A stretch of 64,000 bases of DNA, taken from Anthracocystis setariae. Lineage: Eukaryota; Basidiomycota; Ustilaginomycetes; Ustilaginales; Ustilaginaceae. Location: the NCBI GenBank assembly GCA_928724745.1, contig CAKMXJ010000010.1:682001-746000 (forward strand), given 5' to 3'. The notes beneath the pieces are model-generated. The model was given only the letters and a program-made list of their open reading frames with translations, searched no databases and was not told the origin of the DNA. Positions 1-64,000 of the stretch are shown here, piece by piece; position 1 is the first letter of the stretch; each line of letters starts with the position of its first letter. The position numbers and the translations under genes are program-made.

Positions 1-825
1 GGCGGTGCAGGGTCTGGCCGTGGCACGGGCCTCAAGCGACGGGTTCCGAATTTGGGACCGAACAATGACCGCTTTATGCTCCACTTCCGCTTCCACGTGA
101 TCCAGCTGTCGACGCTGTTCAACGCACACCATGTGGTGCATGCGCTGTTCGCGACGTGTGGCGAGCACAACGCCGAGGCGAACGGAGGGAGTGGAGGACA
201 TCCCAGTACTGGCTACGGACATGGGAGTGACAATGGGAATGGCGCAAGGGCGGGCGAGCCAACGCCCGTGCCGCTGCGGTGTGAGAGTTGCGTGGATGCG
301 GACCAGTGCCCCTACCGCAACGACCGGTTGCAGCGGTGGGCGGCTGTGCATGCCGGTGCGGTGATCGGCAGTTTTATGAGCATGCCGCGGCTGTCGACGC
401 TGACGCCGACGATTCTGGAAGGGATCGGGTTGGCGTTTGGTGTGCTCGTGATCCTGTGTCGTCTGCAGCGACGTCCGAGTCAGCAGCGACGATTTGCTTG
501 TAAGTGCGCCGCCGAAGTTAGGGAGGCAGCGGTCGAGTTGATTACAGACCAGTGTCTGCATGTGGATGCGGAGCGGCCGATGGTGGGGGAGAGGGTGGAC
601 GAGATGCGGAGTGGTCGGTTTGATGATGGTAATGATTGCTGGTTGCAGCATGGGACATTGGAGGAGGGAGCGACGTTGTTGGGGCAGGCGATCTCGGATT
701 GGCCGTTTGTGCTGCAGGATATGGGCAACGAGTTGAAGATGGTGGCAGGGAGTTGGCAGGTGGCGGAGGAGTTTTTGAATACGGCGCACAAGCTGTTGAA
801 CGTTTACACTTTCTATGTGGATTGA
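1..825 (+). CDS. Fungal-specific transcription factor domain protein, C-terminal part (5' end outside window)
   Basis: The frame is open from base 1, so the true start lies upstream; the TGA is at 823-825. About 274 residues are visible. The segment around 310-440 (a WAAVHAGAV stretch followed by a hydrophobic helix and PTILEG) resembles the C-terminal part of the fungal-specific transcription factor domain seen in C2H2- or Zn2Cys6-type regulators, where a conserved helix carrying His-Ala precedes a Pro-rich turn. No DNA-binding domain is in view. A GTAAGT at 500 and an AG at 547 bound a 48-nt segment that could be a small in-frame intron; it encodes residues with no obvious conservation, but 48 nt is short for this genome. 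The family assignment rests on weak overall resemblance, so a different helical nuclear protein is possible. Confidence 0.5.
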   Translation, partial: GGAGSGRGTGLKRRVPNLGPNNDRFMLHFRFHVIQLSTLFNAHHVVHALFATCGEHNAEANGGSGGHPSTGYGHGSDNGNGARAGEPTPVPLRCESCVDADQCPYRNDRLQRWAAVHAGAVIGSFMSMPRLSTLTPTILEGIGLAFGVLVILCRLQRRPSQQRRFACKCAAEVREAAVELITDQCLHVDAERPMVGERVDEMRSGRFDDGNDCWLQHGTLEEGATLLGQAISDWPFVLQDMGNELKMVAGSWQVAEEFLNTAHKLLNVYTFYVD

Positions 826-1137
826 GCGCGGAGGGGTAGAGTCGGCGAATCGGTTTGTATTAGTAGCTAGGTTTGTTTGGGGGACCAAGTTTGCTTGTAT
901 GATTGATATATTGATGTTGCTGTTTGAAGTGTGAGTTCCAGAAGTGTGGAGAGGGGTTTTGGTTAGCGCCGGTGGCGGGAGATGTCGAGTTGAGTGGGAG
1001 TGGGGGTTAGGTCGGGGGGTGCGGGAGGCGCGGCGATAGGGTTCTGCGATTTAACCCTGGACGTGTTGGCTGCAGCGGGGGGCACTTTGGGGTATAAATT
1101 TCACACGTTGATTGCGGACCTCATCTATCACGGCGAC
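826..1137. other. Intergenic; 3' flank of the factor gene and promoter of the pirin relic
   Basis: GC-rich non-coding stretch. The only recognisable element is a TATA-like sequence at 1092-1099, 46 nt before the first ATG of the decayed pirin gene. Confidence 0.5.
1092..1099 (+). promoter_or_regulatory. TATA-like box of the pirin relic
   Basis: The sequence GTATAAAT lies 46 nt upstream of the ATG at 1138, which is directly followed by a splice-donor-like GTATGT. Position fits a core promoter of the former pirin gene; inference only. Confidence 0.35.
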
Positions 1138-2697
1138 ATGGCAGCAAACGTATGTCTACAGGCGGACAGAGATCGACTTATACACTGGTATCCATCCTGC
1201 TTGGCTTGGACGGCTTTTTTTTTTTTCTCCTAGCGGTGGGGACTTATTTCGGCGTTTATTCAAGTGTGGTTGAGGACATGTGTATGTTGGGTGTAATGGG
1301 TGGGAGGGGTGGCTAAGAAGGTTTGGTCGATCGAGACTGGCGAGGGAGCAGGGGCGGTGGTTCGACGATCGATCGGCATACCTGGGCTGTTGATGCTGGA
1401 TCATTTTCGTATAGGTGAGGGGGCTGGGTTTCCTGACCATCCGCACCGAGGTTTTTTTTTTAGGTTTTGAGTATTTTATTACGATACCTTGGACTAGAAA
1501 CAAAGACTGGACACGGCGGACATCTAGCCGGATCTCCAGAGCGCAGTGGGTTTGTGAGGCGTACCCACACGTTGTTCTCTGTAGCCCAGCTAGAGCCGGA
1601 AGAGGGGAATGAGAAGTGAACCAACCAGAGACCGAAAGCGAGGACGAGACTAAAACAAGGGAGAAAACTAAGACCACGTCTTGTGAAGGCGTGATAGGCA
1701 AAGGTGAAGCGACTGGATCTGAATGAGACCGAGAACGAGGCCTGGGAAAGAACAAAACACGAGAACTAGGTGTGAGAGACCGGCTGTCATACCTTTCGGA
1801 AGAATCAAGTGATAGAACATTGAACTTGGCGGCGAGAAGGGCCAGGCTCGTCGTCGGAGAGACTTGCCATGGAGACATCGGTGAGGAATCAGACGACGAT
1901 GACGTATATCTTCGAGGGACAGTCACAGCATGAGGATTTCGCAGGACATACGGGCACGTTCGGTCCAGGTGATGTGCAGTGGATGAATGCCGGTCATGGA
2001 ATCATGCATGCCTTGGATGCCCATCCACCGTGACATCCAAGGCAACAAACTCCCCAACCCAATCGGACTCCAACTTTGGATCGACCTCGCCAAGCATGCC
2101 AAAAGCGAACCACCAAGTTACCAGGAGTATAGGGCCAAGCAGATCCCCTTCGCCACCACCGCAACTGGCGTTAAAGTCAAGGTGGTGGCAGGAGAGAGTC
2201 TGAGTGTGAGGCGACCCATCGAGTTGCCCAAGAATGGCGGGGTGTTGTTTATCGACGTCCAGCTAGAACCGAATGCAAGCTTGTTTCAGCTTATCGATCC
2301 AACGTATAACGCTTTCATATATACACTGGAGCGAAACATCATAGTAGGCGATTACGACGATGTTTCGAATCTACCCAAAGTAGAGGGAGAGCGGTTGGGG
2401 TTTAATCCATCCACAGCCGCGAAGAAGGGCGAAAGCGTGGCGCAGTTCCACACACTTGTGCTCACCCAAGATGCTGGCGAGGAGGGCGTGACGATCACCA
2501 ACGCGTCCCAGGAGGAGAACGCTCGGCTGGTGTTGGTAGCAGGAGAGCCACTGGATCAGGAGGTGGTGCAGTATGGCTCGTTTGTGATGACCAGTAGGCA
2601 CGAAATTCAACAGACGCTCATCGATTTTCAGTCGGGCAAGAATGGGTTTGAAAGAGCTCCTGGTGGGAGGAGCAAGATCGGCGCCCATATGACTTAG
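1138..2697 (+). pseudogene. Pirin family protein, disrupted by an insertion and a frameshift
   Basis: Pirins are iron-binding bicupin nuclear cofactors, some acting as quercetinases. Pirin sequence is recognisable in three pieces. Bases 1318-1455 encode the N-terminal part (EGAGAVVRRSIG, LMLDHFRIGEG, then DHPHRGF). Bases 1888-2018 continue it in another frame (TMTYIFEGQ, HEDFAGH, GPGDVQWMNAGHGIMHA). Bases about 2016-2697 carry the rest in a third frame (MPIHRD, GLQLWIDL, AGEPLDQ, SFVMTSR and a C-terminal FQSGKNGFERAPGG). A roughly 430-nt block with a stop at 1462 separates the first two pieces exactly inside the first metal-binding cupin motif. A +1 shift near 2016 separates the second and third. 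No GT-AG pair near the block restores the frame, so it is not a clean intron. Possible exon 1 is 1138-1149 with donor GTATGT at 1150. The last piece could still be translated from 1987 but would lack the first cupin. Confidence 0.75.
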
Positions 2698-2966
2698 CCT
2701 CTCGAGACTTTGTTCAGTTTGTACTTTATGGTAGTTGTGCAAATACGGTTGCAGAGTTTCGATCGGGTGATGATACTGGCAGGAGTGTGTTTCAGTGCAG
2801 CGATGATGATGTTGTGGAAACGGATTGGGCTTGCGATAGAGACGGCTGCGGATGAAGCATTCTTAGGTGTTGTAGACCATTTAAATTTGGTTTTCCGAGG
2901 GTAGAGAAAAAAAAGGGTAACCGAAGCCATGTTTCACGGTTTGACTCTTGACCACGATCGCACTTG

Positions 2967-3740
2967 ATGGCGCGGCATCCACGCGATGAGGTAATGGACT
3001 CGATCAAGGGCAAGACCAAAGCGATAACATCCGAACCCGAATGCGAATCTGACGATGACGATGATGAATGGTGTTTGATCTGCCACACGTCGCCAGTGTG
3101 CGACCGGACGGTTCTACCGATGTGTCTGCACTCGCAATTCTGCTTCGGCTGCATCGTACGCTGGTGCACCATCAAACCACGCTGTCCACTATGTCTGGCG
3201 GACATCGGCGAATACATCATCCACGAAATCCACGCGGACGACGATTACATCCGTCACTTCCTTCGCCAACCTCCCTCACTCGCATCATCACCCGGGAGAG
3301 AATCGGTGCGTAGACCCCGACCCGCAACCTTGTCGCGGGACTCAGCGTTGGAGAGACGAAAACACATCTACCGGCACCAACTGTACGCGCGTCATGTGGG
3401 GAGTAATAGGCATACGGGTTACCGCGCTTACCCTGGCCCCACCGCCGTCCGCGATGATTTCGAGCTTAGAGCCAGGATGGCGCTGTTCCTACGCCGGGAA
3501 TTGAGGATTTGGCCGAGTGTGGATGCGCAATTTCTGACGAGGTATGTGGTGTCGTTGCTGCAGGTGTGGGATGTGGGTGCCGACGAGACGGTGCGCTTGG
3601 TGGCCGAGTTTTTGGGCCACAGCATGGCAAGGCATTTGTTGCACGAGTTGGAGTGTTGGGTCAGGAGCGGCAAGAAGGTGCTGGCTTGGTACGATCACAG
3701 TCCCTGGTTGCAGTACCCGCCGGCATCTACGCAAATTTGA
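2967..3740 (+). CDS. RING-finger protein, probable E3 ubiquitin ligase (Topors/ICP0-like RING)
   Basis: The product has 257 residues. An acidic run (residues about 26-34) precedes a C3HC4 RING at residues 36-76: C36, C39, C53, H55, C59, C62, C73 and C76 have the correct spacing, with the MCLHSQFCFGCI core typical of RINGs that recruit E2 enzymes. The region after about residue 90 is basic and Arg-rich and ends in a helical block (about 165-245) containing VRLVAEFLGHSMARHLLHEL. This recalls the C-terminal helical region of fungal Topors-like proteins, but I cannot confirm homology. The start is the ATG at 2967; the codon before it is TTG. It lies 269 nt after the pirin relic on the same strand. 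A role as ubiquitin or SUMO ligase is inferred from the RING only; the substrate is unknown. Confidence 0.8.
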   Translation: MARHPRDEVMDSIKGKTKAITSEPECESDDDDDEWCLICHTSPVCDRTVLPMCLHSQFCFGCIVRWCTIKPRCPLCLADIGEYIIHEIHADDDYIRHFLRQPPSLASSPGRESVRRPRPATLSRDSALERRKHIYRHQLYARHVGSNRHTGYRAYPGPTAVRDDFELRARMALFLRRELRIWPSVDAQFLTRYVVSLLQVWDVGADETVRLVAEFLGHSMARHLLHELECWVRSGKKVLAWYDHSPWLQYPPASTQI

Positions 3741-4136
3741 CATTCAGTGCCCGTGCGAACGGTGATGTCGATCCCCAAAATTATTGACAACCGCAGCTGG
3801 TGCGGTGGGCGATGTAGGAGCGGGTGGATGCGTGGTTGGAGTCGAGCCGCCCATGGGCAGACAAGTGGACCTTAAAGTCGGGTTCACGTTTGGTTTAGGG
3901 TTGGACCTCAACGACGAACCGCTTGCAAAGCACGAATACATTGAATGGCCATACATGATCTACTCCCCCCCACCCAACCCTGAAACCAAACAACAGCAAA
4001 TCACATGGAAACCCAACCTCTCTCGAATTGTACAGTACAAAGAAGAAGAAGAAGAAGAAGAAAACAGCATGACTAGCCAATCGACAATGAAATGACAACT
4101 ACAAACCCCTGGAACCTAGATGCAGTATATGCAAGA
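3741..4136. other. Convergent intergenic region with GAA tract
   Basis: Lies between the RING gene and the tail-to-tail MFS gene. It contains the palindromic TGTACAGTACA-type motif at about 4029-4038 and a GAA-rich tract at 4039-4064. An ORF-like stretch at 3784-4095 shows no recognisable domain. Confidence 0.5.
4039..4064. repeat. GAA trinucleotide tract
   Basis: About seven consecutive AGA/GAA units in the non-coding spacer downstream of the MFS gene. Confidence 0.85.
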
Positions 4137-5747
4137 CTAGACATTACCAAACCCAACCCTTGGCTCTGGAGGCGGCGTCACCGGATTGCTAAGCAACTTT
4201 TGCCTGTGCCTCTGTGGCAATATCCATTGTTTATACGCAAAGATGGCGATACTCGCCATGGTCGCCATCGCCAACGTGCCCGATATGAATGCGATGAACC
4301 CAGTAAACCCGTAACTCCCATACGTCGATGCCCTACCCAGATGCGTAGGATAGAATTGCACCGCAATGATCGGCCCAACCATGGTCGCGACACCTCTGAT
4401 ACATACCAGGTACAGAAACCTCAACGAATACTCCTCCGTCGACGCACTGCCACCCTCGACATCGCGACTGACGGGCGTCATGAACGTCGTAAACCCACCA
4501 CCGGAAACACCGACAAACACAACGTACAGCACGATCTTGGTGAGCGAGTCGCCGGCGAATCCAAACACCAGTGCGGTAAACACGAGGTTGAGCGACGTGC
4601 TCGTAGCCATCAGCAATGGGTAGGGGAATCGATCGACGAGGTAGCCGAGGAAGAAGTAGGTGATGGCGGCAGATGCGTTGAACGCCGAGAGGATGGCGGT
4701 GGAGACGGCGCTCGAGAAGCCCATGGACGAGGCGTAGTTGGAAATGTTGAGGCCGACTGAATACCATGCCGTCGTCTGCGTCAGGATGACCACGAGATTG
4801 AGAAGCGTCAGTGGCGAGAGGAGCGAACGCGGGAAGCCAGGAAGCAACGCACGCCATCGAATGGGTCCCGGACGTGGAAGAAATGTTTCATTGGCGTGTA
4901 AAAAGTAGACCGCGGTGCCCGAGACGATGAGTTGAATGAGTGACCACGTGCGCAATGTCCATCGGAAGCCGATACGTTCTAGCAGTTCGGTAAAGATGAT
5001 GGGCCATACGATACCACCGACGGCAGAGCCTGCGAAGATGAGCGCGGTCGCCAGCCCACGTTTCTTGTCGAACCAGGCGGGTAGCCAGAGCACGACGACG
5101 GTGAACAGGTTGCCGCCAAAGATGCCGAGCAGCAGGCCTTGGAAGACGATGAGCAGCGCTACCGAGTTGGCGAAGCTGGCGATGAGCAAAGAGAGCGACG
5201 AGCCAGCAACGCAGATGTAGGTGAAGTGTTTGGTGCGCGTGGGGAACATGGAGTAGAGGCCGAAAGAGATGAGCGGGATAAAGTGCTGGCCAGCGACGAG
5301 CGTGGTACCGACGGATGAGGTGGCGGTGAGGGAGGTGTGGTGGAAGGGGGAGCTGGGGTTGTGACTGTGATAGTCTTGGAAGGAACCGTAACCGGCGGAA
5401 GCACCCCAGATCATGAACTCGGTTGCGGCGGCAGCGAGAACAAACCTCCAAGCAGACCAACCTTGGTCCTTGGGATGAATCGCAGCATCGTCTTGCCCAG
5501 TTGCAGATATCCGATCGATGCTGGAGCGTGCCAACTGAGCAACCAACTGGACTGGCGCATTTTGTTGATCTACTGGACTGCGCTCGTTGTTGTTGGCAAG
5601 AGCGACCTTGTCGACGTCGGAGGATGCTGTGATAGGAGGGTTGGGATCATGTTGTGTTGCAGGCAAGGGAGAAGAGACTGGCTGCTGCCGCTGATCGAGG
5701 TTGGGAGCTAGCTCTTTTTCGTTGATGCCGAGCTCGGTTTGTTGCAT
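4137..5747 (-). CDS. MFS transporter, monocarboxylate porter (MCT)-like
   Basis: The product has 536 residues. The first ~97 residues are hydrophilic and cytosolic, then about twelve hydrophobic segments follow. TM1 (about 100-122) reads into GASAGYGSFQDYH, the position of the conserved substrate-site region of fungal MCT-type porters (family known from yeast MCH proteins and SLC16). The stretch between TM4 and TM5 has LPAWFDKKRGLATAL, which matches the typical xWFxxRRGLAxGL loop of this family. The C-terminal tail is short and basic. Such proteins sit in the plasma membrane or vacuole and move monocarboxylates, riboflavin or related small acids; the substrate here cannot be read. The ATG at 5747 is the first in frame and no intron is needed. 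The upstream region is shared with the divergently oriented alcohol dehydrogenase over more than 2 kb. Confidence 0.85.
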   Translation of the reverse strand: MQQTELGINEKELAPNLDQRQQPVSSPLPATQHDPNPPITASSDVDKVALANNNERSPVDQQNAPVQLVAQLARSSIDRISATGQDDAAIHPKDQGWSAWRFVLAAAATEFMIWGASAGYGSFQDYHSHNPSSPFHHTSLTATSSVGTTLVAGQHFIPLISFGLYSMFPTRTKHFTYICVAGSSLSLLIASFANSVALLIVFQGLLLGIFGGNLFTVVVLWLPAWFDKKRGLATALIFAGSAVGGIVWPIIFTELLERIGFRWTLRTWSLIQLIVSGTAVYFLHANETFLPRPGPIRWRALLPGFPRSLLSPLTLLNLVVILTQTTAWYSVGLNISNYASSMGFSSAVSTAILSAFNASAAITYFFLGYLVDRFPYPLLMATSTSLNLVFTALVFGFAGDSLTKIVLYVVFVGVSGGGFTTFMTPVSRDVEGGSASTEEYSLRFLYLVCIRGVATMVGPIIAVQFYPTHLGRASTYGSYGFTGFIAFISGTLAMATMASIAIFAYKQWILPQRHRQKLLSNPVTPPPEPRVGFGNV

Positions 5748-7187
5748 TCTATGTCTGAGATGAGGAGTAGGAGATGAAGTGGAGTGGATGGAAGGCTATT
5801 GGTTGGACTGTGAAGGCAGGATTCGGAGACCGAGTCGAGGAGAGGATTGCGTGCTTTCAAGTGGACAAGATGGTGCGATGACGGACGTCAAGAAAAGCGA
5901 TGGGCTTATGAGGCCTTTTTCTAGACTCGCACACGGCGATTAAAGTAGGGTTGCCACGGGTGCTTGAAAGAAGCAGAGTTTCGACGAGATGAGATGAAAG
6001 AGGGAGAGAGAGTTTGTGTGTGACTCGCCCAAGGTTGAGCTTGAGCATGGAGCAGTCAAGACGCCGTGAAATGAAACGGAAGCGTAATCGTACGCCCAAG
6101 TCCAAAGTTACAATGGTCGTGGCAGTCGAAGAATGTACTGTACTGTACAGTAGGAGGTCAAGCAAGAAAGCTTGGACATGAGCGAAAAGCGTAGGGAGCA
6201 GAGCAAACAAACTCAGCAGACTGCAAAGGCAGACAGCCGAGCTGTCAAATATTTCCGCAAAGCAAGCCGACGATCCAAAGCCAACGACGGCGCTCACACG
6301 GCTCCAGCATGCATAGCGCCCACAGAGCCCCACAGCAACAACAAAGAGCGGGGCAGCGCTGGTGGACTAAACTGCGCTCAGTTTGTGGCATCAAAAGGCA
6401 ATCGGACTTTTAGGAGTTTAGCGGCACCCTGTTGTCGGAGAAACATGCGATGCGAGGTCACGCAAATCCAACGACGCTGGGCACTCACCTCATCACTGCT
6501 ATTCAGCCTTGCAATCTCGGACAGGGAAAGGAAATTGAGTGGCATAAATTTGAGGGTCGCTTTGTGACATCCAGCGAAAGGAATAATGAGAGAGCCAACA
6601 CTGCTCGAAAACTGTGTATGACTTTGCTCTTTATCGAATCCAAGCTGTCTTGCAGCAGCAGCAGCAGCCTTTCTTCTAGTGTTGGGTGAAAGAAAAAGCC
6701 ACGCGGCTGTTCCGATGCTGCAGCTGCAAAACCCTCAGCCGACCAAATTTGGCGTGGCGCCGTCGGGAGAAACGCGGGCGCAACGGCCTCTTGAACGGGT
6801 CAATATTCTAGATCTCCCGATTGCAAATGCAAGCCTTGATCCTGCATCGAATTTGATCGGGCCGCGCTCGACGATAGTGAATTTATTCTCTTCTTTTTCT
6901 TTCTGAACAGGAATTCAGCTCTTTTTCTTACCGCCAGCCTTGGGTTGTGAGGTAGCGCAAAGATCTGTACCGGAAGCTTCCTGCAGTTGATCGTTTTCAT
7001 GCAAGACCCGATGGACTGCATCGCTCAGATCTTGTCGCAATCAACATTATTATTCAAAACCAACAAATCTTGCTGATCGACAGTGAGCAATGATGGGGCG
7101 GCGCAACGCACTCACGCTTTTTTGATTGCGAGCAGAAAAGGGTGAATCAAGTTGTGTGATGTCGTACGTCATCATTCCAGAGTTTGG

Positions 7188-7218
<31 letters not shown>

Positions 7219-7867
7219 CATTATTCCCGAACACGACTCACCGCAGTCCGCAGTCGGCTCGCGCTAACCGGCTACAGTCCAGTCCATTCCAGTCCAGTAC
7301 TAGAGTACAGTCTATGCTCGAGCTGACCAGCAACCGGATCGCTCGCCAACTACTGTATGGCCGCAACTTTTTGGTCTCTGCCGTAAGAGTTACACTCTGT
7401 AAACCCCGAGATTCATGTTTCTAGCTGTGTGTCACCAAAGTCATAGTTTCCGGGCCACGTTGTTAGCGTCGACATGCAGCTTTTGCTCATCGCTCGATCC
7501 AATCTTTAACCGTTGCAGCTTTCATGGCATGGTCCAACCTAGCAAGCATCGCCAAGTCGAGTTGGATTGCCGTCCGCTAGTGTTGTAGTTGATGACTCTC
7601 GCCAGAGTCATTGCGTCATGCACACTTGTTTGTTCGGGTATTTCTTTCCTTCTATCCCAAGCGCGTGTTTATTCTTCCAGGCCTGTTTCCCCTGGTCGCT
7701 CGTTATCGCCTTGGCCAAAGTAAAGTCCCTGGTCAGCTTCCATAGTGTTCTCAGAGACAATCTTGTCGAATACATATAACCCCGTCATCGTTGATCCTCT
7801 TGCGTATCAATTTGTGCGTAACATCATCCCTTTTCCTCTGAATCGAATCCTGAAACTCGTCCTGATC
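5748..7867. other. Long divergent intergenic region (MFS / alcohol dehydrogenase)
   Basis: About 2.1 kb without a supportable gene; the short ORFs are not protein-like. It holds a palindromic GTACTGTACTGTACAGTA at 6135-6152, a related TACTAGAGTAC cluster at about 7291-7312, a 29-nt T homopolymer at 7190-7218, and CAG-type microsatellite sequence near 6656-6668. Probably promoter and 5' UTR sequence of both flanking genes; an unannotated non-coding transcript cannot be excluded. Confidence 0.5.
7190..7218. repeat. Poly-T homopolymer, 29 nt
   Basis: Uninterrupted run of T in the non-coding region upstream of the alcohol dehydrogenase; prone to length variation and assembly error. Confidence 0.9.
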
Positions 7868-8899
7868 ATGACTACTGTCGATCTCGGTACCGTCTTCAAG
7901 GGCTCGTCCTCTGGCAAGGTCGTCAAGACGCAAGGTGGCCAACACGCCGTCAACGCTAACGATGTAGTCATCGACATCACCCACTCGGGTCTGTGCTACA
8001 CCGACATCCACTTTCTCAAAAAGGACATGGCTCTCGGACACGAGGGTGTTGGCATTGTCTCGCAAGTCGGACCCGAGGTCAAACGCTTCAAGAAGGGCGA
8101 TCGAGTCGGTTGGGGTTACGTCCACGACTCGTGCGGCGCTTGCAAGTTTTGCGAAAAGGGTCGTGACACCAACTGCTACCAAAACACCATGTATGCCAAG
8201 GGCGACTTTGATCAGGCGTCGTTCGGTGATCGTTTCGTCATCACCCAACACTTCTGCCACAAGATCCCGCAAGGTCTCGAACTCAAGTATGCGGCTCCAC
8301 TCCAATGTGGTGGTGCCACCGTGTTTGGCGCGATTCGCCAGGCCGGCGTCACCTCTGCTGACCGTGTCGGTGTGATCGGTATCGGAGGTTTGGGTCACCT
8401 TGCCATTCAGTTCCTCAACAAGATGGGCTGCGATGTCGTCGTCTTCTCCGGCTCCGACAACAAGAAGGACGAGGCGATCAAGCTCGGCGCACACGAGTTT
8501 GTCGCTGCCAAGACCAACCCCAAGCTTGAAGGCGTCAAGCCGATCGATGCATTGATCGTCACCACCTCGGCCCAGCCCGACTGGAAGACGTACCTCAAGG
8601 TGCTCGAAAAGGATGCCACCATCATCCCGCTCTCCGTGGACGAGGGTGACTTTGTGTTGCCCTACATGCCTATGATCGGTAAGCAGCTCAAGGTGCAAGG
8701 CTCGCTCGTGGCGGATCGTGCGGTTCACGCGGCGATGCTCGAGTTTGCCGCGCGACATGGCATCAAGCCCATGATCGAGGAGGTTCCCATGACCCAGCAA
8801 GGTCTCAACGATGCCGTAGAGCGCTTGAAGAAAGGTGATGTTCGTTACCGCTTCGTCGCCGTTTCCACCACCAACAAGCTCAACGACGCCAACCTTTAA
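7868..8899 (+). CDS. Zinc-dependent alcohol dehydrogenase (cinnamyl-alcohol/ADH6-type MDR)
   Basis: The product has 343 residues and is a complete medium-chain dehydrogenase/reductase. Catalytic zinc ligands are C43 (GLCYTDIH), H58-E59 (GHEG) and C147. The structural zinc site is C89, C92, C95 and C103. The nucleotide-binding motif GIGGLGHL is at 171-178, and the acid-poor strand that follows (VVVFSGSDNKKDEA) suggests NADP(H) preference. The family reduces aldehydes or oxidises alcohols in the cytosol; members of this subgroup act on aliphatic and aromatic aldehydes. The start at 7868 (ATGACTACTG) was chosen because the upstream in-frame extension to 7745 is not conserved-looking and contains UTR-like sequence. 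There is no intron. The stop is followed 11 nt later by a palindromic GCTA array. Confidence 0.9.
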   Translation: MTTVDLGTVFKGSSSGKVVKTQGGQHAVNANDVVIDITHSGLCYTDIHFLKKDMALGHEGVGIVSQVGPEVKRFKKGDRVGWGYVHDSCGACKFCEKGRDTNCYQNTMYAKGDFDQASFGDRFVITQHFCHKIPQGLELKYAAPLQCGGATVFGAIRQAGVTSADRVGVIGIGGLGHLAIQFLNKMGCDVVVFSGSDNKKDEAIKLGAHEFVAAKTNPKLEGVKPIDALIVTTSAQPDWKTYLKVLEKDATIIPLSVDEGDFVLPYMPMIGKQLKVQGSLVADRAVHAAMLEFAARHGIKPMIEEVPMTQQGLNDAVERLKKGDVRYRFVAVSTTNKLNDANL

Positions 8900-9390
8900 A
8901 AGTTCAGCGAGCTAGCTAGCTAGCTAGCTAGCTAGCTAGCTTGCACCACATCTCCCATCTTCCATCTCCCATCCATCGTGTACTATGCCTTTCTGTCTCT
9001 TTTCTGGACTAGTTAGCATTGCAATCATCGTATAGACGTCTCTTTCTGACTTTCCCTTTTCTCTGTGTGTTGCGAGTACTCACCGCCTTATACAAGCCAG
9101 CTTAGGGCCGACCTTTGATAAGCTGGGTCAATATTTTCGGCTCGCGTCTGTGCCAAACGTACTGTATCGGCAGTGACCATGGTTTTGTGCCGCTCGGCTA
9201 AAAGCAATTACCGCAGGAAAAAGAAAGAGACGTCTTTGGATGTGTTTCGGCGTGGTTGGAACCCCGCAGCAGACGTTTCACTCGGGCACCGCTTTGGGAA
9301 CGACTAATTGACTGGTTTCTGTGGAACATAGACTTCTTCCTATCCCTTGTCTCTACGGCGGGCGCAGCACAAGATAGTCGTTGGGATACA
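8900..9390. other. Intergenic, same-strand spacer
   Basis: Pyrimidine-rich 3' flank of the dehydrogenase followed by the 5' region of the DUF1308-LCCL gene. Apart from the GCTA array and a GTACTGTA motif at about 9159 nothing is recognisable. The ORF frame extends upstream of 9391 to a TTG at 9256, but without an ATG. Confidence 0.5.
8911..8941. repeat. (GCTA)n tandem array, self-complementary
   Basis: Nearly eight GCTA units beginning 11 nt after the stop of the alcohol dehydrogenase. The unit array AGCTAGCT is its own reverse complement, so the RNA or DNA can fold on itself; it probably lies in the 3' UTR. Confidence 0.9.
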
Positions 9391-12300
9391 ATGTCACCGC
9401 CCATCATTCCAGCTTCGCGAATGCGCGACGGTCTTCAAGTCGTCCACGCTTCCATCGACGACTTTGCCACCACCTACCGCTCCTGGCTCACACTAGCTCC
9501 AGCTTACAGCTACGGCCCCTCGTTCACATCCACTTCCACTGCCACACCTTCAGCTTCCGCTTCAGCTTCAGAGTCGACTTACCAACCCAACGCCGAGACG
9601 CTCGCTAGAGCCCATTGTCCTATCTCCGGTCCAAGGTGGCACGAACACCGACAACGTCTCACCGCCTCCACTTCGATCAAAGGTTTGACGGTGTTAAGGA
9701 GTCAGGTCGAAGCCGAACTCGTCGCCCTCGAACGATTAGCTGCCGAGAGGGGTAGCTGGGAGGAACCACATCCGTATTCCAACGGCACACACCATATCCG
9801 CCTGTGGGAGGAGATCCTGTACGTTGCGTTCACGTTCGGTCCGGTTACGTCGATACAGGACCGATTCGCGTTCAGCTTGTCAGCAGCTCTACGAAGGAGG
9901 AACAAGATGCGCAAGCCCAAGGGAGAGAATATCAACAGTCAGAGTGTCAAGGTGGATGTGGTCTCGCAAAATGGAGATAGGTGGACCAAGTTGTATATCG
10001 TCAAGCCCGAGAAGTTGCGGCAGGAGTTTCGAGAGGCGGAGAGTTATATGGTGGACGAGTTGGATTCCAGTTCTGCTTCGGATGACGAGGATCTAGACTT
10101 GCAGGAGAATGGAGAAAACTTCCACGAACACCAACATACCGCGCAGTGCTCGGGAGATCAACTCGCTTTCGACGTGGCTGCGCGAAAGTGTTCGCTCACC
10201 AAACTGATTCACGAGCTTCGTGCCGCTGCCGATACAGAGGCGAGAGCAAGGGTGCAACGTTCCGAAGTATCCGGACGCAACATCGCCATCGTGCCCATTC
10301 ACGTCGAGATCGTCGTCACGCGCATGCAACTCCAAACCCCCTCGCTCCCACTTCCTTCGGCTTCCGAGAAAGGCTACCAAGCGACGTCGGCCGAATTCTA
10401 CCAGCTGCCCGAATGGGATCGATTCAACCACCGTCTTGCTGCCATCGCCGCCGAGGCACGTCGGTATAATGTCAACATGGTCTTTGGATACCGATCTCTC
10501 CCAGCCAGTCTATTGGACGGCGTCCAGCCGCCCAGCGCTGCACTGATCAGCGAGTCCGAGCCGGTCAAGCCTATGGGGTTGCCCAGCATCCCTTCCGCCC
10601 CGCCCAAGCCGCGGTGGCGTACCACTCGCAAGATCAACCTCGACGTCACCGCCATGATCGCGCTTGTCAGCGACACCACGCATGGCATCTTCAGCGAGGA
10701 CGAGAGCTCAGCGTTGGACGAGTCCAAACGCCATCCCAAGGTGGACGATGGCGAGCAGGGGTCTGGTGAAAGCTTCCAGCATCACTTTCGGACGTTTTCG
10801 ATTCGTAAAGAGGCGCTTGAAGCGAGAGCTGCCGAATTGTCGCTTCAGGTAGATCAACAGGACGAAGCTTCGCGTGCGCTCGACATCGCCGCAGCCAAAG
10901 AGGGGCGAGCGCTGGCGATCCAGCTGGAACGTGAAATGACCATGGAATCGCTCTTCGACGCCATCCTCTCGCCCATCCAAGCCGACGGCTCGCCAGTCGA
11001 GCTCTTCGCCACCGTTGGTGCGTTTGATCGACTTCGTCGCGTCAGTTCCACCGTGGGTGGGCCCAACGAAAAGCGTCGCGTCAAGGCGCTCCTTGGCGAT
11101 GTCGGTGCTGATGCGCAAGATTTCTGGACTCACTCCAAGTGGGCTGGTCCACAACACGAAGCGTTGCGCAAGTGTCTCGTCCTCCCCGTTCAGCCGCTGC
11201 CGGATTTGCGACCGGGCGGGTTCGAATCGCTCGACGCACTCAAAACGGTGTACCCGGATTTGGCAAGGGCGCATTTCATCTCGCACATGGTCGACACGCT
11301 CGAATCGTGCCTCACCCAACTGTGGGGAACCGACTGGCGCGACATCTGTCAAGACCTGCCTCGAAGCAAGTACAAGAAGCTGCGTCAGAGTACAGTGCAT
11401 CAAGCAGGTGGGCAGACGTATACCACGCTAAGGTCGATCCATGCCTGTGCGCGTTACGGCATGACTACGCTCACCAGCAATATGGATAGTATTCAGTGGC
11501 TGCTCAAGGAGATGAGTCGCAGACCGTACTCAGCACAGACCAAGAGGATTTTGCAAGATGCTCAAGTCCAGGCCGACGTAGAGGGGGCAATGGAAGCGGA
11601 GAATTTCACTTGTTGCTTTATTGTATTGCATCCGCGCTCGTTGTCGGAACAGATGAGGGTGACGACGAAAGCGCCCCGATGGCGCGAGGTTTTGGACGGG
11701 TATCCGGGTGGATTGGGAGCGGGTGAGGGTAAGTGCGGTGGCGAGGTGCAGGGTTATACGATCGATGACGGTGGTATTGCTGCAGAGCGTATAACGTCTT
11801 CGGCGGGGATTGCGTACTCGGTGGATCCAATCGCACTGACGAGACAGCAGGATCAGATGGGTGGACAAGTGAATCTGCTCGACTCGTCGCGCTCAGAAAT
11901 CCCAGCGCACCAAGATGGCATCAAGAACCCCACCACGCCAATGCAACCCATGTACTTGCTCGACGATTCTTCCCGTCCCACACTAACACCATCATCGTCA
12001 GCGGGGCGGGTTCGTTCGCGCGCACGCAAATTCTGGTTCGGACCCACACCTCCCACCACCCTGACACTTCGACACCCTCGTTGGTGGCCGTTCACCCACC
12101 TCGAACGGCCATGGCTCCGTCTGACCAACCCAATCGCGTACAAACCGCCCACCTCTCCCCCCACCGTGCACTCGTACTTGGACCAAACCACTACGCCGCT
12201 CACCCCGGGCGAACTGTGGTGGCAGAGCGTCAAAGCGGACGTGAAGCGAAACCGCCTGCACTGGCCTGCGCTCTGTCTGGTGTACATGGGCTGGATCTTG

Positions 12301-13884
12301 GGCTTCAGCTACCTCGCCAAATCGCTGTGGTACCAATCCACGATCGTCGGCATCGACGGCGTCTCTCGCCAACCCTCGTTCCTAACCTGCACCGCGACGT
12401 ACTGGCTTCGAAACGCCCAGTGCGGCCTCGACGGTGACGACTGCCAACCGTTCTACACGCCCGCCAACCAAGTGGGCCAACCCTTCCGTTGCCCCGCGGG
12501 CTGTCTCGATACCACGCTGCTCAATCCACGTGCGGTGGGCGACGAGCTGATCAACTACCAACCGCTCGTGATCGGTGGTGCCGACACCAACGCCACCTAC
12601 CGTGCCGATTCGTTCGTCTGCGCCGCTGCGATCCACGCCGGTGTGGTCGACAACACCAAAGGCGGCTGCGGCTCACTGCGTCTGACAGGCGCATACACGG
12701 ACTTTGTCGGAAACCACCGCAACGGCATCACTTCGATCGGATTCAATTCAACCTTCCCGATAAGCTACAGGTTCGAAGCGACCCAAGCGTCGGGCAGCTG
12801 CACCGACCGACGGTGGCAAGGCTACATACTCAACGCAGTGCTGTCGGCGTTGGTGGGCTTTGTGCTGCGCCCGAAACGCATCGTGTGGTTCTGGACGCTA
12901 GCCTGCGTAGGCTTCTGGCACATCTTCCTGATCTCGGAGCCGCGCGACTATCCACCTCCGATTGGCAAGGGGATCGGCGACTTGCTGCCGTTCCTGTTCG
13001 TGTGTTATGCGATCTGGCGATTGACGTTCCGGTTCGTGTGGCCGGCGTTTGGGCACATGCCGGTGGAGTCGACGTTCTGGACGCTCGCGTTCTGGTGGCT
13101 CGGCGTGCTTCTCAACGTCGTGTTCGGCAAAGTGCCGCTGCAGAGGTTGGTCGCCAGAGACATCGCACAGCAGCCGGGCAGTGTGGTGGCGCTGATCATC
13201 CTGGTCGGCGTGGTGCTGGTGATCGCGGTCAACCAAGTGCGCGTGATGAGCAGCACGGGCTACCTGCCCAAATACCTGTCGATGTACATCGTCGGCGGTG
13301 TGTTGGTTGGGCTAGCTGCTGCGGTGCCCGGCGAGACGCTCAGGTTGCATCACTACATTATCGCGCTGGTGTTGCTGCCGGCGTGTGCGTTCCCGACGCG
13401 GCTGTGTTTGGTGTACATTGCGTTTCTGTTGGGCATGTTTACCAACGGCGTGTCGAGGTGGTCGTTCGACGGGTTGATCCAGGACAACAGCGTTGTGCAG
13501 GGAGATGCTACGGGGAGTACGGGTTTGCCGACGTTCAATACGACCAACACCACGTTCGCCGCAGCGAACGGAGTGATCGCATGGAACCCGATCCCGCACG
13601 ACCTGGTCGGAAGCTGGGACGGCTTCCAACTGCTCATCGACGACGTACTGCGGTACGAAGGTTCGTCGCTGTCGTACAATCTGTCGGGTTTGCCCGAGGT
13701 GTATGCGCTTGAGCGGCAGAGCACCAACCAGAGCTCGATGCCGAGCAATGCCACCATCCGAGGTGGCGACCACTACGTGCGCTTGGCGTTCTCGTCGCAG
13801 GGGAGTCCCGGTGATTTCACCATGGCGGCAGTGGCAGATGTAGTGAGCGGCAAGTGGATAGATGCGCCTCCTGGTGCGACGTGA
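9391..13884 (+). CDS. DUF1308 (C7orf25/UPF0415-like) domain fused to LCCL-domain multi-spanning membrane protein
   Basis: One uninterrupted frame encodes 1497 residues; the first ATG is at 9391. The N-terminal ~770 residues match the DUF1308/C7orf25 family: a VDVV...GDRWTKLYIVKP block near residue 188, the PIN-like INLDVTAMIALVSDTTHG block near 413, a GGPNEKRR block near 556, and the family's C-terminal TLTSN and CCFIVLHPRSLSEQ blocks near 685 and 745. A low-complexity linker follows (about 770-870). From about 870 the sequence is an LCCL protein: GP-x-PP and proline-rich entry, TM at about 959-980, an LCCL domain at about 1032-1110 (RCPAGCLD, FVCAAAIHAG, RNGITSIGF), then about seven TM helices (1144-1370) and a lumenal N-glycosylation-rich tail (several NxS/T). 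The two halves are normally unrelated families. Either this is a genuine fusion or two adjacent genes share an open frame; a possible LCCL-only start is the ATG at 11941. A GTAAGT at 11729 in the linker could be a donor. Confidence 0.8.
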   Translation: MSPPIIPASRMRDGLQVVHASIDDFATTYRSWLTLAPAYSYGPSFTSTSTATPSASASASESTYQPNAETLARAHCPISGPRWHEHRQRLTASTSIKGLTVLRSQVEAELVALERLAAERGSWEEPHPYSNGTHHIRLWEEILYVAFTFGPVTSIQDRFAFSLSAALRRRNKMRKPKGENINSQSVKVDVVSQNGDRWTKLYIVKPEKLRQEFREAESYMVDELDSSSASDDEDLDLQENGENFHEHQHTAQCSGDQLAFDVAARKCSLTKLIHELRAAADTEARARVQRSEVSGRNIAIVPIHVEIVVTRMQLQTPSLPLPSASEKGYQATSAEFYQLPEWDRFNHRLAAIAAEARRYNVNMVFGYRSLPASLLDGVQPPSAALISESEPVKPMGLPSIPSAPPKPRWRTTRKINLDVTAMIALVSDTTHGIFSEDESSALDESKRHPKVDDGEQGSGESFQHHFRTFSIRKEALEARAAELSLQVDQQDEASRALDIAAAKEGRALAIQLEREMTMESLFDAILSPIQADGSPVELFATVGAFDRLRRVSSTVGGPNEKRRVKALLGDVGADAQDFWTHSKWAGPQHEALRKCLVLPVQPLPDLRPGGFESLDALKTVYPDLARAHFISHMVDTLESCLTQLWGTDWRDICQDLPRSKYKKLRQSTVHQAGGQTYTTLRSIHACARYGMTTLTSNMDSIQWLLKEMSRRPYSAQTKRILQDAQVQADVEGAMEAENFTCCFIVLHPRSLSEQMRVTTKAPRWREVLDGYPGGLGAGEGKCGGEVQGYTIDDGGIAAERITSSAGIAYSVDPIALTRQQDQMGGQVNLLDSSRSEIPAHQDGIKNPTTPMQPMYLLDDSSRPTLTPSSSAGRVRSRARKFWFGPTPPTTLTLRHPRWWPFTHLERPWLRLTNPIAYKPPTSPPTVHSYLDQTTTPLTPGELWWQSVKADVKRNRLHWPALCLVYMGWILGFSYLAKSLWYQSTIVGIDGVSRQPSFLTCTATYWLRNAQCGLDGDDCQPFYTPANQVGQPFRCPAGCLDTTLLNPRAVGDELINYQPLVIGGADTNATYRADSFVCAAAIHAGVVDNTKGGCGSLRLTGAYTDFVGNHRNGITSIGFNSTFPISYRFEATQASGSCTDRRWQGYILNAVLSALVGFVLRPKRIVWFWTLACVGFWHIFLISEPRDYPPPIGKGIGDLLPFLFVCYAIWRLTFRFVWPAFGHMPVESTFWTLAFWWLGVLLNVVFGKVPLQRLVARDIAQQPGSVVALIILVGVVLVIAVNQVRVMSSTGYLPKYLSMYIVGGVLVGLAAAVPGETLRLHHYIIALVLLPACAFPTRLCLVYIAFLLGMFTNGVSRWSFDGLIQDNSVVQGDATGSTGLPTFNTTNTTFAAANGVIAWNPIPHDLVGSWDGFQLLIDDVLRYEGSSLSYNLSGLPEVYALERQSTNQSSMPSNATIRGGDHYVRLAFSSQGSPGDFTMAAVADVVSGKWIDAPPGAT

Positions 13885-13926
13885 GTTTGGCCGTAATGAT
13901 TACAATCTCTTGCTCTCTTTTGGTTT

Positions 13927-13952
13927 GTGTGCGTGTGTGTGTGTGTGTGTGT
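13927..13952. repeat. GT dinucleotide microsatellite
   Basis: TGTGTG(C)GTGTGT tract in the short spacer between the convergent LCCL gene and the 93-residue ORF. Confidence 0.8.
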
Positions 13953-13953
13953 T

Positions 13954-14235
13954 TCACTCGGTATCCTTGTTGGTGGTTCGGAGGGGACGGAGGGGTTGGT
14001 CGATTTGGATCCAGCCGCCCTTTTTGGTTAGGGCGACGCGTTGGCCTGGGGTGATGGATTCGCGTTCGTCGGCATGCGTGGAGCGGGATGAGTGGTGGTG
14101 GTTGGCGGGACAGGGGAGGATGGTGCTAGCCGAGAGCGAGACGGTGAGGATGGAGGCGGCGAAGGTGGCGATGAAGAACGTCGATGTCGCCAGACGTTTG
14201 GTTCGTAGGCTCGGGTTGAGGAGTGCTTTCCACAT
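13954..14235 (-). CDS. Small single-pass membrane protein, 93 residues, unrecognised family
   Basis: The ORF starts at the ATG at 14235 and stops 70 nt from the convergent LCCL gene. Residues 1-17 are basic and Pro/Arg-containing (a KALLNPSLRTKR stretch), residues about 18-38 form one hydrophobic segment, and CPA follows at about 42. The tail is hydrophilic with a His-rich patch and a GWIQIDQPLRP block near the C terminus. The layout (basic N terminus, TM, short soluble tail) is typical of mitochondrial inner-membrane or ER assembly proteins, and I have the impression of a conserved fungal small-protein family with the LSASxxLPCPA core, but I cannot name it. Shorter than most genes here, it is supported by its composition and its convergent placement. 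Confidence 0.5.
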   Translation of the reverse strand: MWKALLNPSLRTKRLATSTFFIATFAASILTVSLSASTILPCPANHHHSSRSTHADERESITPGQRVALTKKGGWIQIDQPLRPLRTTNKDTE

Positions 14236-14758
14236 CGTACTTTCCGTCCGTCGTGGTGGTTAGGTGGGATGGATGGTGGTGGTGGTGGTGGTGGGAAGGA
14301 GCGATGAGTGAAAAGAAGTGGGACAAGGAAGAAAGATTTCGGAAGCTCTCGGCCGCGCGCAAAACCACCCTTTTTTTTTTAGAGTTTTTTTGGATTTGTT
14401 ATAGTGGATGATCTCACAAGGACGATGCCGGCTCGGTATAGCGTTGAATGACAGCATAGGCTAACGTTTAGCGCCACCATCGGTGTACTAACTATTCGTA
14501 GTAGCCCTGGGAACCATTTCCTCGCTTTGCGTACGTCAATGGTTTTCGGTCGCACCATGCATATCGTATTGTATTGCATCAGGAGTCAGCGGGATGCGAT
14601 TCACTTCATGCATCGCCACTTGACTTGACGGTTTCGCTTTGCAGATCATATAATATAAACCTGTCTGTGTGTGTCTCTCTCTGGCGACAAAGATCACCCC
14701 TTCATCCGTCCGTCCAACCCTCGCCCTATCCCAACTCCCTGTTTCTACTCTGTCGAAG
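14236..14758. other. Divergent intergenic region
   Basis: Non-coding spacer between the 93-residue ORF and the oxidase pseudogene. It contains GGT-rich sequence near 14270-14291, a T run near 14372-14380 and the TATA-like box listed at 14654. Confidence 0.5.
14654..14659 (+). promoter_or_regulatory. TATA box of the oxidase pseudogene
   Basis: TATAAA within CATATAATATAAACC, 100 nt upstream of the ATG at 14759; the promoter looks intact although the gene is broken. Confidence 0.5.
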
Positions 14759-16134
14759 ATGGTGTTCAACCTCGTCGCTCAGGCCAGCTTGCTGGCGGTG
14801 ACTTTGTCCTCGATTTCGAGTGCATACCCTGTAATCACGTTCGGCGGGCGAAGTTCTCACAACCATCGAAACGTGTCTCGCCACCTCGGGCGGCACCCCC
14901 TCTCTCGTACGCTCAATCACCACACTACTCCACCCTAGCCTCGTCCTACAACCCGATCTTCAACTTGCAACCGCTCGTGATCGCGCTCCCAACCACAGCT
15001 GACCAAGTCGGCGACATCGTCAGGTGCGTCTCGTCGCAACAGGGGCGTTATAAACTGTCGCCCAAATCGGGCGGCCACTCGTACCACGCCTACTCGCTCG
15101 GTGGCCAGAACGGCAGTGTCGTTGTTGACCTTGGCCATTTCCAGCAGACTCCATGTGGATCGTGACGTCAAGACGGCTCGTGTGGGTGTCGGTGTTAGGC
15201 TCGGTTTGCTAGCGAGTGAGATTTGGGAACAGGGCGCGTTTGCGTTGCCGCATGGGACGTGTCCGATGGTAGGCGTCAGTGGCCACGCATTGGGTGGTGG
15301 GTTCGGCTTCCCCACTCGTGCGTGGGGGTTCCTAATGGACCGCATCGTAGAGATGCATATGATAGACCGCAATGGTACGGGACATCGTGTGGCCAGGGAT
15401 GAAAACCCCGGCCTATGGTGGGCACTACGCGTTGGTGGGAGTAAAAACTTCGGTATCGTGACCGAGTTCACCTTGGCAATCGTCGTTGCACCCAAGCTGA
15501 CGCTTAACTATGCGCATGAGGCTTTGATGCGGCGGTTCCACGACCTCGCCGGCATCCAATCGAATAGTAAGACCATCACGCCGTTCGACAAGTGGATCGA
15601 TTCGCTCATCAACATCAAGGGCGATCTCAACACTACGGGCAAAGCGGCAAGCGATCATGAACAGTTCTACGCCAAATCGCTCGTCCAACCGGAACAGGCC
15701 GTGTACGACTTGACCTCAGCACTGGCGCTGGTGAACAAGTTCAACGACTACGCAGGAATCCAGGGAACAGGCAACAGCATCTCGTTCGACTTGCTCGGCC
15801 CCAAAAACCGTACCCCGCCACACAAGCGCTGCCAGCCGCATTTAACGCACACCACGCCACCTTCATCAACCAATTCTACAGCTGGGGCTTCCCGGCCAAC
15901 ACCAACGCACAGGCACAGCGAGCCGTGTGAAACGCATTCGACGATCTCGTCACCACCGCCATGAACGCCAAGCCGGACGCCAACTGGGGTGCATATGTGA
16001 ATTACGTCGATGCGCGACTGCACAACTGGGCCAACATGTACTACGGCACCGCACTCGACAGGTTGAAGCGGTTGAAGACGAGATGGGATCCCGAGACGGT
16101 GTTCTGGTTCCCACAGGGTCTTTCGGAAGCGTAA
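14759..16134 (+). pseudogene. Secreted berberine-bridge-type FAD-linked oxidase, multiply frameshifted
   Basis: The family oxidises sugars, alcohols or alkaloids with bicovalently bound FAD. A signal peptide (about 14759-14830) opens in frame 2. An extra G near 14846 shifts the reading to frame 3 (GEVLTTIETCLATSGGTPSL). A further shift near 14910 gives frame 1, which carries the FAD-binding core with the flavin-linking histidine block SGGHSYHAYSLGG (about 15067-15108). A third shift near 15145 gives frame 2, with the second flavin-linking cysteine block HGTCPMVGVSGHALGGGFG (about 15250-15306) and the substrate domain. A fourth shift near 15812 leads to frame 1. There a TGA at 15928 replaces what is normally a tryptophan-like position, and the C-terminal BBE motif (WANMYYG, RWDPETVFWFPQ) follows to the TAA at 16132-16134. 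Four indels and one nonsense codon in 1.4 kb argue for real decay. No intron combination repairs them. Confidence 0.85.
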
Positions 16135-16181
16135 TGTTGCGAGCGGGGTAGGGGGGGTGGGGAGGATTTGTACTTGGACGG

Positions 16182-16973
16182 TTATGATCTGTAATTGACC
16201 CTTGCGAGGCCTGCGAGGATCTGCATGCCTGCTTTGGCGCCATCGATGACTGCGATCTTGCTGTACTCGTTACTGACCTCACCTGCTGCCTTCCTAACCA
16301 GTCGTTCCATGCCTGTCATGCCTGCACAGCCGAGGATGATCACATCCGCTCCCTTGTGGACCAGATCCTGCGTACCCTTTGAAATGAGCGCTTCGACCTT
16401 GTCCCTATTTCCCGTCTGCAGTTCCACGACGCCCAAGCCCGTAGCATGCGTACCGACGTACCTATGTGAGTTGCCGCCGAGGACCTTGGTGACACCGGCC
16501 TCGACATCCGGGACGACCGAGCGGCCGGTGGTGAGGATGCCGAAGCGAGTGCCGCAGCTGAGCGCGTGGATGATGGCGGCCTCGAGCAGGTGTATGCTGG
16601 GTTTGTTGGGGCATTTCTGACGCAAGATGCCCACGAGTGGATGGTCCGAGAAGCACGCTACCAAGAATGCCGACGCCGAATGCAATGTCAAGTCGCCACT
16701 GGGAGAAGTGCTGGTGAGCAGTTTAAAGGTTTCTGCGGCAGAGACGATCGAGCCAGCACTGTCCTGGATCGACTCGGGCGACGTCGAAGGGCCCGTGACG
16801 AACGTGGATGTGCAACCGGATGGCGTTTGCGCAGATAGCGACGTGGCGAGTGCATCAGTGATGACGCTCGACGAATTCGGGTTGACGATGTAGATGTCTA
16901 CCAGCGTCGAAGCGGAGGCGAGGCTCGAGCTCGTGCCCAGGGTGGTGGAGGTGGATGCAGCGACTGGGGCCAT
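16182..16973 (-). CDS. DCG1: Asp/Glu/hydantoin racemase family protein, DCG1-like
   Basis: The product has 263 residues. After a Ser/Thr-rich N terminus (about 1-24) the core begins with IYIVNPNSS, the family's first strand and substrate loop. The two cysteines that serve as acid and base in this superfamily are C107 (VACFSDHP) and C216 (ILGCAGMT). A GRS/TTG loop lies near 149. The layout matches yeast Dcg1, a protein of unknown activity co-regulated with allantoin degradation, and bacterial hydantoin racemases. The Ser-rich N-terminal 24 residues are extra compared with those relatives and may be low-complexity. The stop lies 48 nt from the end of the oxidase pseudogene. Symbol given by family resemblance; the substrate is unknown. 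Confidence 0.8.
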   Translation of the reverse strand: MAPVAASTSTTLGTSSSLASASTLVDIYIVNPNSSSVITDALATSLSAQTPSGCTSTFVTGPSTSPESIQDSAGSIVSAAETFKLLTSTSPSGDLTLHSASAFLVACFSDHPLVGILRQKCPNKPSIHLLEAAIIHALSCGTRFGILTTGRSVVPDVEAGVTKVLGGNSHRYVGTHATGLGVVELQTGNRDKVEALISKGTQDLVHKGADVIILGCAGMTGMERLVRKAAGEVSNEYSKIAVIDGAKAGMQILAGLARVNYRS

Positions 16974-17540
16974 CTTGGTATGTGGAACGTGACTTGGCGA
17001 TAAGTTGAGTTGGTGGCAAGAAGAAACGAGCGAGGCGTCAGCAATGAGGGTGTGGATTCGCCTAAAGCATGTCTGTTAAGAGCTGCCAGTAGAAACCTCC
17101 GACGGCGGCATTGGAGCGTTCAATTTGGCCTTCTTATCTATAATCGCCGTCGCCGCCGCCGCCGCCGCCGCGTGGGGAAACAGTGCGCAATCTCGACCGA
17201 GCCTCCGAACCCGAAATCTCGCCCGTGTCTCCATCCGCTTTCGCGGCCAAATTCGACAGCTCATCCTTGCACCACCAGCGAGACTCAAAGGGGGAAAGCA
17301 ACGGGTTAACATTTCGGGAAAGTAGCAAGAAGAAGACGAGAGTATCAAGAGATCGTGGAATGACCATTACGACGAGGTTGCGAGTGGCTTTGGAGAGTCG
17401 TGGTCTCCCATACCTTGGGCTTGCACGGAAGCATGGTGACCACGATGACGACTGCGATATCGACCTCGACCTCGACTACGCGGAGAGGGAAGTACTAGGT
17501 AGTGCTCCAGAACGCCTGATCGTCGCGATCCAAGAGCCAG
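16974..17540. other. Intergenic with GCC repeat
   Basis: Upstream region of the DCG1-like gene. A GCC trinucleotide tract occupies about 17145-17172. An ORF-like stretch at 17183-17548 begins with GTG, has no recognisable domain and overlaps the end of the next gene, so it was not called. Confidence 0.5.
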
Positions 17541-20420
17541 CTACTTGATGATCGGTATCGGCAGCTCGCGCTTAGCAAGGTGTAGGGAATGGACGGCATT
17601 GGCGAAGCTTCGCTTGGAGATGTGTCCGGTTTGCGCAAGTGGCTGATTGATCAGACGCTTCGAAAAGTCGCTATCATCTGACGGCAGCTCCTTTTCGCCG
17701 TAGATCCCAAGCGCAACACCGGCATCTATGATACCGATGATGAGCAGTCCAGCTGCAATCGTAACAGCAGCGACCTTGGCATCGGTCTTCCACTGTCCAA
17801 CGCGCGAGTCCCACTCAGGATTGCCCATCGCTTGTGCGGCGCCTTCGACTTGCTCCTCCGTTAGCGGTGAGACACGACCAAGTCTTCGCTTGTTCAGACG
17901 TCCGTTTGGTGACAATGATCTGTTGATGAGATGGTTCTTCTGGCGCTGTTCATACTGTATCTCCCGTTTGATGGTGAGGCCGATGTCAGTCGCGGAAACG
18001 ATCACGGTTGTAGGGATGATGGCTACAGCTCCGAACAGAAGCGCCACGATGCCGACACTGCTTCCCAATTCTGCAAGGCGCTCTCGCAGCCTGGGACGGC
18101 GCAATATACATTGTGCTGCGGCTTCCACCTGTTCTTTGGTCAAGGGTACGATTGGAGCAGCTCGCTTGTAGAGTTGCCTGGTTTGCAGGTTTGGCTCTTC
18201 AAACCTGCGCTTTTCCCAGGGCTCGGAAAGCCTATGATGCAATTCGCTTCTTTGATTTTGGCTACTTTGCTGCTCGTGCTCCTTTGCACCTTCGACAAGT
18301 AGCCAGATGAGCCAAGTTACGACTCCAGCCATCATGCCGGTTGCACTTCCTGTCATGATCCTTTGCCAAATCCGGTTGCTCCTGGCAAATTCGAGCTGAT
18401 CCGCCTGTGCAGGAGGAATCTCAGGAACCGTCAGCTCAAACGTTGATGGTGACAACGGACGAACGGTGGGGCTGGAGCGTTTGTGTAAAGGCTCAAAGCC
18501 AACGGGGTAGGACTGGGTGCTCGCTTGATTGTGCCTGTTTCCGCGAAGCTGATCGTCGTCATCTTTATGTTGATGTTTCGCGAGCTCCCATGCACTGACA
18601 CCTGAGACGAGCCCGGCTGCTGCGATAGCCGTCAGTAGCAGCAGACTGGAACGAGAGCTTTGTGCAAGAGCTGGATCTTCGTGTGCAGCATCCATGATCT
18701 CCTGGCCCATCCTTGTACCGAACATTCTCTTGGACAATCGTCGAGAGTCGTGCAGTGAGAGGTGGCGTTTCTGCACCAAGGGTTCCTGCAAATCGAAAGG
18801 CTGCTTCAAGTCCCTCCTGTGCAGATCCGGCTGCTGAAGTTGACGATTCTTTTGCTTCTGCTTATTTACCCTAAAGATGGTGTAAGCAATAGCAAGAGGA
18901 GTCAAAAATGCAGCCCCAACGGCTAACTTTAGCAGAGCATCTCCCGAGCCGCCAGCTTCTAGAGTCTCGAGCGATTCCATGGCTGCATTCGACGACACTG
19001 GAGCCGACCGAGCGAACGGATCGATGGCCAAACCTGGGATAGCACCGCCCAGTGGCAAGGCTCGCTTCGAGAGAGGTTGCGGTTCGTCGCTGGAAGGATG
19101 ACGCTTGTCGAGCGCTGGTGCGTCCGTGGATGGACTCTGAGTGATAGGCTGGGACAGCTTGCGACTGATCACCGCAAATGGCTTTTCCTCGCGAGCTTGC
19201 TTCTTCTCATCGATCTTATGCTTGATGAAAGGGACCCCATAGACACCAGCAAAGATCGCGGCAGCACCAATCACCGAGCTAATGATCATGGGCTTGACGA
19301 TGCCCTTGCGAGATTCAACCGGGGGGATGTCGTCTTGGGACTGAGAAGCTACCTCAAGCGTCCTGGACGAATCAAGGGTCCTCGACGACTCAAGGGTCCT
19401 TGGCGGCTCAAGCGTTGCGGTGTGCTCAGTCTCGGCAGGGGCATGGGACAGAGCCTTTGGAGCGCTCTGATATGCTTCCCTCGCACCCATGAGTAGCCTC
19501 TCGATGATGTCGTCTCGGATCGCTCGCTTGGCACGAGGGTGAGGATTTGGCTTAAGCGAAGTCTGATCTCGACGTTGAAGGCTCGCACTTGGATACGAAG
19601 GAGTCCGATGAGCAGAGTCAGCGGCTGCGGTCTCCATTTCGGCCTCCTCCCGCGCATTTGACGCGGCAATCCCCTCGTTGATGGTCTGCATCTCGTCGTT
19701 ACTGTGCTTCATGTACGCGGCGATCAGCAGAGTCAAAGTGGCACTGACAGCGCCAGCTGCGATCGCCTTTGGATCTTTGTAGAGCGGAACCCTCTCTTTC
19801 TTGCCTTCGGCTGCCTCGACCTCATTCTTGACGCCACTACCAGCGTTTTGGACTTTGATGTTGGTGTGGAGAGGAGGTCGCTCGTAGAATCTGGGAGATA
19901 TGTTATCGCGATCGGCGTCGCTGGCGTAGCCAGCTTCGTCGCGGCCGAATTGGAAGCGCCTGAGCGGCCTCTGATGGATGATAGACTCGGAGGCATCTGG
20001 AGATTTGGCCTGAGGTCCCCTAGGTCCAGTCATGGCGGGATCTTGCTTTCCGACCAGACGAGTATTTTCTTCCCGGGCGGCGTCAATGGCAGACGAGCTG
20101 GAGCGACCGACACGAGATAGGAGTTTGGAGACTGATTCCGCCGCAGAAGCAAGCACTCGAACCCTCTATGGATCAATCAGAAGTCGCCATGAATATGGAG
20201 TCAGAGTACTAGACCTTCATGATAAATTCATACGAAGCAAGGAAGATCGCTGGAGATGACTTACACGTTTGACCTTTGGAGTTACAGAGCCAGCAGGTTC
20301 GGTCGATTTGAGAAAAGACTTTGTGCTGAGCTCGAGCTCAGTCTTTGCTTCGCGAAGTGGCTGACATGCCACGGCTGCGATCAGCATGTAGACAGCAATG
20401 AAGATGAGGAGGAACCGCAT
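17541..20420 (-). CDS. Secretory modular protein with repeated KR (Kex2-type) sites and about seven hydrophobic segments
   Basis: Two exons: 20265-20420 and 17541-20165, joined across a 99-nt intron (donor GTAAGT, branch CTGAC, acceptor TAG, phase 0). Product 926 residues. Exon 1 encodes a clear signal peptide (residues 1-19, ending AVAC) and a short linker ending in KR. The rest repeats one plan: a dibasic KR or RR site in an L/I-x-KR context, 30-60 polar residues, one hydrophobic stretch of about 20-25 residues (near 183, 345, 463, 560, 655, 755 and 850), then a charged tail leading to the next KR site. Two modules share a PLTxEQVExAAQ block. KR sites suggest Golgi Kex2 cleavage into several peptides, each carrying a membrane-spanning or amyloid-prone segment. 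The architecture recalls the Rep1 repellent precursor of Ustilago maydis, but I claim no homology. No enzymatic motif is visible. Confidence 0.75.
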
Positions 20421-21557
20421 AGCTGGAAAGTAGCCCGGATGGGGTGATGTCGATCCCTATCGACGCAGTCAGGGAATGTACCAGTTTAAAGCAGATCGGA
20501 AGTATGCTGAAATGCACATGATGAGCGCTCGGAGGATGGGAGTGTCTCATTTCAAGGTGAGTAAGGGGACGAGGCTGAAGGTGAAGCTGCGGTGCAACTG
20601 CGGAGCACAATAGTGGATCGAGTCTCTTTCTTTGTCGCTCGCTTATGCAAGCATGGTGGGTCATTGGCAATGATCATTCTGCGGGACGAATGATGTGGGC
20701 AGAGCGTGGCTTGATGTGAGCCGAACAGCAGCAAAAATCATGCCGACTTCATCTCGAGCTCACCTTTACTTCTCACGCTGCTTGTGAGCTCCAGCCTCAC
20801 TCAGTTGGCATACTGTAGCCCGTTTCATATGGGTAGCAGAGAGTCATGCAACATGATTTATGGGTCAATCTCCACCAAATTGGCGCCTCACATACAGTAC
20901 TTTACAGAATGACTTTGAAACGCACTTGGTTCGCTTGTGTCTTCATTTCCAAGGTTGCTCAAGATCATGTGAGCAGGTCAAGTTTCTTTGGTGCTCGATT
21001 CACACACTACTCACGGAGGGGCCACACGGATGAGAGCAGGTGCGTCTTGGGGTCCCACAAACAAGTGCAATTGTGTGGATTGGTATTGGAGCTCATGGTC
21101 AATCGAAAGCGAACCTGTGATGAAGTCGCCACCGCTTGCCTGTCTGTACTGCCTAAACCCGTGGCCATCAGAGTTGTGATGGTAGTGATGGGCGAATTTT
21201 AATCGTTTTGTCCATTCGGGCGAATTGTCGATCTCACAATTGGCACGAGAATAATCATAATCACCGAATCACCTGCAGCTGGCGTTTGGATGCACGGACG
21301 CAGTATTTCCTTGGTGGAATGCAATACTGTAAGAGTAGTGTTGGTCTTTAGCGTCTCACGGCTGTGACCGGTCAGCGGTTGTGATTGTGATTGTGATTGT
21401 GAGTGGAGAGGAGTGGAGTGGAGTGGAGGTCAACGATGGTGCACGCCGATCAGGGGCTGTGCAGTGATCATCTTGCAATCCACCACAAACTCCTTTCTCA
21501 CCCTTTCGCCCATCCCCCATCATCCAAATCCTCATCATCGCTTATCACCCCACAGCC
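20421..21557. other. Divergent intergenic region (KR-module protein / AIP1)
   Basis: About 1.1 kb without a supportable gene. Notable are TACAGTAC-type motifs near 20893, ATACTGTA near 21323, and a short tandem GATTGT/GGAGT array at about 21378-21427 just upstream of AIP1, probably in its 5' UTR or core promoter. Confidence 0.5.
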
Positions 21558-23378
21558 ATGTCAGCAACACTCGTCAATCTGCTTCCAGGCAATCCTGCCA
21601 CCACGCGAGCGCAGTCTACCAAGATCTCGACCGACCCCAAGGGCGAAAAGGTCGTTTACTGTCAGAACCGCACCGTCTTTATCCGATCCCTTACCGACGC
21701 CTCCAAGCCGGCTCTGGCTTACTCGCAGCACACGCAGCCAACGACGGTGGCCAGGATCTCGCCTACCGGCTACTACTGCGCGTCTGCAGACGCAGCAGGA
21801 AACGTGAGGGTGTGGGATCTAGTAGGAGACGAACAGATCATCAAAAGCCAAGTCAAGGTGATCGCAGGTAGGATCAATGATCTGTCTTGGGATGGCGAGT
21901 CGAAGCGGATCATCGCAGTTGGCGAGGGTCGCGAGCGATTTGGCCATGCATTCTCGTTCGATACCGGTTCCAGTGTCGGTGAAGTGACCGGTCACAGCAG
22001 GCAAATCAATGCCGTCGCCATCCGAAAGGAACGTCCCTTCCGCGCTGTCACTGCTGGTGACGACAACAATCTCGTCTTCTACCACGGCGCGCCGTACAAA
22101 TACAACAAGACCATCAACACCCACACCCGCTTTGTCCAGGATGTCGCCTATGCTCCCAATGGCGAGCACTTTGTTTCTGTCGGCTCCGACAGCAAGGTCT
22201 TCGTCTATGACGGCAAGACGGGCGATACGGTCGTCGAACTTTCCGCCAAGGCTTCGGGCGGACATACGGGAACCATCTTTGCTGTCGACTTTTCACCTGA
22301 CAGCAAGAAAATCGCCACCGCCGGCGCTGACGGCTTCGTCAAGGTCTGGGACATCGCCGGGGAGAAGGTGGAGGTCTCGCACGACTTGAACGGGCAAAGC
22401 AGCCAGAAGGTGGACGATCAGCAAGTCGGACTGACCTGGGCGGGGAGCAAGATCGTCTCGCTCAGCTTCTCGGGTGATCTGAACGTGATTGAGGAAGGCG
22501 CCAAGGTGACGAGGCTGCACGGCCCGTGCAAGGGGTTCGGCGTGCGTTCGCTCGACCTCGCTGAGGACGGCAAGACGCTGGTGGGTGGAAGCTACGATGG
22601 TCGTGTGCTGTCCTGGTCGGCAGACGGCGTGTGCAAGCCCGTCACGGGTGGTGAGCACTCGAGCGCAGTACTTGGCATTCACTCCACCCGAGATGGACCG
22701 TACGTCGTCTCGATGGACGACTCTGTGCGTAAAGTTTCCGCTGGTAAATACGCTGGATCGTCCGTCACCACCTCTAGCCAGCCCAAGGGCAGTGCTGCGT
22801 CGCAAAACGGCGTAGTGGTCATCGCCGGAGCCAACGGCATCGACATCATCCGCGACGGCTCTAAATCGCACCACGCCACCACCTACACCCCATCCTCGGC
22901 TACGATCTCGGCGGATGCATCGCACGTCGCCGTCGGCGCCGAAGATGGCAAGGTCCACCTGTACACGCTTTCGTCCAGCACGCTCACGGAGGCACACACG
23001 TTTAGCAACAATCGATCTGCGGTGACGGCGTTGGCGTTCAATGCGCAGCTTTCGCTGCTCGCGGCCGGCGAGTCGAGTGGCAAGATCCAGGTATACGAGC
23101 TGGCGGGTAAGACGCTCAAGATCGCGCACTGGGTATTCCACACAGCGAGGATCAACGATATCAAGTTCAGCCCGGATGGCACGCATGCGGTTTCGGCGAG
23201 CTTGGACACGCACGTCTATGTGTGGAGCGTCAACAAGCCGATGAAGAACATCGCGATCAAGAATGCTCATGCCAACGGCGTTCAGGGGGTGGTTTGGGTT
23301 GGCGATGATCAGGTGGCAAGTGCAGGTGCAGATGCAGCTGTCCGGTTGTGGAGGATTAAGAAACATGATGGTGCTTAG
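21558..23378 (+). CDS. AIP1: Actin-interacting protein 1 (WDR1), WD40 double propeller
   Basis: The product has 606 residues, the usual AIP1 length. It is made of two seven-bladed WD40 propellers: repeats run from about residue 20 to the C terminus, with canonical ends such as VRVWDL, VKVWDI, VYVWSV and VRLWRI. Diagnostic AIP1 segments include the N-terminal PGNPATTRAQSTKIS motif, HTQPTTVARISPTGYY, and EGRERFGHAFSFDTGSSVGEVTGHS. AIP1 works with cofilin to disassemble actin filaments, acting at cortical patches and cytokinetic structures. A single uninterrupted exon starts at the ATG at 21558, and the start codon context is CACAGCCATG. It is convergent with the ABC ATPase, with 144 nt between the stops. 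Confidence 0.95.
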   Translation: MSATLVNLLPGNPATTRAQSTKISTDPKGEKVVYCQNRTVFIRSLTDASKPALAYSQHTQPTTVARISPTGYYCASADAAGNVRVWDLVGDEQIIKSQVKVIAGRINDLSWDGESKRIIAVGEGRERFGHAFSFDTGSSVGEVTGHSRQINAVAIRKERPFRAVTAGDDNNLVFYHGAPYKYNKTINTHTRFVQDVAYAPNGEHFVSVGSDSKVFVYDGKTGDTVVELSAKASGGHTGTIFAVDFSPDSKKIATAGADGFVKVWDIAGEKVEVSHDLNGQSSQKVDDQQVGLTWAGSKIVSLSFSGDLNVIEEGAKVTRLHGPCKGFGVRSLDLAEDGKTLVGGSYDGRVLSWSADGVCKPVTGGEHSSAVLGIHSTRDGPYVVSMDDSVRKVSAGKYAGSSVTTSSQPKGSAASQNGVVVIAGANGIDIIRDGSKSHHATTYTPSSATISADASHVAVGAEDGKVHLYTLSSSTLTEAHTFSNNRSAVTALAFNAQLSLLAAGESSGKIQVYELAGKTLKIAHWVFHTARINDIKFSPDGTHAVSASLDTHVYVWSVNKPMKNIAIKNAHANGVQGVVWVGDDQVASAGADAAVRLWRIKKHDGA

Positions 23379-23522
23379 GAGGGTGGTGCCAATCGGCGTG
23401 CAATGTAGATTGTTAGAACGATGCAATGGTTGCGGTTGAGATTGTCGATGCGTGTGGGTTGGGTGAGTGCGAATGAGACAAGCGATTGTAATGTGGGGAA
23501 CAAGGGGAAGGGGGGAGGGTAT

Positions 23523-25427
23523 CTAGATTTGTTGGACCACTTTTCCGTCGCTTAATCTGAGGAGTGATCCAAAGGTGGTGGGCCATTCGGACTCGTAGTG
23601 ACTGACGAGGACGATGGCGGTTCTCTTTCTCTGGTCTAAATCTGCCAACACTTGCTCGTGTGTCGGTCCGATTGGGAACTGTTCCGGGTGGTCGATAAAC
23701 TGTGTCACCCTTTCAACCTGTCTCTTGTCCATTCCTTGGAACGGTTCATCGAGCACCAACAATTGCGGATTTGCCACCACGGCTCGGAGGAATAGCACTA
23801 CGGCTTGCGAGCCGTGGCTCAATTCGGTGAAACTTTTGTCGGAAATCGCACGCAAATTCGTCTCCCCCTCCCCCTCCCCCTCCCCCTGGCGGCTGCTCTG
23901 GCTCATTGCTGTGGTCTTTGAAGGTTTGATAAGGTCTGCGAAGAGCGCGAGGAGGGCGAAGACGCGTTGTTTTTGGGGTTGGGGGTAGGGGCGACGAGCG
24001 AAGACGTTTTCGAATCCGGTGGCGATGACTTGGCCGACGGTCAAGCCGCCTTTATCGAGCGACTTGCGCGGAAACGCGTTGAAGAGTTCCGGACTCAAAT
24101 GACCCATTCGACGGTTGAGGAGAAGTCGAGCATTGCTCGAATGATCGCGCGCGTGGGAGAAGAGCGACAGCGAAGATGCCGGCAACGAAAACGATTTCGG
24201 ATGATCACCAAGTAGCAGCGCTAACAACGTCGTCTTACCAGACCCATTATCGCCCGCCAAGATCAACCGCTTCCCTGGATGCAGATCCAAAGAAACTCGA
24301 TCGAGAACCCTCTTATCGCCATAAACGATCGAGACCGACTTGAGTGAGATGATGGCAGGCTCCGAGGTGTTGCCGATACCAATAGATGAGGCAGCATTGG
24401 ATCGGATGAGGCGCGGGCCAGTCAAGGTTAAGTGAGCTGCAGTGGTGGACAGGGACGAGTTGCGCGGGCCGATCGAGGTGATGGTGCCTTGGTCGTTGAT
24501 TCGGAGGATATGTGTGACGAGGTCGGGGATGGTGTCCTGTTCACGAAGCACTAGAACAAGTCGTGGTCTTCGACGCGCATGCAGCTCGCCAAATAACGAG
24601 TTCAACCTCTGCCTAGTCCCCACATCGATGCCGCTGAATGGTTCTTCCAACACCACCACTTGCGCACCGGTGATGAGACTGCTCAGGATCCTCGCTCTTC
24701 GGGTTTGACCGTTGGACAGTGCAATAACGGGGCGATGTAGCAACTCGTCATTGATCATCAACAACGGTGCGAGCTCCTTGATCACCTTGTCTGCCTTTTG
24801 AGCCTTTTCCAAGGCGAGGCGTGCTTGCGAATCAGATCTGTATTTGAACAAGCCGGTGACATCTTTATGTTGTGCGAAAGGATCTGGGACTAGCTTTTGA
24901 GCGGCTACGAGGCCGACGGGACAGTCGACAAGGTCCATCAATCGTTCATAGAGGGTGATGCGATCTTGGTCACGGATCGCACCGTAGCGCGCCGAGTAGT
25001 TGGTGAATTCGCCGGAAGGGTTTGACGAGCCCAGTTGGGTGGCGAACGAGACATGCTTGATCGCGTCTCTCGGGGAGGCTGAAGGAGGGAGGAATGGATG
25101 TACGGGGTCGTGATGAAGGTCGGATGTGGATTTGCGTGGGCGTAAGCGACCGAGGAGGATGTCGATGAGTTCGCGACGGAGAAGACCGCCAGCTTCCGAG
25201 GCGGGGGCAACGATCGCCCAGCATTCGTCCGCTCCTGCATCTTGAATGGTCCAAGTGAACGAGGGGCAAGATGGCATGGTACGCAGCGAAGCGTCTTCGA
25301 GTTTGAGTAGAGGGGGTCGAGTTGCAGCTGCTGATGAGTAGCCGAAGCGTGGTGCTCTTGTCATCGAGGCCAGAGAGCGTATAGAGCTACGAGCTCCTGC
25401 TCGAACGGTGCTGGTCAGTATCCTCAT
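23523..25427 (-). CDS. Mitochondrial-type tandem ABC ATPase (YDR061W / ModF-like)
   Basis: The product has 634 residues with no transmembrane segments. It has two ABC ATPase cassettes in tandem, like E. coli ModF/PhrA and yeast YDR061W. The first ~37 residues are Arg/Ser/Ala-rich without acids, a likely mitochondrial presequence. Cassette 1 lacks a canonical Walker A (the P-loop position reads IVAPASEAGG) but keeps a signature (ALSNGQTRRA, near 238) and Walker B (VVVLEEP). Cassette 2 has a full Walker A (GDNGSGKTT, near 392), a signature-like LSHGSQ (near 536), Walker B (LLVLDEP, near 557) and an H-loop (VLVSHYESEWP). A GE-repeat in cassette 2 (about residue 515) is encoded by a CCCCCT microsatellite at about 23868-23886. 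One functional ATP site with the other degenerate is plausible. Function unknown. Confidence 0.85.
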   Translation of the reverse strand: MRILTSTVRAGARSSIRSLASMTRAPRFGYSSAAATRPPLLKLEDASLRTMPSCPSFTWTIQDAGADECWAIVAPASEAGGLLRRELIDILLGRLRPRKSTSDLHHDPVHPFLPPSASPRDAIKHVSFATQLGSSNPSGEFTNYSARYGAIRDQDRITLYERLMDLVDCPVGLVAAQKLVPDPFAQHKDVTGLFKYRSDSQARLALEKAQKADKVIKELAPLLMINDELLHRPVIALSNGQTRRARILSSLITGAQVVVLEEPFSGIDVGTRQRLNSLFGELHARRRPRLVLVLREQDTIPDLVTHILRINDQGTITSIGPRNSSLSTTAAHLTLTGPRLIRSNAASSIGIGNTSEPAIISLKSVSIVYGDKRVLDRVSLDLHPGKRLILAGDNGSGKTTLLALLLGDHPKSFSLPASSLSLFSHARDHSSNARLLLNRRMGHLSPELFNAFPRKSLDKGGLTVGQVIATGFENVFARRPYPQPQKQRVFALLALFADLIKPSKTTAMSQSSRQGEGEGEGETNLRAISDKSFTELSHGSQAVVLFLRAVVANPQLLVLDEPFQGMDKRQVERVTQFIDHPEQFPIGPTHEQVLADLDQRKRTAIVLVSHYESEWPTTFGSLLRLSDGKVVQQI

Positions 25428-27478
25428 CGTCGCTATCTATGGTATGTCCACTGAGGTAGAGGTGCAGAACCCATCCATGCCTGATCGTTGCAAAGAGAGA
25501 TGAACGAGGCAGGAAGAAGTGTTCTCGGTTCGTGTTCGCCTCGGCAATGCAACACAGCACGCAGCAGCGGCAGCCGCCATCGGGAAGATGCCGAGTCACA
25601 TTTCGATGTGGAGATCCCCCACTTCGATGTGATGGTGCATCGGCAGCCCGATCGATACAACGACGAATCGGATCTTGGATCTTGAAATGGCATGTGTGGA
25701 AAAAGGTGGAGAGAAACAGCCTCTTGCTAGCCGAACCAACCGACTTGATTATAGGTTACCACCAGCGCTGGTTGTGCGGCTTCCGCTGCTATCGCCTTTT
25801 CCTCGCCTGGCCGCTTCTTCATTGGCGGGTGCCGCCGTATCAACAACGGCAGTTGCAGAGAAGGCATATGCAGCTTGGCGCATGGTCGTGCAGCTCAAAC
25901 CCTGTTACGCCGATGCGTAACCTCATCGCGAGAGACACTATCGCGCGAGCCCATTCCCATGCCTTGGGCATGTAGAACGCATGTGAAGTTATGCGCAGCT
26001 GGCCTGTATATAGACTCACATCGTCGATTCACTCGTTCTTGGCAATCCAATCCATCATCTTGTTATCGTATGCCACCGAGTGTGTGTACGTGTGACAAAC
26101 CCTGACCCGGGTTTCAAGTCAAGTCAAGACAAACAGTAGTGTACAGCACAGAACTATGTACTGTAGTAGAACCAAAAGGGTTTGCTCGGATCTTGCGGAC
26201 GTTTTCAGAGTCTTGGGGTGGTTCCGAGTCCCACTTGGTGTGCTATAGATGGCGTAACGGTTTCAAGACGCTGTCACCAATTTATTAACAGTTGACAGCA
26301 TCATGGCGAGAATGAGAACGAGAAGCTGTTTGGGCTCTAACTTGTCTGTCAATGGCTGAATTCTCAAAAATCGAAAGGAATTGTGATTGTCGGTGGGATT
26401 CAGGAACACATCGGTGCGTCGCTATGACGGAAGACGCTGCGTAGTGCAGGACCAGACTGATGTCAGCGAAAGGCGGAGTGGAAGGAGAAGAAAGTCGCAG
26501 CGGTCATTCTGTCTGCTGCATTTAGAGTGACTTCAGATACACTCTGTGTTTTTTGTTTGTTCAGTAATGAGACTCTGATGAGGCTAAGCGAAGTTTCAAA
26601 GTTGTTAAACGGGGCAAACCCGAGGAATACATATATTCATGCTCGCTCAGACGCACATCGTTCATCTCAAACATTCGAGCTCGGAACGCTTTATTCGCCT
26701 GTTCCGCTCGGCGGTGACAGAAAACTTGCTATCGTGCACAGATCTGTGCTTAGTAGCTCAACAGTCACCACTTCACAGTGTGATTGTGTCAACTCGGCTC
26801 GAGTCGAAAGGATGGATTCAACGTGTTGTCACCGTAACTGGAAGCATACGACGAGGAGGTGGACAAGCAGCAGTCCCATGCAAGAAGAAAGAAGCGACAG
26901 CGGCGACATCAGACTTGAATGGTTTCTGGCAGCCCTACTACTGTGAACCTGCAGAAGAAACGCAATCCAACGCAATGTATAATAAATGCAAATGCAGCAG
27001 AATGGTGAAAAGGTTACAAGTGGCTCCCTGCTTGAAACAACAGAGAGCGGACTGCAAAATTCGTTTTTTGGCTTTCACGGTGTTGCGTTGATGGCAGAGT
27101 CGCCAGAAATCCCAACCTGTGACTTCATCGGTCCCAGTTTATTTAGTAGAGTGTGTGAGTCCCTCGACACACATGTGGAGAAACTTGCGCCCGTGCAGCC
27201 GCTGAAATTGTGAATCTTTTGCTTGAGCCGCCTCGGCTAGATTGCTGCGCTGCACCGAATTTCAGCTTGAATGTGGAGACGAGTTGGCCCAAAGGCACCC
27301 AAGCTTGGAGGAGCCAACCATATCGATGGAGGTAACCCAGCTGTCAAAGCTGCCGTTCCGTTCAAGTTCAATCAAAAGCAAGCTTCAGGTCATCAGAGGC
27401 CCACCGCTTATAAGAACGCCACTTTGTCTCTCAACATCAACCAATATTTCATCAACTATCGGACCATCCATCGTCAAC
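25428..27478. other. Long divergent intergenic region (ABC ATPase / MBOAT)
   Basis: About 2 kb with no supportable gene. Short ORFs (for example 25675-25920, 26639-27091) have no domain and overlap one another. Palindromic TGTAC-type motifs occur at about 26133-26168 (GTGTACAGCAC and ATGTACTGTAGTA). A TATA-like box at 27409 serves the MBOAT gene. Confidence 0.5.
27409..27414 (+). promoter_or_regulatory. TATA-like box of the MBOAT gene
   Basis: TTATAAG, 65 nt upstream of the ATG at 27479. Confidence 0.45.
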
Positions 27479-29002
27479 ATGACCCTTTCCGAAAAGGCCG
27501 ACACCTTCTTTGCTGGCCTGACCGGCAAAGCCACTCACAGCAAGCTGGGATTCAAGCTTCTACCTTCCGACCCTGTGATCGACACTGCACGCAAGCTGGG
27601 CTTCAAAGTGGTGGAATACGATGTTGCTCCTTATCCGCTGATGACGGCGGCTTTCATTGCGGTTCGCATGCTTAGCTTCATCGTCGGCACAGCCGTGATC
27701 GCCTACTTCCTGTACCACAAAGTGGCAGTCAAGTCGCAGGCTGGCAAATGGTTTTCCATCGTCTCTCTGATCACGTCGTTCCTCGTCTGGCCGCTGCTGA
27801 CGGGCATGTCTGGAGTCATGCTTCTTGATTTCTGGCGCCCTGCGCTCGGTTTCAGGTCATCTCTGCTGGTTTGGGACATCTTCCACATTCGCACCAAGCA
27901 AGAGGTCGATTCGTGGAGCTTCGCCAGGTTCTTTGCCCAGCTCTGGACGTTCCCCAAGGAGCTCGATGATATTGCCGAACGTACTGCGGAGGAGGGATAT
28001 GAGAGGAACGCTCGCTGGGAGAACATCAAGGGTATGCCCAAAGTTGCCGTCGAGGCTGTCGCCATGTTCGGTTGCCTTTACTTCATCCCTCCCTACGAGC
28101 TCACCAAGAACATGAGCCAGCTGTCTTACCACTTGTACTGCGACATGCTCGGTCTTTGCATCCTGATGGCTCTTGCTCTGTTTGGCGATGGTCTGCTCAA
28201 GCTGCTTGGTATCCTGATCGACGTCGAGATGGCTGACATGTTCGAGAACCCGCTCGGCACTACCAACATCCGACTATTCTGGAGCCACTGGAACCGCGCC
28301 ATCGCTTCGGTCTTCCACCGTGTCATCTTTGGCGGTGGAAAGTCCAAGACTTCGATCCGCAAGAAAAAGGCGTCCGAGGCTGCCAAGAAAAAGTTTTCCC
28401 ACATGGACGGAATGTCCGAAACCGATGCTGGACACACTTCTGGTGAAGACGAACACGTGCACTCTAACGGTAAGCGCCGCGGTGGTGCCAACGGTCTCAA
28501 GCCGCTGTCGCAGGTCAACGGTCAAGCCAACCTGCGCAACCGCAACAACAACAACAAGGAGGAGAAGGAGAAGGAGAAGGCCAACGGCCACGCCAAAGGT
28601 CAAGCCAACGGTCGCGCTACTCCACCCGTCAAGAAATCGTCGTTCCTGCCCAAGGCTGCAGCTGCCATCGTCACTTTTGCCATGTCGGGTCTGTTCCACG
28701 AGCACATCACCTATTTTACACTTGGATTTGCCAACGGCGAAAACTTCTTGTTCTTCCTGGCCAACGGTGTGGCCACTGTCGCGGCTACGTGGTTTAAGAG
28801 GACCTACCCGGATGTGAACAACAAGATCCCCACCTGGCTGTCGGTTCTGATGCTGCACGTCTTTTTTGTTTCGGTGATTCCGCTGTTCTGCTCGCCTTTC
28901 ATCAAGTCAGGCTTCTTTGTTCAGCTGGAGGCGCTCCGGTACGAGTTGATGCCCGTTCGTGACAGGCCTCGCGGTAGTTTCATCTACCTGTTTGGTCAGT
29001 AA
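27479..29002 (+). CDS. Wax-synthase-type membrane-bound O-acyltransferase (MBOAT-like)
   Basis: The product has 507 residues. Multi-spanning: hydrophobic segments at about 55-85, 100-125, 190-215 and 215-250, then after residue 395 three or four more. The family block ENPLGTTNIRLFWSHWNRAI (about 255-275) matches the MxxxPLxxxSLxxFWxxRWN motif of wax synthases. The presumed active-site histidine is H407 in MSGLFHEHITYF. Between them sits an unusual ~105-residue hydrophilic insert (about 285-390) rich in Lys, Asn and Gly, including an NNNNKEEKEKEKANG run, probably a cytosolic loop. Such enzymes esterify acyl-CoA to alcohols, sterols or sugars in the ER. The ATG at 27479 sits in TCAACATGACC and an upstream in-frame ORF extension to 27242 looks like UTR. 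The substrate cannot be told from sequence. Confidence 0.8.
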   Translation: MTLSEKADTFFAGLTGKATHSKLGFKLLPSDPVIDTARKLGFKVVEYDVAPYPLMTAAFIAVRMLSFIVGTAVIAYFLYHKVAVKSQAGKWFSIVSLITSFLVWPLLTGMSGVMLLDFWRPALGFRSSLLVWDIFHIRTKQEVDSWSFARFFAQLWTFPKELDDIAERTAEEGYERNARWENIKGMPKVAVEAVAMFGCLYFIPPYELTKNMSQLSYHLYCDMLGLCILMALALFGDGLLKLLGILIDVEMADMFENPLGTTNIRLFWSHWNRAIASVFHRVIFGGGKSKTSIRKKKASEAAKKKFSHMDGMSETDAGHTSGEDEHVHSNGKRRGGANGLKPLSQVNGQANLRNRNNNNKEEKEKEKANGHAKGQANGRATPPVKKSSFLPKAAAAIVTFAMSGLFHEHITYFTLGFANGENFLFFLANGVATVAATWFKRTYPDVNNKIPTWLSVLMLHVFFVSVIPLFCSPFIKSGFFVQLEALRYELMPVRDRPRGSFIYLFGQ

Positions 29003-29792
29003 ACGTAATGCACTGCTCCTCGAATAGGTTTCTCTTTGCCACCTTGTTTGGATCTCTATCCTTCCTTGTCTCAGTATTCTGTTGCTTTCGTCATGATCGA
29101 CTCGATCGATTCACTCGTTTTCGTTCTTTTGTTGTATACTGGTATGTTTGTGACGGTGTGGTGTGGTGTGGTGTGGTATGGTTTGGTGTGTTTCTGTTCA
29201 ATGTTCAAGGCAGGAGGTGTGACAGTGGATCGGGGATGGTAGGCTGGAGGAAAAGTAGCGCGTAGGCTCGCGTTATGGGGGAAATGGCGGTAACCGCACG
29301 GCACAGTACAGTACAGCAGTGCGATCGCCAAGTCGGATAGAGAGGAGGATTTGCGAGGTGCGTTTCCAGATTGCATGAGGATACAGTATATAGTTTGGTC
29401 AACCGCGCAACTGAGCTACAATTTTGTTTTGTTTTGTTTTGTTTTGTTTTTCTTCTTTAGGCTGCCTTCCCTATTTAGGCACCAAGGCAGCGCTCGCTTA
29501 AGCTCCGTTTGGAAAGGCAGGAATGGGCGCTTGGTCGCGTGTGTGATTGCTTGATTTGACCCGCTGCAAGTTTGAAAGCGCCACAGCGTTCTGAATCGAA
29601 AATAACAGTGGTAGTGTAGTAGAGTAACAGAACAGTGGGAGTGAAATGGGGAAACTTGCCTTTGCCATCACAGCTGTCACTCCAATAACTCGTGCTCCTC
29701 GCTCGCCTCCTTTTACCTTGCTCTCTTCATCTTGTCTTCTCTCCCCACCTATCCTCTTCATCATCGTAGTAGCTGTTGTCCGGATTGTTATC
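29003..29792. other. Intergenic, same-strand spacer
   Basis: Contains GGTGT-rich sequence at about 29155-29185, a GTACAGTACAG motif at about 29302-29319 and a TTTTG pentanucleotide array at 29422-29451. No gene recognised. Confidence 0.5.
29422..29451. repeat. (TTTTG)n microsatellite
   Basis: Five to six TTTTG units in the spacer upstream of the GPI-type protein gene. Confidence 0.85.
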
Positions 29793-30377
29793 ATGGTTTA
29801 CTCGTCCAAAACGCTCGTCGCAGCAGCGGTGATGATGGTGCTCGCTGCCTCCGCTGGAACCTCGGCCGAAGTGGAGCGAAGGGATGGATCCACAATCACA
29901 GTGCAAACAACGCAATTCAACCCGGCCATCACCAACCAAGGTGGAACCACCAACGCAGCCGGAACATTCAACGTCTCGCCCTTAGCCACCTCCACCTCGT
30001 ACGAATTCCAAACACTGCAGCAAACAACCACGTTCAACGTCATCCCGGCCGCCACGCAGGCCGCACAGGGAGGAGGAGGCGGCAACAGCACCACAACAAA
30101 CACAAGCATCTTTGGCGATCCCAACCCAAGCACAAGCTATGCTTCCACTGTCACCATCACCGCGCCAACATCCACGATGAGCATCAACACCATCACCACC
30201 GCCACAAGCGCCACGGCGAGCTCCACCCTAACTGGCGTAGTCACCGCAAGCAACGGTCTACCCAGCTTATATGGCCAGTCGGCAAACTCCGCCACCCCGC
30301 CAGGTCTATCCCTTCTCACCCCGGCTATAGCCATCCTCCTCTTCACAGCCTTCATGGGCGCCGCCGTCGTCCTCTAA
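29793..30377 (+). CDS. Ser/Thr-rich secreted protein, predicted GPI anchor
   Basis: The product has 194 residues. Residues 1-25 form a signal peptide (MVYSSKTLVAAAVMM then a VLAAS core, ending TSA). The mature part starts with EVERRDGS, which includes a possible RR processing site. The middle is extremely Thr/Ser/Asn/Gln-rich with a short Gly run near 90, a composition typical of O-mannosylated cell-wall proteins. The last ~20 residues are hydrophobic (PAIAILLFTAFMGAAVVL) and follow a small-residue site (SANSATPPG), matching a GPI-attachment signal. The frame is open upstream to 29646, but the ATG at 29793 gives the signal peptide, so it was chosen. No enzymatic domain is seen; a structural or adhesive surface role is inferred. 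Confidence 0.7.
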   Translation: MVYSSKTLVAAAVMMVLAASAGTSAEVERRDGSTITVQTTQFNPAITNQGGTTNAAGTFNVSPLATSTSYEFQTLQQTTTFNVIPAATQAAQGGGGGNSTTTNTSIFGDPNPSTSYASTVTITAPTSTMSINTITTATSATASSTLTGVVTASNGLPSLYGQSANSATPPGLSLLTPAIAILLFTAFMGAAVVL

Positions 30378-30691
30378 CCAAATCTCCTCACGTCAAACAC
30401 AAACACAAACACACACACACACACACACAACCCGCTCTTTTATACCTTACACTCACCCGCCATTCGATTTCTTCTATCCCCCCCACTCCCACTCCGTGGA
30501 ATCCCCCCGCTTTATCCTTAATACCCCTTTTGACCTCTGCTTATCGCCTCCGCCTCGGATCGTCTGGATCGCACCGTCGTAATCATAATACACACTCTTT
30601 CTTTCGCTAGTCACACTGAACCTCACAGACAACGAGAGAGTGACGCAGGTCTATTAAGTCTATTTCCCTTTCTACGATGGCTACCACCGGA
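30378..30691. other. Convergent spacer with CA repeat
   Basis: Between the GPI-type gene and SLY41. A CA-rich microsatellite lies at about 30396-30429; the rest is pyrimidine-rich 3' UTR-like sequence. Confidence 0.6.
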
Positions 30692-32251
30692 TCAAGTCTC
30701 CTTATCACTATCTGGAGGACTTGGTAACGACTTTGTCGGGTCCTTGATGTAGCTCTTGTTATTGGCATTGGGAGGCGTAGCTCGGAGCATTGAGTCGGGT
30801 ACGTCGTTCCAGCCGCCGACGTTCTTGGGAGGGACGTAGGTGGACCTCTTGGGTGGTGGCGCATGCGGTTGTTGTGGTGCAAATTGGTGTCTTTGATGCA
30901 CACCGTCCCACATGGTGGCACTAGTTGTTGATGACGACGAGGTGAGCGGAAGGAGGCCCGGTTGGAGCGTTTCGGCGTGCTGCTTGCGCACAGCCTTCTT
31001 CTCTCCCTTGGACACGTCGTCCTTGGTCTTGGAATCATTGTACATGTAGAGTCCGTAAAAAGTGAGTGCGATGCCGAACCACTGGAGCAACGACACGGAC
31101 TGGCGGAACCAGATGATGGCTAGCACAATGACGAACACGCGCTTCAGCAACGAGGCGATCGAGTAGGTCACTGGCGATACCATGGAAAGCACGTTGAACG
31201 CCAGCATGTTCTGAGCGAAATGCACGAGCCCATTGCACAGCAGCAGCCACAGCACCAGCATGCCACGATGCTGCGGCCATGCATCACTGGCACTCCAGCT
31301 CGGGTTCGACATGATGGCCGATCCATCGTAAAACAACGCCATAGGCACCATCAGAACGATACTGCAAGCGGACGAGTAGAAGAGGATGTTGATCTTGTCC
31401 ATCTTCTCCGAGTCGGTTCCAGGGATACCAGCATCCTTGTCGCCCTTGCGCAGCAGCTTCTTGGAGTAGATGTTCTGCGCCACAAACACAAAGGTGGAAG
31501 CGAGCGCGGCGGAGAAGCCGACGATGTCGTCTGCGTTGAAGGCGAAGCCGGTACATGCCATCATGACTCCCATGGTGAGCGGGAAAAGCGAGAGGTAGGT
31601 CTGCGCCGAATAGGTGACGTTGAAGAGGTAAGTGTAGCTCAACACGGTGAAGAGCGGCGACAGCGCCTTGATGGTGTGTACGGTGGCGACAGGTACTCTG
31701 GATATGGCGAGCGACGAGAGTGCTTGGCCGAGGACGTTAAAAAAAGCAAGTTGACCCACTTCGGCCACGCGAGACAAGGATGGCTTGACGAGACGAGTGA
31801 GGGCGCGCTCACCAAGCAAGCGACGCGATGCGCAAATGGCACAGCACACGTTGACAAAGACAAAGTGGATCAAAGTGAGTGTGACGGGATACGGAAATGC
31901 CGGTGGACGGGTGGCGGGCAGACCGGGATCGCTGTTGTTGCCCTTGGACAGGAGCGATTTGGAAGTGTTGGAAGAGAGCGACGAGGAGGTGTACCACGCC
32001 AGACAACCGAGCACAAAGAAAAGGGTGGAGCGAGAAGGAGCGACGGCCTGCTCCCATGATTTGGATTGTGTGTGTGAGGTGCCGTCCGCAGAAGTGGAGC
32101 GTTTAAAGAGACGCGGACGGTGCATACTTGGTTTCGGCTTATCTGTCGAGGATGTCCATGGCGACAATGTAGGTAGCGCCGAGTTGGAAGAGGACAAAGA
32201 GGACACGGCCTCCAGCGCGCGCGATCTAACGCCTGATAGGGCTGCGTACAT
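30692..32251 (-). CDS. SLY41: SLY41-type triose-phosphate/nucleotide-sugar transporter family protein
   Basis: The product has 519 residues. An N-terminal hydrophilic ~75 residues precede ten hydrophobic segments of the drug/metabolite transporter fold (about residues 77-405). Family blocks are the entry WYTSSSLSSNTSKSLL, the central VATVHTIKALSPLFTVLSYTYLFN, NIYSKKLLRK, and SIASLLKRVFVIVLAIIWF. The combination matches yeast Sly41, an ER/Golgi membrane protein that suppresses loss of Ypt1. The C-terminal ~110 residues are hydrophilic and low-complexity (His, Pro, Gln-rich) and end in SDKET. There is no intron. It is divergent from the UBE2J-type gene and convergent with the GPI-type gene. The real cargo is not known. 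Confidence 0.85.
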   Translation of the reverse strand: MYAALSGVRSRALEAVSSLSSSNSALPTLSPWTSSTDKPKPSMHRPRLFKRSTSADGTSHTQSKSWEQAVAPSRSTLFFVLGCLAWYTSSSLSSNTSKSLLSKGNNSDPGLPATRPPAFPYPVTLTLIHFVFVNVCCAICASRRLLGERALTRLVKPSLSRVAEVGQLAFFNVLGQALSSLAISRVPVATVHTIKALSPLFTVLSYTYLFNVTYSAQTYLSLFPLTMGVMMACTGFAFNADDIVGFSAALASTFVFVAQNIYSKKLLRKGDKDAGIPGTDSEKMDKINILFYSSACSIVLMVPMALFYDGSAIMSNPSWSASDAWPQHRGMLVLWLLLCNGLVHFAQNMLAFNVLSMVSPVTYSIASLLKRVFVIVLAIIWFRQSVSLLQWFGIALTFYGLYMYNDSKTKDDVSKGEKKAVRKQHAETLQPGLLPLTSSSSTTSATMWDGVHQRHQFAPQQPHAPPPKRSTYVPPKNVGGWNDVPDSMLRATPPNANNKSYIKDPTKSLPSPPDSDKET

Positions 32252-32704
32252 GTTTGACGCGTTGCCTTTTGAAACCGAGGTGGGCCACCGGACCTTTGCT
32301 GTCTTTGAGATGGTGGTGAAGCAAACCGATGAATTGGGTGGCCATGGTGGGGTTTGGGCGTTGCGTGCGAAACGTGGAGGATTTGCTTAAAATTGAATGA
32401 AACATTTGTTGTGTGAGTGATTTCCCAAATTAAATCTCAAAAACAAAAACTCTGTGGATTTCGGCTGATGCAGTGCTGTGCTGTACGACTGTCCTTAAAA
32501 TGACGCCGAGCTTGTTGTGATTAACCAGGCGCAGTCGAAGGCGGGGACGGGGGACGGGACGCGCTGCATAATTTCATTTCGAATAATGTTGTTGTTACAG
32601 CGTCAGATAGCACAATGAATGTTTAATTGCAGTTGGCGCACACGCCGTCGTCGTATGTGTTAAGAAAGCGTTCCAACGTGGAAGGTCGTATTCGTCCCCA
32701 CAGC

Positions 32705-32763
<59 letters not shown>

Positions 32764-32906
32764 CTGCCACTAACCTTGCTATGGCCTCCCTCTCTCCCAC
32801 CACGCTCACATACAGCAACACAAGTCAGAGCTTACACGATACACAGATTCGCCCAACGATCCAGTACGATACGGCGCTGTCCCCTGATATGGACTAAGCC
32901 CTCGAT
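32252..32906. other. Divergent promoter region (SLY41 / E2) with CA repeat
   Basis: About 650 nt. Dominated by the CA array at 32707-32761; a CTGTGCTGTAC motif lies near 32473. No gene recognised. Confidence 0.5.
32707..32761. repeat. (CA)27 microsatellite
   Basis: About 27 uninterrupted CA units ending 146 nt before the start codon of the E2 gene, hence in its promoter or 5' UTR. Confidence 0.95.
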
Positions 32907-33869
32907 ATGGCCACCACCTCTTCGCACAACAAAAAGTCGTCGGCGGTCAAGCGCATCCTCTCGGAAGCGCGCGAACTGTGCCAAGACCGATCGAACCTGT
33001 ACACGGCCGCGCCTTTGGAAGACAACATGTTTGAATGGCACTTTACGCTGCGCGGACCCGTCAACACCGAATTCGCCACCGGTCTGTACCACGGCCGCAT
33101 CGTCTTGCCAGCCGAATACCCGATGCGTCCGCCGAATCTGATGCTGTTGACGCCCAACGGTCGCTTCGAACTCAACAAGAAGATCTGCCTCACGTTTACG
33201 GGCTTCCACGAGGAGATGTGGCAGCCGGCGTGGGGGATCAGGACCGCCTTGTTGGGGTTGCAGACGTTTATGACGGCCAAAGCGGAAGCGGCGGTGGGGA
33301 TCGGTGCGTTGGATTATCCGGTTCAGGCGAGAGAAAAGTTGGCGGCCGAGTCGAGGAAGTGGAGGTGCGATGTATGTGACAAGACTACGCTCGAGATGCT
33401 ACCAGATCCGGACGAGCCACTGGAGCATAGGCAGGAAGCCTTGCCAGAGGGATTGCAGGTCGATCTAAACGCCAAGTCGCATAAGGCACAGCAGGAGGCG
33501 ATCTCACCCGCAGATTCACATTCTCCTGGAGCCGACTCTACTCCTACAGAGGGTTCAAGCCATGCTGATACCGTCGTAACGCTGTCCCCCCAGGAGAAGC
33601 TAGCATCAGAAGCACCGGCAATTCCGAACATCGACAGTGCCCAGGATGGACCCACTTCAATCACCGCATCACCACCTTCAACTTCGGCTCTACGTCCTCG
33701 CCCTGTCTCCAATGCTCCCACGGCCCCAACCACAACTTTGTCTTCAACGGCAGTGCCGACAAATCTACCCTCTGTCTCAGCAATCGAGCAGAAGCTCGCC
33801 TTGATCGACAACTGCATCAAAGCTCTAGGCATCCTCGTCGCTCTTCTCATCTTCAAACGCCTCATTTAA
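32907..33869 (+). CDS. Tail-anchored ubiquitin-conjugating enzyme, UBE2J type
   Basis: The product has 320 residues. The UBC fold covers about 10-165. The active-site cysteine is C94 in NKKICLTFTGFHEEMWQPAW, a signature of the UBE2J1/Ubc6 branch, which lacks the usual HPN motif; the ATALLGLQTFM-like helix follows. After about 165 a long Ser/Pro/Thr-rich spacer leads to a C-terminal hydrophobic segment (about 303-320, ALGILVALLIF) that would anchor the enzyme in the ER membrane. It therefore likely serves ER-associated degradation together with ER RING ligases. The ATG at 32907 is preceded by an in-frame stop shortly upstream (TAA at 32895-32897), which supports it. The KICLTFTGFHEE wording is closer to UBE2J1 than to yeast Ubc6. 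Confidence 0.88.
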   Translation: MATTSSHNKKSSAVKRILSEARELCQDRSNLYTAAPLEDNMFEWHFTLRGPVNTEFATGLYHGRIVLPAEYPMRPPNLMLLTPNGRFELNKKICLTFTGFHEEMWQPAWGIRTALLGLQTFMTAKAEAAVGIGALDYPVQAREKLAAESRKWRCDVCDKTTLEMLPDPDEPLEHRQEALPEGLQVDLNAKSHKAQQEAISPADSHSPGADSTPTEGSSHADTVVTLSPQEKLASEAPAIPNIDSAQDGPTSITASPPSTSALRPRPVSNAPTAPTTTLSSTAVPTNLPSVSAIEQKLALIDNCIKALGILVALLIFKRLI

Positions 33870-34033
33870 AGCACTTTCCCCTTGCGTCAGTCACCCTCCT
33901 TTTTTCGCATCGTCTCAGCATCATTCTCCATCTCTGTCTTTTCTTTCTTTCTTTCGTTCTTTCTTTTGCATCGCACCAATCGCATTGTTCTTCACACGTC
34001 CCCGAGTTGTTACATTTTCCCAACCAAGCTGTG

Positions 34034-35524
34034 TTATGTGGCTCGAGACTGGACAAACTCGTAGAAGCTGCGCGGGAGGAAGCCGACTCTGTCAGCGCCA
34101 GTGGCGGTGTTGTGCAGCTGGGTGCGGATTTCGTCGTGGGTGAGGCGGTAGATTTCGACTTGGTGGAAGGGTGGTTGGAAGGAGATGCGGAAGACTGGAA
34201 GCGGGTGGGCAGCGTGGCTTTCTGGCGGTGAGTCTGTCTTGGATGCAAGGTGGGTGGTGATGGTGGAGCGGATGAAGGTGAGGATTTGATTTCCGAAGCC
34301 TAGGCTATTTTTGGGTTCCCATACCGAGGTTTCTCGTATCACCGGATTACCCGCATTGTCGAAGCGACCGGCGATGGGTTGGCCTGCTCTGACCATTCGC
34401 GGGATGCGAAGCGTCTCGAACTCCTGATGCATCGTCAGCATTCCGTGGTAGTCGCGAAAGCCCACAACGATCTTACCGATGCCGAGCAGGTAGCTTTGCA
34501 GGAAGAACTTGAGCAGCTTGCGTTCGAATTTGTCCTGGTCGTTCAGCGCCTTGGTCGCATTGCGCTGCAACGGCGTCATCTGCATCGACGTTTTGAGTTC
34601 CACGAGTTCGTCACGCCCAGTGGTGCGGTTGGGTTGCACGGCGTCAGTTTCTCCGCCGATGATAAGCCGGTTTTCGCCAAGTTTGGTTTTCACCACTTGG
34701 CACCATTGGATGTTGGTATTGACATCGCCGGACCATCCGGGCGGGGGCGGGACGACACTATCGCGGCGTGCGATAGGATGGAAGCGGTCCGAGACTTGCG
34801 ACGCTGAGTCCACAGTGCAGTAGCTTTCAAACGCGTAGCCGTAGTACGAGAAACGTTGCATGGTAGCATCCGCTTCCTTCTTCTGTTTTTCGACTTTGTC
34901 CGCGGTAGAGGTGTATTCTTCCAGGTAGAGCGTGCCGTCGAGCATCATTGCGTTGAGTTGGAAAGCGTCCGGAAACCTGACGTCGGGTGTCTGGTCATAG
35001 GCGGTGCAGATCTTGGTAATGATGCCTCTCCATGTCACGACATCGGCGCGTTTTCTCTCCTGATCAATTTCATCCCGTTCGGTTGGCGAGCTGGCGGATT
35101 CGGTCCGATGCTGCAACGCAGCCACAAGAGCGTCGAGGTGTTCGGCGACACTGTCATCGCGTTGGATGTAACGTTCAAAGCCGTAGTTCAGATCGGCACC
35201 AAACACTGGAGGAGCACGAATTTGTTTTGGATGTCGATTTTCGTAGGGAGGAGGACCGCGGTAGTACTTTTTGCTGCGATCGTCATGCCATTGCTTGCGA
35301 TCTGCGTCCATGGAGAAAGAGCATAGTGGTGCAGGTTGCTGGAATGCTGGCTGTGCAGAGAAGGGTGAGGCAGATGAGCCAGTTAGGACGCGAGGATGAT
35401 TGAGTGTGCCTATGACTCGTTCGCTCGGCATGGTATCGATGTTGGTGGTGGGTGCCGGCCGCTTCAGGGGCGGTTCCCCATCCGGTGCATCGAGACGCCT
35501 TTTATCTGGCATGATTTGGGGCAA
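34034..35524 (-). CDS. RAI1: RAI1/DXO family decapping nuclease
   Basis: The product has 496 residues. Family motifs are in order: the N-terminal arginine/tyrosine block (YYRGPPPYEN, about 87-96), GFERYIQRDDSVAEHLDALVAAL (115-137), VTWRGIITKIC (163-173), the catalytic acidic block DGTLYLEE (196-203), GETDAV (291-296) and ELKTS (309-313). These supply the Glu/Asp/Lys residues that bind two divalent metals. RAI1 binds and stimulates the 5'-3' exonuclease Rat1 in the nucleus and removes incomplete caps from RNA. The first ~70 residues are a low-complexity Pro/Ser-rich extension carrying a basic patch; a start at the internal Met5 is possible. The stop lies 165 nt from the E2 gene, in convergent orientation. 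Confidence 0.93.
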   Translation of the reverse strand: MPQIMPDKRRLDAPDGEPPLKRPAPTTNIDTMPSERVIGTLNHPRVLTGSSASPFSAQPAFQQPAPLCSFSMDADRKQWHDDRSKKYYRGPPPYENRHPKQIRAPPVFGADLNYGFERYIQRDDSVAEHLDALVAALQHRTESASSPTERDEIDQERKRADVVTWRGIITKICTAYDQTPDVRFPDAFQLNAMMLDGTLYLEEYTSTADKVEKQKKEADATMQRFSYYGYAFESYCTVDSASQVSDRFHPIARRDSVVPPPPGWSGDVNTNIQWCQVVKTKLGENRLIIGGETDAVQPNRTTGRDELVELKTSMQMTPLQRNATKALNDQDKFERKLLKFFLQSYLLGIGKIVVGFRDYHGMLTMHQEFETLRIPRMVRAGQPIAGRFDNAGNPVIRETSVWEPKNSLGFGNQILTFIRSTITTHLASKTDSPPESHAAHPLPVFRISFQPPFHQVEIYRLTHDEIRTQLHNTATGADRVGFLPRSFYEFVQSRAT

Positions 35525-35882
35525 CTCCGTGTAGCTGGGCGCACGAAAGCGCAGGATTCAGCACGGCACAAATGCGCATGTGTACATTTGCGCAGCTTTG
35601 AAGCTTTCAAAGCGATGTCAAGATGGTCGAGGTAAGCCGTGTTTTCGTAGTGTGACAGGTTGGAGTCAGTAGTGCGTCTGTGCTGATGACTTTTGGAGCC
35701 GCCTTTTTTTCTCGCATTTCCTTTTTTTGACATGAATTTCAACACACTTAACTACTCTCGCTTTCTTTCGGCGTCTTTTTCTCTTCACAGTCGATGAAAG
35801 TACACTTTTTTTTTTTTTTTTTTTTTTTTTTCTTTCAGGGTCCACGTACGCATTTGCCATTTCTTTCTGCCTCGCCGAACGA
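35525..35882. other. Same-strand spacer with homopolymer
   Basis: Between GNA1 and RAI1 (both on the minus strand). It contains a 26-nt T run at 35806-35831; otherwise nothing is recognised. Confidence 0.6.
35806..35831. repeat. Poly-T homopolymer, 26 nt
   Basis: T run 52 nt beyond the GNA1 stop codon (on the minus strand an A run in the 3' UTR region). Confidence 0.9.
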
Positions 35883-36609
35883 TTAACAGATCCTCTTGGC
35901 CATTTGAAGACCGCTGTACGAAAACCCGCACTTCTCGTAGAAGGCTGTACCCATGCAAGCAATGCAGTAGTAAAGGAGAACAACCGGAGGCGCTCCAAAT
36001 GAGAGAAGTGTCAGTCTACCTATCTGTACTGTGATGCCGCGTTGTAGGAACCTCTCCTGAACACTTACGCTTCTTGTCATCGCTGCAGTTGAGGATAATG
36101 TTGCTGCAGCCTTTGGACTCTGCGATTTTCATCACGGTCTGAACAATGATCTTGCCTAGACCCTTGCTGTGAAGTCTTGTGTCGACGACGATATCCTCGA
36201 CATGACCGACGCGTGTCAAACCACGGAAGAATTTGAGCTCGACCACGACGGTGCCCATAGCGACGATTCGGTCCGTGTCTTTCGAGACAATAACGATGGG
36301 GTAGTAGGTTCCGTTGGCAGCGACCATGGCGTCGAATCGTTCTTTCCATGCTGCCTCTCCGAGATCCGGTGTCTCTACCAGGCATTCCAGCACTTGAACA
36401 AAGCCGCGACTGTAATCTGACGATGCCAGTGGGCGCATCTGGGCACAACGAGATTGCTAGGGCATCAGCTTGTTGAACTAATTTCTGGATGGGACTCGGA
36501 AGGGAGCTCGACTCACCACGTAGTCATCGCTGAGCGACGCAAGGCAATCTTTCGGGATGTCATCGGCGGCGAACGCCAGTTGCAGCGAGTTGTGCTGGAC
36601 TGAAGGCAT
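35883..36609 (-). CDS. GNA1: Glucosamine-6-phosphate N-acetyltransferase, three exons
   Basis: Exons 36517-36609, 36069-36438 and 35883-35944, with introns of 78 nt (GTGAGT...CAG, phase 0) and 124 nt (GTAAGT...CAG, phase 1). Product 174 residues, the normal GNA1 size. Exon 2 carries the GNAT fold: LRPLASSDY-type entry (MRPLASSDYSRGF), IVMGT-type strand (RIVAMGTVVVELKF), GHVEDIVVDTRLHSKGLGK with the acetyl-CoA-binding R/Q-x-x-G-x-G/A loop, and IILNCSDDKK. Exon 3 supplies FYEKCGFSYSGLQMAKRIC, the typical C-terminal end. The enzyme acetylates glucosamine-6-phosphate in the cytosol on the route to UDP-GlcNAc and chitin. The first and last exons are too small to show as ORFs on their own; the splice model is supported by frame and by the family alignment at both junctions. 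Confidence 0.9.
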
Positions 36610-38066
36610 CTTAGTTTCGCTAGCTAGCAGCAGTGTGAAGTTGACGACGAACCGATGCTGCAAAGTGGGACGGAAGTGACGCTGGGGATTGGATTGGAGA
36701 TGGTGGAAGTGCAGATGGTAAACCACACCGAATTCCGATTGGAAGAATCACAATGCATTCAAAGAGAAGCGTTCGTTTCCGCGGCAAGGATAGGTTCATG
36801 CATTTGGCCGAATCGCATCAAAGAGAGTACAGTCCACCGCATCCAACGGTCCGCTCTAGCCGCCTCGCTCAGTCTATCTTTCGTTTCGGTTGACGATGAT
36901 GTGCTTGACTGCACTCAAAGTCGGCTCTTCACCTATCTCTGTCTCAACCTGAACTGGGTGGGGCATGAAAGCAGCGATGGCCGGGGTCACGATAATCAAC
37001 AAACCGGTTCCAATGAGCAGGGGTGTAAAAGCATGACGAGATTCTTGCACACGACCTGCTGACCCCGCACCGTCGGCCACGGCTCGGCCACGTTATCTGG
37101 ATGACATCGGACCGACGTCGGTGTCGTCTGCCCTCCTCGTCTCTCATCGTATCAAATTGGAAGAAATGAATTTCCAATCAAATTCAGGCGAAATTCGAGC
37201 GAAAAAAAGATATCACACAATGAGCACAGAGTAGTAGAGTGAGCCTCTCTTATCGACCTGGTTTGGACCCTTTGGCGTCTGTCAAATTGACCTGTGTTTG
37301 CAAGTCGCTCTTGGTTATGCCGCCATTCCCCGTTTAGCAAACCTATGCTTTGCTGTTTTGCTACCCGCCGGTCAACTCGGCGCCTGTTGACCCGCTTTTG
37401 CCCTGCCAAAGGCCAGCTGCTCTGTGTCAAGTCCCCCTCGATCCGTCTAGAACCAGCATGCCTTGGTCTGCCTCGAACCGAGCGCCACGCGAGAGATAGT
37501 CGCTTCGAAGCAGTCCCCCGCTAGCTCGCTTGCCCGTCCCCTGTCCCCCGCCCCGCCCCACTTCAACGATATCTTGGCCCGAGCTGCCTATGTTACGGTG
37601 CATATCTTCCCCAGATTGCATTGCAGCATGTGCCAAGTGCAGGTCGAGACTCGCCAGGCGAAAGGCCACACTGTCGTATCCCCCGTAGCATAGTGATAGC
37701 CCAGTCATAGCCGTCAAGCACGCCTCGAAATACCGTAGGGGACGTCTTGTCATTTAAATAAGAGAGCATTGTTGTCGCGAATTCGTTCGTGCATAAGTTT
37801 CGCCCTTCATCCACGTTGCTATTGGCCCTTTCTCACAGTCCCTCCCCTCCCTCCCCTTCCTCTTTGTCCTCTTCCATCAGCATCCTCGACGCTCTCCGTT
37901 GTCCCTTTCCTGATCCACACCTTCAAAGGCTGCAGGCATTGTTATAACTCTGCGTTTATAAACGGCCAAGATTTATTTTCTAGGGCGTGTAAAAAAAAAA
38001 AGGGAAACCCCCTCCTCCTCCTCATCAGTCATCCACCTCCAACACCTCGACTCCAACCCTGATAAA
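36610..38066. other. Divergent intergenic region (GNA1 / sugar transporter)
   Basis: About 1.46 kb. No gene recognised; short ORFs overlap each other without domains. C-rich and CCCT-rich sequence near 37530-37560 and 37840-37890 and a TATA-like box at 37957 belong to the sugar transporter promoter. Confidence 0.5.
37957..37962 (+). promoter_or_regulatory. TATA box of the sugar transporter gene
   Basis: TATAAA within CGTTTATAAACGG, 105 nt upstream of the ATG at 38067; the box is embedded in a perfect inverted repeat CGTTTATAAACG. Confidence 0.5.
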
Positions 38067-39954
38067 ATGGTTGTAGACAAAGACGACGTTGCTCGCATCG
38101 ATGCCGACACGCGCGACAAGCTCATCGAGAAATTCGGCGACCGTTTCGACGAGGTCGTCGAACGAAGTGCTCGTAGCACCAAATGGCAGACCACCACTAC
38201 TCTCTCCGAGGCTTTCCGCCAATGGCCCATGTCCGCAACATGGTCGGTACTCTTCTCCTTAAGCATCATTCAAATCGGTTATGATAGCTCCGTCTTATCA
38301 TCCTTCTTTGCTCAGCCCACGTTTACGCAACATTTCGGTGTGTGCACTACCGCCAGCGATGGTACGCAGTCGTGCGAGATCTCGGCACCATGGCAGCAGG
38401 GCCTCACCAACGGAGCTTGGATCGGAGGCATCATTGGTCTTCAGCTTGCTGGTAGTGTTGCCGAAAGGATCGGACATCTTCGTCTCATGATGATCAGCAC
38501 GGTGCTCATGCTCGCCTTCGTCTTCATCCCCTTCTTCGCTACCAGTCTGCCCGTCTTCCTGGTCGGTCAAATTTTCATGGGCATCCCCTGGGGTGGTTTC
38601 CAGTCGCTTGCTTCGGCCTATGCTTCCGAGATCTGCCCCGTGTCCCTTCGACCTCTGCTGACCACCTACGTCAACCTGTGCTGGGTGTTTGGACAGCTGC
38701 TCGCCTCGGGTGTGCTTCGTGCCACCGTCAACCGCACCGATGTGTGGGCTTGGAGGATCCCCTATGCGGTGCAGTTCTTCTGGCCCTTCCCCGTCTTCAT
38801 CACGTGCATCTTCGCTCCCGAGTCGCCTTGGTGGTTGACACGCCACGGCAAGCACGACGAGGCTTTCAAGTCGCTCGACCGCCTGCTCAGCAAGAAGGGC
38901 ATCTCCAAGCAAGACTCGGACGAGCTTGTCAAGGACTACCAAGCCATGATCCAGTACACCGAGGCCTTGGAGCAGATCAGCGAGAATGAAAACACGCTCC
39001 AGAAGAACAACCGCTACATTGACTGCTTCAAGGGCGTCGACCTTCGTCGTACCGAGATTGCCTGCTGGGCGTGGCTCACACAGATTCTTTGTGGTGGACC
39101 TCTGCAAGGCTACAGCACATACTTTTTCAGCAATGCAGGTCTGTCGACAGTGAATGCGTTCAACATGTCGATGGCCATGTATGCGCTCGGTGCTGTTGGA
39201 ACGATTTTGTCGTGGTTCCTGATCAACCGCGTCGGTCGAAGGCAGATGTACCTGTGGGGACAGATCGCCATGTTTTGCACTATGCTGGTCACAGGTGTGC
39301 TCGGCTTTGTCAACCAGACCGCAGCTGTTTCATGGGCCGTCGGTGCCATGTTGTTGCTCGCTACCTTCTTCTACGATCTGGTAAGTAGTTCCTCTTTTCT
39401 TTTTTTTTCTTCTTCTTATTGTTTTCGCAGTCACGGCGGCTTTGGTGGGGATCTTCGTACTGACATTGACATTTGCCTCTGATGCCTTTTCTTTTCTTTG
39501 GCAAACTTTGTAGACCGTCGGCCCAGTGTGTTTTGCCATTATCGCCGAAGTGTCTTCGACTCGTCTCAGGAGCAAGACCATCGTTCTTGCGTGCAACACG
39601 TACAACATTGCGCTGATCGTTGCCAACATCCTGCAACCCGACATGCTCAACTCGGATGAGTGGAACTTAGGGGCTAAGTCAGGACTGTTCTGGGCAGGCA
39701 CGGGTGCTGTGTCTATCGTCTGGACATACTTCCGTCTGCCAGAGCTCGCCAACAGGACGTACGGAGAACTCGAGGTTCTGTTCGATGCAAAGGTGCCCGC
39801 GCGCAAGTTTGCCACCACCAACATTGACCAGTTCCGGGCAATCGAGAGCGAGATGGCGTCGGCCGATGTCGAAAAGTCGAGCGTGTCCGAGAAGGGGGCT
39901 GCCGATGAGGTGCTCGCTGACGATGTGGTCGCTGTCACCGAGTTGGCCAAGTAA
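38067..39954 (+). CDS. MFS sugar transporter, alpha-glucoside/hexose permease type, two exons
   Basis: Exons 38067-39380 and 39514-39954; intron 133 nt with donor GTAAGT, a TACTGAC branch site at about 39461-39467 and acceptor TAG. Product 584 residues. Twelve hydrophobic segments follow a ~55-residue N-terminal tail. Sugar-porter motifs: GYDSSVLSSFF (TM1), RIGHLRLMM loop after TM2, FMGIPWGGFQSLASAYASEICP (TM4-5), PESPWWLTRHGKHDEA at 251 (central loop), the acidic/basic loop after TM8 (NRVGRRQMYLWG, near 387). PESPWWL with a basic/Lys-rich loop is typical of the maltose/general alpha-glucoside permease group. It acts at the plasma membrane, by proton symport. The read-through past 39380 gives unrelated residues, which supports the splice. 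Confidence 0.9.
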
Positions 39955-41484
39955 GCGGAGCCATAGATGCAGGAATGCTAGAATCTGTGCTCAGCTCGTT
40001 TGCACACCGCCTTGATCGAGGTTACCTACCCCACCGTTTGCCTGAGCGCCGTTGTTGGTTCCTGCGTCCGTCATGTTCAGCTGTGTTTACACGCAGAACT
40101 TATGCCCATGTACTGTGTACAGTAAATGCCCTTGCCTGTCATCCGTCTGCGCCTCTGGCAAGCTATATAAATTACTCGATACCCATTCCGAGCTCAACTC
40201 TCAGCTTTGATCGCTGCGACCTGAGACCTTGTCCAATTGTTCCACGATCGCCACGGGAAGCGTGCGATGTCCCCTAAATACAGTGAAGACGACACAAAAT
40301 ATAGTTCAAGAGTTGTCAAGTATCGCCCAAACAAAAGCAGGCTCAGGCTGATACGTGGCTGATATGCAGCGCTGGCGCCTTGGGCGAGGAGCTTGGGCAC
40401 CTTCCTTCCGTGTCGACGCACTGGGGTTGATACAGGATATTGCTCAGCCTGTCGACACGACTGACCGCTGTCAACAGCCTGTGCTGAGGAATCCGTAGTA
40501 CAATCAATGATGATCACGACACACAGTTGCTGACATGCACTTCAACAGGCAGGCTGCTCACCGCTGACGCTATGTCCATCATCTGGATCAACTTCTGTCT
40601 GCCACAGCGTGCTAGCAGGAACGATAGTCTCGCTCTCTGTCTCGATGATCTGCACTCTTGTTTGTTTCGATGCGGATGCCAAGGCCCTCATGGTGCAATG
40701 CATTGTGGTATATAACCACACAACTGGTCGTTGACATCTGAGTGAATTCAGGCACACTGATGAGCAGGCAAGGTAGTGGAGAGGCATGCGGGCCGAGCTC
40801 GGTTGCATGGGGAGATACGAGACGCGAGCACAGGCGGTTTAGACCAAGTAAAGTCTGCTGATCAGTTGCAAGACAGACTTGCATGAATGCTTTATCCCGC
40901 AAAGATAGCAAGCGAGTGGCACGAAAGTTGACCGGTGGTAGTGTACAGTACAGTTACTTGTATCTCTCGTCTTGAGTCGGCTGCATATCCCAGAATTCCA
41001 GACTAGGCACCTGTGAACGGCTTGCTCAAGAAGCCACGCTTGTGTCGACTGCCCGGCTGCCAAATTCATGCCGTGCCAGGACCTCTCGCCCGGTACAGAC
41101 GCAGCAAGAAAGGTTAGACGAGATTGCAGACTGCGAACCAACCGACCCAACGAATACCAATGCCATGCGAAAACGACTTGGTATCGGTGAATCACGAATG
41201 GCTTTGTGGGGACGACCAATCAGCGCAGTTCCAATTGCGTTGGATTGCTTTTTGACCGTCTATCCGCTGCCACTCACTCAGGCCCTTTTTTCCCTTTTTT
41301 TTTTTTTTGGGTTGCCGAGCAGCTCCCGGTGACTGTTTGGTGAGCTAAAGTGCCAATTTTGAACCCTTTCTGTGCATTTACCAGAGTGTGATTAGCTCGA
41401 CGTCGCGTGCCTTGATCACCATCCTCCTCCTCCTCCTCCTCCTCCTCCTCCTAAACTACTTTATCATCATCCTAAGCAACAACA
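39955..41484. other. Intergenic, same-strand spacer
   Basis: About 1.5 kb without a supportable gene. Palindromic TGTACTGTGTACAGTA at 40109-40124 and GTGTACAGTACAG at about 40941-40953 are the main features. A TCC tract at about 41422-41452 lies just upstream of the regulator gene. Confidence 0.5.
41422..41452. repeat. (TCC)n microsatellite
   Basis: About ten TCC units in the 5' UTR of the Zn2Cys6 regulator gene, 33 nt before its ATG. Confidence 0.9.
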
Positions 41485-44314
41485 ATGAGTGCAGCCACAC
41501 TCTCGAACGAATCCAACCCAGCCGCTTCGCAGCAACCACCCGCAGACAGCGCGTCAGCCCACAACAGCAACGCCACCAGTTCACCCGACAAGAGCAACGA
41601 GGATGGTGACGAAAAGCCCAAACGCACCCAAACGTGTTTCCGGTGTCGTCAGAGCAAGGTCAAGTGCGTCTTCGAGCAGGGTGCTCCCACATGTCGCCGC
41701 TGTCTGAGGTTGGGCGTCAGTTGCGAGCTGCAGGGCAAGCGCGAACCGTTGAGTTGGCAAATGCGAGTCCAGCATCAGCTCGCCGCTTTGGAGGGGAGTC
41801 TACAGAGTTTCCTCGAAAAGCAGATGATGGAACCCTCCAAGGGAAATCACAGACCAAGCCTTCCTAGGAGTAGAGAGTCGATGACGCCTATCGGTGCGGC
41901 CTCGAGGGGCGCAATGTCTGCCGATGCAGACGGAGCCAGGAAGAGGAGACGCACGATTGCTACGCCCACGGACCAGAGTGGAGCAGCCATGGCATACGGT
42001 CCAGGCGAGAGTCCCGTCTATGCCGAGAACAACAACAGTGGCAGTGGCAGTAGCTATCCTTCCACGAGTCAGTTTAGCCCCAGAGATGGTGGATTGATAG
42101 GGATGGTGACGGGCAGCGGATACTCGAATTCGCCCAGACCGAAAGCGTTGATCGTGGATTCGTCCAGCTCTGCGATCATGGGTGCTGTTCCTAACAATGA
42201 TCATGCACTGACAGCCGACGACGATCACGCCGTGCCCACCGAAAGCGAACGCAACGCTTTCCCGCCTCAAGACACGCACGATCTCGCCTCACGCCCGCTG
42301 TCGGCCATTCAAAAACTTCGAATGTCGGTCCTCGATCGCAAGAAGGAGTTTTCGCACTCGCATGAACGCATCTTCCCCAACCTATATCGCATGGCAACGG
42401 CCGATGTAGGCTCCAAAGATCCCAGGCCAAATGTCATCAAGCAAGACCTCGTCTCTCCAACCGACGCGGTAACGCTCTTCCGCTTCTTCGCAGAGTACCT
42501 CGATCAATATTCATTTGGATTCCCCACCTACCGACCAGATGCCATCATGTCGCCCATGATCCTCACTTCGGTCGTCTGTGTAGCGAGCCTGCACCATGCA
42601 CAGCTCAATCGTCTGCACGCGCGCGTCAAGGCCGATCTCATGGCGAGGCTTCAGACCGACGATCCAAGCTTCCCCGCTTCCGACGTATACGAAACCCTCT
42701 TCTCGTCATCTGCACACCGCTCATCGCAGCTTCAGTCAAACCTGCATTTCGAAAAGGAATTGGACCCGGAGCTGGGCATTGGAGTCGAAGAAATCGTCGG
42801 TGCCAGCTTGTTTGCCTCTTGGTTTGGCGGTCGACGAGCATGGATGGCATCGCGCTTGGCTCGGTGGTGGAGTGCCAAGTTCTTACGCCAACAGCAACAC
42901 CCGGCCATGATGACCATGGGAGAGATCATGTCGATCCTGCCTCCGCCGCGAGATCTGGGCAAGCAGGATCTGTTGCGCGTCTGGTTGAGCGCGTACATCA
43001 CCGAAATCCACCAGGCGTGCATGGAGGGCACACCGAGCATTGCTGGTCTCAGCTCGCCCCATGCGGTGTGCGATTCTTTGCAGTACAGCAAGGGTTTGAG
43101 TCAGAGGACCACGCTCCGCGACAGGGTTTTGATCATCCATAGCAAGATCGCTTGGATCCTCAGCAAGGCATATCACACTGCCGGCGGCGGGGCGATGGAG
43201 TGGGGCAAGGGCGAAAAACAAGCCAACAGCAAAGAAAGCCCGAGTAGGAGCTGTCAATCCTGTCGAGACGGTTCGACAAATGAGACCAGCAACACGACCA
43301 CGATTGGAGCAAACGATGCAGAGAGCTGCCTCCGCGCAGTGCTGGACGCGTTCGAAGAGCTGGATGGGTGCCAGGAGGAGATGGCGGGTAGGCTGGATGC
43401 CGATGCGATCGGCGAGTCCGAGACGATGCTTTACCTTGATCTGTTCTTGGCGAGGGTATTGATTGCGTCGATCGGGTGCGACTTTTTGGACTCGACGCTG
43501 TGGGATGGCAGTCTGGGACAGGTTGGCGGAATGACGAGGGGCAAGGATAAGACTTCTGCCGAAGCGGATCTGCAGACTCTGAGGAGTCGAGCTCTTCGGG
43601 AGAGTCTGACTAGAGGTGTAGAGGGAGCGCTAAGATCGTTGGAGTTGATCTGTTTGCCGAATATGGGTGCTGCTAGTAGGTCTGAAGTCAGTCTGAATGT
43701 GTTGGTTTTGCCCTTGTGGTTCCATTGGGTAAGTACACGACCATGCTTGCCAAGGATGCTTGGACGGCATACACTGACCTCCAAATCAACTTTCAACGGT
43801 GTCACAGGCTTTGACGAGATCGGTTCTATTCTTGATGAACGTACTGGCCGAGTATCCGGAGAGATTGCTTCCTCGCGATCGTACAAGTGAGTTCAAACCA
43901 TCACTCGACTGAATTTGCTGCTGTCAAACCTCAACTAATCATCTCTGTTTGTTGGCTTGTCGCCTTTCTACAGGAAGCGTCGAGCTCATCAATATGTTCC
44001 TCGACCTCTACTCGAAACACATTGGTCATGCCAACATGGTGCTCGGCCACGCCAACACGCGCAATCTCCCCAGCGACTCAACCGCCAATTACGGCGCTTC
44101 TTCCTGGTCTCCCTCGGACCCCGAACTTTCGGCTCGCGGCGACAACCCTCGCTCATCCACCAACGGCGGTTCGGGTGAACCGGCTTCAGCAACTACGCAA
44201 GCTTCATGGCAGCAAGCACCGGGAACGGCCGAGGTGATCCAGCACCCGGCTACGCCACTCTTGGACACGTTGAGTCAATGTCAGACTTGGGCTAGGCACG
44301 GCGCAGTGATGTAA
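41485..44314 (+). CDS. Zn2Cys6 transcription factor, three exons
   Basis: Exons 41485-43728, 43808-43886 and 43974-44314; introns 79 nt (GTAAGT...CACAG) and 87 nt (GTGAGT, branch CTAAT, acceptor CAG). Product 887 residues. A Ser/Asn-rich N terminus (1-45) precedes the binuclear cluster C-x2-C-x6-C-x8-C-x2-C-x6-C at about 51-79 (TCFRCRQSKVKC...CRRCLRLGVSC), then a short coiled-coil-like linker (about 92-115). Residues about 270-750 are the helical regulatory domain of Lys14/Upc2-like fungal factors. Exon 2 supplies the conserved ALTRSVLFLMNVLAEYPERLLPRDR helix and exon 3 a C-terminal extension. The product is a nuclear DNA-binding regulator; targets are unknown. Physical proximity to the oxidoreductase at 45 kb is only suggestive. 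Confidence 0.9.
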
Positions 44315-44995
44315 CATTGTCATGGAAACGCGACGATGTCGGCGGAATCTTACCATCCGAACAGAGTATGGTGATCAATCGCATTAAAGCTAAAACTGGG
44401 ACCGGTCCGGTCTGCACAGATGTTTGGCAACCTGACGTGGCCAAGCTGCTTTCGGATCTTGAAGTCTCGGTGAATTTGAGATCAACAGGCGCATGAGATG
44501 CCTTGGAAGAATCAAAGACTCAAGGTTCCGCGCTGCAAATGTTTCGGCGGGAGGACGGCAACCTACAAAACCATGCGGGGTATCAGCCAAACGTCAAACA
44601 TTTCTTAAGCCGAACCTGAGAGAGTGAACATTCCCCAGACAGCAACAAAGTCGGAGGTTGTCATGGAAAGTCAAGAAGGAGGGAAAGGGTTGGGGCGAGG
44701 GGCGAGGGGGATCAAGGGGGACGACGGTGCACGCGGCGCCGAGATATGCCGTCGGTGAAATCGGTCCGAGCTCGGGCGGTGAAAAGTGTTGTTTGATGCA
44801 TGTGTGGATTGAGGTATTTCTAATCATACTCCGCAGCAGTGGACCCTCACTTTGATCGCGCCAAAAGTCACCAACGCTGCTAGCTTGCCGGGCCCGCTCT
44901 GACTATAAAACATCGTAACACCCTTCTTGCGGTGACAGAGTAGCCTTACAACCATATCACACACATATACACATCATCTCATCCACCCAAAAAAA
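44315..44995. other. Intergenic, same-strand spacer
   Basis: About 680 nt. GGGGAGG-rich sequence near 44670-44720 and the TATA-like box at 44904 are the only recognisable signals. Confidence 0.5.
44904..44910 (+). promoter_or_regulatory. TATA box of the oxidoreductase gene
   Basis: TATAAAA in GACTATAAAACATCG, 86 nt upstream of the ATG at 44996. Confidence 0.5.
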
Positions 44996-46580
44996 ATGAC
45001 AGACGCCAGCATGACGACTGGACCGGTTACACTCGCCATCATCGGCGCAGGCCAGCGCGGATCTGCGTACGCTGCGTATGCGGAAAAATACCCAGACCTC
45101 TGCCGCGTGGTCGCAGTGGCGGATCCCTGGAAGTTCAGGCGCGAGAAGATGGGCAAGACTCACAAGTAAGTCGCCCCCGCTCTGCGAGAATGCACAAAAA
45201 GAGCCGAGACTGACTTGCTTTTCCTTTCACTTCTTCTTGGTTCCATGTTGATCTTGGCAGTGTTGCGCCCGAGCACCTGTACGATGGATGGAAGAGCTTC
45301 GCGGAGGCTGGCAAGATCTGTGACGCCGTGGCAGTGTGCACGATGGATGATACGCACGCCGAGGTGGTGAGCGTGTTCGCACCCATGGGCTACCACATTC
45401 TTTGCGAGAAGCCCATGGCTAACTCGATCAAGGACTGTGTGACAATGGTCAACAGCGTCAAGGGCACCGACCTTATCTTTGGTATCGGACATGGTGAGTT
45501 CCTTTTTTTTTTTCTCTTCTGCACTTTCGCTCGTAAGCAAACGATGGTTTGCTGACGAACTCTGGTACCTTTGCGGGAATAACAGTGATGCGCTACTCGC
45601 CATACAACCGCGCGGTCAAAGAGGTTCTCGACTCTGGCGTGCTCGGCGAGATCATCAACATTCAGCACATCGAGCCGGTGGGCTGGCAGCACTTTGCGCA
45701 TTCGTATGTGCGAGGCAATTGGAAGAACGAGGAGAAGACCAGCTTCTCTCTGATGGCCAAGTGTTGCCACGATCTCGACATTCTCTCGTACTACATGGGC
45801 AAGGATGCGCCCAAGAAGGTGTCGAGTTTCGGCTCGTTGGCGCACTTCAAGCCAAGCAAGAAGCCCAAAGAGGCAGGCGATGCCAAGAGGTGCACGGATT
45901 GTGCCTACGAGCGAAAGTGCCCGTACAGCGCCAAGAAGATTTACCTCGAGCCTCTGCAAAGTGATGCCGAGGATCCCGAACGCGTAAGTCCAACTCACTT
46001 CTCATTGTACAGAGACCATGGCTCGTGAAACTGACAGACAGCCATGTCACGCTTTTCGGATGATGCACTTTAGTGGGCGCAACACTTGGTCGATATTGTC
46101 GATATTGAAAACGTCGACCGTGCCATCAAGGAGGGTCCGTACGGCTTGTGCGTCTACAACGGCCAGAACGACGTCGCGGACAATCAAGTGGTCAATGTCG
46201 AGTTCGAATCTGGAGCCACAGCCAACATTACCATGGTTGCGTTCTCCGAAGTCGTCTGCAACCGCTCGACGCGCATTCACGGTACTCGCGGTGAGCTGAT
46301 TGGCGACATGACCTCGTTCACCGTGTTCGACTTTTCGACCAAGCAGAAGAGGACTGTGGTTCCCAAGCAGGAGGGCGGCGGTCACGGTGGTGGAGACATG
46401 GGCTTGGCAAGGGCGTTCGTCAAGGCTGTCGCGGAAAAGGACGCCAAGCACCTGGGAGTTACGCCTGAGGATGTGCTAAGAAGCCACTTGATGGTGTTTG
46501 CTTCGGAAACGTCAAGGAAGGAGGGAAGAGTGGTGGATTACCAGGCGTATGAGAAGGAGCAAAAGTCGTTGTACAGCTAG
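44996..46580 (+). CDS. Gfo/Idh/MocA family oxidoreductase, four exons
   Basis: Exons 44996-45165, 45261-45493, 45586-45983 and 46074-46580; introns of 95, 92 and 90 nt, all GT-AG, with donors GTAAGT or GTGAGT. Product 435 residues. N-terminal Rossmann fold with LAIIGAGQRGSAYA (about 12-25), the family's catalytic-site EKP (CEKPMAN, near 121), and the substrate-domain WxHFAHSYVRGNW block. A four-Cys patch near 240-255, KRCTDCAYERKCPYSAKKIYL, is C-x2-C-x5-C-like. Downstream is the conserved GPYGLCVYNGQNDVADNQVVNVEFESGATA stretch. Such enzymes use NAD(P) to oxidise or reduce sugars, inositols or modified sugars; the substrate is not readable. The intron-retaining readings break the conserved protein sequence, so the model is well supported. 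Confidence 0.88.
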
Positions 46581-46945
46581 ATTTAGACATGGCATAGGCA
46601 TACGCTAAGCGCAACGTAGTTCCGACTCCATCACCGTGTGACAAATCGACATGCTCTGGGCAGAGTTGCCGAGGAGCTGATGTGTGTGTGTCGCAGTGTA
46701 GGTGTGTTTGTGCGTGTGTGTGCTTTTTGGACGCGTGTAGGGTGTGAGTGGGTAGCCGGTTGGGAAAATGGCAAGTTTAGCTCGCTAAATTACGGTTGAA
46801 ACGGGCCGAAGTAGAGGCCGGTTGCGGTGCTACCACCCCGCACCTTTTGCAGTTTCAACTACATCATGTGCGCTTAGCTAGACGGGCTCATTTCCTTCTC
46901 AACCATCGTATTGCCTCTGCATTCTCTTTAGCTGGATCTGCCAAA
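46581..46945. other. Intergenic, same-strand spacer
   Basis: GT-rich microsatellite-like sequence at about 46680-46723 (TGTGTG blocks with GTGCGTGTG) within the 3' flank of the oxidoreductase; no gene. Confidence 0.5.
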
Positions 46946-48359
46946 ATGTCATACAACAATGGCGGAGGCATGCCTCCTAAGCCTATCGCCAATCCGAGTC
47001 TGCCATTGGCGGGCATCAAGGTCGTCGAGGTAAGTTGATGATACTGCAATCCCAATCCAGTCGAATCAGAGCTGAAAAACGCTCATCACTTGTCTGTTTT
47101 AAATTGGCGGTTCCGGTACGATGTAGTTCTCTGGACTGGCACCCGGACCTTTTGTAGGAATGGTGCTGGCTGATTTCGGTGCTGATGTGATTCGAATCGA
47201 CAAGACGGGGACTGGAATCAACCCAGACAGCTTGTGCCGCGGCAAGCGATCCTTTGCTGCTTCCGTCAAGAGTGCCGATGGGCGTGAACTTATCGCACAG
47301 CTGGTACGCAGCGCAGACGTGGTCATTGATCCTTTCCGACCGGGTGTCCTCGAACGACTCGGACTGGGACCGGAAGACTTTAGCAAGGAAATCGACAAAG
47401 GCCTCGTGTTTGCTCGCCTCACTGGATTCCAACGTACCGGGCCATACGCCAATATGGCAGGTCATGACATCAACTACATTGCTCTGAGCGGCACACTTTC
47501 GATGCTGGGAGCAGCGGGAGGAAAGCCTCAACCTCCATCGAACCTATTGGGAGACTTTGCGGGCGGATCGATGATTTGTTTGTTGGGCATCTTGGTTGCG
47601 TTGTTGGAAAGGACGAGGTCGGGTAAAGGGCAGATTGTCAACGCAGACATGGTGACGGGATCGCGATACGTGTCCTCGTTCATTCTCATGTCGAGCTACT
47701 TGTCGCATCCTTCATGGGGACCCGTTCACGGTGACGGTAGCGACGAGTCGCGAGGACGTAACACATTGGACGGTGGAGCGCCCTGGTACGGCGTCTACCG
47801 ATGCAAGGATGGCGGCTACATGAGCGTTGGTGCCATCGAGCCGCAATTCTATAAGGAGCTGCTTGGTATCATTCGCAAGGTGTTGCCAGACGCGCCGCAA
47901 GGCACACGGCACCCATCGCTCGAGAGCCAGCACGACCGAGAAAGCTGGCCGGAGCTGCAACGTTACTTTGAAGCATGCTTTGCGCAACGCTCTCGCAGCG
48001 AGTGGGAAAGACACTTTGTTCGCACGGATGCGTGCACAGTGCCGGTGCTGACAAGAGATGAAGCTGCCCTCTCGGGAGTGTTGCCGGCGGCTACGGCCGA
48101 AAGTGTCGCGGATGGCAATCCGGTGATTCCAACACCTGCTCCCAGTCTGTCACGTACTCCGGCTAGACCACCGGCAGGAAGCGTAGGTGGAGAGTGGGAA
48201 CACGAAGGAGCCGAAATGCTGCTGACTCCGGGCGAGCACACGGACGATATCCTGCTTGAACTCGGCATCAGTGATGCCAACAAGAGGATCGAGCTGTATC
48301 GAAGTCAAGCCATCGATGGTCCAGATCGACCTGAGGGATTGACCAAGTCCAAGCTCTGA
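46946..48359 (+). CDS. CoA-transferase family III / alpha-methylacyl-CoA racemase-like, two exons
   Basis: Exons 46946-47029 and 47127-48359 with a 97-nt intron (GTAAGT...TAG, phase 0). Product 438 residues. Exon 1 ends LAGIKVVE and exon 2 begins FSGLAPGPFVGMVLADFGADVIRID, the typical N-terminal nucleotide/CoA-binding block of CaiB/BaiF-type proteins. The catalytic-aspartate stretch is SNLLGDFAGG (about 161-170). Other family blocks: VARLTGFQRTGPYANMAGHDINY and the conserved GRNTLDGGAPWYGVYRCKDGGYMSVGAIEPQFY. AMACR-type enzymes epimerise branched-chain acyl-CoA in peroxisomes or mitochondria before beta-oxidation; formyl-CoA or succinyl-CoA transferases share the fold. The C terminus (KSKL) is close to a peroxisomal PTS1-like SKL ending: the last three residues are SKL, which supports peroxisomal targeting. 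It is followed on the same strand by the ELO gene. Confidence 0.88.
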
Positions 48360-49100
48360 TGTGCTTTTTGTACGAGATACCAACCATGCTTTCAACAATT
48401 GACTATGAATCTGCACGACAAAACCGCTCGCACTGTTAGGCTGCGAATTGGCAAAGACGTGGAAACGGCGAGATTTAAATATCGTACAACAAGCACTTTG
48501 TGTAGGCACTACGAGCGCGACCGATCACCGGCGGATCAGCCGACTTCCGACTGTGCATACTCTTTTGGGGAACGGCAGAGCAGCCATCCCGAAGACGGAT
48601 GACAGATGGCAGGGACAAGCTGACCATTTATGCGGTCGGTGACAGAAACGGCTCGCTCAGAGTGACTAGCAGTGACTGGACGGTTGTTTCTGTTTATCCG
48701 GACTTTCGACAAGGAACGACCGACGCACTTGTTCCCACTTTGCACGGAAAGTCCGAATTTTGTAAGCGTGCATTGACAGTTGAGTAGTAGAGTGTGATTT
48801 TAGCGCTTTGACGGCGCGTCCGCTTCCGCAGCCGACGAGACCATCACAAGAAAAAGAAATCAAACGGGAACGGGAAGGATGCAGGCAAGCACAATTTCCG
48901 AGGCACCCTGTTGCCGTAGCCACGTTCAGAAGAACTCCAATCGGTTGCTTTCCGTATAAATCCAACTCACTGCTGCTTGCTCGCTCGCTCGCTCTTCCGC
49001 ACCGCTCTTCCTCACCACTCTACCCTCAACACTCTTCCCAGAGAGCCGTCAAATCCAACGCCTTCATCTTCGACATTTCCCTCTTCCAGATTCGGCCACC
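48360..49100. other. Intergenic, same-strand spacer
   Basis: About 740 nt upstream of the elongase. A TATA box at 48955 and TCGC-rich sequence at about 48981-48990 are the only signals. No gene. Confidence 0.5.
48955..48960 (+). promoter_or_regulatory. TATA box of the elongase gene
   Basis: TATAAA in CCGTATAAATCC, 146 nt before the ATG at 49101, followed by a pyrimidine-rich leader. Confidence 0.45.
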
Positions 49101-50401
49101 ATGTCGACGTTCTTCGGTCTCAAGGCAAGACCATATCCTCTCGATCCTGTGGCATCTACCTCGAATCCATGGCTCACCCTCACCGATGCAGCCTTGCCAC
49201 GCTATCCTGCCGATGACAAGCTGTTCTCTCACTTCTTCTCGAACTCCTTTTACGAGCTCACGCTGAGCGCTTGGGTGCCGCTCGGCTTCTCTCTCGCGTA
49301 TTACGTCGTCGCCCACGCCGCAAACGGCCTCGTCAAGAGAAATGGCAACAAGGACTACACCAAAGGATCCGGCATCCTTGCCGTGTTCCTCCGCTTCCTC
49401 GTTTTGGTCCACAACGCAGCTCTGGCTATCTACAGTGGCTGGACATTTGTCATGATGTTTCCTTATGTCGTTGATTTCTTGATCCAGGGCTGGAAGGCCG
49501 CATCACACGACGGCCTCAAGCTCGCCCTCTGCTCCATGCCAACCAACTCCCCGCATCTCGGCAAATTCGCTTACATTTTCTACCTGAGCAAGTACTACGA
49601 AGTCTTTGATTCCATCATCTTGCTGATCAAGGGCAAAAGAGTCTCGAATCTTCAATCATATCATCACGCAGGTGCCATCATCTGCATGTGGATTGCCTAC
49701 CGCTACCAGAGCCAACCCGTTTGGGGTAAGTCGATACTTTTCGCTGGCTCACTCGCATGAAGTGACTAGACCCCTAGCGCCAGAGTAACGCTGACCATCG
49801 ACACTTGTCTCTCCTTTCCGCACGGCTCGCAGTCTTTTGCGTCTTCAACAGCTTCGTCCACACGTGCATGTATGCTTACTACTTTTGCGCCGCTATGCGC
49901 TGGCCCTTCCCGCGTGCCATCAAGCGCAACCTCACCACCTTGCAGATCTTACAGATCGCTTCCGGCACCATCCTCACCAACCAGTGGTTTCTCATCAAGC
50001 TTGATCCTCTTCGAGTCGTCGATGGCTACAAGGCCAACAAAGTCGCTTCATGGTATCAGCCTCTGCCAACCCGCGACGAATCGCTTTTCACCTACGCCAT
50101 GGCGCGCGCTACGTCTTCGGACCCAGCGACTTGCTTGCAGTCCACTGGTGCCGAGGTCGCTCTGATCGTAAACACCATCTACATGTTCGTAAGTATCAGT
50201 CACCTCTGCCAATCTTTTCTGCACTACGACGCAGGTCTAGACACATGTACTGACTGGCAGTACATCGCTTTTCGTCTTGTGTGGATACAACAGCCCTTGC
50301 TCGCGCTCTTCTTCAATTTCTTCATGCGCTCTTACCTCCGCAAGACGCCGCGTGCACAGAACGGACATGCTGATAAAACTGCAGCTGCTCATAAGAAGTA
50401 G
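49101..50401 (+). CDS. ELO-family fatty acid elongase, three exons, LQxxHH variant
   Basis: Exons 49101-49725, 49833-50188 and 50261-50401; introns 107 nt and 72 nt. The 72-nt intron is in frame (donor GTAAGT, TACTGAC branch, acceptor GCAG), so read-through gives 24 extra hydrophilic residues inside a helix; splicing is favoured because it restores IYMF-YIAFRLVWIQQPLLALFF. Product 373 residues. Seven-helix ELO fold with the KYYEVFDSIILLIKGKRVSNLQSYHHAGA block: the first His of the usual HxxHH box is replaced by Gln (LQSYHH), as in a known subset of ELO proteins including some plant-like and polyunsaturated-acid elongases. It acts in the ER membrane as the condensing 3-ketoacyl-CoA synthase. 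The C terminus is Lys-rich (HKK), compatible with ER retrieval. Confidence 0.88.
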
Positions 50402-51405
50402 AAGGCCAGTCGTTGCGGCCTGAATCAGGGGAGCTGATCAGCTGTTGTATCATCATTCATCTCTGTCTATTACACGCTTTCGGTACAATACAGGCCCCTT
50501 GTCTCTTGGGAGATCACACAATTCGGCAGGTTTTCCATAGATCTGCGCACACCATGTATTACCGACTCGTCAACAAAAACTGCACTTTACAACCAGGAAA
50601 GAGTCTAGAAGGATGCAAGACGAATGGGAAGAGATATGAGCATCAGCATTCGCAGCCTTGACTTGAAGATCCACGGCCTGGTCCGGCAGAACAGCGCCGA
50701 CCGAGGATGACTTTGACGGTCAGTCACGAGTGGTTCTCGAAAAGCTTTTGACTATCACCAAGATGATCTTGGCGTCAAGAGATGATGAGTTGCATTTGCC
50801 GTAAAGACGAACAGTCGGAATTCTGCGAGTGGTCCTTGTTCGGTGTCTGTCGCTAACAATCAGCAAGCGCAAGTCGAGGTGAGCTTTCAACCCCTCCTCC
50901 ATCCTTTCTCTTGCTTTGTCCTCTCCATTGGCTAAGGTACCATATTTGCTCCTCTCACCTTCTTGAAAGTTAATACAGAAGAGGAGGCGGGGTAAGTTCT
51001 GAACGTAATCCCATTCACTTTGCAAGCCTCGTGCAGGTGCATAGTACTACTTCGAAATGCTTCATCAGCGACTACTGGTTATGCACCCTAATCAATACGT
51101 GTTGAAAACTTGTGCTCGCTGGACTCAAAGAAACAAGGATTAACATGCCTTCTGTAGTACCAATGCATCTGTGGTACCGACGCGTAGATACACTGTTATG
51201 CTCCTGGGGTCTTAGAACCTCGGAACGTGGCTGTGCGTCTGTATCGAGGCCAGGGGCGTGGTACCGGGTGTTGCTCCCGGGATCGTTGCCAAGATAGCGG
51301 AACTGGAGAGCGGGAGAGCGGGAGAAGGTCTGATATTTCCACCTACTAGAGTGAGTAAGCTAAAATACAATCGACGTCCTGTCGTGAGTGTGCTGGGGTT
51401 GGGTT

Positions 51406-51700
51406 GTGAGAATATGTGGTCTCCTGGATACCCCCCGGGAGATGCTGCAGCCTACCCCAATCCCCGATCCGGCGTCTAATTGGGGCTACTCCTCCCGACC
51501 ACTTAAATGCCAAAACCCTTTACCACTTCTCCCAATAATCCCATTCATAACAGTTTGCTGGAGCCAGGACGTGGTGATATGCGGCCTCCTGGGTACACCC
51601 TGGGCAATGCCACAGTCCGTCCCAATCCCCAATCTGGGAATCCATCAGGGAGGGCCTCTCCCACTTACTGACACTAATTTCCACAACCCCTCCTCCCGGT
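51406..51700. repeat. Diverged tandem duplication of a ~160-bp unit
   Basis: Two related segments begin near 51406 and 51568. The translated reading shares the core ICGLLxTP...PxPIP and a following Gly-rich stretch, with many substitutions. The repeated element borders the transposase relic and may be part of the same element. Confidence 0.55.
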
Positions 51701-52198
51701 ACTGATATTTGTAATAGCAGCTTGATCACCAGAAGGTACTATGATTTGCTTGCTGCCACCAACACCACACATCGACCCGATTTCATCCATGTTAGGGATA
51801 TCTGTCAGGTTGATGTTGTAGTCTTGAACGATGGCACAAAGCTGAGCAAACCACTGTTGAATGGAGTCCTTGTTTGCACCGGTGAGGCAAGCATTGTCAA
51901 GACAGCAAGACCAATGCAACCGGATTGTTGGGATAAACCCCTGCAACCAGTTGTGACTGACCTCACCATGTTGATTGTTGTCCAGAATGGAGCAGATGAT
52001 GGTGTTGGCATCTTGGATGAGCGCTGGGGTCAGAGGGTAGCTTCTGCAGGCACAACATTGGATGTGCTCTAGAAGCGCTGTCTCTGCTGCTGAGTAAAGG
52101 ACCTTTTGAGGCTCATGAGCTCCTTGCTTGGCTGGACAGCTGGACAGACAATGTTGTAGTGCAGCTTCTGGCTTCAGCTGCTCTGCGTAGGCTGTCAT
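51674..52198 (-). pseudogene. Pogo/Fot-type (Tc1-mariner, CENP-B-like) transposase, N-terminal relic
   Basis: The reading has 174 residues and is open from an ATG at 52198. The segment HNWLQGFIPTIRLHW, then a Gly/Asn-containing helix, IQQWFAQLCAIVQDYNINLTDIPNMDEIGSMCG (about 80-145) matches the second half of the CENP-B-type DNA-binding domain and the start of the DDE catalytic core (xxNMDExG with the first catalytic Asp in NMDE). After that the reading turns into non-transposase sequence and stops within about 25 residues, so the DDE catalytic domain is missing or shifted. No terminal repeats could be assigned. A degenerate, inactive copy. Confidence 0.65.
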
Positions 52199-53541
52199 GT
52201 TGTTGATTCTGAAGCTCAGCAGCAGCTAGCTGCAACTGAGCTTCCTGCTCCTCTTGCTGGCTGGATCTTGCTGCATGCGGACCGCTTTGAAAGAGGGCGG
52301 CGTGTCATCACATTGTCTGCAATAGCAATGTAACGATGTTGAATTGGGTGTCAAAGCAATCAATCTGATAGAGACAGTGATGGTGAGGAGGTGTAGAAGG
52401 CAGAGTTGGTGGGTCTCAAGCAAGAGTGGAGGTGATCACGCAGGTCACACTTATCAAAACGGTCGGAATCCAAAAGTTGAATACACGTCGGTACTACAGA
52501 AGACACGTTTCGTCCGTTTCCGGGACATCTGGCTCTTCACCTGTCACCCTCAGAGCAACATCTTGTATACGATATGAGTCAGTCGCATATCACAACGTAA
52601 AATAGCGGATAATCTGCCTCAAGGCACGCACCCCAGGTGGGTTCGAGGTGGTTCCGCGAAAACCCAACTCAGAGGCATTGTTGCAACTTCTTCTTTTCTA
52701 TGATATACATGATGAAATTTCTCTCTCGTTACGTAGACTTGCGAAAGATGGATTATTCAAGTCGTATAAGAACAAAGAATCATATCGGGAAAAAAAGGAA
52801 GACTTCGTCCCGCAGCCACCCCCAATTGGCTGCTTGCGGAGAGTGGCTGCACTGGGCGATATCTATTAGTTTTAGCGGGTGTTGGTCTTGCGCTGCTTGG
52901 CTAGAGTGGATTCTTCAATGAATCCCGGCAGACTCGTCGTTTTGCTGAAAGATCTATCTCTCTCATTGGACAAATTGACCTTACTGGCAAGGCGGTGTGC
53001 AACTGAGCTTATATACATGAGTCGGGTGGTCTCCATGTCTCCCTGGAGGCCCTACATTCCTTCTTCTGGCCAGTGGTGATCTGCCTGGAGCCTAGTCTGC
53101 ATCCCACTGTACAAATCATGTTCTTGCGTGACTTCCGGTGGATAACTCATGTCCTCCCGGAAGTTTCCTAAGTCCGCTCGCCCTGATAGGTCGAGCAGAC
53201 CTTCGTATCTCTGGAGTTTTGAGCCTTGGGACCTGATTAGAGTCTCCGCTACTCACTGGAGGTACCGCAGTTGCTCCGTAATGAGTCGGGGACTCCCGGC
53301 AGTCCGATGGTCATCTATTGATCCTATTGGCTGCGTTCATCGCCGGTAGCGTGGGTTCCTACCGTGCTTGACTCTTGGTTGAATGTTCAACCGCCAGGCC
53401 CGTCGGCTTCCATGCAAATAATCCTTGTACACCGCCGATCGGAAAATGTAATCCCAATCGCCGATATACTGAATCGTGATTTCCAGCAGCCGTGTTTCAG
53501 GGGCCACGTTTTAGCTAGGAAAAGGGGGTTGAATGATCATA

Positions 53542-53685
53542 CACATCGTAAAGAGCGGAAAGTTGAGTCCGCGAACCCACCCGGGGTGGCTCGGGGGTGG
53601 TTCCGGGGTGTAACCCCCGCAGCAACCACCCCGGGTGGGTGAGAGGGTGGGTTCGCGGACTCAACTTTCCGCTTTTTACGATGTG
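53542..53685. repeat. Foldback/MITE-like palindrome of about 144 bp
   Basis: The left arm (53542-53582) and the right arm (about 53645-53685) are near-perfect reverse complements, about 41 bp with one mismatch (AAAGAGCGG against AAAAAGCGG). They enclose GC-rich inner sequence with further inverted CCACCCCGGGTGG units. Flanks are AT-rich. Confidence 0.8.
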
Positions 53686-54416
53686 ATAATTTTAGAAGGA
53701 AAATCGAGCTTAAAATTACGATTTTGGAGCGTTCCGCTATTTGTTTTAGAAATTGAAGCATATTAAATCGTATTCATTAAAAGATTAGTAAACTCTTTTA
53801 TTTCTGTAAAATTTGCTGATGTAACTCATACATATCGTAAAAAGCGGAAAGTCATGTCCCCGAACCCACCCCGAAACCACACACATGATTGGGGTCGCTG
53901 AATTCCGCGATGAATTTGCTCAAAATTGATGTTTTTTTTGCAGCATATTTTGTGCAATTGAAGGCTACCCAAAATTAAAAAGCGCAATCATCAACATCGC
54001 CAAAAAGAGGGTTTTGTTGTTGTTGTCCACCACTGATTTGACCACCAAGCATATCGTAAAGTCTGAAAGTGTCACAATCCGCAGCCATTTCCAGCAATCA
54101 CCCCAGGTGGCCGCGATCGTTGAAATAAGGAAAAAAGGTCGTCTACGGAGACTTTACCTGGCTCCGGAGACGGGTTTTCTCTTCTATTGGGTACAAGTTG
54201 CGACTTGCGTCCGCGAATCCACCCCGGTGGATTCTCAAAGCATCCACCCGGGGTGGTTCCTCAGAACGGCAACCACCTAGATACTTAACAGGGGTCCCTG
54301 CTGGTTCCACACTCAAGGCTCCCCTTCAAGACTTGATCAGTATGAGTAGAATTGCGAGTCGGAGGAGTAACACCATGCAGATGCGCTGTCCTACTAAGTT
54401 GCATGAGCACATGGGG

Positions 54417-56413
54417 CTAGTTTGGAACAAGGGCCGACACACTCCTCCAAAACTCGCATCTCTTACCTCTGCCTCCTTCCCAATCGTACGCATTGACCTT
54501 GGTGAAGTCGTTCATGAGGCCCGGTCCGACATGAGCCGTCGCGTTGAATCCGCTGACATCTAGCTCTTGCAACACGCCTCCCGTTTCGTTCAGGTTGATT
54601 TGGTAGGGCTGCGAAGGCGAGTACATGGGCCAATCAGCGGTAGGGTCGCCGGCCTCCGAGTTCGAGTTTTGGGCGATGGAAGCGGAGATAGAAGGATTGT
54701 TCGAGGTGATGAAGTGACCATAGATGTTTTGGAAGGCCTTCACGAAGGCGTCGGATTGAACGCTAGACGGAGGTCCGAAGTAGCCGACAACATCGTTGCC
54801 ATGCAGTGCAGGGACAACCGAGTATTGGTAACGGTACGAAGAGCGTCCAGAGCCCGAATAAGCTTCCGACATCCAGTAGCTTGGGCAGACGAAAGTGAGT
54901 TCTCCATAAATGTTCTGCACACACAACAAATAAACCGAAGGTCATCAGTTCCGGAGCACCAGACGAGACAGGAGTCGAGTCGCAGGTTACTTACGTCGGC
55001 TCTAGCTTGCTGACCGTGTGCCACAGGCGAGACACTATTCGCGTCGGGCATCTCCATGCCATTGGTTGCATAGTTTTCAGTGACGTTCAAATCGACTGGG
55101 TAGTTGAGGAGCACCTTGTTGATATCGTCTTCGGTCATCAGCGGCAACAGTGTTCCGAGCCAGTTCTTCAGGTCCTGTTCCGTTTTGATGATACGCGGGA
55201 CAAAGAGAGCACCCTCGGCACCGTTATTACCAACGAGCAATCGTTCTCCGTTGATCTTCTTTTCTTGGAACTGCTTCGAGGGGACCTGCTGGACATACTT
55301 CCCATCAGTCACTGGCAAAAATGCCCAGGTGCCATAGAAGGAGCTAGCCGAGACATTGACGCTAGCGTCTTGGAGGGTTTGAGCGTCCTTATTGACAAGG
55401 CATTCGAAGACAGTTTGGTTGGTGTTGCCATACGCGGTTCCGGGGAAGCAGCCAGCTTTTTGAGCAAAGGCATAGTAGTTTTGCGACGGTTCAAAGTCTT
55501 TGTAGCCGTACTGGAGCGGCAGATAAGGACTTGCTGCAATTAGGTTCTTAAAGAGCTTGGTGCCAAGGGCACCGCCTTCACCCATGGCGTGGAGCATCAC
55601 CGAGCCACCGCCGGCAGACTCACCAGCAATGGTGACTTGATTGGGATCACCACCAAATTTCGAGATGTGATCTTGAACCCATTGCATGGCGAAGTGCTGA
55701 TCAAGGATCCCTGCGTTGGCAACACCGTGACGACTGACCTCATCTCCAGCAAGGAAGCCAAAGGCACCCAAGCGATATTGAATGGCGACTGCGACAAAGT
55801 TGTTGCCATTCGCATTGATGATTGAAGTAGAATCGTACTGGCCGTTCCCTGCTCCATATCCACCACTGCAAGTCCAACCGGAAATCCTGTCAGTAGACAA
55901 GTCTCGTCAAGGTGCAGTATCAGGTCCAAGAAGACATGTCACTTACCCATGGATCCAGAAAAATACTGGAAGTCCGCTCGCATTCTTGGGTGCCCAAACG
56001 TTCAAGAAGAGACAATCCTCGTCATCGCCCTGATACTGTGAGCTTGCTTGGAACGCAGGGTTGCCGAAGGGAGTTTGTGTGCACTGCGAGCCGTACTGGC
56101 TGGCATCGATGATTTGAGTACGGTTGACAGGGGGCGATTGAGGTGCTTGCCAACGAAGTTGGCCGGTAGGTGGAGCAGCAAAGCGGATACCTTTCCAAGC
56201 GGTGACGTTGGTAGTCAAGTTGTAGACACCCCTGTACATGGAGTAGCCAAGATCGACTACAAGGTCATCATCAGCAGCACCAAGGGTCTCTCCGCGCTGT
56301 ACGAGGAGATCTTGGATCGGCTGTGTAGAGATGGGAGAACCCAATGTGAGTGTCAAGAAGCTCAGGTAGAGAGCCAAGAGGACGCTTCCTTGGAGCCGGG
56401 TGCAGGACTTCAT
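54417..56413 (-). CDS. Secreted type-B carboxylesterase/lipase, three exons
   Basis: Exons 55947-56413, 54995-55865 and 54417-54914; introns 81 nt (GTAAGT...GCAG) and 80 nt (GTAAGT...GCAG). Product 611 residues. Signal peptide at residues 1-26 (MKSCTRLQGSVLLALYL, then LSFLTLTLGSP). The oxyanion hole is in WIHGGGYGAG, exactly spanned by the first splice site, the nucleophile S239 in GESAGG, the acid likely the Glu before or after EDC..., and the histidine H484 in VVPALHGNDV. Disulphide-forming cysteines occur in EDCLFLNVW and near the C terminus. Start at 56413 was chosen over an upstream ATG because a TATATAAG box lies at 56485-56492 and the signal peptide follows directly. Hydrolyses esters or lipids outside the cell. 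It borders the repeat island. Confidence 0.9.
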
Positions 56414-57737
56414 TGCGAAAGAGGCTGTTACAAGGCGATATCTTGAAGGGGCAACTCTTTCAATTAAGGATACAATTCTCGACACTTATATAGTTGTTAC
56501 CGATGTGATCTGTGATGCATGGGGGGTCTCCTGCCAACAAGATGTCCGGCAACTTTGCTTGCGCTTCTCTCTAGTGCATGGGCTCGAGTCGAAGTTCGGC
56601 ATCATCGAGCAATAATAATGCTGTGTGGAGCGAACTTTGTTTCCCCTCGATGAAACTGAACATTCGCGATCCCTACGCATCCCCCTAGAATAAATTAGGG
56701 GTTAGGACCGTTGCCGCCGGTGAACAAGTGTATACAGGTCTACCCGAGGAGGCGTCCGAGCATGGTTCGTTGCGGACCCCTGGGATCAGGTCAAGGGAGC
56801 TGAAGCTGGTGGTTCGGCTGCTAGACTTGTAACTTACTTCTGGGGCCGGTGAACGTTGACCGGCGACCTTGTACTTGGCGATCTTGTGGGGTTAGGTCAA
56901 ATCTTAAGGTGCGCACAGTCTTGCCGAAGCATGCTGGTCTACGAATATGTGTTAGCCGAGGTGGAGGCACTGCCTTAGCTGAGGGGGATCTTATGACGGA
57001 AATCTCATAGCAATGCACAAGGGGTAGTCTGGGACGACAATGGAAAACGACCACAACTTGTCGTGATTGAAGCGTTCGAATTTGGATTGGCCTTTCCGAG
57101 ATGCCGGCAGAGGGTTTGGTTGAGACAGAGCAAGTCTACTCCATACGCAAGACAAGGCAAGCTTGCCGCTTGCGAGGATAGGGAACTGCTGTACGCCATG
57201 CGGTTTTTGACAACTTACCACAAATGCAGCACGTGACTGGCGTGCGAATGGGCGACGTGGTTGGGCGGGGCACGGGGAGATCAGTTCGTCCGAGGAGTTT
57301 GAGCGACGTTTTCTCTTGCGGCTCGCCGCAGAAGTGTTAAAAATCCTGGAACACAATCATCAGTTCTTGCGCTCAAGTCGAGCTGGGATCAAGGTTTTCT
57401 TGCTTTTAACGCGTCTAGGCGACCATGCTCCGTGGAGCGGGGAAATGGAATTGTGCTCAGTTGTGCAAGACACAGATAAGGTACGGTGCCTTCAACACCG
57501 CTGCTGAGTCGACAGACAAATCTCATGTGCTGTTGGTGCCCATGTCAAGCTGTCAGACTCAGCCTTATCGGTGCTGCTGCCGCCGGACCGACGGTTCGCT
57601 CAATAAATAATAACGTTGCTTTGAGATTGTCATGAGAGATTTCGCTTTGCTCCTTTCCCTTTGTTCCCAATCCCACCTAACACATCACTTCTGTTGCCAA
57701 GCGTAGCGGGCGGGGGCAAGCTCAACAAATTGACCAT
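56414..57737. other. Divergent intergenic region (esterase / ABCC transporter)
   Basis: About 1.3 kb. A minus-strand TATA-like box (TATATAAG) lies at 56485-56492, 72 nt upstream of the esterase start. Short ORFs at 56991-57356 have no recognisable domain. Confidence 0.55.
56485..56492 (-). promoter_or_regulatory. TATA box of the carboxylesterase gene
   Basis: TATATAAG on the minus strand, 72 nt upstream of the ATG at 56413; it would be too far downstream if the gene began at the ATG at 56485. Confidence 0.55.
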
Positions 57738-60700
57738 ATGTTACGCCTATGCCAACTCGATGCCAAGCGCTTTGGCCCGACAAGCCTTTGTCGAGCATTT
57801 GACTTGACCTTTCGCTTCCAAAACATTGTCCTGTCCATCGTTCCATGCGCCATCTTCATCGTTCTAGCTGCCGTACGCCTAAGGCACCTTTTGGCAAAGT
57901 CGCAGCGCTTACCAATCAGCCATGTGCGCAAATGCGAATGTCTGCTGGCACTTGCATTGCCAGCTCTAGCAATCATCCGACTGGCAACAGGCCAACATGC
58001 GGTTCTCTTTCCCGTTTTGGACCGAACCACCTGGCTGCCTGCTATGATACTCGATGTCGTCGCTGGTATCTTGCTTGCTGTGATTCAGGGTCTTGAAGCC
58101 CAGAGAACACTCGCAGGTCACTTTCTCATCCCCTGCTTCCTCCTGGCTTCGCTCCTCTTCCAGATTGTGGATGTGCGCAGTCTCTACCTTGCAAACGTGG
58201 ATAGAGTCTCCCCTGTGTATGTCGGATCTAGCTGTGCGCTTGTCGCTGCAACAGCTTCACTCCTTGCTGCAACCGAATTCCGCTTCGCAGAAGACAACTC
58301 TGCAAATCGGCGCTTACGAGCTCCATTTTTCAACCGTCTGGTCTTCTTCTGGCACTTTGTCAACCTACTCAAAAGCTTACAAAAGCCGTGGTCGCTTCAG
58401 TACCTCCACCATGTCGATCCCACGCTCTCGTCGCATCGTCGTGCTAGCATCCTTCAAAGAAACTGGAACAGCAAGAACCGCGAGCCAGGTACAAAGGCGC
58501 CACTCTTCTTCGCCCTTGTGCGCTCTTTTCCCTTGCTTCTACTCAAGCCCGCAATCTATAAGGTCGTTCTCGTCGCTGCCACCCTGGCGCAGCCGTTCTT
58601 GATCTCGGATACTCTGCACTTTTTGCAGTCCGAAAAATCAGCAACTGGATCTCAAGTCAATGGTACAAACGTCGTCTTCCAAGAGCCGCTTGCCAACGGG
58701 TGGGGTCTCGTTGCTGCTTTTGCTCTAGTTTACACCATCATCGCCTTTTCCTCGGGACAATACTACTTCAGTCTCTCGCAAGCATGTTTCGTTATTCGTG
58801 GCTCTCTCATGCACTCGGTTTTGCACCACACTCACGCCATGCATCTTGATGTTGCCAGCCAACTCGGACCGTCTGCGGCTACCAACCTTGCGGCTGCCGA
58901 CGTCGAACGAGTCATCGAATCTCTCGAACCTTTTCACGAAATTTGGACCGGTCTTGTCGTCATCGCCATTGGATCTTATATTGTTTACCTTCGCGCTGGC
59001 CTTTGCTTCTTGGGTCCTCTCATCACCGCTTTTCTTTTCCTTGGTGTTCTGCCATCCATCGGCAGCGCTGTTGGCGCCGCACAAACAGAGTGGAGCAAAT
59101 CAACGGACCAGCGCATTGCTCTCACGTCTTCCATTTTTCGAGGCATTCAAACCGTAAAGTCCTGCTATTGGGACAAACTTGCAGCTTCGTTGCTCGTTCG
59201 TGCTCGCAAAGCCGAGGTTGACAAGGCTCGTGGTTTTACGCAAAAGCTCATGAGAACCAACTTTGTTACCAACATACTCGAACAGTCGCTTGGACTCGCC
59301 GTTGTTCTGCCGCTAGCCCTTGTCTCCCACTTCCGCCCCAACTCGGAATATCACTTTACACTGAATTCTGTCTTCACCATCCTTGCTGCCGTTTCGATTT
59401 TGCGACAACCTTTGTTCTCCCTGGGTCATCAATTGTCTTTCATGTTCATTTCAGCTGCTAGCTTGGGTAGAGTTCAAGACTTCCTCGAATCCCAGCCTCG
59501 CCAAGACGCACGACTTTTTGACGCTCCGCTCGCCAGCAATGCTCACATTGCCCTTACAGATGTGACACTCTCCCGAGGATCCGAATCGTCCAAAATCGTG
59601 CTTTGCGATGCATCCTTGACGTTCCCTAATCGCTCCATCTCGATTATCACTGGTCCTCCTGCCTCTGGCAAAACGACACTCCTCCTAGCTGTACTAGGCG
59701 AGCTCGCACCGCAATCTGGACAGATTCAAGTGTCGCATTCGGGTTCAAGAATTGCATACGCCAGCCAGAAAGCATGGATCATGGAGTCCACCTCTTTGCG
59801 CCAAAATATTCTCTGTGGTCGACCATACGAAGAGGCATGGTACCGAGCAGTGCTACACGCATGCTCCATCAGCAATGATCCAGCCTTTGATCTCGAGGCT
59901 GCCAGCATGACTGACTTGTCTGGTGGTCAGCGCCAGCGCGTTAATCTCGCTCGGTGCTTCTACGGTATGCCACAGTCGGACGCAATCGTCATCGACGACC
60001 CTTTCTCTGCGCTTGATGCTGTTACCGAGAGCCACGTCACTCGAGGTTTGATCTCGCTTCAGAGGCAGCTAGGCAAGACCATAATTTGTGTCACAGAGTC
60101 TGGAGATCTTATCGACAGCGCAAAGTACGTGGTGCATCTCGAAGCAGGTAAAGTGTCATACCAAGGGCCTGTATTGGACACCACGCCTCGCAGGTACAAA
60201 ACTGTCGCACCGTCCGAGCCCACACCGGAGAATGAGAAAGCCACAAAAGACACCTCACTGCCCATCAACGCCGACATAGCTAAAAATGAGGCTGCTCAGG
60301 CTGTCGACAAGCACGATAGCAAGGCTACCTTCTCCACAGTGTGGTATTGGGTGCAGGCTGCGGGTAATTTGCCCGTATTCGGATTCATGCTGTGCTCAGC
60401 TTTCAGTGTAGCAAGTCAGGTGGGCTCTCAAATTTACCTTCAAAAATGGTCATCCGGCCTACTCGCATGGCCGTTCGCCGCTTTGGCGAGTGTTTATACG
60501 ATCTTCATCATCGTTGCGACGAGTTTACTCATCGGACAATTACTGTTCCTCTTTGCAGCAGCACTTCGGGCGTCGCAAAAGATCCATGACGATGAGGTCC
60601 GTTCAATTCTTGCAAGTCCACTGCATCGCTTCACACCGGCTTTCCTCGCTTCTATCACCACAAGACTTTCGCAAGACCTTTTCTTGATTGACATGATATG

Positions 60701-62228
60701 GCCAAGTGATATGGCCAATTTCTTGATCAACTTCATCTCGGTGATTGCCAGTATGCTCATGATGATCATCCCAGCCCCGTTCTTGCTTGTAGCGCTCGTG
60801 CCGACCATTGCGCTCGCCGTGATCCTAATTCGGATCTACACACCAAGCTCAAGAAATCTACGTCACATGGATTTATCCTCGAAAGACCCTTTGCTTGCAT
60901 TCTACACGGAACTCCAAGATGGTGTCGATACCATCCGCGCTCTGGAGCGGGACGATGTCGATACCATGCGCGCTCAGGGATCTGTCTCGTCTGCTTATGG
61001 CCAGGAAGACGCTCAGTCTGGCATCAACCTACAGGATCTCACAACAGATCAGCAAAGTCCGGCGCGGATACACAGCTCCACGGCCATCGCTCGAGGCCTG
61101 GAGCTGATCGATTTAGCTCAGCTACCGTACTTTTACCTCGAAAGTTGCCGTCGATGGCTGCAGACGTGGCTTGGGCTCATTGCAGCACTGGTCAACACTA
61201 GCCTGGTCATCACCCTCGTTGCGACGCGTGACAAGCTCGGTGTGTCGTCGATTATCGGTGTATCTTTGCTTCAGACTGTCTCTTTGTCGGAAGACATCAA
61301 CTCGACCGTGATTGCCTGGACCGAAGCGCAGATCTCGAGCGTTGCGCTGGATCGTGCGCGTCGGATGACCGCCCTCGTCCCGGAATCGGATTTCGATGAT
61401 GCGAACAGCGCGATTGTCGTCGGTGATGCGCGTCCTAAGCCAAGCTTTGCGGAAGCTCAGATCGAGTTCAAGTTGTATTCTGCGCGATATCATCCCAGAG
61501 ACACAGACACGGAGCATGCGTCTGCGCATGAAGCAGAAGCAGGCCATGCCGAGCTGAAGCTCAGGAGAGTCGATCTGCGCATTAACCGAGGCGAACATGT
61601 CGTCATTTGCGGACCCTCGGGTTGTGGAAAGTCCACCCTGCTGGGCGCGCTCTGTGGCACAATTGATCACATCTCGGGAACTTTGTTGCTAGATGGCCAG
61701 AGCACCAAGCGTATGTCCTTGCACAATAGACGATCGAAATTCGTCCTGGTTCCACAAACGGGATTCCAATTGATCGGCAAAAGTTTGAGGGACAATCTCA
61801 TCATCGGCACCGATTTGTCTGGAGAAGCGGCCGAGACGCACACTACGGACCAAGAGCTTCACGACGTCCTGAGCGCTGCAAGGCTTGGCGAAGCCTCCTC
61901 TACGCTGGAGACAGGATTGGACACGGTTTTGGAGTCGGGCACCTTGTCGCCAGGTCAGTGGGCATTGCTCAACTTGGCGCGATGCATTTTGATCGCGAGG
62001 CGACGGGACTGCATCGTCTTGTTGGACGAGATCAATGCTAGTCTGGATAGGCAGACCGATGAGCTGCTGCAACAAGTGATCGCAAACGAGTTCAAAGGAC
62101 AGACGGTGATCGCTGTGATGCACAAAGTGGATGTTGCACATGTGGGAGATTGGAGCAAGACCGTCAAAATGGAGAATGGCGAGATCATCGCCATCAGCAC
62201 TGCCTCGCAGAACACGGCCGGACAGTAG
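57738..62228 (+). CDS. ABCC-type (multidrug-resistance-associated) ABC transporter
   Basis: The product has 1496 residues in one exon. Layout: an N-terminal hydrophobic region (five helices, about 15-190, TMD0-like), TMD1 (about 270-575), NBD1, TMD2 (about 865-1200) and NBD2. NBD1 has Walker A ITGPPASGKTTLL at 637, signature LSGGQRQRVNLAR at 727 and Walker B with VIDDPFSALD at 748, where Asp replaces the usual catalytic Glu; the H-loop histidine is replaced (VTESGDLI). NBD2 has Walker A CGPSGCGKSTLL at 1290, Walker B with LLDEINASLD at 1425 and an H-loop with VMHKVDVAH, but the signature is weak (LSPGQWALLNLAR, Gly-Gly to Pro-Gly). One hydrolytic site with a degenerate partner is typical of this subfamily. 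Efflux of conjugates or drugs is inferred. Confidence 0.92.
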   Translation: MLRLCQLDAKRFGPTSLCRAFDLTFRFQNIVLSIVPCAIFIVLAAVRLRHLLAKSQRLPISHVRKCECLLALALPALAIIRLATGQHAVLFPVLDRTTWLPAMILDVVAGILLAVIQGLEAQRTLAGHFLIPCFLLASLLFQIVDVRSLYLANVDRVSPVYVGSSCALVAATASLLAATEFRFAEDNSANRRLRAPFFNRLVFFWHFVNLLKSLQKPWSLQYLHHVDPTLSSHRRASILQRNWNSKNREPGTKAPLFFALVRSFPLLLLKPAIYKVVLVAATLAQPFLISDTLHFLQSEKSATGSQVNGTNVVFQEPLANGWGLVAAFALVYTIIAFSSGQYYFSLSQACFVIRGSLMHSVLHHTHAMHLDVASQLGPSAATNLAAADVERVIESLEPFHEIWTGLVVIAIGSYIVYLRAGLCFLGPLITAFLFLGVLPSIGSAVGAAQTEWSKSTDQRIALTSSIFRGIQTVKSCYWDKLAASLLVRARKAEVDKARGFTQKLMRTNFVTNILEQSLGLAVVLPLALVSHFRPNSEYHFTLNSVFTILAAVSILRQPLFSLGHQLSFMFISAASLGRVQDFLESQPRQDARLFDAPLASNAHIALTDVTLSRGSESSKIVLCDASLTFPNRSISIITGPPASGKTTLLLAVLGELAPQSGQIQVSHSGSRIAYASQKAWIMESTSLRQNILCGRPYEEAWYRAVLHACSISNDPAFDLEAASMTDLSGGQRQRVNLARCFYGMPQSDAIVIDDPFSALDAVTESHVTRGLISLQRQLGKTIICVTESGDLIDSAKYVVHLEAGKVSYQGPVLDTTPRRYKTVAPSEPTPENEKATKDTSLPINADIAKNEAAQAVDKHDSKATFSTVWYWVQAAGNLPVFGFMLCSAFSVASQVGSQIYLQKWSSGLLAWPFAALASVYTIFIIVATSLLIGQLLFLFAAALRASQKIHDDEVRSILASPLHRFTPAFLASITTRLSQDLFLIDMIWPSDMANFLINFISVIASMLMMIIPAPFLLVALVPTIALAVILIRIYTPSSRNLRHMDLSSKDPLLAFYTELQDGVDTIRALERDDVDTMRAQGSVSSAYGQEDAQSGINLQDLTTDQQSPARIHSSTAIARGLELIDLAQLPYFYLESCRRWLQTWLGLIAALVNTSLVITLVATRDKLGVSSIIGVSLLQTVSLSEDINSTVIAWTEAQISSVALDRARRMTALVPESDFDDANSAIVVGDARPKPSFAEAQIEFKLYSARYHPRDTDTEHASAHEAEAGHAELKLRRVDLRINRGEHVVICGPSGCGKSTLLGALCGTIDHISGTLLLDGQSTKRMSLHNRRSKFVLVPQTGFQLIGKSLRDNLIIGTDLSGEAAETHTTDQELHDVLSAARLGEASSTLETGLDTVLESGTLSPGQWALLNLARCILIARRRDCIVLLDEINASLDRQTDELLQQVIANEFKGQTVIAVMHKVDVAHVGDWSKTVKMENGEIIAISTASQNTAGQ

Positions 62229-62375
62229 CATACTTGTTGCTTCCTAACGATTCTTGTTCTCGTTCTGGTTCCTAACCATGTTCGACGCTCCCTACCTCGG
62301 ACGACAGCACATGATCATTCTGCGCACATGTGAGCACCATCCGCAAACACTCATTCTCGCAGCGCTTAAGTCACG

Positions 62376-64000
62376 ATGGACGAGGCATCGCAAACAGGCT
62401 TGAAGCGCAAACGTCTGGCTCACGCATGTAGATTGTGTAGAGCTCGGAAAGTGCGATGTGACAACCGACTTCCTGCTTGCAGCAATTGTGCTCGGTCCGG
62501 CATCGAATGCGTCACCGATGATCCTCGCAGGCCACATGTTGTAAGCGTCGAACGAATCAGAGCATCCAGTGTCGGCCCAGTGGCCAAGGCTCTCAACCAC
62601 GAAGACAGGCCGAGCTCTGATCATGGTGGAATTTCTGCAGGCCTTTCTGGTCCTGTTCAGCCATCATCCCCAACGACGTTACCGCACATGCGTTCCTCTC
62701 AGCAACAGGATGCTGATCTCGACCATTCTGGGCCATTCTCACCCTGGGCAGACCCGGCTTGGATGCGAAACGCACTCGGCAGCGCCTCGGCGAGCATCAT
62801 CTCGGACTCACAAGCGCAGAACCGCTTCAAGTATGTTGGTTCTTCCAACTGGCAAGTCTTTTCCCATTGGATCGATCTTTTGCTGGCCAAACAGCGTCCC
62901 AGCCGCGCAAAGTCGCGCACGCACAGTCCCGAGAATTGCCATCACGGAGCACTTTGACCACGGTCGCATCCACTCGGAGGAACATCAACTTGCGCTTCGA
63001 CCCGTTCTGCCTGGTCTGAGCAACACACGTCACTTTGATGCTGTGCTCGATGACTTTTTCCAGCACGCCAATGCTGTCATTCCCATCTTTGACGAGGAGG
63101 TGCTGCGCCGCGATACGGTTCGGTTTATCCAGAACCACCGTCTCGATGACCCCTCTGTGATGCAGCTGGACGAGCTCACGCCGTACAAAGTGCCTATGCT
63201 TGCTACCATCTACCTGGTCACTGCGTTGGGTCTGCTCGATGGTGGTGCACAACATCGGAACGAATCGAAAAGTTACCTGGCGGCTGCAAACTCGATGTAC
63301 GGTCACGTCGTTGGCGTCCCCTACCTCTCTTCGGTCCAGGCGATGCTGCTGCTTCACCTCACGTTGCGCGCGTGTAGCAAGGATGGTGCGGCGTGGCAGA
63401 GTCTGGGTTACAGCGATTCGGATCGCGTACTCGATTGGGCTCCGCTTCACTCGGCAGCGTTGGAGAAGACCAAGGAGCGGATTTGGTGGTGCTGCTACAC
63501 ACTGGATCGCATCGCAACGCTCGATTCAGGTCGGCCGTCGATGATCAGCAAAGTCGATGTCCAACTCGCCTTTCCTCGCCTCGTCAAACATGCCCCGCCG
63601 CCGGTCGCAGCCGCAGCAGGACTATCCTCGTCGTCGTCAACCTCTCCCTCCACGGTGAATGGCGAAGATGCGGGGAGAGAGCCTGGGCTTTCGGATGCAA
63701 CCTTCAAAGAACGTTGGCTGGCGTGTTTGGTGTTTGGTGTCGCTGTGTCGGTTGAAAGCAGAGATTCACAATGGGTTGTATACCTCGCGCAATTCACTCG
63801 GTTAGTGAAGCGGAGCTGTTCAGCATGATTGCGCGATTGGATCAGAAGCTGCTGGACTGGAGTTCGTTGTGCGTGGTGAATCTGCAGCTCGCCGCGATGA
63901 GTAGCGAAGAGGCGCTGCGGGGCGGGTGCAAGTGGCGCGACTTGCTGACACTCCACCTCACTTTACCGTGATCAATCTGCACCGCGCATCGGTCATGCTC
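62376..64000 (+). pseudogene. Zn2Cys6 transcription factor, multiply frameshifted (3' end outside window)
   Basis: The ATG at 62376 opens a normal Zn2Cys6 DNA-binding domain: C-x2-C-x6-C-x6-C-x2-C-x6-C (ACRLCRARKVRC...CSNCARSGIEC). The frame stops at about 62957, after a recognisable WIDLLLAKQR stretch. Conserved sequence resumes in frame 1 (AITEHFDHGRIHSEEHQ from about 62930) and carries the fungal-specific domain through IWWCCYTLDRIATLDSGRPSMI (about 63480-63550). Near 63740 the conserved reading changes to frame 2 (AEIHNGLYTSRNS), then to frame 0 (SEAELFSMIARLDQKLLDWSS, about 63798-63862), then to frame 2 again at the right edge (TPPHFTVINLHRASVML, about 63950-64000). No GT-AG intron of plausible length repairs the first shift; the only candidate is 31 nt. 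Four or more shifts indicate a decayed gene or a locally poor sequence. Confidence 0.75.

Follow-up and report, generated by a model that had tools for sequence, protein, structure and literature searches.

A putative Kex2-processed polyprotein of hydrophobic modules in Anthracocystis setariae

A two-exon gene in the genome of Anthracocystis setariae (21.47 Mb in 36 contigs) encodes a long protein in which KR dipeptides lie between hydrophobic segments, and it raises the question of whether this product is taken apart in the secretory pathway or stays whole in a membrane. The window that carries it, the whole 64,000-nucleotide stretch of DNA analysed here, had been annotated from the sequence alone, and that initial annotation left two readings side by side: a precursor of secreted, membrane-active or surface-coating peptides, or a poly-transmembrane protein with spurious KR sites. 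The reading to which we incline, with slightly better than even confidence, is that of a polyprotein cut by Kex2 into hydrophobic modules that associate with the surface or with membranes, in a variant of the layout of KEX2-processed repeat proteins (KEPs), Rep1 and Ece1.

Gene model

The gene occupies the minus strand in two exons (20420-20265 and 20165-17541) and its product has 926 aa, in agreement with the initial annotation, which had also placed a KR at the end of a spliced first exon (Table 1). Exon 1 has 52 codons and its last residues are ...KVKR. Codon-usage log-odds, from a model trained on nine window ORFs that themselves score 0.22-0.40 bits per codon, are +0.24 for exon 1 and +0.22 for exon 2 against -0.67 for the intron, so both exons appear to be coding; the other sense frames at the locus score -0.28 to -0.45, and the antisense frames 0.00 to -0.50. 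A spurious ORF is ruled out by this codon usage and by the lack of any other good frame. Alternative splice sites would leave the frame open as well (15 combinations); the choice made here has the consensus donor. The intron directly follows the KR with which the propeptide closes, and exon 1 therefore corresponds to a putative signal peptide plus propeptide. By inspection and hydropathy, the N-terminus resembles a cleavable signal peptide, MRFLLIFIAVYMLIAAVA followed by CQ, with LLIFIAVYMLIAAV as the h-region and a predicted cut between AVA and C.

Table 1. Features of the precursor gene, in window positions; residues are numbered along the full protein
Feature	Position	Strand	Remarks
Exon 1	20265..20420	-	putative signal peptide (about residues 1-18, by inspection) and hydrophilic propeptide (19-50), KR at end
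Intron	20166..20264	-	99 bases, GTAAGT...CCATAG, phase 0, immediately 3' of KR codons
Exon 2	17541..20165	-	874 codons plus stop; seven modules, C-terminal tail
Hydrophobic segment 1	19710..19766	-	residues 186-204; KD19
18-bp tandem repeat, 3.3 copies	19353..19412		module 2 region, upstream of segment 2; RTLESS/RTLDSS
Hydrophobic segment 2	19224..19292	-	residues 344-366; KD19
Predicted spacer peptide	19068..19100	-	11 residues (408-418), between two KR
Hydrophobic segment 3	18873..18938	-	residues 462-483; KD19
Predicted spacer peptide	18732..18764	-	11 residues (520-530)
Hydrophobic segment 4	18588..18650	-	residues 558-578; KD19
Hydrophobic segment 5	18294..18359	-	residues 655-676; KD19
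Predicted spacer peptide	18168..18206	-	13 residues (706-718)
PLTKEQVEAAAQ block	18111..18146	-	module 6, residues 726-737
Hydrophobic segment 6	17988..18068	-	residues 752-778; KD19
PLTEEQVEGAAQ block	17832..17867	-	module 7, residues 819-830
Hydrophobic segment 7	17697..17774	-	residues 850-875; KD19
Predicted spacer peptide	17616..17654	-	13 residues (890-902)
Predicted spacer peptide	17574..17609	-	12 residues (905-916)

KR sites, hydrophobic segments and modules

The 926 residues contain 14 KR where composition predicts 4.24, a number that none of 5,000 shuffles reaches, and 8 RR, so that the first count of about ten KR or RR sites was too low. The excess is specific to KR, because the other dibasics occur near or below expectation (RR 8 against 5.5, RK 2 against 4.2, KK 2 against 2.7), and three of the eight RR are simply the second half of KRR. 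The sequence context of the sites, which had also been singled out initially, holds up: P4 is hydrophobic (LIVFMWY) at 11 of 14 KR (binomial 8e-5), with nine aliphatic residues, seven of them Leu, and two aromatic ones, the remaining three being K, R and T. Among the 31 KR of 14 other window ORFs (9,455 aa) P4 is hydrophobic at 6 (Fisher 0.0005). A P4 preference of Kex2 for Leu or another aliphatic residue is stated in PMC8528282. Position P2' is likewise hydrophobic in 11 of the 14 (binomial 8e-5), against 12 of 31 in the other ORFs (Fisher 0.023); this departs from the processed Kex2 sites of Bader et al., for which PMC2515848 gives an over-representation of acidic or small residues at P1', P2' and P4'. 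At P6, P5, P3, P1', P3' and P4' no hydrophobic excess is significant, and RR sites lack the KR-type context (P4 hydrophobic at 4/8, P2' at 1/8).

A candidate enzyme is encoded in the same genome, where the P domain of Kex2-type proteases (PF01483, P_proprotein) has one match (E 3.7e-27), as expected for one Kex2. Both marks of a Kex2 substrate are thus found, KR sites whose P4 is hydrophobic and for the most part aliphatic, and an enzyme of the Kex2 type, and the KR-specific excess together with the P4 context makes an origin of the sites by chance unlikely. The KR at residue 785, which has Thr at P4 and comes shortly after segment 6, is quite possibly no Kex2 site.

Seven hydrophobic peaks follow the signal peptide, with KD19 of 1.62-2.46 and starts at 186, 345, 462, 559, 658, 756 and 855; at a threshold of 1.6, 2,000 shuffles give a mean of 0.37 peaks and a maximum of 3. 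Each segment is one continuous apolar stretch of 19-27 residues. The initial annotation was right about their number, and about their even spacing from segment 3 on only: peaks are 159, 117, 97, 99, 98 and 99 residues apart, and the linkers among the last five segments measure 78-80 residues. An in-silico digest at every KR, with RR uncut and the signal peptide removed after residue 18, gives 15 fragments, of which seven (64-212 residues) hold exactly one segment each, bearing out the claim of one hydrophobic segment per module. The eight without a segment comprise the propeptide (32 residues), one 24-mer, five spacers (11-13 residues each) and the C-terminus (8 residues).

Along exon 2, segments (T) and KR sites (K) follow each other as TKTKKTKKTKTKKTKKTKKK. 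This order contains seven T-to-K steps, against at most two in each of the 368 other ORFs in a sample of 369 ORFs, taken from stop to stop in six frames and with 150 codons or more (264 kb, the window plus 20 stretches of 10 kb), a sample that covers about 1.2% of the genome and in which many ORFs are not genes. Linker coverage alone is weak evidence and partly due to the number of sites, because 14 randomly placed sites occupy all eight linkers in 13% of trials.

Are the modules copies of one another? The PLTxEQVExAAQ block is common to modules 6 and 7, as first noticed. Plain shuffles put 10 of the 21 pairs of modules 1-7 at z above 2.5, mostly through shared hydropathy. Against shuffles that preserve the local profile, with the terminal KR removed, self-alignment of the modules gave a divided answer: similarity beyond hydropathy is strong for M6-M7 (score 75, z 9.7, 0/500 shuffles), and moderate for M3-M5 (3/500) and M2-M3 (10/500), while the remaining 18 pairs, which do not fall below 3% of shuffles, show little or none. 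The motif [LI]-x-[QE]-P-hydrophobic occurs in five copies in four linkers against 0.30 expected, a significance that is optimistic because the motif was chosen after inspection of the sequence. This motif and the likeness of M6 and M7 point to units made by duplication, and tandem duplication followed by divergence would be the natural reading, at least for modules 6 and 7. Inside module 2, the RTLESS/RTLDSS repeat is a possible site of length variation.

Predicted processing and membrane topology

From the gene model, the excess and context of the sites and the single segment of each long KR-bounded fragment, all computed results, we infer signal-peptide function, cleavage, release, secretion, final location and role along the following lines. 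The signal peptide would take the precursor into the ER, and in the late Golgi Kex2 would cleave after KR in the linkers between modules, with Kex1 trimming the KR. Cleavage would free seven separate fragments of about 64-212 residues, each with one apolar segment of 19-27 residues, probably a helix, flanked by polar or charged ends, and would release the short spacers too, which are hydrophilic and about 11-13 residues in length. The hydrophobic fragments would most likely reach the fungal surface or membranes, and act there by surface activity or membrane insertion. Against this precursor reading stand the P2' pattern, the three of 14 KR without a hydrophobic P4, the different context of the RR sites and the dissimilarity of most module pairs.

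What would distinguish a precursor from a membrane protein is the side on which the linkers lie. In an alternating topology, linkers 1, 3, 5 and 7 face one side and linkers 2, 4, 6 and 8 the other, and only one set meets Kex2. There are 6 KR in the first set and 8 in the second (expected 2.6 and 2.2), with a hydrophobic P4 at 4 and 7; the excess is borderline in the first (Poisson 0.049) and clear in the second (0.0018). From one segment to the next, the difference in flanking charge, N minus C, is +4, -2, -9, 0, +2, +3 and +2, without alternation. Since KR occur in both sets, a precursor fits better than an intact polytopic protein, and together with the non-alternating charges this argues for all linkers being lumenal, the excess in the first set being borderline. 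The initial suggestion of a secreted-peptide precursor thus gains from sites that look genuine, while release and activity enter it as predictions. Its main weakness is the membrane itself: the segments match typical transmembrane helices in hydrophobicity and should halt translocation, leaving some linkers cytosolic, so that an escape from membrane integration would have to be explained. AlphaFold models contain helices only and are too poor in quality to help, both for module 6 modelled alongside five sister modules (pLDDT 58, pTM 0.20) and for the exon-2 protein alone (pLDDT 40, pTM 0.26).

Could cleavage be confined to the lumenal side? A membrane protein of alternating topology, cut by Kex2 in its lumenal linkers only, would leave two-helix hairpins in the fungal membrane. 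This would suit both the strong hydrophobicity of the segments (KD19 up to 2.46) and KR sites that look real, present as they are in both linker classes, but the would-be cytosolic KR with the same P4 signature (4 or 7 sites, depending on the set) then lack explanation and the flank charges do not alternate, so that we regard it as improbable.

Still less credence goes to a conventional polytopic membrane protein that stays intact, with about seven spans and KR that arose by chance, the spurious-site alternative of the initial annotation. Seven transmembrane-type segments are what it predicts, the cleavage proposed above is a prediction and the KR excess is borderline in one linker class (Poisson 0.049). 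It is countered by 14 KR against 4.2 expected, by their P4 signature, by the Kex2-type P domain in the genome and by KR in both linker sets. A length of 78-80 residues, as in the linkers that separate the last five segments, is unusual between single helices, Pfam gives no family above cut-off, and in two multi-span ORFs of the sample 14 spans in one and 8 in the other go with 3 KR each. The least probable account takes the spacers for the products, in the manner of pheromone-type KEPs, and leaves to the hydrophobic modules only the part of propeptide or membrane tether: the five KR-bounded spacers do fall in the 9-24 aa class, given as the commonest in Dikarya except in yeast-like Basidiomycota, where the units are longer (PMC6339444), but by eye they share only a weak -LS/-IS/-LY end, unlike signalling KEPs, and the bulk of the protein would be waste.

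Known precursors, relatives and the locus

To return to the preferred reading, a Kex2-processed polyprotein, the precursor resembles known precursors of surface-coating or membrane-active fungal peptides in layout, and differs in having larger, membrane-type units. Rep1 and Hum3 of Ustilago maydis are likewise smut secretory precursors with a propeptide ending in KR and imperfect units with Kex2 sites between them (PMC4617103). According to the same source, Rep1 products are surface-active, and the amphipathic repeats measure 34-55 aa in Rep1 and 31-36 aa in Hum3, the last Rep1 product having 228 aa (PMC4617103). In contrast, the units here are of 64-212 aa and carry one continuous apolar segment; layout alone was compared. 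Amphipathic repeats of 34-55 aa, the Rep1 type, are not what the precursor contains, so that the initial comparison with Rep1 stands for layout and falls for unit size and amphipathic character.

Ece1 of Candida albicans, the candidalysin precursor, has 271 aa and eight peptide moieties; the A. setariae precursor is far longer. The two are alike in their Kex2-bounded, poorly conserved units, again on layout alone. One unit of Ece1 is a peptide with a hydrophobic N-terminal region (PMC2515848, PMC5784256, PMC7329392), and Ece1 is said to resemble Rep1 in precursor structure without sequence homology (PMC2515848). With KEPs the precursor shares at least four KR- or RR-bounded fragments, the number set by Le Marquer et al.; KR alone gives 15. 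Its putative signal peptide would be a further common feature. Of the similar repeated motif that both KEP surveys require between sites, it has a strong instance in M6-M7 only; its units are otherwise divergent, and each long one holds a transmembrane-type segment.

These differences bear on surveys. Le Marquer et al. dropped TMHMM membrane proteins and proteins with repeats on less than 15% of their length (PMC6339444), and Umemura used residue identity and 40-residue seeds to score tandem repeats (PMC7329392). With seven KD19 peaks above 1.6, the precursor would likely fail the non-membrane (TMHMM) filter for KEPs, and both pipelines would probably lose a protein of this kind. A more tentative and rather doubtful proposal is that fungal secretory polyproteins include a further, new class to which it belongs, in which single-helix membrane miniproteins are strung together and freed singly by Kex2, and which was overlooked so far because surveys drop transmembrane-type proteins or require well-conserved repeats. 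If the precursor reading itself is right, Kex2 polyproteins can contain modules that look like membrane helices, the question arises of how seven segments cross the translocon without fixed topology, the two KEP surveys, as far as PMC6339444 and PMC7329392 describe their filters, may have a blind spot, and mass spectrometry would have definite peptides to search for. In the open-licence literature searched, at the level of the titles and abstract openings listed, no description of such a layout in smuts was found; the 2008 U. maydis secretome paper may contain one, and PMC8528282 credits it with 15 repeat proteins, of which 8 are apparently Kex2-processed.

Relatives were sought at several levels. 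Pfam assigns the exon-2 protein to no family above cut-off, and gives it no hydrophobin domain (three matches, all sub-cut-off). A PDB sequence search yielded no relative, nor did viral contigs, where two pattern matches turned up; in its own genome, the whole exon-2 protein matches only itself. A weak second genome match of exon 1 (E 0.018, 33%, one internal stop) was judged from its score to be chance. In a collection of 5.8 billion proteins, no relative was found for the whole exon-2 protein at E <= 0.001 (7,997 candidates scored) or for exon-2 residues 660-874, equivalent to 712-926 of the full protein, at E <= 10 (7,995 candidates). This search draws at most 100 five-residue words and requires of candidates exact shared words and similar length, so that its result speaks against close orthologues and not against diverged ones; by our estimate, orthologues under roughly 50% identity may be missed.

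As a search control, the neighbouring Aip1 retrieved 917 proteins at E <= 0.001. Among the 120 matches listed, identity to full-length relatives is at most 87% (three at 86-87%), with Ustilago trichophora and U. loliicola at 85%, Sporisorium reilianum at 84% and U. hordei at 81%, and no U. maydis entry was noticed. The control indicates that proteins of several smuts are present in the collection and, Aip1 being conserved, is silent on sensitivity for fast-evolving proteins.

The surroundings look ordinary. At gathering thresholds, Rfam gives no family in the whole window, and six of the seven neighbouring ORFs scanned encode an LCCL-domain protein, an MFS transporter, an FAD-binding oxidase (two ORFs), an Asp/Glu racemase and an ABC ATPase, the seventh having only a sub-cut-off MBOAT match. 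The LCCL domain lies in a 1,560-codon ORF (9202-13881, plus strand). The FAD_binding_4 (FAD-linked oxidase) match at 14659-15961 on the plus strand is spread over two frames that overlap near 15.12-15.14 kb, which may mean a frame change, an assembly indel or a decaying gene. Nine consecutive CGC triplets lie at 17145-17171, in the interval that separates the racemase gene from the precursor gene.
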